A stretch of 25,256 nucleotides of DNA, taken from a virus. Positions 1 through 25,256 of the stretch are shown here, in pieces (the first letter of the stretch is position 1; each line of letters starts with the position of its first letter). The notes under the pieces were generated by a model. It was not told the origin of the DNA. It saw only the letters and a list, made by a program, of their open reading frames with translations, and did not search any database. Where the stretch lies: positions 1-25,256 of the IMG/VR virus record IMGVR_UViG_3300041809_003498; one strand, 5' to 3'. A program made the position numbers and the translations under genes.

Positions 1-603
1 TCACGGGGTTTTCCTCCGCGAGGCTTGAAAATCTATCGCCTGGGCGGCGACCTCCAGATCATGTGTGGCGCTCTTTCGGATGAGAAATATCTTGACGGTC
101 CCGCCGGGGATATCCGGATGAACCCACGTCTGGAGCAGAACGTCCTCCGACGTGGGCAGCGGCCCGCCAAACTCGGCGTGGACGGCCACCTCCTTCCCCT
201 TGCACCGGAAAGTCCCGCCTTTCACTTGGAAGGTGTCGTCATCCAAGTCCTTCACTCGGGCCTGGGGGTTGGTTCGAGGATTGTCCGCCGGTTCGATCCT
301 GGCCGGCTCGACTTTGCGGATGAGTTCCGGCGGGTGGCCTTTGCCGTCCTGAATCTCCACGGATCGTTCCAGGACAACCTGCCGGGGGTCGACCTCCAAC
401 AATCGCTGGATGAACAGAACCTTCTGCCGGTCCTGGCCGACCTTGCGGGTGCCCTGGAAGGTAACGCTCGCCCCCGGTTCAAAGCTCGCCCAAGCCTGGT
501 ACGTGGGGTTAGCCACCAGCCCGGACGAAACGGATGCACAGCCGGTCGTCCATCCGCTCAGAGCCAGGAGCAACACGCACGCCTGCACGAAGGTCAGTCT
601 CAT
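1..603 (-). CDS. Hypothetical exported or lipoprotein-like protein (host side of the att site)
   Basis: Complete 200-aa ORF; the TGA stop is at the window edge. Residues 1-22 look like a signal peptide: a basic start, a hydrophobic core (VLLLALSG) and Cys22 in the context WTTGC. The Cys with Gly at -1 suggests a lipoprotein, but Thr at -3 fits the lipobox poorly, so ordinary secretion is possible. The mature part is mixed charged and beta-prone, with no family I recognise. It lies left of the tRNA scar and reads away from the phage, so I infer a host gene unrelated to the element. Upstream of the ATG there is only a weak AGG-type ribosome site. Function unknown. Confidence 0.7.
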   Translation of the reverse strand: MRLTFVQACVLLLALSGWTTGCASVSSGLVANPTYQAWASFEPGASVTFQGTRKVGQDRQKVLFIQRLLEVDPRQVVLERSVEIQDGKGHPPELIRKVEPARIEPADNPRTNPQARVKDLDDDTFQVKGGTFRCKGKEVAVHAEFGGPLPTSEDVLLQTWVHPDIPGGTVKIFLIRKSATHDLEVAAQAIDFQASRRKTP

Positions 604-750
604 GGTCGCCTCATTCCGCCAACGATGCTTCGCCCATTATCCCCAAGGCAGCCAGGAATGTCCATAACTCGACGGACGGCACTATCGACGAAAACGCTCA
701 AACACTCCGAGAAATGACTACGTTTGTGACCTGCTTCCAACGATGACTAC

Positions 751-812
751 TGCCGAAGGTGGGAGTCGAACCCACACGCCCACTGAAGGACTCAGGATTT
801 TGAATCCAGCGC
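751..812 (-). tRNA. 3' fragment of tRNA-Leu(CAA), candidate attachment site
   Basis: Read on the minus strand this has an anticodon loop with CAA (positions 802-800), a long class II variable region, a perfect 5-bp T stem (GTGGG/CCCAC around TTCGACT), and the 3' acceptor strand CTTCGGCA at 758-751. CCA is not encoded. The 5' half is missing: beyond 812 there is no D arm with the GG pair. The best acceptor partner (GCGCAAG, 839-833) pairs at only 5 of 7 positions, and the anticodon stem has a T-T mismatch. Phages that integrate into tRNA genes leave exactly such a 3' fragment at one end and a restored tRNA at the other. The geometry places host DNA to the left and the element to the right. Confidence 0.75.
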
Positions 813-841
813 CGACGTTGGCGGATTCTACACTTGCGCAC

Positions 842-872
842 GAAGGCGCACAAGAAGGCGCACAAGAAGGCG
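842..872 (+). repeat. Tandem 12-bp repeat beside the att site
   Basis: GAAGGCGCACAA occurs at 842-853 and 854-865, followed by a partial unit GAAGGCG at 866-872. It begins about 30 bp inside the element from the tRNA fragment. In the frame above it encodes EGAQEGAQEG. Such short direct repeats near an att core can be integrase or excisionase arm sites, but a coding repeat would look the same. Confidence 0.5.
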
Positions 873-999
873 AAGGTGATGACGAACCTCCGTTAGCCGA
901 CGCTGATTTGGCCCAAGTTGCGAGCGCATGGGCCACACTCCCCCAACACATTCGCGCCACAATTCTCACGCTGGTCAACTCGGCCAAGGAGGCCAAGCG

Positions 1000-3606
1000 A
1001 TGACCAGCACCCCGCACAAACCGACTCCTTCGGCAACATGCCATCCTCAAGAGGGCCGGGATAAGAACAAGATTCATGCCGAGAACATCCCGGTATGTCT
1101 CAAGCAACTGCCCCGATGGGTCTGCTGGCGGTACGAGAATCACGGCAAGCCCAAACTGGACAAGGTTCCTATCGACCCCAAGACCGGCAACCGGGCCAGC
1201 AGCACGGACCCGGCGACATGGACGACGTTTGAGGAGGCGTTGGCGACATTCCAGCAGTCTGACGATCTGGACGGAATCGGCTTCGTGTTTGCCGCCGGCG
1301 GCGGCGACTGCGGCGTGGACTTAGACAAGAGCATCGACCCGACAACGGGGCTACTCAAGCCGTGGGCTCGACAGTTTGTAGACCAATTGAATTCCTACAC
1401 GGAGATTTCACCGTCCGGCACAGGGGTTAAGGTTTTCATCCGTGCATCCAAACCGGGCGACCGCTGCCGAACGGCATATCAGGACGGCGAGGTTGAGATA
1501 TACGACTCTGGCCGATTTTTCACCGTAACGACGCAACGGATGGACGGACTCAGCGCCGCTGTCGAGGAACGCCAGGCACAACTTGAAGAGATATACGCTA
1601 CCGTCTTCGGCGATTCCAAGCCCGCCAGCAAGTCGCAACCTCCGCCGCCGACAGGCCAGGCGCCAGCGATCAGCGATGACGAAATTATCAGATTGGCCTG
1701 TTCCAGCCGCAAGCTCGGCGCGAAGTTCACGGCGCTGTGGGCTGGGCAATGGGAGAACCGCTTCACTTCGGCCAGCGAAGCCGACTCGTCCCTGGTCTTC
1801 ATGTTGGCGTTCTACACCAAGGACGCGGCCCAGCTTGACCGCATCTTTCGGCGGTCGGGCCTGAAACGGGACAAATGGGACGAACAGCGCGGCGAGAACA
1901 CCTATGGCCAGGAGACGATCCGCAAGGCGCTGGAACTCGTGACCGAACAGTACCAGCCGCGGAAGAAAGACCGCAAGCCGCCAGTCGGCCCAGCATTACC
2001 CTCCGTGCCGGCAAACGGGAACCTGCCGCAGATTATCATCGATAATATCCAACTTAGCGACCTGACGGCCGCGGGAATAAACGCCCTTCGACGCGCGAAC
2101 GTCCCGCCCATCATTTTCGTACGCTCCGGGGCGTTGAGCCGCGTGACCCCGGACGAAAAGGGCCAGCCCGCAATCGAGCAGGTCGATAAGGCGAAATTGC
2201 GGGCGCGGCTCACCGTCGTGTCCGTGTTCTTCAGCATCGGCAAGAAGGACAATCTGGTCGGCACGAATCCGCCCTTGGCCCTGTGCGAGAATATCCTGGC
2301 CCAGGGAGCGTGGCACTTCCCGCCGCTGATTGGCGTGGCTCGCTCGCCGATCCTGCGCCGCGACGGCACGATCTGCACGAAACCTGGATATGATGCTGAG
2401 TCGCAACTCTATTATTGGCCCGACCTCGGACTGGTCGTTCCGCCGATTCCTAACAACCCCTCCGTCGATGAAGTGAAGGTAGCCAAGGGTGCCCTTATCG
2501 ACCTGATAGTGGAGTTTCCGTTCGCGGACGCCGCCGGCATCCCCAATGCCATAGCTATCCTGCTGACGATCCTCATGCGCTCGGTTATCTCCGGGCATGT
2601 GCCCTTGGCCATCGTGGACGCGCCGTTGCAGGGCACCGGCAAGACGTTGATGGTGACGGTCTTGGGCATAGTCGCCATCGGCCTCGTTTGTGGGGAGTCG
2701 ATTCCCGACAAGCAGAATGCCGACGAGTGGCGGAAGAAGATCACATCGGTGTTGTTGAAGGGTATGCCGTTGGTGCTGTTGGACAACGTGCCCGACAACA
2801 GCACCATCGACGCCCCGCCCCTAGCGGCAATGTTGACGACGCACATATGGTCCGACCGCATCCTGGGCAAGACAGAAAGTGTACAGTTACCCGCCCGGTC
2901 GGTATGGGTCGCCACCGGCAACAACCTCCGAGTCGCCGGCGATATGCCCCGGCGCTGTTACACCATCCGCATGGACGCCAACACGGAAAAGCCATGGACG
3001 CGAACTAAATTCAAGCACCCCGACATCGAGGAATACGCGGTGACCAACCGTGGCCGTCTCCTGGCCGCCGCCTTCACCCTGATCCGCGCCTGGTATGCCG
3101 CGGGCAAGCCCAAGGCCAATGTGCCAGCCTTCGGCAGCTTCCAAGAGTGGGCAGACACCATCGGCAGCGTGCTGGCGCACGCGGGCATCAAGGGATTCCT
3201 GGCCAACCTCGACGATGTGCGGGCCATCCAGGACGAAGACACGCTCCAATGGCAGGCGTTCTTTGCCGCCTGGTGGAACTTGTTCGCCGAGCGTACGAAG
3301 ACGGCGGATGATATCGCCCAGCGCATTCTTGAGGACAAGATGCACAGCGACATTCCCTTGCCTGATACCCTGCTGGTCAATCTGGACAAGGGGGATGGTG
3401 CGCTGAAGCGTTCTCTTGGCCATAACCTATCCCGCCTGACGGGGCGCCTCTTCGATGGGCGCAAGCTGTGCGACGCGGGCACGGACGCGCATCGCAAGGT
3501 GCGCACATGGCGATTGAGCCCTCAAAATGGGTCGATTCCGGGGGGCGCAACCCCGCTATCCCCGCACAACCCCGCAGCTAACCCCGCAGACGGAGGCGAG
3601 CAATGA
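1000..3606 (+). CDS. Primase-polymerase / P-loop ATPase replication protein
   Basis: The start is the ATG at 1000 rather than upstream in-frame codons: AAGGAGG at 986-992 lies 7 nt before it, and it overlaps the preceding stop. This gives 868 aa. The N-terminal ~190 residues match archaeo-eukaryotic primases of the NrS-1/prim-pol type: GVDLDK with metal-binding D107 and D109, SPSGTGVKVF near 137-146, and EIYDSGRFFTVTT near 166-178. A proline-rich linker follows. The C-terminal half is a P-loop ATPase: Walker A APLQGTGKT (K548), Walker B LVLLDN (D595), then a sensor-like ATGNNL...GDMPRR region. The inferred role is primer synthesis and helicase loading or unwinding at the phage origin, acting in the cytoplasm on DNA. 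The C-terminal tail carries asparagine/proline-rich repeats because it overlaps the AACCCCGC array. Confidence 0.85.
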   Translation: MTSTPHKPTPSATCHPQEGRDKNKIHAENIPVCLKQLPRWVCWRYENHGKPKLDKVPIDPKTGNRASSTDPATWTTFEEALATFQQSDDLDGIGFVFAAGGGDCGVDLDKSIDPTTGLLKPWARQFVDQLNSYTEISPSGTGVKVFIRASKPGDRCRTAYQDGEVEIYDSGRFFTVTTQRMDGLSAAVEERQAQLEEIYATVFGDSKPASKSQPPPPTGQAPAISDDEIIRLACSSRKLGAKFTALWAGQWENRFTSASEADSSLVFMLAFYTKDAAQLDRIFRRSGLKRDKWDEQRGENTYGQETIRKALELVTEQYQPRKKDRKPPVGPALPSVPANGNLPQIIIDNIQLSDLTAAGINALRRANVPPIIFVRSGALSRVTPDEKGQPAIEQVDKAKLRARLTVVSVFFSIGKKDNLVGTNPPLALCENILAQGAWHFPPLIGVARSPILRRDGTICTKPGYDAESQLYYWPDLGLVVPPIPNNPSVDEVKVAKGALIDLIVEFPFADAAGIPNAIAILLTILMRSVISGHVPLAIVDAPLQGTGKTLMVTVLGIVAIGLVCGESIPDKQNADEWRKKITSVLLKGMPLVLLDNVPDNSTIDAPPLAAMLTTHIWSDRILGKTESVQLPARSVWVATGNNLRVAGDMPRRCYTIRMDANTEKPWTRTKFKHPDIEEYAVTNRGRLLAAAFTLIRAWYAAGKPKANVPAFGSFQEWADTIGSVLAHAGIKGFLANLDDVRAIQDEDTLQWQAFFAAWWNLFAERTKTADDIAQRILEDKMHSDIPLPDTLLVNLDKGDGALKRSLGHNLSRLTGRLFDGRKLCDAGTDAHRKVRTWRLSPQNGSIPGGATPLSPHNPAANPADGGEQ

Positions 3607-3730
3607 CAACGACTTACAACGATTTGCGGGTAAGGCGGGGATATTTCGTCAATGCTACACGTATACGCGCGCGCACACGCGAGATGTTGAACGGGCTGGA
3701 AATAACCCCGCATAACCCCGCTAACCCCGC
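3549..3730 (+). repeat. AACCCCGC repeat clusters, possible replication origin iterons
   Basis: Exact AACCCCGC units begin at 3549, 3568, 3580, 3704, 3714 and 3723. ATCCCCGC is at 3558, and the inverted unit GCGGGGAT is at 3635-3642. Spacing within clusters is 9-12 bp, close to one helical turn. The two clusters lie either side of the primase stop and the next gene's start, and they force repeated PHNPAANP/PHNPANPAN peptides in two different proteins. Repetition at DNA level across two genes suggests a binding-site array. Location next to the replication gene suggests an origin, which is inference. Confidence 0.55.
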
Positions 3731-3878
3731 AAACCGTCCGTGCCACTATCATCTGGCCATCAATCCAGCAAGGCCAAAAGGTACTACCGGCGACGTGCAG
3801 GCCTGCGACCGTGACGGGGACGGTTCCGCGGCGGGTTTGTTTCGTTCGACGGCGCACACACAAGGCAAGGAGGCGTAA
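3603..3878 (+). CDS. Hypothetical 91-aa protein downstream of the primase
   Basis: The ATG overlaps the primase stop (ATGA) and GGAGG at 3592-3596 lies 6 nt upstream, so translation is plausible. The product is basic near the N terminus (RVRR, RIRARTRE), then asparagine/proline-rich (PHNPANPAN), with no recognisable domain. Much of its sequence is dictated by the AACCCCGC repeats and the alternating tract, so the frame may be kept open by the DNA element rather than by protein function. It could also be a small DNA-binding replication accessory. Confidence 0.45.
   Translation: MTTTYNDLRVRRGYFVNATRIRARTREMLNGLEITPHNPANPANRPCHYHLAINPARPKGTTGDVQACDRDGDGSAAGLFRSTAHTQGKEA
3656..3681. other. 26-nt alternating purine/pyrimidine tract (Z-DNA-prone)
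   Basis: Every base from 3656 to 3681 alternates pyrimidine and purine, with the core CGCGCGCGC at 3666-3674. It sits between the two AACCCCGC clusters, inside the small gene at 3603-3878, where it encodes an arginine/threonine-rich stretch (ATRIRARTRE). Such tracts adopt Z-DNA under negative supercoiling. Whether this is functional or a product of arginine codons is unknown. Confidence 0.45.
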
Positions 3879-3881
3879 GCC

Positions 3882-4370
3882 ATGAATATCGAGCAGTGGG
3901 AAATCGACCGTGTAAAGCCCTATGACAAGAACCCCCGCCGCAACGACAAGGCGGTGGACGCCGTGGCGAAGTCCATCAGCGAATACGGTTGGCGGCAGCC
4001 GATCGTTGTGGACAAGGACGGCGTGATTGTCGTCGGCCACACGCGGTACAAGGCGGCGCTCAAGCTGGGCCTCAAGACCGTGCCCGTTCACGTTGCCGCG
4101 GACCTGACGCCCCAGCAGGCGCGGGCCTACCGCATCGCCGACAACCGGACGAACGAGGCGGCCGAGTGGGACGTGGACCTCCTGCCCATCGAACTCGGCG
4201 AGCTTCGGGGCAACGGTGTTGATCTGAAGCTCCTGGGCTTCACCGACAAGGAACTGGCCGAGTACCTCAAGGAGTTCGACACCAACCTTGAAGGCGGCGA
4301 GGGCGACGCCGAAGAGACCGCCGAAACCATCCGCTGCCCCAAGTGCGGGCACGAATTCCCCTTGGAGTGA
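3882..4370 (+). CDS. ParB-like N-terminal domain protein with C-terminal zinc knuckle
   Basis: 162 aa; AAGGAGG at 3867-3873 lies 8 nt before the ATG. Residues 1-95 form a ParB/sulfiredoxin-like fold: PYDKNPRRND, then the signature GHTRYKAA at 52-59, then LTPQQARAYRIADNRTNE. This subtype is the one often fused to, or encoded beside, phage adenine/cytosine-N4 DNA methylases; here no methylase follows. Residues 96-135 are helical and acidic. The C terminus carries one CPKCGHEF knuckle (C152, C155), half of a normal zinc ribbon. Possible roles are DNA binding or nucleotide hydrolysis in modification, packaging or segregation. The last 52 bp are duplicated at 4855-4906, so its end marks an insertion point. 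Confidence 0.8.
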   Translation: MNIEQWEIDRVKPYDKNPRRNDKAVDAVAKSISEYGWRQPIVVDKDGVIVVGHTRYKAALKLGLKTVPVHVAADLTPQQARAYRIADNRTNEAAEWDVDLLPIELGELRGNGVDLKLLGFTDKELAEYLKEFDTNLEGGEGDAEETAETIRCPKCGHEFPLE

Positions 4371-4371
4371 A
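4320..4371 (+). repeat. 52-bp direct repeat, left copy
   Basis: This covers the codons for AETIRCPKCGHEFPLE, the stop of the ParB-like gene and two further bases. It matches 4855-4906 at 51 of 52 positions by my reading; the only difference is T versus C in the CCCC(T/C)TGG segment. It forms the left edge of the lower-GC insert. Confidence 0.9.
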
Positions 4372-4854
4372 GTCGTGAGGAGCGTGTCAGCACACAACAC
4401 AGAACCGTCAGATAGCTGGAATCCGGGATTCTGCCGTATCCGGTATTACTTTCGTGAAGACGCAGGTCTTGTGCCCGATATGGCTCTTGACATCCCAAAC
4501 CATGTGCTCAATTCGGACCACTTCGAGAGCCCCTTTCACAAGATCGCTAGCGCCTTCCCAACATCGTGGGTTAAGGATGTCGCCAGTGTGTATGGCTCCA
4601 AAAGGCGTCTGTCCATCAAAGGAAACCAATACATCATGGCCGCTGCCTGGTTCGTAGATTTCGAGGTAATACTGCACTGGTTTGAATCCGCTCATGACCT
4701 GGTCTCCTGGCTGCAAGGAATCGTGCAAACTATCCACAAGGCTTCTTTCCGAAACCAACTACTCGCGAAAAGAAACCCCACCATGTAGTTAATACTAACC
4801 GAGAAACTGAATACCTACAAGTGGTTCAGTGCCGAAACTGTTGTCGCGGTGATT
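4372..4854. other. Inserted accessory segment between 52-bp direct repeats
   Basis: About 483 bp, visibly richer in A and T than its neighbours, lying exactly between two copies of the ParB gene's 3' end. Without the insert and one repeat, the ParB-like stop would be followed after 4 bp by the radical SAM ATG, the tight spacing seen elsewhere here. No transposase, integrase or terminal inverted repeat is visible. I read it as captured cargo that brought or duplicated the target gene's 3' end. A collapsed tandem gene duplication is the alternative. Confidence 0.5.
4408..4758 (-). CDS. Hypothetical small protein, opposite strand to the phage genes
   Basis: An open frame of up to 116 aa from a TTG at 4758, directly after an in-frame TAG. 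A better start is the ATG at 4695-4693 (95 aa, MSGFKPVQYYLEIYEPGSG), which has AGGAG on the minus strand 8 nt upstream. Composition is protein-like, with many Asp, Gly, Val and Glu and few Trp: YYLEIYEPGSG, VSFDGQTPF, AIHTGDILNPRCW and VEHMVWD-like strands suggest a compact beta-rich fold. I do not recognise a family. It is the only right-hand gene on the minus strand and sits in the repeat-bounded insert, so it behaves like a moron. A plus-strand frame over the same bases (GTG at 4375 to 4788, 137 aa) cannot be excluded. Confidence 0.5.
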   Translation of the reverse strand: MVSERSLVDSLHDSLQPGDQVMSGFKPVQYYLEIYEPGSGHDVLVSFDGQTPFGAIHTGDILNPRCWEGASDLVKGALEVVRIEHMVWDVKSHIGHKTCVFTKVIPDTAESRIPAI

Positions 4855-4906
4855 GCCGAAACCATCCGCTGCCCCAAGTGCGGGCACGAATTCCCCCTGG
4901 AGTGAA
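4855..4906 (+). repeat. 52-bp direct repeat, right copy
   Basis: Second copy of 4320-4371 (51 of 52 identical). Here it is not attached to a full ParB gene; only a short frame without a good start leads into it. Its GGAG at 4899-4902 serves as the SD for the radical SAM gene, 7 nt before the ATG at 4910. The duplication therefore preserved both the end of one gene and the ribosome site of the next. Confidence 0.9.
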
Positions 4907-4909
4907 ACC

Positions 4910-6307
4910 ATGAGCGTCGAAGTCGCCGTCTACGTCCAATCCAAGTACGCCAAGCCCGCCTACACGGTCGAAAGCTACAACGTCCGCGCCTGGCCCGGCC
5001 TGGAAATGATCTGCCATGCTTTGCGTCAAGCCGGGATCGAGGTGGACTACTGCTCATCCGCCACGGCCGGGCGGTACAAGGTCGTGCTGGTGTCCATCAC
5101 GTCCGGCTGCGACTGGTATCCCTTCGTCGGCGAGCGGCTGGGCTGGCCCAAGACCGTCAAGCCGACCATCATCGCCGGCGGCGCGGGCTTGTTGAACGTC
5201 CGGCCGTTCCTCCGATGGTGCGATACCTTCTGCCTGGGCCGGTCGGAGGAGTACGTCGTGCCGGTGGTCCGGGCGGCGCTGGCCGGGGAACGATACGAGC
5301 ACCCCTCCGTCATCCACACGGCCGACTTCGACGTGAACAAGGCGTACACCATCGACGCCGGCGACGGCCTGTATCCGCACGCGGTCCCGCTGGCCAACGG
5401 CAAGACATGGCAGGAATCGGCCTATGGCTGCCAGCGGAAGTGCATGTTCTGCGCGTACACCTGGCACAGGCGGCACGTCGGCGGCCTGCAAAACGAAGCA
5501 GGCGCCGGCGATGTCCTTTGGGGCGGATCGGCAGAGAAGACCATCTTCGAGCTTGACCTCGCCAACCCGGACACGTGGGGCCTGCCCAAGCTGCGGATCG
5601 TGGGCCTCGATGGGTTCTCGGAGCGGTTGCGGCGGATGGTGAACAAGCCGATCACACGCGACATGCTCCGGGGCTTCTTCCGGGGCCTGGCGGCGGCGAA
5701 GGTAGCGCCGAACCACATGAAGATATACAACATCGTCGGCTACCCCACGGAAACCGAGGCCGACTGGTTCGAGTTCCTTGAAGACATTACCGTCGGGGAT
5801 GAAGGCTGGACGAAGATCGATCCCCAATGGGGCATCGAGGTCCACTCCACGCCGTTCCGCCCCATGCCGGCGACGCCCTGCGCGTGCTGGCCGATGAATC
5901 CGACCAACTACCGCGGCCGGATCGTCAAGGTACTCAGCCAGGGCAAGCATCGCGAGTACAAGGGCATTTTCTATCGCGGCAATCGGTTCTGGGCGGCAGA
6001 GAGCCGCGGCACCGAGAGCCTGCCGACGGTCATTATGGACGCCTTGGTGCTTCGCGGCGTGGAAGATGACTCCGAGGTAATCGCCAGCATTGCCACGTCT
6101 GCAAAATTCCGCGGCGCGTCGATGTCGCATAGGGCGGCCATGCTGGAGCGGCACGTCGATGTCGCCCGCCTGTTCGGCGCGTACACCTGGGACACACTGC
6201 CGACGCGGTATCTCACCAGCTACACGGCAACCGACAAACTGAAGGGCATGGACACCGTGGCGCGTGAACGGGCCGGCAAGCCATGGCCGGGAAGTGAGGG
6301 CGCTTGA
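4910..6307 (+). CDS. Radical SAM protein with an N-terminal B12-binding-like region
   Basis: The start is the ATG at 4910 (465 aa), with GGAG 7 nt upstream; upstream in-frame codons fall in the repeat. The [4Fe-4S]-SAM motif is CQRKCMFC at 174-181 (CX3CX2C). Residues 1-150 look like the Rossmann-type B12-binding half of cobalamin radical SAM enzymes (AWPGLEMICHALRQAG, VVLVSITSGCDW, PTIIAGGAG), but I see no DxHxxG motif, so cobalamin may not be bound. Strands such as KIYNIVGYPTET continue the SAM barrel. Radical SAM enzymes cut SAM to a 5'-deoxyadenosyl radical; the substrate here is unknown. Its place between a ParB-like gene and the terminase suggests modification of phage DNA or of a packaging component, which is speculation. 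Confidence 0.75.
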   Translation: MSVEVAVYVQSKYAKPAYTVESYNVRAWPGLEMICHALRQAGIEVDYCSSATAGRYKVVLVSITSGCDWYPFVGERLGWPKTVKPTIIAGGAGLLNVRPFLRWCDTFCLGRSEEYVVPVVRAALAGERYEHPSVIHTADFDVNKAYTIDAGDGLYPHAVPLANGKTWQESAYGCQRKCMFCAYTWHRRHVGGLQNEAGAGDVLWGGSAEKTIFELDLANPDTWGLPKLRIVGLDGFSERLRRMVNKPITRDMLRGFFRGLAAAKVAPNHMKIYNIVGYPTETEADWFEFLEDITVGDEGWTKIDPQWGIEVHSTPFRPMPATPCACWPMNPTNYRGRIVKVLSQGKHREYKGIFYRGNRFWAAESRGTESLPTVIMDALVLRGVEDDSEVIASIATSAKFRGASMSHRAAMLERHVDVARLFGAYTWDTLPTRYLTSYTATDKLKGMDTVARERAGKPWPGSEGA

Positions 6308-6492
6308 GCGAGGAACTGGACATCCGGTCCCTGTCGGTCACGGCCGCGGCGAAGCTGCTGAAGGTGCAGGCCAAGACCGTCCGCGAACAGATCCGCCGTG
6401 GCCTGCCGCTGGTGGGCGGCAAGGTTGACTTGATCGTCTACGGGGCCTGGCTCAACCGGCAGGAGGAGCGAAAGAAGGCCAATGGCGCTTGA
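6304..6492 (+). CDS. Small HTH protein in the small-terminase position
   Basis: 62 aa from a TTG start overlapping the preceding TGA (TTGA). Residues 10-34 (LSVTAAAKLLKVQAKTVREQ onward) form a MerR/excisionase-type helix-turn-helix, followed by a short wing (GGKVDLIVYGAWLNRQ) and a basic tail. It overlaps the large terminase gene by 11 nt. Lambda gpNu1 carries a similar winged HTH at its N terminus and recognises cos DNA. This protein is much shorter than gpNu1 and would lack the terminase-contacting part. Small terminase subunit is the likeliest role by position; an excisionase-like regulator is the alternative. Confidence 0.5.
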   Translation: MSEELDIRSLSVTAAAKLLKVQAKTVREQIRRGLPLVGGKVDLIVYGAWLNRQEERKKANGA

Positions 6493-8716
6493 CCCCAACA
6501 AGCTGAGCCGGAACGAACTCGTCCAGCTTCTCAATTCGACGGGCATGGGCGAGTGCATCACGCGCGGGCGACTCAATTCGCAGATGAACCGCTCCGGCCG
6601 GCGCTGGCATGACGGGCGGAACATCCGGTTGCTGGACTATCTCCGCTGGCTGGTCCGCGAAGTCGAACGGCCGGCCAAGGCACGGATCAACGGCCGCGCC
6701 GCGGACCTTGCCCGCAAGAACACGGACACCTGGCGAAGCCAGAACGTGGCGCCCGTGCCCGATGTTGTCGATCCGATCCGCCGGGAGCGGGCCGTAGCGA
6801 GCTTCCGTTTCTTCTGCGAAACGTACTTCGCCGCGGCGTGCAGCCGCGCGTGGTCGGAGGACCACCTTCGCGTCATCGACAAGATCGAGCGGGCGGTGAA
6901 GGAGGGCGGCCTGTTCGCCTTCGCCATGCCGCGAGGCTCGGGCAAGACGACCTTGGCCCGGCTGTCGGCTCTGTGGGCGGTCCTGGGCGGCTACCGGCCG
7001 TTCGTGTGTCTGATCGGCGGTTCCCAGGACCGGGCGATTGAACTGCTGACCCCCATCCGCAAGGCCATTCTGGAAAACCCGCTCCTGCTGGCCGACTTCC
7101 CCAAGGCGGTTCACCCCTTGCGGAAGCTCCAGAACAACGCCCGCCGGCAGATCGGCCAGCACATCGACGGCAAAGCCACTTACTGCACCTGGGCGACGGA
7201 CAAGCTGGTGTTCCCGACCGTCGAGGGCTCCGAGTCATCCGGGGCGATCATCGCCGTGACCAGCCTGGATTCCAACATGCGCGGCCAGCAGCACACCACG
7301 ATGGACGGTCGGACCTTGCGCCCGTCGCTAGTCCTTCTTGACGACCCCCAGACCCGCCAGTCGGCCCGCTCGCCCTCCCAGACCCGCTACCGGCTCCAGC
7401 TTCTCACTGGCGACGTGCTGTGCATGGCCGGGCCGGGGGAGTCCATCGCGGCGGTGCTGACATGCACAAAGATATACGCCGGCGACCTGGCCGACCAAAT
7501 CCTTGACCGGCAGAAGAATCCCGAGTGGCAAGGCGAATGCACCAAGCTCGTCTATGCCTTCCCCGTTAACGAAAAGCTCTGGGACGAATATGCCCGCTTC
7601 CGCGCCGAGGGGTTGCGGACGGGCAAGGGCCTGGCGCCCGCCACAGAGTTCTACGCGGCCCGCCGCGAGGCAATGGACGCCGGGGCCGTCGTCGCCTGGC
7701 CGGAACGGTTCGACCCCAAGACGGAGGTATCCGCAGTGCAGCACGCCATGAACTTGAGGCTCCGGGACGAGGAGGCCTTCGCCGCGGAATACCAGAACGA
7801 GCCGGTATCGGAGCAATTCGAGGAAGACCGCCTCATCGCCGACGACGTGGCCGGAAAAACCAACGGGCGCCCTCGCGGCGAAGTGCCGCAGGCGGCAACC
7901 CGCGTTACGGCCTTTATCGATGTGCATGACAAGCTCTTGTTTTGGTGCGTCTGCGCATGGGAGGAAGACTTCACCGGCTACATCATCGACTACGGAACTT
8001 TCCCCGACCAGAAGCGGTCGTACTTCACCCTGCGGGACGCCACGCACACGCTCGCCGCGTCGTTCCGTGGGGCAGGCCGCGAGGGCGCTATCCAGGCCGG
8101 CGTGGAGAAGCTGGCCACGGATTTACTGGCCCGGACGTGGACGCGAACGGACGGCGCGGCGCTCCAGATCGAGCGGCTACTGATTGACTCTGGCTATCTG
8201 CCGGCGGTATGCAACGCCGTGGCGATCAAGGTGGGGCCAGCGGTGCTGCTGTCGAAGGGCATGGGCCTCAAGGCAGGCAACAAACCAATGGCGGCCTACA
8301 CGCGCCGGCCCGGTGAGCGCTACGGCTTCAACTGGTACATTCCAAACGTCTCGCGGTCAAGTGAGTTCCGGCATATCGCCTTCGACGCGAACTCATGGAA
8401 GAGTTTCGTCCACGCCCGGCTCGCGACCACCGCGGGCGACCCAGGGGCGATGACGCTGTTCGGGAAGAAGCCCGAACAGCATCGGCTCTTTGCCGAGCAC
8501 GTCGCCGACGCGGAAACCTACGTCGTCACCGCGGGCCAGGGCCGGACGGTCCACGAGTGGCGGCCCAAGCCGTCCAAGCCGGACAACCATTGGTTCGACT
8601 GCCTGGTGGGCAACGCCTGCGCCGCGTCCATGCTGGGCGTAAATCTTCCGGGAATGAAGCCCCTTGCCGATGAACGCAAACCCCTCAAGCTGTCCTCTTT
8701 GATACGGAGGTCGTGA
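6482..8716 (+). CDS. terL: Terminase large subunit
   Basis: 744 aa; AGGAGGAG at 6461-6468 precedes the ATG. The packaging ATPase has Walker A MPRGSGKTT (K155) and Walker B LVLLDD (D287, D288), then a coupling region (PSQTRYRLQLLTGDVL). The C-terminal RNase H-like nuclease shows acidic candidates in FIDVHD (D480), LLIDSG (D569) and DNHWFDC (D706); the last resembles the C-terminal signature of the GpA family used by lambda-type phages. Role: ATP-driven translocation of DNA into the prohead and cutting of the concatemer at the portal. It is long for a terminase and has no frameshift. Its neighbours (HTH upstream, lambda-type portal downstream) agree, although an accessory block separates it from the portal. 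Confidence 0.92.
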   Translation: MALDPNKLSRNELVQLLNSTGMGECITRGRLNSQMNRSGRRWHDGRNIRLLDYLRWLVREVERPAKARINGRAADLARKNTDTWRSQNVAPVPDVVDPIRRERAVASFRFFCETYFAAACSRAWSEDHLRVIDKIERAVKEGGLFAFAMPRGSGKTTLARLSALWAVLGGYRPFVCLIGGSQDRAIELLTPIRKAILENPLLLADFPKAVHPLRKLQNNARRQIGQHIDGKATYCTWATDKLVFPTVEGSESSGAIIAVTSLDSNMRGQQHTTMDGRTLRPSLVLLDDPQTRQSARSPSQTRYRLQLLTGDVLCMAGPGESIAAVLTCTKIYAGDLADQILDRQKNPEWQGECTKLVYAFPVNEKLWDEYARFRAEGLRTGKGLAPATEFYAARREAMDAGAVVAWPERFDPKTEVSAVQHAMNLRLRDEEAFAAEYQNEPVSEQFEEDRLIADDVAGKTNGRPRGEVPQAATRVTAFIDVHDKLLFWCVCAWEEDFTGYIIDYGTFPDQKRSYFTLRDATHTLAASFRGAGREGAIQAGVEKLATDLLARTWTRTDGAALQIERLLIDSGYLPAVCNAVAIKVGPAVLLSKGMGLKAGNKPMAAYTRRPGERYGFNWYIPNVSRSSEFRHIAFDANSWKSFVHARLATTAGDPGAMTLFGKKPEQHRLFAEHVADAETYVVTAGQGRTVHEWRPKPSKPDNHWFDCLVGNACAASMLGVNLPGMKPLADERKPLKLSSLIRRS

Positions 8717-8916
8717 TGAACGACGAGAGAACACCACTGAAGCTAAGTGAGCTTTCCGGCGACCGCGATGAGCGCGGATTGATCTGCAAGAAATGCGGGT
8801 GCAGGGACCTGCGGGTTATCTACACGCGGGATCGCTTCGGTGGCCGCCGTCGCAAACGGAGGTGCCGGAACTGCGGGCACGAAATGTGGACGATGGAACG
8901 CCTGCCGGCGTCGTGA
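8716..8916 (+). CDS. Small zinc-ribbon protein, NrdR-like zinc domain only
   Basis: The chosen start is the ATG at 8716, sharing its A with the terminase stop; ACGGAGG at 8704-8710 lies 5 nt upstream (a GTG at 8713 would be too close). 66 aa. Four cysteines in CKKC (C24, C27) and CRNC (C50, C53) enclose a basic hairpin RVIYTRDRFGGRRRKRR and end in GHEMWTME. This matches the zinc ribbon at the N terminus of NrdR repressors, but the ATP-cone is absent. It also recalls small phage Ogr/Delta-type zinc activators of late genes. DNA binding is likely; its target is unknown. Confidence 0.65.
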   Translation: MNDERTPLKLSELSGDRDERGLICKKCGCRDLRVIYTRDRFGGRRRKRRCRNCGHEMWTMERLPAS

Positions 8917-8973
8917 AAGCAGCCAAGAGCGAGGCTAAGCCTGGGGACAAGTCCAATTCGCGGGCGGTCTGGC

Positions 8974-9006
8974 GCACCTGGAATAGTCTGGCACCTGGAA
9001 TAGTCT
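8974..9006 (+). repeat. Tandem 16-bp direct repeat at the left edge of the accessory block
   Basis: GCACCTGGAATAGTCT occurs at 8974-8989 and again at 8991-9006, one base apart. It lies in the non-coding interval between the zinc-ribbon gene and the 675-aa gene, about 115 bp before the latter's start. A tandem operator or a footprint of an insertion are both possible. Confidence 0.7.
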
Positions 9007-9043
9007 TGTGGAAACGACGATGCGCGGTTAAATTATGAAAACT

Positions 9044-9062
9044 GCTGATGACGGTCATCAGC
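9044..9062. promoter_or_regulatory. 19-bp perfect palindrome, operator-like
   Basis: GCTGATGAC-G-GTCATCAGC is a perfect 9-1-9 inverted repeat, 58 bp upstream of the ATG at 9121. No T-run follows, so it is not an intrinsic terminator. Spacing and symmetry fit a dimeric HTH repressor. The surrounding DNA is AT-richer (GGTTAAATTATGAAAAC just upstream) and may hold the promoter, though I cannot assign convincing -35/-10 boxes. Confidence 0.6.
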
Positions 9063-9120
9063 GACATATCATTGTGGAAATGTCGGATTACTCGGGAGAT
9101 GCGGGCGAAGGAGTCTCACT

Positions 9121-11148
9121 ATGGCCATTCAGGGAACGGAAATCCCGAACGTGAGTGCTGGGGGGTTGGTAACGGTTGCCTTCCTAAAAGCGCGCCTAGA
9201 TGAAGGGAGCGACCATCTCGGTATCTTTGAGCCTCTCGTATCGAGTGCCGTCGCGCAGATCCGCGATGCAAGCTTCGTTACCGAGCAAATACAGGAAGCC
9301 ATCGCGGCTTCGCATGGGGTTGCTATGCCGCAAGCAACCGTGGCAACACTGCTAAGGAGAGCCACAAGAAAGGGATATCTTATCAGGGAGCATGGCCGGT
9401 ATAAGCGCAATCCGAGTCGCCCTGTCCCATCATCGAACCTCGCGGCCGAGAAGGCTAAAGTGGAGGGAGATCTGACCAAGCTGGCAGAGGCCCTGCAGAA
9501 ACATGCCGAGAAGCGAAAGCTGCTCATTCCGTCGCCAGCTGCCGCTCTCGACTTGCTGTTTCAGTTTCTCGAGAAGGAACAGGTCGCGATCCTATTAGGG
9601 AGCATTCCAGAAAACAAGGGAGGGTCCGAAGCAGCACAACGTGCCCACATAATCATAGCAGACTTCCTAAGACAGGTAATCGGTAGCGACCTAGGACTTG
9701 AATCCGTGCTTCGCGCGGTACTTGAAGGCCTGGTCCTCTACCATGCCGCTTTCTTGCCGGAACTGGCCTCCATTAAGCATGATTTCAATGGCCTACGGGT
9801 AGCTTTCGACAGCACGCTGGTTCGGCAGGCGCTAGGCTACGATGGCACCGCTATGTCGGCTCTTATGCGCGAGACGCTGGGGCTGCTAGACGCCAGCGGT
9901 GCGCGGTGCTTCGTCTTTGACGATACGATAGCCGAAATCAGGCGTATCCTCGCGGCGTACGAAGCGAACTTGGGAACAACACAGGGCCGGCAGCGGCTGC
10001 GCCCGACAGCGATGGCACGACACTTTCTCACCCAGCGGTATACCCCAAGCGACATGCGAGAGATGTCAGCGCTTCTGGAAAGAGACATTCTGGCAGCCGG
10101 CTTCACGATTCAGCAGACCCCTTCACATGTCGCGGAGTTCACCGCAAGCGAGGAGAGATTGGCCAGGAGATTGGCGGACCCGCATACGAAGGATGAAACA
10201 CTGCCGAGGGTCATACACGATGTAAACTGCGCCGCCGCTGTCCTTACGCTGCGGAAGGGCCATCGGTCTTCGACCCTTGATGACGCTCGTGCGATACTCG
10301 CGACCTCCTCAGTTCTCCTCGTCCAGAATACGCGGCTCTGGTGGGCCGAGGACGAGAAAGAAACAAGTATACCACCGGTAGTTCACGCGAGGGCTCTGAC
10401 TAACTTGGCTTGGCTGAAGAAACCCGCAATCAGTGCTGGTTTCAAAATTCGCGAACTGGTGGCGATGTGCGCGGCTGCACTCCGCCCGTCTCCCGAAACG
10501 TGGCGTCGCTTCCTTCAACACCTCGAATCGCTGCAAAGCTCCCACAGGATCAGCTCCGACGAAGCCGCAGCGATCGTCGTATCGAGCATGTCCGACCAAC
10601 TGCTTATCGAGGCCGAAATGGCGGAGGATCCCAGAGATATTGATGCAACCACACTTGATGATATCGTAGAGCGCGTAAAAGCTTCCTACGGGGCCAAAGA
10701 GAAAGAGCTGAAGAAGGCCCACGAAACAGAGCTGTCAGCGGCTGAAGCAGCACAGCACTCGCTGGCTGAGCACATCCGACAAAAAGAACTGCGTATCAGA
10801 GCAGTAGCTAGGAGGTGTGCTGAGATCGTAACATACGGCGTTCAATGGTCCACAGGCATTCTCCTTCTCATCGGTGCATTAGGCCTAATGACGGGCCATC
10901 CATGGCACGCCGGCATTGTCGGAGTCACAATCGGGGTCGGCATTGCAATCTTCGTGTTAGTTGAGCTGCTCCAGATCCTTGGCCATGTGCGAGATTTACG
11001 CGTTAGGATGCAGGCGTACTTGGAGAATCGTGTGCGTACCTGGCTTGGCGGCGATTCGGGCGCATCAAGTATTTCAGCTGTTGACGGCGCGGCGGCACCG
11101 GACAAAGAACCCGACAAGACGCCCAAGACTCACGATAGCACCCGATGA
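9121..11148 (+). CDS. Winged-helix / PIN-like nuclease / transmembrane protein, candidate defence or exclusion cargo
   Basis: 675 aa; GAAGGAG precedes the ATG. I read four parts. Residues ~50-97 look like a winged helix (ATVATLLRRATRKGYLIRE). Residues ~222-405 resemble a PIN nuclease: LRVAFD with D230, FDDTIAEIRRIL with E272, IHDVNCAAAVLTLR with D367, and VLLVQN with N403 at the fourth acidic site. Residues ~515-560 are a charged coiled coil. Two transmembrane helices follow at about 574-592 and 597-619, then a polar tail. PIN domains usually cut RNA; an N-terminal sensor and a membrane anchor recall abortive-infection or exclusion proteins. Base and codon use are AT-richer than the phage genes, and it interrupts the terminase-portal order, so horizontal cargo is likely. 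The PIN call rests on motif reading only. Confidence 0.6.
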   Translation: MAIQGTEIPNVSAGGLVTVAFLKARLDEGSDHLGIFEPLVSSAVAQIRDASFVTEQIQEAIAASHGVAMPQATVATLLRRATRKGYLIREHGRYKRNPSRPVPSSNLAAEKAKVEGDLTKLAEALQKHAEKRKLLIPSPAAALDLLFQFLEKEQVAILLGSIPENKGGSEAAQRAHIIIADFLRQVIGSDLGLESVLRAVLEGLVLYHAAFLPELASIKHDFNGLRVAFDSTLVRQALGYDGTAMSALMRETLGLLDASGARCFVFDDTIAEIRRILAAYEANLGTTQGRQRLRPTAMARHFLTQRYTPSDMREMSALLERDILAAGFTIQQTPSHVAEFTASEERLARRLADPHTKDETLPRVIHDVNCAAAVLTLRKGHRSSTLDDARAILATSSVLLVQNTRLWWAEDEKETSIPPVVHARALTNLAWLKKPAISAGFKIRELVAMCAAALRPSPETWRRFLQHLESLQSSHRISSDEAAAIVVSSMSDQLLIEAEMAEDPRDIDATTLDDIVERVKASYGAKEKELKKAHETELSAAEAAQHSLAEHIRQKELRIRAVARRCAEIVTYGVQWSTGILLLIGALGLMTGHPWHAGIVGVTIGVGIAIFVLVELLQILGHVRDLRVRMQAYLENRVRTWLGGDSGASSISAVDGAAAPDKEPDKTPKTHDSTR

Positions 11149-11478
11149 CATGTCAAGACGGAGCGTTGCGCAGAGATTTTCCGCTCCGTGGAGATCTGGG
11201 CTAAGAGAATTTAGATGGCGTTGGCTTCCACGCTGGCTTGGAACGTATGCACTCAAAAGATCATTCGCGGCGTCTCGTGAGTCTAAGTCACGCAACGGTT
11301 ACTATATGATGTTGTCCTAATAAGAACGATAACGGGGAGAATCATGCAAACGAGTAAAGGGGTCTTATATGTCTTCCGAAACGCAAATGATTACATTAGT
11401 GTAACTTGCTCTCGATTCTTCCCATAGTTTTCCATGCTATTGGCCCTTGATTTCCGTTTATAGTAGTAGCCGCAGGAA
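11149..11478. other. Low-GC interval with no convincing gene
   Basis: About 330 bp follow the 675-aa gene. A 56-aa arginine- and tryptophan-rich frame (ATG 11150 to 11320) has no SD and looks accidental. An imperfectly supported hairpin (ACGGAGCG at 11158-11165 with CGCTCCGT at 11182-11189) lacks a T-run. The only frame with a ribosome site is the 27-codon one at 11344. The DNA resembles the accessory block in composition, so I place the block's right edge here or just after. Confidence 0.4.
11344..11427 (+). CDS. Possible 27-aa leader peptide or gene remnant
   Basis: ATG at 11344 with GGGGAG at 11334-11339, 4 nt upstream; ends TAG at 11425-11427. The product, MQTSKGVLYVFRNANDYISV followed by TCSRFFP, has no family I know. 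It lies ~50 nt before the hairpin series ahead of the head genes, where a leader peptide would sit, but a truncated gene end from the accessory block is equally likely. Confidence 0.25.
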   Translation: MQTSKGVLYVFRNANDYISVTCSRFFP

Positions 11479-11549
11479 CCGGGCAGTGCCCGGCAAAACC
11501 AAAGACAGCCCAAAGGAACGGTAGGCATACCGAGCCTTCGGAGACGAAG
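11479..11549 (+). ncRNA. Hairpin series, candidate structured leader RNA
   Basis: Three perfect small stems lie in a row. CCGGGCA-G-TGCCCGG is at 11479-11493; with a 1-nt centre it needs a larger loop as RNA, or is a DNA palindrome. CGGTA-GGCA-TACCG is at 11519-11532. CTTCG-GAGA-CGAAG, with a GNRA tetraloop, is at 11536-11549. The terminator hairpin begins 2 nt later and the next gene starts 67 nt later. Stacked stems, a GNRA loop and a terminator are the architecture of riboswitches and attenuators. I tried to match known classes (c-di-GMP, SAM, cobalamin, guanidine) and could not. Confidence 0.4.
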
Positions 11550-11550
11550 C

Positions 11551-11597
11551 AAACGCCAGTCGAATCGTGCACGACGATCCGGCTGGCGTTTTCTTTT
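11551..11597 (+). terminator. Rho-independent terminator upstream of the head genes
   Basis: Stem AAACGCCAG (11551-11559) pairs with CTGGCGTTT (11583-11591) as 9 perfect pairs. The 23-nt loop contains the palindrome TCGTGCACGA. The T-rich tail TTTTCTTTT runs from 11589 to 11597. Polarity is plus strand. It ends 18 bp before the ATG at 11616, leaving no room for a promoter between, so late transcripts must read through it, or it acts as an attenuator. It also insulates the head genes from accessory-block transcription. Confidence 0.8.
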
Positions 11598-11615
11598 GGG
11601 CTTGGGAGCTTTGTT

Positions 11616-11846
11616 ATGGCAGACAACTCGGGCCAGATTGCGACCAACGCACTGTCGCCCCGCAAGGCAGGCAGCGACGGGGTTACGGCGGAACAGCATT
11701 CCGTTCCCGACCAGATCAAGGCCGACCAGTACGCCGCGGCCGTCGCCGCGGTCCAGCATCCTCTCGGCGGCCTGCGGATCGCGCGGATGGTCCAGCCCGG
11801 CACGGTTTATCCCCACGGTTTCCCGCGCGGGTATCGAGAGGTTTGA
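11616..11846 (+). CDS. Small head protein in the gpW position
   Basis: 76 aa; GGGAG at 11604-11608 lies 7 nt before the ATG, and the stop shares a base with the portal start. The sequence is polar at first, then PDQIKADQYAAAVAAVQHP and GGLRIARMVQPGTVYPHG. In lambda the gene between terminase A and portal B is W (68 aa), a connector protein. Size and position match; I see no clear sequence match to gpW. It is probably a small head-tail or portal accessory protein. Confidence 0.55.
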   Translation: MADNSGQIATNALSPRKAGSDGVTAEQHSVPDQIKADQYAAAVAAVQHPLGGLRIARMVQPGTVYPHGFPRGYREV

Positions 11847-13474
11847 TGGCTTCGGCAACGGACAACATCGTAAGCGCCCTTGCAGCCTTGGCCGATCCGC
11901 CGAGGCCCAAGGCGGTCCCCGTCTCCGTGCGGCCCCGACAACTTTCCGCGCAGGAAGAGTACGAGGATCGCGAGGTCAGCGCGGCCATGCGGATGCTGGC
12001 CAGCGGTTCGCCCCTGGCCCTGTCGCGGATCAACGGCCCTCAGATGATCCGCGCCCGTTACGACGCGGCGCAGTACACCGAGGAGAGCCGTCGTCACTGG
12101 CTCATGGCCGACGGCATGGCCGCGGATGCTGCGATGAATGTCGGCGTCCGGGAAGTGCTTCGCAGGCGCAGCCGCTACGAGGTCGCCAATAATTGTTACG
12201 CCTGCGGCCTGGTGCAAACCATCGCCAACGACGTGATCGGCACCGGCCCCAGGCTGCACATGATGCTGGACAGCGAGACACTGGGCCACGCCATCGAGCA
12301 GGCTTGGCGCGGATGGTGCCGAAAAGTCCACCTGGCCCAGAAGCTCCGCACCATGCGAAAGAGCAAGTGCCAGGACGGGGAGACTTTCGGCCTGATGGTG
12401 AACAACCCCACGCTGGACCATCCGGTAAAGTTCGACATCCGGCTGATCGAGGCCGACCAGGTGCGCACGACCGACATCAGCCTTTACAGCGTGCCCTGCG
12501 TGGACGGGATCAAGCTGGACCCGTACGGCAACCCGGAGAGTTACCACGTCCTGCGGGTGCATCCCGGCAACTATTCCTACTGGACCGGCACCGTCGGGTT
12601 CCCGTGGGAATATGATATCTACCCCGCCGTGTCGGTCATCCACTGGTTCCGCGCCGACCGGCCCGGCCAGCATCGCGGCATCCCCGAAATCACCCCCGCC
12701 TTGCCGCTCTACGCGCAGGGCCGCCGCCTCACGCTGGCGACGCTGGACGCGGCAGAATCGGCGGCCAACTTCGCCCTGACGATCCAGACGAACGCCCCGG
12801 CCAACGGCGCGTGCCCGGTCGTGCCGATGGACAGCTTTGAACTGTCGCGGAACATGGCCACAACCCTGCCGGAAGGCTGGACGCTGGGCCAGACCGATCC
12901 GAAACACCCCTCGACCACCTACGAAATGTTCAAGCGTGAATTGATCCGGGAGATCGCGCGATGTTTGAACGTTCCATACAACATCGCCGCCGGCGACAGC
13001 AGCAATTACAATTACGCCTCCGGGCGGCTGGACCACCAGACCTATTTCCGCATGGTCCGCATCGACCAGTTGGAGTGCGAGGAACTGGTACTCGACCGCA
13101 TCTTTGAGGCGTGGTTCGCCGAGGCCATTTTAGTCAGCGACTACCTTCCGATCGCGGCCCGGGCGCTCCCCGACCGGCCTCACCAGTGGTTCTGGGACAA
13201 CCACGAGCACGTCGATCCGGCGAAGGAGGCCAACGCCCAGGCGGTCAAGCTCGGCGACTACACCACGAACCTCGCGGAGGAATGGGGCAAGAAGGGCCTG
13301 GATTGGAAGGTCGGCGTCGCTCAACGCGCCAAAGAAATCGCCTACTGCGCATCGCTCGGGATTCCGGCCAACCTGGGGCCGGGCGTTTTGCCTGTGGCCA
13401 CTCCGGTCACTCCCGGCGGCGCTCCCGCGCCCGAGGTCGATGACGCCCCCAACAAGGACGAGGACGAGGAATGA
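11846..13474 (+). CDS. Portal protein, lambda family
   Basis: 542 aa from ATG 11846 (TGATG overlap with the gene before). Typical lambda-portal features run in order: RARYDAAQYTEESRRHW near the N terminus, NVGVREVLRRRSRYEVANN and GLVQTIANDVIGTGPRL, then WRGWCRK, a central stem/wing region with VIHWFRADRPGQHRGIPEIT, and LNVPYNIAAGDSSNYNYASG. Portals form a dodecameric ring at one capsid vertex, through which the terminase pumps DNA and to which the tail connector binds. The length is normal for the family. The C terminus is acidic (DDAPNKDEDEE). It overlaps the protease-capsid gene by 4 nt (ATGA), which suggests coupled translation. Confidence 0.92.
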   Translation: MASATDNIVSALAALADPPRPKAVPVSVRPRQLSAQEEYEDREVSAAMRMLASGSPLALSRINGPQMIRARYDAAQYTEESRRHWLMADGMAADAAMNVGVREVLRRRSRYEVANNCYACGLVQTIANDVIGTGPRLHMMLDSETLGHAIEQAWRGWCRKVHLAQKLRTMRKSKCQDGETFGLMVNNPTLDHPVKFDIRLIEADQVRTTDISLYSVPCVDGIKLDPYGNPESYHVLRVHPGNYSYWTGTVGFPWEYDIYPAVSVIHWFRADRPGQHRGIPEITPALPLYAQGRRLTLATLDAAESAANFALTIQTNAPANGACPVVPMDSFELSRNMATTLPEGWTLGQTDPKHPSTTYEMFKRELIREIARCLNVPYNIAAGDSSNYNYASGRLDHQTYFRMVRIDQLECEELVLDRIFEAWFAEAILVSDYLPIAARALPDRPHQWFWDNHEHVDPAKEANAQAVKLGDYTTNLAEEWGKKGLDWKVGVAQRAKEIAYCASLGIPANLGPGVLPVATPVTPGGAPAPEVDDAPNKDEDEE

Positions 13475-15810
13475 GCTTCGCGCATAACTCGGTGACGGCC
13501 AACGACGAGCCTCAGTGGGCGGATGTCGATAAGACCAAGCTGCCGCGTGAGGCGTTCGCCGACACGGGCGACGAGGGCAAGTCCCCGACCTGGAAATTCC
13601 CGCACCACTGGATCAAGGACGGCAAGGACCCGGACGATACGGGCCGGTTCACCTACGGCCGGATGTACTTGCACAAGGGCGGCCTGGACGCGGCATTGTC
13701 GGCGGCCAAAGACGCCGGCGCGGAGGTCGTCAATCATCTGGAGGCGCACCGCAAGGCGCTGGCGACGCCGGGCGAGGCCAATTCCGCGGCCAGCAACGAT
13801 CTTGAAGCCTCCGCGCCGACGGACGGCGAGCTTTCGTTCGTAGCACCGCTCAACCTCACCGCATCCGCCGATGACAGCGGCGGGAAGAAGTTGCCGCGGT
13901 TCGACATCAACGCATACAACGGCGGGCCGATGTGCCTTGCCAACTGGGGCCTGCCCGTGGTGGTCGATTTGCAGGGCGTCCAGCACCACTCCCAGAACAT
14001 GCCCGTGCTGAAGGACCACCAATATGCCGACGTGGTGGGCCATACCGATTCGGTCAAGGTGGGCAAAGCCATCGACATCGCCGGCGTCGTTTCCGGCACA
14101 GGCGCCGCGGCCAGGGAGGTCGTCGCGAACAGCAGGAACGGCTTCCCGTGGCAGGCGTCCATCGGCGGGCGGGTGCTGGAGCGCCAGTACGTGCCCGAGG
14201 GCTCCAAGGTCAACGTCAACGGCGCTGACCATCCGGGGCCGATCATCGTCGCAAGGAAATTCGCCCTGGGCGAGGTCTCAGTGACCGCGCTGGGCGCAGA
14301 CACTTCGTCGTCAACAACCATCGCGGCCAGCGCAAAGAACGCTGCGCCAGCCAAGGAGAAAATCATGCCAGACACCGCCACTGAAACCACTACCACCGCC
14401 CCGGCCAAGATTGAGGCGTCCGCGGCCACAGCCCCGGACCCCAATCAGGTCATGGCCACGGCTGCCGCCCAGTACAGGCGCCTCGCCGAAATCGACAAGC
14501 TCTGCGGCAAGCACCCCGGAATCGCCGCCAGCGCCATCGAGAAGGGATGGGACGCCGAGCGGATCGGCACGGAGATTCAGCTTGCCGACCTCCGGGCCAG
14601 CCGCCCCAGCGCCCCGGCCGTGATCGTCCACGAGGGCGTCTCCGACGCCAGGACTATCGAGGCTTGCGGCCTTGTGGCCTCCGGCGTGCGCGACGACGCT
14701 ACGATGGTCAAGGCATACGGCGAGAAGGCGATGGACATTGCCCATAAGCACCGCGCGATGGGCATCCGTGAGTTCTTCGCCCTGTGCGCCAGCGCCGAGG
14801 GTAGGCCCTTGCCGCCCTGGTCCACCGGCCCCAACGACTACATCCGCGCGGCGTTCAGCACCGTGTCGCTGCCGGGCATCCTGTCCAACATCGCCAACAA
14901 GGTCATGCTGGACCGGTACAACGGCGTGGACCAGGCCTGGCAGAAGATCTGCAAGAAGGGCGTGCTGAACGACTTCAAGCCTCACTTCCGGTACAGGATG
15001 ACGGAGGACTTCAAGTTCAAGCCGGTCGGCCCGGACGGGCAACTTCAGAACGTCCAGTTGGGCGAGCAGGCGTACCAGATTCAGGCCGGGACCGAGGGCG
15101 CGATCCTGACGCTCTCGCGGACGATGATCGTCAATGACGACATGTCGGCCTTCGCCGATGTCCCGGCGCGTTTCGGCATCGGTGCCGGTGAGGGCGTTGC
15201 TGAGACGGTCTACACGCCGCTGCTCAACAACCCGGCAACCGTCCAGGACGCGCAGGCCAATCCGCCGCAGACGCCCGTGGCGTTCTTCTCCACCACCAAC
15301 AAGAACTACCTGTCCGGCTCGGGCACTCAGTTCGGCTTCGCGGGCGTGTCCGGCCTGTACAACCAGTTCCTGCTCCAGACCAAGCCCAACGGCAGGCCGC
15401 TCAACGTCGAGCCGAAGATTCTGTTTGTCCCGACGCAACTGAAGCTGGCCGCGATCCAGCTTATGAAGCAGACCCCGCTGATCGCCTCCATTGCGACCAC
15501 CGGCAGCAAGAGCACGGTCACGCCGTCGTACAACGTGCTGGGCGACCTGTTCGAGGTCGTTTCCAGCCAGTACCTAAGCAACACCACGTTCAACGCCAAC
15601 GCCCTGGCGACGGCCTACTACCTGTTCGCCGACCCGATGCTGCTTCCGGCCATCGAGGTCGGATTCCTCAACGGGATCGAGCAGCCGACCATCGAACGCG
15701 GCGAGCCGAACTTTGAAATCCTGGGCATCCGGTTCCGCGCGTTCCTTGACTGGGGCGTGGGACTGCAAGACTTCCGCGGCGCGGCCTATTCCAAGGGCGA
15801 CGCGGCCTAA
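13471..15810 (+). CDS. Prohead protease fused to a Mu gpT-like major capsid protein
   Basis: 779 aa. Residues 10-100 form an N-terminal domain (PREAFAD, FPHHWIKDGK, MYLHKGGLDAAL) of unknown role, common in similar phage proteases. Residues ~143-275 resemble a prohead protease with candidate His183 (VLKDHQYADVVGHTD) and Ser230 (GFPWQASIGGR). A linker rich in Ala, Thr and Glu follows. From ~300 onward there is a helical scaffold-like segment (to ~420) and an HK97-fold capsid domain of the Mu gpT type (LPGILSNIANKVMLDRYNGV, FKPHFRYRMTEDFKF, LSRTMIVNDDMSAFADVPAR). The expected role is self-cleavage during maturation to release the shell protein. An internal ribosome site allows separate capsid synthesis; see the nested entry at 14365. 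Confidence 0.88.
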   Translation: MSFAHNSVTANDEPQWADVDKTKLPREAFADTGDEGKSPTWKFPHHWIKDGKDPDDTGRFTYGRMYLHKGGLDAALSAAKDAGAEVVNHLEAHRKALATPGEANSAASNDLEASAPTDGELSFVAPLNLTASADDSGGKKLPRFDINAYNGGPMCLANWGLPVVVDLQGVQHHSQNMPVLKDHQYADVVGHTDSVKVGKAIDIAGVVSGTGAAAREVVANSRNGFPWQASIGGRVLERQYVPEGSKVNVNGADHPGPIIVARKFALGEVSVTALGADTSSSTTIAASAKNAAPAKEKIMPDTATETTTTAPAKIEASAATAPDPNQVMATAAAQYRRLAEIDKLCGKHPGIAASAIEKGWDAERIGTEIQLADLRASRPSAPAVIVHEGVSDARTIEACGLVASGVRDDATMVKAYGEKAMDIAHKHRAMGIREFFALCASAEGRPLPPWSTGPNDYIRAAFSTVSLPGILSNIANKVMLDRYNGVDQAWQKICKKGVLNDFKPHFRYRMTEDFKFKPVGPDGQLQNVQLGEQAYQIQAGTEGAILTLSRTMIVNDDMSAFADVPARFGIGAGEGVAETVYTPLLNNPATVQDAQANPPQTPVAFFSTTNKNYLSGSGTQFGFAGVSGLYNQFLLQTKPNGRPLNVEPKILFVPTQLKLAAIQLMKQTPLIASIATTGSKSTVTPSYNVLGDLFEVVSSQYLSNTTFNANALATAYYLFADPMLLPAIEVGFLNGIEQPTIERGEPNFEILGIRFRAFLDWGVGLQDFRGAAYSKGDAA
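14365..15810 (+). CDS. Nested in-frame product: scaffold-capsid part of the fusion
   Basis: AAGGAG at 14353-14358 lies 6 nt before ATG 14365 (codon 299 of the fusion), in the linker just after the protease domain. This would yield a 481-aa protein starting MPDTATETTTTAPAK, holding the scaffold-like helices and the whole capsid domain without the protease. A shell needs hundreds of capsid copies but few proteases, so an internal start makes sense. Lambda uses the same logic for Nu3 inside C. The SD is stronger than most in this window, and placing it exactly at a domain boundary argues against chance. Confidence 0.6.
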   Translation: MPDTATETTTTAPAKIEASAATAPDPNQVMATAAAQYRRLAEIDKLCGKHPGIAASAIEKGWDAERIGTEIQLADLRASRPSAPAVIVHEGVSDARTIEACGLVASGVRDDATMVKAYGEKAMDIAHKHRAMGIREFFALCASAEGRPLPPWSTGPNDYIRAAFSTVSLPGILSNIANKVMLDRYNGVDQAWQKICKKGVLNDFKPHFRYRMTEDFKFKPVGPDGQLQNVQLGEQAYQIQAGTEGAILTLSRTMIVNDDMSAFADVPARFGIGAGEGVAETVYTPLLNNPATVQDAQANPPQTPVAFFSTTNKNYLSGSGTQFGFAGVSGLYNQFLLQTKPNGRPLNVEPKILFVPTQLKLAAIQLMKQTPLIASIATTGSKSTVTPSYNVLGDLFEVVSSQYLSNTTFNANALATAYYLFADPMLLPAIEVGFLNGIEQPTIERGEPNFEILGIRFRAFLDWGVGLQDFRGAAYSKGDAA

Positions 15811-15837
15811 CGCAAACCAACAGACAGGAGCAAGACA

Positions 15838-16227
15838 ATGAGTTATCCGAATATGGCAGGGTTCCAAGCGCCGTTCGTCATTGACGAAGGGATCATCCCC
15901 TACACGCCGTCCGCGTTCACCGCGGCCGGCACGGTGGTCGTCATCGGCACGCACATCGGCATCACCAAGTTGGACATCCCAGCGAACACGCTGGGCGAGG
16001 TCCACGTCAAGGGCGTGTACGCCATGCCCAAGGCGACCGGGGCCGGTTCTGGCGCTGCGTTGGCGTTTGGCACGGACGTGTATTGGGACGCGACCGACGG
16101 CATCGTGACCGCTACGGCCAACAATGGCGCCACGCCTCCGGTGCCCTACACCTACCTTGGCTGGATCGCCCAGCAGGCAGCCCCGGCCGACGCCGACACC
16201 AACGTGCTGGTGAAGCTGCACCAGTGA
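15838..16227 (+). CDS. Capsid decoration protein, DUF2190-like
   Basis: 129 aa; AGGAG at 15826-15830 lies 7 nt before the ATG. The chain is small and beta-rich without cysteine: GIIPYTPSAFTAAGTVVVIG, LGEVHVKGVYAMPKATG, ALAFGTDVYWDATDGIVTAT, LGWIAQQAAPADADTNVLVK. This pattern, an early turn, 'G(V)YxxPK', 'G..VYWD', 'G.a...a..ad..v.VKL', is that of DUF2190 decoration proteins, which trimerise on the capsid surface and stabilise it against DNA pressure. Its position right after the capsid gene matches lambda D. Confidence 0.75.
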   Translation: MSYPNMAGFQAPFVIDEGIIPYTPSAFTAAGTVVVIGTHIGITKLDIPANTLGEVHVKGVYAMPKATGAGSGAALAFGTDVYWDATDGIVTATANNGATPPVPYTYLGWIAQQAAPADADTNVLVKLHQ

Positions 16228-16239
16228 CAGGAGTTTTCC

Positions 16240-16623
16240 GTGGTCGATCTGCTCGGACAAGCCTGTGATTGGCTCACCCGCCAGCGGGAAGCCAACATGA
16301 CGACCGTGGTGGATTACAGCCGCCCCGGCGCTACCGCCCTGACGGTGCGGCTTGCCGCCACGCCGGGATCGACCCCGTTCCAGATCGAGAACGGCTACGG
16401 CGTGATGGAGCAGTTCATCAGCCGGGACTACCTGATTACGGCCAGCGATCTTGTTCTGGGCGGCTTTGTGGTCCAGCCCCAGCCGGGCGACCGCATAACC
16501 GAAACCACGGCCGCAGGAACGTTCGTTTACGAGTTGATGTCGCCGGGCAAGGAGCCTTGCTGGCGATGGAGCGACCCTTACCGCAACAGCATCCGGGTCC
16601 ATACGAAACAGGTGCAGACATGA
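16240..16623 (+). CDS. Head-tail joining protein (FII-like position)
   Basis: 127 aa from a GTG; AGGAG at 16229-16233 lies 6 nt upstream. It begins with an amphipathic helix (LGQACDWLTRQREAN), then strands: VDYSRPGATALTVRLAATPG, DLVLGGFVVQPQPGDRITET, GTFVYELMSPG, ending RVHTKQVQT. The fragment 'PQPGDRI..T...G..Y.v' is common in phage head-closure/stopper proteins, whose barrel measures the joint between connector and tail. Assignment rests on position and this short pattern. It overlaps the next gene by ATGA. Confidence 0.55.
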   Translation: MVDLLGQACDWLTRQREANMTTVVDYSRPGATALTVRLAATPGSTPFQIENGYGVMEQFISRDYLITASDLVLGGFVVQPQPGDRITETTAAGTFVYELMSPGKEPCWRWSDPYRNSIRVHTKQVQT

Positions 16624-17102
16624 CGGCAGCGTACAAAAAAGGCACGGTCCAGTCGGCGGATTTTCTGTTCGACGCGCAGACGGGGGCGCTGCTGGTCGAA
16701 ATCGCCGGCATTCCCCGCCAGTCCGTCACCGCGGCCGGGGTCGCGGTCACTGGCGGCTACGTCACGCTGGTCGAGATGGACGGCCTCTACGCCGGTTCCT
16801 TGCTCAATATCGAGGTCAGCAACGTCGGAATCTCCCCGAACAACGCGGCGATGAATCACTTTAAGGTCCAGTTGCGGGACCATGTTTCGGGCGATTGGTA
16901 CGACTACCTCAGCGACAGTGACTTTCAATCGCTGGTGAACCCGAACGTCCTGTTTTGCACAACGGTTATCCCGCAGACCCTGGCCGCCGGGGCACAGGCG
17001 CACATGCACATTCGCATCAACGCCGCCGCCTCCGTGCGGGTGCAAGCGTCCGTGGCGTCGGGGACCGGCACGATCACCGCCTACGCGACGGTGGCAGGAT
17101 AA
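16620..17102 (+). CDS. Hypothetical virion protein, beta-rich
   Basis: 160 aa from ATG 16620 (ATGA overlap with the gene before). The whole chain is short strands: SADFLFDAQTGALLVEIAGI, TAAGVAVTGGYVTLVEMDGL, AHMHIRINAAASVRVQASVA, GTITAYATVAG. I see no catalytic motif and no transmembrane segment. The alternation of polar and hydrophobic residues suggests a jelly-roll or fibre-like domain exposed on the virion. It may pair with the lectin-like protein encoded right after it. Function not recognised. Confidence 0.6.
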   Translation: MTAAYKKGTVQSADFLFDAQTGALLVEIAGIPRQSVTAAGVAVTGGYVTLVEMDGLYAGSLLNIEVSNVGISPNNAAMNHFKVQLRDHVSGDWYDYLSDSDFQSLVNPNVLFCTTVIPQTLAAGAQAHMHIRINAAASVRVQASVASGTGTITAYATVAG

Positions 17103-17104
17103 CA

Positions 17105-18229
17105 ATGACCGTACACCCGGTAGGTGGTGGTGGAGCACCAGTAATGAATAATGGCACAGGATACATCCCGCAGATGTGCATCCCGGCCAAGACGGGCCAG
17201 AACGTCCCTGTGTCAGCGGGCGACGACGGTTCGATTATGGCCGGGTTCTATCGCGGCCCCACGCGGTTCATCGTCAGCGGCAACCTGGTGACGGATCTGT
17301 ACACGATGCTGCAATGGGTCAAGGACCCCACCAAGCTGATTCCCTTCGGCGATCCGGCCAATATCCCCACCTTCGCCAGCAGGGGCGAATACAACTCGAC
17401 GACCGTTTACTCGGCAGGCGATTACGTGACGTGCTTCCCCGGCGGTTACAACCAGTATTGTTTCGCGCAGAACACGCCCGCCTATTGCACGGACAGCAAT
17501 CCACAGGGGTTCACCTGGCAATTCGGCGTCGTTCCGATCGCGCAGACAGATGGCGGCAAACTCTACTGGAAGTGGACCAACACCGGCACTACCGGCAACA
17601 TCGAACTGTTCAAAGACGCCGCGATGACATCGCCCAATCGCGTCGCCTATTACAACGGCATGAACGGCAGCATGGCGCAATTGCTCCAGGGCGGCCTCCT
17701 GACGGTCTACATGACGACCAGTTCCGTTCCCGCCAGCACCAGCGGGACGCTGACGATCTCCAATGTGAACAACACCCCGATGGGCGGCACGTGCGGCGGG
17801 CTGGTGGGCAACACCGTGCAACTGAGCCAAACCCCGTTCTGGCTGACGCCGGGAAGTTGGACGAACGGCATGGGCGTGGGGTTCAGCTATGCCCTGGCCG
17901 CGTGTGTTGGCCTGACTTACGGCGGGATTGGCCCCTGGTCCTCCACAAATCCGCTCGGTTGGCGCGTGCCGAATATCAGCGAACTTCTGACCCTCTTCGA
18001 CTACTCGGCCAGCAGCGCCCCGTATCACGTGAATCCGGGCGGTTCGACGTTTTCCGTTCCCACCGGCGGGAGTTTCATCAGCGGCACCGTGCCCCGGTTT
18101 GCCACGACAAAGATGTTTGCGCTCCAGATCAGCGGAACGAGCGCCAATCTCCCCGCCATGATGTCGGTGCAGGGCGGCACGAACACCACCTACCTTCGCC
18201 CCGTGCGAAGCCTCATTTACAACGGGTGA
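17105..18229 (+). CDS. Lectin-like (DUF1566-like) virion protein, candidate capsid fibre or receptor-binding protein
   Basis: 374 aa from ATG 17105; AGGAT at 17096-17100 is a weak SD. The N-terminal ~60 residues are glycine-rich, then a beta region with Tyr/Asn/Thr-rich strands. The C-terminal ~95 residues carry the DUF1566/Lcl signature: LGWRVPNISELLTLFDYS at ~284-301 and YLRPVRS at 363-369 near the end. DUF1566 folds like a C-type lectin and appears in surface-binding and some hypervariable proteins. Its place between head-tail joining and tail-terminator genes, not at the tail tip, is unusual and suggests a capsid or neck fibre that binds cell surfaces. No reverse transcriptase or template repeat is in the window. 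Confidence 0.6.
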   Translation: MTVHPVGGGGAPVMNNGTGYIPQMCIPAKTGQNVPVSAGDDGSIMAGFYRGPTRFIVSGNLVTDLYTMLQWVKDPTKLIPFGDPANIPTFASRGEYNSTTVYSAGDYVTCFPGGYNQYCFAQNTPAYCTDSNPQGFTWQFGVVPIAQTDGGKLYWKWTNTGTTGNIELFKDAAMTSPNRVAYYNGMNGSMAQLLQGGLLTVYMTTSSVPASTSGTLTISNVNNTPMGGTCGGLVGNTVQLSQTPFWLTPGSWTNGMGVGFSYALAACVGLTYGGIGPWSSTNPLGWRVPNISELLTLFDYSASSAPYHVNPGGSTFSVPTGGSFISGTVPRFATTKMFALQISGTSANLPAMMSVQGGTNTTYLRPVRSLIYNG

Positions 18230-18232
18230 ACC

Positions 18233-18448
18233 ATGCAGATCGGAGACATTACAGTCCAGCACAACACGGCGGGCGACCTGACGTTCCTGAATCAGGACGG
18301 CGTTGTCGTCCAGGTGCTCACCGTGGCGGATCGCGCCTCCAACCTGGCCGACTATGACGCCTCGATTACGCAGTTGCAGTCCGACAAGCAGACGTTCGTG
18401 GACATGATCGCGGCGGTTCTCGCAGAGCCGCCTGTGGCTGGAGCGTGA
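18233..18448 (+). CDS. Hypothetical 71-aa protein
   Basis: ATG at 18233, 3 nt after the previous stop; the SD is weak. The N-terminal half is two or three strands (IGDITVQHNTAGDLTFLNQD, VVVQVLTVADR). The C-terminal half is a helix (DASITQLQSDKQTFVDMIAA). The design, a beta hairpin plus a helix, fits a small virion accessory or a chaperone for the preceding lectin-like protein. No family recognised. Confidence 0.55.
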   Translation: MQIGDITVQHNTAGDLTFLNQDGVVVQVLTVADRASNLADYDASITQLQSDKQTFVDMIAAVLAEPPVAGA

Positions 18449-18458
18449 GAAAGTCGCC

Positions 18459-18956
18459 ATGCACCTTGCCACACTAACCAGCCTGGCCGATTCGATAGCC
18501 GAAAGCCTTAACTCGGCACAGGCGGCGCCTGCGCCCTTGCCTGTCGGCTGGGCGTCGCCGTTCATCGTGCCCTTCACCGCCGCGCGGACTGCCCTGCCCA
18601 TCATCGACCTGTCGAAGATCGGCGAAACGCTCACCGTGGGCGTGATCCCCATCGGATACGAGCAGGAGCGGACTGGCGGCGGTCGGACGCCCCAATACGA
18701 CGGCCATTACGACATCGACATCCTGGTCCAGCAGCGCGTCGGCGTCGGCGACGCGGCGGAAGCCCTGGTCGCGTCCCTGCTACTGCTTCAGGAGCAACTG
18801 GCGGAATACTTCAAGCCCCTGGCGGTGGTCCTGCCGGACGGCCGCGGGTGCATTCTTGGCCCGATTGACGCCTCCCCAGCCTACTCGCAGCGGGCCTTGT
18901 TGGAAAAGAACACCTTCGTCGGCGTCCAGACCTGGAAATTCACGGTGCCCTCATGA
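18459..18956 (+). CDS. Tail terminator-like protein (gpU position)
   Basis: 165 aa from ATG 18459. It begins with a helix (TLTSLADSIAESLNSA), then IPIGYEQERTGGGRTPQYDG, YDIDILVQQRVGVGD, a long helix AAEALVASLLLLQEQLAEYF, and ends NTFVGVQTWKFTVPS. Strand-helix-strand with a final 'f.gvqt.kftv' edge is the usual layout of tail-terminator/tail-completion proteins, which cap the tail tube and join it to the head. The position before the gp10-like and tube genes agrees. It overlaps the next gene by ATGA. Confidence 0.6.
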   Translation: MHLATLTSLADSIAESLNSAQAAPAPLPVGWASPFIVPFTAARTALPIIDLSKIGETLTVGVIPIGYEQERTGGGRTPQYDGHYDIDILVQQRVGVGDAAEALVASLLLLQEQLAEYFKPLAVVLPDGRGCILGPIDASPAYSQRALLEKNTFVGVQTWKFTVPS

Positions 18957-19423
18957 TCCTACAGATTATCGACGGCGAGATGCTGGCCGAAAGGCTCCAG
19001 AACCTCTCCAAGGGCGTGGCCGGGAAGGTCGTCCGCGGCGTCCTGGCCGAGGGTGTCGGCCCGATGGTCCCGGCGATGCGCTCCAGAATCAACAGTAAAA
19101 CCGGCCTGCTGGCCGGCGGCCTGCGCCTGACAATGGGCAAGGGCGACAGGTCCGGGCGGTACTCCGTCTATGTGGATTCCGCGGCCACGGCCCGGAAGTT
19201 CGAGGCGACGAAGCACCGGCCCGTCGCCGCCGGCAAACCGAGCCGCCAGTACCGCGTGTACTACGGGATTATGGTTGAGTTCGGGCACCGGGTCGCGGGC
19301 GGCCGCGCGGAAGAGAAAGTTCCCGCCCACTCGTTCCTTCGCGCCGTGTTCGACGCGCAGGTGGAAGGCGCGGCAGAGAAGATCGAAAACAGCTTTTGGG
19401 ATGCCGTCGAAACCAACCTTTAG
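18953..19423 (+). CDS. HK97 gp10-like / lambda Z-like tail protein
   Basis: 156 aa. It opens with a helical segment (GEMLAERLQNLSKGVAGKVV), then MRSRINSKTGLLAGGLRLTM, YSVYVDSAATARKF, YYGIMVEFGHRVAGG and VPAHSFLRAVFDAQVEGAAEK. The chain 'aG.lr.si......s.....y..fvEfGt....pa.PFlrpA' is the HK97-gp10 pattern; here it reads as SKTGLLAGGL, MVEFGH and PAHSFLRAVFD. These proteins sit at the head-tail interface and are needed for tail completion. Confidence 0.75.
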   Translation: MILQIIDGEMLAERLQNLSKGVAGKVVRGVLAEGVGPMVPAMRSRINSKTGLLAGGLRLTMGKGDRSGRYSVYVDSAATARKFEATKHRPVAAGKPSRQYRVYYGIMVEFGHRVAGGRAEEKVPAHSFLRAVFDAQVEGAAEKIENSFWDAVETNL

Positions 19424-19434
19424 GAGAGCAAAGC

Positions 19435-20145
19435 ATGTTGACATCTGGAATCATTTACGGCGTGAGCCGCATCGGAACGACGGCCAACCTCGGCGCAACC
19501 GCGGCAACCGGCGGCACCGGCCCCTACACCTACCAGTGGCATCGGTCCACGGTGAGCGGCTTCACGCCCGGCAGCGGCGACGCGCTGGCCGGGGCTACGT
19601 CGCTGACCCTGGCCGACGCCGGGCCTTTGACGCCTGGAACGACCTATTACTATGTCCTTGTGTCCACGGACACGGGCACGAGCAACACGGTGAACTCGGC
19701 GCAGTTCAACCTCGTTCCCGTCACTAACTACCGGGGCGTGGCCGGGTACGGTTACTCGCTCAATTTCACGCCCGCCGGCGGCGCTACCACGATCATCGAC
19801 GCCATCACCGAAATCACCCCGCCGCCCGCGGCGGTCAGCGAACTGAAGGCCAAGATCGGCTCAGGCGCCAAGGCGGGCGTGGAAATCGTCGCGCCCGGCA
19901 GCAAGCTCGCCCAGCAGATCAAGGGCAAGGCCCGCTACCTCAAGGCGGATTACCTGTACCTTCAGGGACAGTTGGGCGTGGCGGGCACGATCGTGCTGAC
20001 GCTGGCCCAGGACGCGGCTGCCGCGGTTGGCCTGTTTTCGGGCAACGGCTTCCTGTCGAACCTGTCGGAACAGGCGATCAACGATTCGGGCATCATGGAG
20101 TACGAGTTCACCTTCAGCGTGGACGGCGACACGGCCATCGCCTAG
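19435..20145 (+). CDS. Major tail (tube) protein with an N-terminal Ig/FN3-like domain
   Basis: 236 aa from ATG 19435, with AGGAGAG at 19423-19429 just upstream. Residues ~10-93 form an Ig/FN3-like domain: GPYTYQWHRSTVSGFTPG, LTLADAGPLTPGTTYYYVLV, TVNSAQFNLVPV. From ~100 on there is a tube-like part: YSLNFTPAGGATTIIDAITE, VEIVAPGSKLAQQIKGKARY, LYLQGQLG, IMEYEFTFSVDG. The tube polymerises around the tape measure and carries DNA; Ig domains decorate the outside of tails and bind weakly to cell surfaces. In lambda V the Ig-like domain is C-terminal, so the N-terminal placement here is unusual. Confidence 0.65.
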   Translation: MLTSGIIYGVSRIGTTANLGATAATGGTGPYTYQWHRSTVSGFTPGSGDALAGATSLTLADAGPLTPGTTYYYVLVSTDTGTSNTVNSAQFNLVPVTNYRGVAGYGYSLNFTPAGGATTIIDAITEITPPPAAVSELKAKIGSGAKAGVEIVAPGSKLAQQIKGKARYLKADYLYLQGQLGVAGTIVLTLAQDAAAAVGLFSGNGFLSNLSEQAINDSGIMEYEFTFSVDGDTAIA

Positions 20146-20171
20146 CGAAAAAGGCCGGGACGGGAACTGAC

Positions 20172-20432
20172 ATGACAAAGGAAATGATCGACGGCCTGAA
20201 AGCCTGCCAGAAGGCCCGCTGGCGGATCGTCTGCATCCTGGGCAGCGTGGCCCTGGCCGCGGCCGGCGGTATCGTCGGCGTGCTGCTGCTCATCCGCGGC
20301 GACGTGAGCTACACCAAGGGCCAGGTGGACCTACTCGTCAATCTTCGCCAGGCAACGGCGGGCAACACGGCAAGCCCCCTGGTCGCGAAAACAGACAAAC
20401 AGAAAGGCGACGGCAATGGAATCGATCCCTGA
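20172..20432 (+). CDS. Small single-pass membrane protein inside the tail operon
   Basis: 86 aa. A charged N terminus (KEMIDGLKACQKARWR) leads into one transmembrane helix at about 18-41 (RIVCILGSVALAAAGGIVGV onward). A short charged region (RGDVSYTKGQVDLLVNLRQA) and a polar tail follow. The SD before ATG 20172 is weak, and its end overlaps the chaperone gene by 17 nt. Holin, superinfection exclusion or a virion membrane-interacting protein are all possible. A holin would normally sit by lysis genes, none of which are visible. Confidence 0.5.
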   Translation: MTKEMIDGLKACQKARWRIVCILGSVALAAAGGIVGVLLLIRGDVSYTKGQVDLLVNLRQATAGNTASPLVAKTDKQKGDGNGIDP

Positions 20433-20808
20433 CACGGCGGCAACCCGCGAGGACATTCTGGCGGCGGCATTGAAGGCCAAGGCCAACCCCAACATGACGG
20501 TCGTGCCCGCGCCGGAACTCGGCCCCGGTCGGACGATCCTCGTCCGGCAACTGGACGGGCCGTCCGGCGAGGCGCTGGAGCGCTCCCATTTTGAGAAGGA
20601 CGAGAGCGGCGTCTTCCGCTACCAGACGGCCGGCCAGGTGGTCCGGTGGGTGCTGGCGTGCGCCTGCGATGCGCAAGGCAACCGGCTCTTTGCCCCGAGC
20701 GACCAGGCCACGGTGTCCGACCTTCCGTTCTCCCTGCTGGATCGGATCTTCACCGAGGCCAAGAAGCTCAACGAGCCGGACCTTGAGGTCGTCGCAAAAA
20801 ACTCCTGA
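20416..20808 (+). CDS. Tail assembly chaperone, upstream part (G-like)
   Basis: 130 aa from ATG 20416, with AAAGG at 20403-20407 upstream. The sequence begins helical (TREDILAAALKAKANPNM), then IILVRQLDGPSGEALERSHF-like strands and a helical core (QTAGQVVRWVLACACDAQGN, LPFSLLDRIFTEAKKLNEPD), typical of G-type chaperones that coat the tape measure before tube assembly. It lies directly before the tape measure operon segment. The last codons are GCA AAA AAC TCC TGA; the AAAAAAC heptamer allows a -1 shift into the T frame, so two products are expected. Confidence 0.75.
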   Translation: MESIPDTAATREDILAAALKAKANPNMTVVPAPELGPGRTILVRQLDGPSGEALERSHFEKDESGVFRYQTAGQVVRWVLACACDAQGNRLFAPSDQATVSDLPFSLLDRIFTEAKKLNEPDLEVVAKNS

Positions 20809-20842
20809 GCCGGCCGCGCCGCCTTGCGGCGATGCGGCTGGC
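20796..20842 (+). promoter_or_regulatory. Programmed -1 ribosomal frameshift signal
   Basis: The slippery heptamer A AAA AAC at 20796-20802 is in the correct register for codons GCA-AAA-AAC. A 6-nt spacer (20803-20808, containing the TGA) is followed by a GC-rich stem. GCCGGCCGC (20809-20817) pairs with GCGGCTGGC (20834-20842) as 8 Watson-Crick pairs and one G-U. Inside it lies a second 5-bp hairpin, GCCGC-CTT-GCGGC (20818-20830). All three elements of a classic signal are present, at the standard place between tail chaperone genes G and T. Confidence 0.88.
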
Positions 20843-21113
20843 GTGGCAGGCGGGCCGGCCCGACGTTGACGCGATGGTCGCGGAGTTGTCGCCCGGCCAG
20901 ATGGCCGAATGGCAGGCGTTCATCGAGCTTTTCGGCCTGGGCCCTGAGATGGACGACTGGCGGTTCGCGCGGCTGGGCATGATCCTCAGTCAGGGCAGGG
21001 TTGCGGCCGGCGACCTTGTGCATAAGCCCTTCTGGGAGCTTGCCCGCCGCAAGAGCGCCGAACAGGTCATCGTCCAATGGGAGGCGTTCAACGCCCGCAG
21101 GAAACGGAAATGA
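20832..21113 (+). CDS. Tail assembly chaperone T part, made as a G-T frameshift fusion
   Basis: The frame is open from 20802, in the -1 register relative to the G gene, to the stop at 21113. An ATG at 20832 lies inside the frameshift stem with no SD, so independent initiation is unlikely. The fusion would be about 232 aa: 129 from G and 103 from this frame. The T part is helical and basic at its end: PDVDAMVAELSPGQMAEWQA, IELFGLGPEMDDWRFARLGM, AEQVIVQWEAFNARRKRK. 'EWQAFIELFGLGPEMDDWRF' recalls phage T-type/DUF4035 chaperones. The T part recruits tube protein to the G-coated tape measure, as in lambda gpGT. Confidence 0.8.
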   Translation: MRLAWQAGRPDVDAMVAELSPGQMAEWQAFIELFGLGPEMDDWRFARLGMILSQGRVAAGDLVHKPFWELARRKSAEQVIVQWEAFNARRKRK

Positions 21114-21292
21114 GAGTCAAGCTTTCGGAAAAGATGGTCTCTGACGCCGGGATATATAACCCCGGCGACGTTGTTGCCGTCCCGGACGACCAGGGCCGCA
21201 AGATGGTCCAGTCGAAACTGGCCGTCGAGGTGGACGACACCGGGAACCCGGTGCTCGCACCCGAGGGCGAGAAACCCCCGGCGACGGCATAG
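21110..21292 (+). CDS. Hypothetical 60-aa protein before the tape measure gene
   Basis: The start is ATG 21110 (ATGA overlap with the T frame, AGGAAACGG just upstream); an earlier in-frame ATG at 21077 would lie deep inside the T gene. The chain MRVKLSEKMVSDAGIYNPGD VVAVPDDQGRKMV reads like an SH3-type small beta barrel (strand, NPGD turn, strand), then an acidic tail. Similar small proteins beginning with strand + 'G.f.pGd.v.v' occur in phage tail operons with no set function. Confidence 0.55.
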   Translation: MRVKLSEKMVSDAGIYNPGDVVAVPDDQGRKMVQSKLAVEVDDTGNPVLAPEGEKPPATA

Positions 21293-21301
21293 GAGCGGTT
21301 C

Positions 21302-23500
21302 ATGGCCACAAGGTCTTTGCGAATGGTCGCGTCGATGGACACCGGGGCCTTTGACTCCGGGGCGTCCACCGTTTCCAATGGCTATCGGAAGATGCTCAAC
21401 GGGGCGAAGCAGGCCAACGCGGAGGCGGCGCGCGCCGTCCGGGACTACCAGAAGCAGATCGACAAGTACATGAATTCGTCGGGGGCCAACCTCCCCGCGC
21501 TCAAGCAGATGGAAGGGAAGCTCGCCCGTCTCCAGTTGGACCAGAAGCAGGCCCAGGCGACGGTGGCGCAGACACAACTGGAGGAGCGGCTTTTCCAAGC
21601 CACACACACCCACGAAGAAGTTCTCATCCGCGACATGCAGGAGCGGCTTGCGGTCCAGCGGGAGCTTTACGCCGGCAACGAGAGAATCCAATCGCTCCTG
21701 ACCAAGACATACAACGCCGAGGCCGCGCAGGTCATGGCTGGCGGCGGCGAAGGCGGCGGCGGGAAACTGTTCGGCCACGGCTTGACCGGGCGGAAGATCG
21801 TCCACGCCGGGAAATACGCGGCGGGCGCGATGATGGGTTCCGAGGGCGGGGAGATCGGCGCTGCCGTCGGCATGGGACTCATGGTCGGCGGGGTCGCCGG
21901 CGTGGCGCTGGGCGGGGCCATGATGATCGCGTCGGCCTACCACGAAGCCAAGGCGCGGGCGGATCGGCTGGTCGATTCGCAGATCAGGTACAACAAAGAA
22001 CTCCGCGAGAGCAAGGCGTGGTGGGACAAGCTGGTGGACCGGCAGAACACCGCCTCGGGCGCTCAGCACGCCGCCCGCGCCCTGGAACTGGACGAAAAGG
22101 CCCAGGACATACTGGACGAGCACGAGGCCCAGGTCAAGAAGCGCGGTTGGTTGGAAGGCGTGGGAGAATGGGGTGCCCGAAAGTCGATTGATTGGCTGGG
22201 TGAACAAGATACCTATGAAACGACCGGCGACGCCGATGCGCGGGAGGCCAAAAGGCGGGCCAACGTGCTCCAGGCCGAGGCCGGGGAGCACCGCCAGGAG
22301 GCGGAGCGCGGCGTCAAGCTGGCGATTCAGCGCGAGGCGGAAAACAACCAGGCGAAGATTTCGTCGGCCAGCCTTGGGACCTTGCCGCAGGGCTACTACC
22401 GGCAGTGGGCGGAAATCAAGCTCCAATCCGACAACGAGGCCAGGGCCAGCAAGTATCGCTATGAAGATCGGATGCACGACCTGGACAAAGGCAACGCGCC
22501 CCATGAGCGGAAAGTGGAAGAGCAACAGCGCCGTGACGCTGAGGTCGAGGCCGAGAAGAAGATCGCGGCGCTGAAGATGGAAGGGTTTGAGAACGAGCAG
22601 AAACGCCAGGACCGGGCGGGATACCTGGAGAACCGCGCCAAGTCGATGGTCCAGTACGACCGGGGCTTCAAGGCCCAGATCGGCCTCCTGCACGAGCAGC
22701 GGGACAACGAACTGGATATGTTCGAGGGCACCGAGCAGGGCCGGGCCAACATCAAGAGCAAGTACCGGCTGGAGGAATACGCCCTCACACGCCAACACAA
22801 CGACGAACTCGCGGCCGTCGATTCTTCGACGCGCTCCACCGTCATCGAAACCACCGAGCGCGGGCTGACGATGGAACTGGACCTCCTGAAAGAGTCCTAC
22901 ACCGAAAAGGTGCGGCTGGCCAAGGGCAACGCTGACGATATCGCGGCAATCACCCGGAAGTATGAAGCGGATAAGGCCAAGGCCAAGGAAATGGACGCCC
23001 GGCAGGAAAGGGATTATCTCCGAAACGCCTCCTATGCCGCGAAGGAAGCGGGCGCCACGACCGCTGCCGAAAGGGAGCAAATCCGCGAGCAGCAGATTCA
23101 CGATGACGCGATAGCGGCGGGCAAGACCGAGGACCAGGCCAAGGCCCGCGTAGCCGCGCAGAGGAAAATCTTTGAGGCCGAGCAGGACCAATCGGGGCGG
23201 GCCGCGCACCTGGCCCTTCACCCCTACGAGAGCTACTTGAAGCACAAGGCAGAACTGGACGCCAAGGTCGGGCACGGCGGGTACACGAAGGCCGACGAAG
23301 CGAAGGAACTCACCCGCGAATGGCGAGCGATGCAGGGTCCGGCCGGCCAGTTCTTCAACTCGGGCGAATCGCGGTGGAAGGCGATCCAGACGGAGCTTCT
23401 CAATCCGCAGGATACCGCCGAGGAAACTTTGAAAGTGACCAACCAGATGGCCAAGGACATCCGGGCCCTGCTGACGGGCGGCTTGAAGCTGGCCGGATAG
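21302..23500 (+). CDS. Tape measure protein
   Basis: 732 aa; AGGAG at 21291-21295 lies 6 nt before the ATG. Long helical, charged, coiled-coil sequence dominates: residues 30-140 and 215-720 with repeated Glu, Lys, Ala and Gln. A hydrophobic glycine/alanine segment at ~171-213 (GAAVGMGLMVGGVAGVALGG) would become a membrane-penetrating part during DNA ejection. Tape measures set tail length at about 1.5 angstrom per residue, suggesting a tail near 110 nm. This is an estimate from the family rule. Tape measures are often longer; no peptidase domain is seen. Position after G/GT is the canonical one. Confidence 0.82.
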   Translation: MATRSLRMVASMDTGAFDSGASTVSNGYRKMLNGAKQANAEAARAVRDYQKQIDKYMNSSGANLPALKQMEGKLARLQLDQKQAQATVAQTQLEERLFQATHTHEEVLIRDMQERLAVQRELYAGNERIQSLLTKTYNAEAAQVMAGGGEGGGGKLFGHGLTGRKIVHAGKYAAGAMMGSEGGEIGAAVGMGLMVGGVAGVALGGAMMIASAYHEAKARADRLVDSQIRYNKELRESKAWWDKLVDRQNTASGAQHAARALELDEKAQDILDEHEAQVKKRGWLEGVGEWGARKSIDWLGEQDTYETTGDADAREAKRRANVLQAEAGEHRQEAERGVKLAIQREAENNQAKISSASLGTLPQGYYRQWAEIKLQSDNEARASKYRYEDRMHDLDKGNAPHERKVEEQQRRDAEVEAEKKIAALKMEGFENEQKRQDRAGYLENRAKSMVQYDRGFKAQIGLLHEQRDNELDMFEGTEQGRANIKSKYRLEEYALTRQHNDELAAVDSSTRSTVIETTERGLTMELDLLKESYTEKVRLAKGNADDIAAITRKYEADKAKAKEMDARQERDYLRNASYAAKEAGATTAAEREQIREQQIHDDAIAAGKTEDQAKARVAAQRKIFEAEQDQSGRAAHLALHPYESYLKHKAELDAKVGHGGYTKADEAKELTREWRAMQGPAGQFFNSGESRWKAIQTELLNPQDTAEETLKVTNQMAKDIRALLTGGLKLAG

Positions 23501-23512
23501 GAATGGCGTTTT

Positions 23513-24241
23513 ATGACCGTGCAGTTCATGGACTACAAGGCGCAGACGACAATCACCGGCAACTCCGGGAGCACCTACCGCTTCTTGACCCCTTGGACCG
23601 GCGATTGGTCGGATATGCTGGCCGTCAAGCTGTCCTACCTCCGCGCCTATGACGCGCACGACATGACGCTCCAATGCGATTCGGTGAGCGTGGATTACCT
23701 GGGCGACGACCCGAACTCCAAACAGGGGATCATATCCGTCCACTGTATGCCCGCGTGGAAGCTGGCCCTCCTGGTCCCGAACAGCGTCTTCCGACTCAAG
23801 CGCCGGGCCGGATCGGAGAGCTTCACGATTCACACGCCGCTGACTGCCACGGCCCCCTTGAAATGGGCCGACGGATCGAATGTGAACAACACCGCGATCC
23901 TCCCGGTCAAGAAAGTGCCCGTCATCGACGTGGTTGCCTACGGCACTCGTACCAGCGTGACGGCAGTTACTTGGGCCTCTTACAGCGGCTGCGTAAATTC
24001 CGACACGTTCGACGGGGCGCCTGCCGGGACCGTGCTGTTTGAGGGCGCGACCTCCAGCCCCCGGCAGCTTGAGGACGGCACGATGACCAACGACGTGGAG
24101 CTTTCCTTCAAGGTCCGCGTCCTGACGGTCGGCGGCGTGACGATCACCTGGAACCACTTTTGGAACGAGACGAAGGGCGCATGGGACACGCTGGCCGTCC
24201 CGCAATTCGCGTCGGTCGCTATGGCCTCGCTGCTGACGTAG
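23513..24241 (+). CDS. Distal tail protein-like
   Basis: 242 aa from ATG 23513, 12 bp after the tape measure stop. It is beta-rich: QFMDYKAQTTITGNSGSTYR, YLRAYDAHDMTLQCDSVSVD, GIISVHCMPAWKLALLVPNS, VLTVGGVTITWNHFW. No enzymatic motif, no transmembrane part. The gene after the tape measure normally codes for the distal tail (Dit/M-like) ring that starts tube assembly, so I assign it by position. Sequence identity to Dit is not recognisable by eye. Confidence 0.5.
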   Translation: MTVQFMDYKAQTTITGNSGSTYRFLTPWTGDWSDMLAVKLSYLRAYDAHDMTLQCDSVSVDYLGDDPNSKQGIISVHCMPAWKLALLVPNSVFRLKRRAGSESFTIHTPLTATAPLKWADGSNVNNTAILPVKKVPVIDVVAYGTRTSVTAVTWASYSGCVNSDTFDGAPAGTVLFEGATSSPRQLEDGTMTNDVELSFKVRVLTVGGVTITWNHFWNETKGAWDTLAVPQFASVAMASLLT

Positions 24242-24248
24242 GGACGAC

Positions 24249-25256
24249 ATGGAAACCGTCAAAGATTTCGGATCGGGCGACCAGCTTACCACGGAGCGGA
24301 TCGCTTCCCTCACCAGGGCGGTGCAGGAACTTCAGCGCGTGGCGTTACTGGTTATCCAGCCCCCGCTTTGGCGGGACGGCAACACGCTGGGGGCGGTCAT
24401 TCCGGCGTTGTCGGGCATCATCGGCAAGATCGTCGCCGCCGGCCCCGGCAGCGCCCCGGATTATTCCACGGCTCAGTATTGGGTGCAGATCGAGAATTGC
24501 AGTTCAAACGACTCCACCGGGGCGACGCCGCTGACATTCGCCGACGCATCCTGGACCCCGCCGCCGCCCTTGATTCTGACGGCCACGAACCTGGCCGAGT
24601 TTATCGCCAACACCCACACCCTCAGCGCCGGGGCCATCGTGAAGTTGCACGCGCTCATCGACGCGGGCGGCAACGTGCAATATGTGTTCACGATGGGCGG
24701 GGCTGGCGGGTCCACCACAATCCCCGTGTTGCTGTCCGGCGGGAGCGGCGGGGTCTACACCGGCCGCGAACAGGTTTGGAGCAGCGGGGCCTGGTCGGAG
24801 AAGTCCGGGGCGACGGACCTTACGTGCATCAACCTTTGCGAAACTACAGGCGGGCACACGTCGCCGGTGGACGGCGGCGCGATCGTCCTGGCGACCAAGG
24901 TTGCCATAGATGAGCGAGTCGGGAACGAACCATTCAACTACGCGGAACATGTCGTCAGCAAAATGCGGGCCGTCTTCCATGCTTCCGGCGCGCCGCCGGA
25001 ACTACGGGCGATGGCCGTGGAAGCGATGCTTATGGCCGCGGTCAGACTGCACCGCTTCGCAGCGATGGATTCCTTCAATGCGATTCTGCCGAAGATCAAG
25101 GACGAAGACGCCCTGGCTGTCCGAGAGGTATTGGAGAAGCGCCGGAGGGAGTACGGTCAAATCTGTGAACAGATTCCCAGTCTGAAGTTGCATCCCACTA
25201 TCCGCGAACTTCGAGATGAACTGGCGAAGCCTGATGTTCAGCAGGAAGACAGGTGA
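24249..25256 (+). CDS. Tail tip protein with a separate helical C-terminal domain
   Basis: 335 aa; the stop is at the window edge. Residues 1-60 are helical (TTERIASLTRAVQELQRVAL). Residues ~60-215 are glycine-rich strands (QYVFTMGGAGGSTTIPVLLS, VYTGREQVWSSGAWSEKSGA) typical of distal tail or baseplate proteins. After ~220 the style changes: AEHVVSKMRAVFHASGAPPE, AVEAMLMAAVRLHRFAAMDS and REVLEKRRREYGQICEQIPS form a charged helical domain of about 110 residues with different composition. This may be a natural fusion or recombination with a foreign gene end. Function of either part is not recognised; baseplate/tail tip by position. Confidence 0.5.
   Translation: METVKDFGSGDQLTTERIASLTRAVQELQRVALLVIQPPLWRDGNTLGAVIPALSGIIGKIVAAGPGSAPDYSTAQYWVQIENCSSNDSTGATPLTFADASWTPPPPLILTATNLAEFIANTHTLSAGAIVKLHALIDAGGNVQYVFTMGGAGGSTTIPVLLSGGSGGVYTGREQVWSSGAWSEKSGATDLTCINLCETTGGHTSPVDGGAIVLATKVAIDERVGNEPFNYAEHVVSKMRAVFHASGAPPELRAMAVEAMLMAAVRLHRFAAMDSFNAILPKIKDEDALAVREVLEKRRREYGQICEQIPSLKLHPTIRELRDELAKPDVQQEDR

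Follow-up and report, generated by a model that had tools for sequence, protein, structure and literature searches.

PrrC is a tRNA nuclease that its type I restriction enzyme keeps silent until a phage anti-restriction peptide sets it free (PMC2610378). SNIPE, an inner-membrane-tethered nuclease encoded by one gene, cuts lambda DNA during injection and becomes toxic if its membrane segment is removed (PMC13190303), and DS-3 (DefensePredictor) is a single-protein PIN defence system that needs its catalytic residues (PMC13092281). Here we describe a gene from a virus record of 25,256 bases (the window, by which we mean the whole stretch of DNA analysed) whose 675-aa product shares traits with each of these systems. 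Like DS-3, it is predicted to be a one-protein PIN nuclease with no antitoxin, although the PIN domain of DS-3, by its description, is split between the N and C terminus, whereas that of the window protein is central (residues 225-427) and contiguous save for an insertion. Like SNIPE, it is encoded by a single gene and would combine a nuclease with an inner-membrane tether, using a PIN domain, a winged helix and a C-terminal hairpin where SNIPE has GIY-YIG, DUF4041 and one N-terminal pass. It resembles PrrC and RloC as a lone RNase-type effector, but its family has a PIN domain instead of the PrrC/RloC nuclease with its R-x3-E-...-H motif, and the ABC ATPase domain typical of those proteins was not seen: a search of seven members gave no ATPase family at a significant level (best AAA_11, E 0.23). 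VapC and FitB share its fold and acidic triad at about 130 aa, compared with 675 aa here; the window protein adds a winged helix, a coiled coil and a membrane hairpin around a central PIN domain with a helical insertion, and the loci inspected had no conserved neighbour to match the adjacent small antitoxin gene by which VapBC is recognised. We consider it probable that a tailed phage acquired this gene independently as cargo and that its product, from a family without a name, is a solitary PIN-fold endonuclease anchored at the membrane; most likely it serves as an abortive-infection effector against phages. We found no description of an RNase-type fold and a membrane anchor in one chain in the literature searched.

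The gene is intact, with an ATG start and an AGGAG motif 8 nt upstream (Table 1). A gpA-type terminase gene and then a small zinc-ribbon gene (6482-8916 for the two together) precede it, and a lambda-type portal gene lies downstream. Its GC content is 0.567, compared with 0.634 +/- 0.019 for the other 2,028-bp stretches of the window (below 384/384), and its GC3 is 0.61, compared with 0.75-0.88 in the eight other window genes checked, in agreement with a first-pass annotation that had called it AT-richer. Using the portal protein as a query, we collected ten virus contigs related to the window phage. L022, L024 and L025 lack the cargo gene, with no more than some 100-250 bp separating the zinc-ribbon region from the portal leader; L021 and L023 carry other ORFs upstream of the portal leader, both without a Pfam match, on contigs that end on the left and leave their terminase side outside view. 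Because the terminase-portal gap is empty or filled with unrelated genes in related phages, we regard it as a variable cargo locus of this phage group, which could be mined for further systems. The first-pass annotation had also stated that the gene breaks the terminase-portal order as independently acquired cargo, and both the interrupted order and the foreign origin hold, given the low GC and a slot that is empty or differently filled in relatives. Its description of the carrier as a prophage found no support, as no tRNA was found and no integrase was recognised among the checked ORFs of this virus contig.

The position of the gene directly ahead of the portal operon could also be that of a phage-encoded regulator or RNA-processing factor for the phage's own late operon, mobile as a normal accessory gene. 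This reading is highly improbable, since related phages do without the gene, its composition is foreign, and its family also occurs on plasmids and in a restriction operon. Other genes of these phages may be of separate interest. The ORFs in the gap of L021 (557-1096; 180-213 aa, with a HEAGHE metallopeptidase-like motif) and the 117-aa ORF in that of L023 (240-590) are candidate cargo unrelated to the window gene, and elsewhere in the window we noted a replication protein that contains an NrS-1 polymerase helix-bundle domain (928-3606) and a phage-borne radical-SAM-like gene whose matches fall below the Pfam cut-off (4853-6307).

Table 1. Coordinates of the cargo gene, its protein features and the flanking elements in the window.
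Feature	Position	Strand	Basis
Variable cargo slot, zinc-ribbon gene to portal leader	8917..11506	+	Comparison with L021-L025
Upstream regulatory segment	8966..9086	+	74% over 121 bp common to L025, there preceding a different gene
Palindrome GCTGATGAC-G-GTCATCAGC, operator-like	9044..9062	.	Perfect 9+1+9; counterpart at L025 2481-2499
Lone gene, 675-aa winged helix - PIN - coiled coil - membrane hairpin protein	9121..11148	+	ORF; homologues covering 70-82% of length; alignments A1, A7
N-terminal winged helix, residues 31-96	9211..9408	+	AlphaFold2 model; winged-helix structural matches
PIN (VapC-like) nuclease domain, residues 225-427, helical insertion about 285-360	9793..10401	+	PIN-segment model; PIN structural matches
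D230, predicted catalytic, end of first strand	9808..9810	+	Invariant 12/12
E272, predicted catalytic	9934..9936	+	Invariant 12/12
D367, predicted catalytic	10219..10221	+	Invariant 12/12
T395, end of third strand, T-x-N motif	10303..10305	+	T invariant, N397 at least 90%
Coiled-coil stalk, about residues 509-566	10645..10818	+	Single long helix, low-confidence model; charged helical sequence
Two C-terminal hydrophobic segments, about 574-593 (borderline) and 599-617	10840..10971	+	Hydropathy
Structured RNA element, right edge of slot, phage backbone not cargo	11507..11602	+	Six-phage comparison

A full-length AlphaFold2 model (pLDDT 61, four input sequences, with the stalk and membrane part poorly modelled) supports the winged helix that had been proposed from sequence: structural alignment matched Fur/Zur/MarR/IclR-type winged helices with Z 8.6-10.5 over 65-73 aa, and VIA-align aligned residues 27-103 to those of the Fur/Zur type. 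The central region, which the first-pass annotation had called PIN-like and suggested checking by structure prediction, was modelled alone as residues 215-440 (pTM 0.79), and the Rossmann-like alpha/beta/alpha PIN fold was present in both models. PIN domains made up almost the whole set of top structural matches for the segment alone (Z up to 11.2 over 127-146 aa), the best being VapC, FitB, minimal RNase P (HARP) and SMG6 (Z 8-11), together with Rrp44, and the fold follows VapC along its whole length at Z about 11 (3zvk_B, Z 11.0-11.5 over 132-133 aa; Z 11.5 over 132/133 aa by VIA-align for residues 225-424 of the full-length model). With Foldseek alone, neither model had a match below E 0.001 (best E 0.03), and a sequence search of solved structures returned chance matches only. 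Since the Foldseek E-values are weak, we base the PIN assignment on the second-look alignments, the order of secondary structure, weak PIN_3 matches in two homologues and the conserved triad.

PIN folds are known in DNA nucleases as well as in housekeeping RNases, and the fold is no guide to whether RNA or DNA is cut. The main alternative to an abortive effector is DNA cutting at the membrane as a form of direct immunity, in which a membrane-held nuclease would cleave incoming phage DNA at injection, with the winged helix binding DNA and no suicide of the cell. A membrane anchor joined to a cytoplasmic nuclease is the plan of SNIPE (PMC13190303), an N-terminal winged helix suits DNA binding, and the DNA nucleases Exo1 and FEN1 are among the low-rank structural matches. 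We nevertheless think this alternative unlikely, as the best structural matches are RNases, no DUF4041 or GIY-YIG was found with Pfam, and the hairpin lies at the opposite end of the protein from the single pass of SNIPE.

The catalytic core had been proposed to consist of D230, E272, D367 and N403. The three acidic residues are conserved throughout the 12 aligned homologues of alignment A7, in which residue conservation was counted, and N403 is not; as for a fourth polar or acidic site residue, T395 is invariant and N397 nearly so, the latter position being Ser in the window protein. This invariant PIN triad suggests catalysis. The proposed coiled coil is supported by a long helix in the model, at low confidence, and by a charged helical sequence. 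As for the two C-terminal membrane helices, the hydropathy threshold picks out two segments in 13/17 members and one in 3/17, including the window protein, whose first segment falls below that threshold and is borderline; the hairpin itself is supported. A weak NCBIfam match to SLATT_4 (E 8e-5) in one of the 12 members of A7 hints that the C-terminal hairpin may be related to two-helix defence effectors. Such effectors are common in defence, and the two-helix part could itself be the real effector, disrupting membranes in a SLATT-like manner, with the PIN domain and winged helix as its sensor. This is the least probable of the readings considered here: only one member has the match, the hydrophobic segments are poorly conserved in sequence across the family, and the invariance of the triad points toward catalysis.

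The 675-aa protein falls under no family of Pfam, NCBIfam, PADLOC or PHROG, consistent with the earlier remark that no named system was known to have this architecture. The window protein had no named full-length model above cut-off in these four collections, its homologues gave isolated weak matches only, and PADLOC matched none of 12 members convincingly; a name may exist beyond these four collections. Full-length homologues are 15-23% identical to the window protein. By tblastn, they were found on plasmids of Klebsiella, Pantoea, Arthrobacter, Enterococcus, Hymenobacter and Sporosarcina, with a fragment in Listeria, all annotated 'hypothetical protein', and we found no mention of homologue accessions in the literature. 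The plasmid carriers belong to four phyla, Pseudomonadota, Bacillota, Actinomycetota and Bacteroidota, and include clinical isolates; phages carry members of the family too. In the tree, the Klebsiella plasmid gene and the gene of a P2-like phage in IMG/VR are close sisters, from which we infer that the gene moves between plasmids and phages; branches are long, and the window protein is not firmly placed.

Homologues are rare, being present in 2/5,426 complete E. coli genomes and in 3/398 and 4/395 genomes of two samples, each count including the genome on which the sample was centred. A pattern search seeded with the window protein found no relative among the candidates from viral and genome collections, as expected of a method that reaches only close relatives, and the divergence of the full family alignment was too high for patterns. 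Nor was a relative found among viral contigs with the Enterococcus and Hymenobacter queries, or among GenBank phages by tblastn with the window or E. coli protein. Examination of homologue contexts, the other check that had been suggested, showed rare accessory genes, most of them carried by mobile DNA or placed in defence loci, and not housekeeping genes; plasmid and phage collections bias the homologue sample toward mobile DNA, and among the genome-scan matches alone, 4/7 were in mobile or defence loci. Chromosomal copies without an obvious island occurred in Kluyvera and in two further genomes (G010 and G249). Two divergent relatives of 625-627 aa, matched mainly in the N-terminal half, possibly form a second subfamily: one (L038 9335-11218) adjoins an integrase, and the other (L039 8656-10533) adjoins an S24/HTH repressor and lies about 6 kb from an integrase.

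Several homologues occupy loci linked to defence. One of the two E. coli copies, WP_204691543.1 of FDAARGOS_1337, belongs to a P2-like prophage and is flanked there by the genes for tail sheath FI and tail fibre assembly, the exact fun(Z) slot of P2, where it is transcribed against the late genes; this locus is reported as a second defence-enriched site (PMC9519451). The window family has no sequence similarity to fun(Z) itself, and homology to P2 Fun(Z) was rejected (BLASTP E 4.6, hhalign probability 0.2%). The other E. coli copy adjoins late-control D in a P2-like prophage remnant, an arrangement repeated in the IMG/VR contig. In Salinibius halmophilus, the homologue is found within a type I restriction operon, in the order hsdM-hsdS-[gene]-hsdR (identities by PADLOC), overlapping the 3' end of hsdS, and hsdR starts 1 nt past its stop codon. 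PrrC shows the same linkage to type I restriction (PMC2610378), a likeness that applies to the Salinibius homologue and not to the window gene, most members of the family being unlinked to restriction genes. The Sporosarcina homologue is near a CBASS-like cluster of cyclase, E1-E2, JAB and SAVED genes, and that of Hymenobacter is beside type III restriction genes together with TIR and CHAT genes. No conserved neighbour or partner gene was present across the loci inspected. Small ORFs downstream of the gene in Pantoea, Hymenobacter and E. coli are unrelated and were rejected as a partner or antitoxin.

The protein could instead be a solitary, autoregulated addiction gene, a VapC-like toxin with its own winged-helix regulator that would stabilise a mobile element and have no antiphage role. 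Its VapC-like fold and fused winged helix, its frequent carriage on plasmids, the missing partner gene and a palindrome upstream of the window gene would all suit such a toxin. The first-pass annotation had assigned the gene its own operator-like site; the palindrome is perfect, but the segment that holds it also occurs in L025, where the palindrome is kept imperfectly upstream of a different gene. As the same region precedes another gene there, the palindrome is not tied to the 675-aa protein. Toxin-antitoxin genes would also leave the restriction-operon and fun slots unexplained, and we judge this reading quite unlikely. A scan for the palindrome core found no copy beyond the window and L025. 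Upstream of the palindrome, a 16-bp tandem repeat (GCACCTGGAATAGTCT) occupies 8974-9006, and a similar pair is present in L025.

For the abortive-infection effector that we favour, we propose the following mode of action. The C-terminal hairpin would anchor it at the inner membrane, and the coiled coil would determine its oligomeric state. In uninfected cells the PIN site (D230, E272 and D367, with a divalent metal) would be kept inactive, either through the helical region and N-terminal winged helix or through a contact made at the membrane. An infection cue would free it, as might losing a partner, for instance a restriction enzyme. The PIN domain would then cut tRNA, rRNA or mRNA, as the analogy to VapC and PrrC suggests, and the infected cell would cease to produce phage. 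With identity to known homologues of at most 23% over the alignment, the function of the window protein may have drifted. More tentatively, these membrane-tethered winged-helix PIN nucleases could form a portable immune module across phyla, serving phages in superinfection defence, residing on plasmids, and acting within type I operons as a counterpart of PrrC, a backup when restriction is blocked; on balance we hold this broader view to be possible without favouring it. The members in the P2 slot and in the restriction operon offer ready, testable laboratory versions. Current defence annotation overlooks solitary defence genes for which no family model exists.

The terminator said to follow the gene was not confirmed: no intrinsic terminator was found on the plus strand, and the hairpin and T-run near 11600 belong to an RNA element of the phage that is also present in relatives without the cargo gene. 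This element lies just upstream of a 76-aa gene and the portal, and has relatives at L021 1272-1371, L022 7634-7732, L023 870-974, L024 684-779 and L025 7140-7236. Three hairpins are enclosed by a closing stem, one of them nearly invariant (CTTCGGAGACGAAG). Across the six phages, 88.9% of cells pair and compensatory changes occur in 20/40 pairs; 0/500 shuffles reach any measure, and slid controls collapse. Rfam gave nothing at gathering score. The fold of the window copy has a z of -7.0, and the element could be a late-operon leader, an antiterminator or a packaging RNA.
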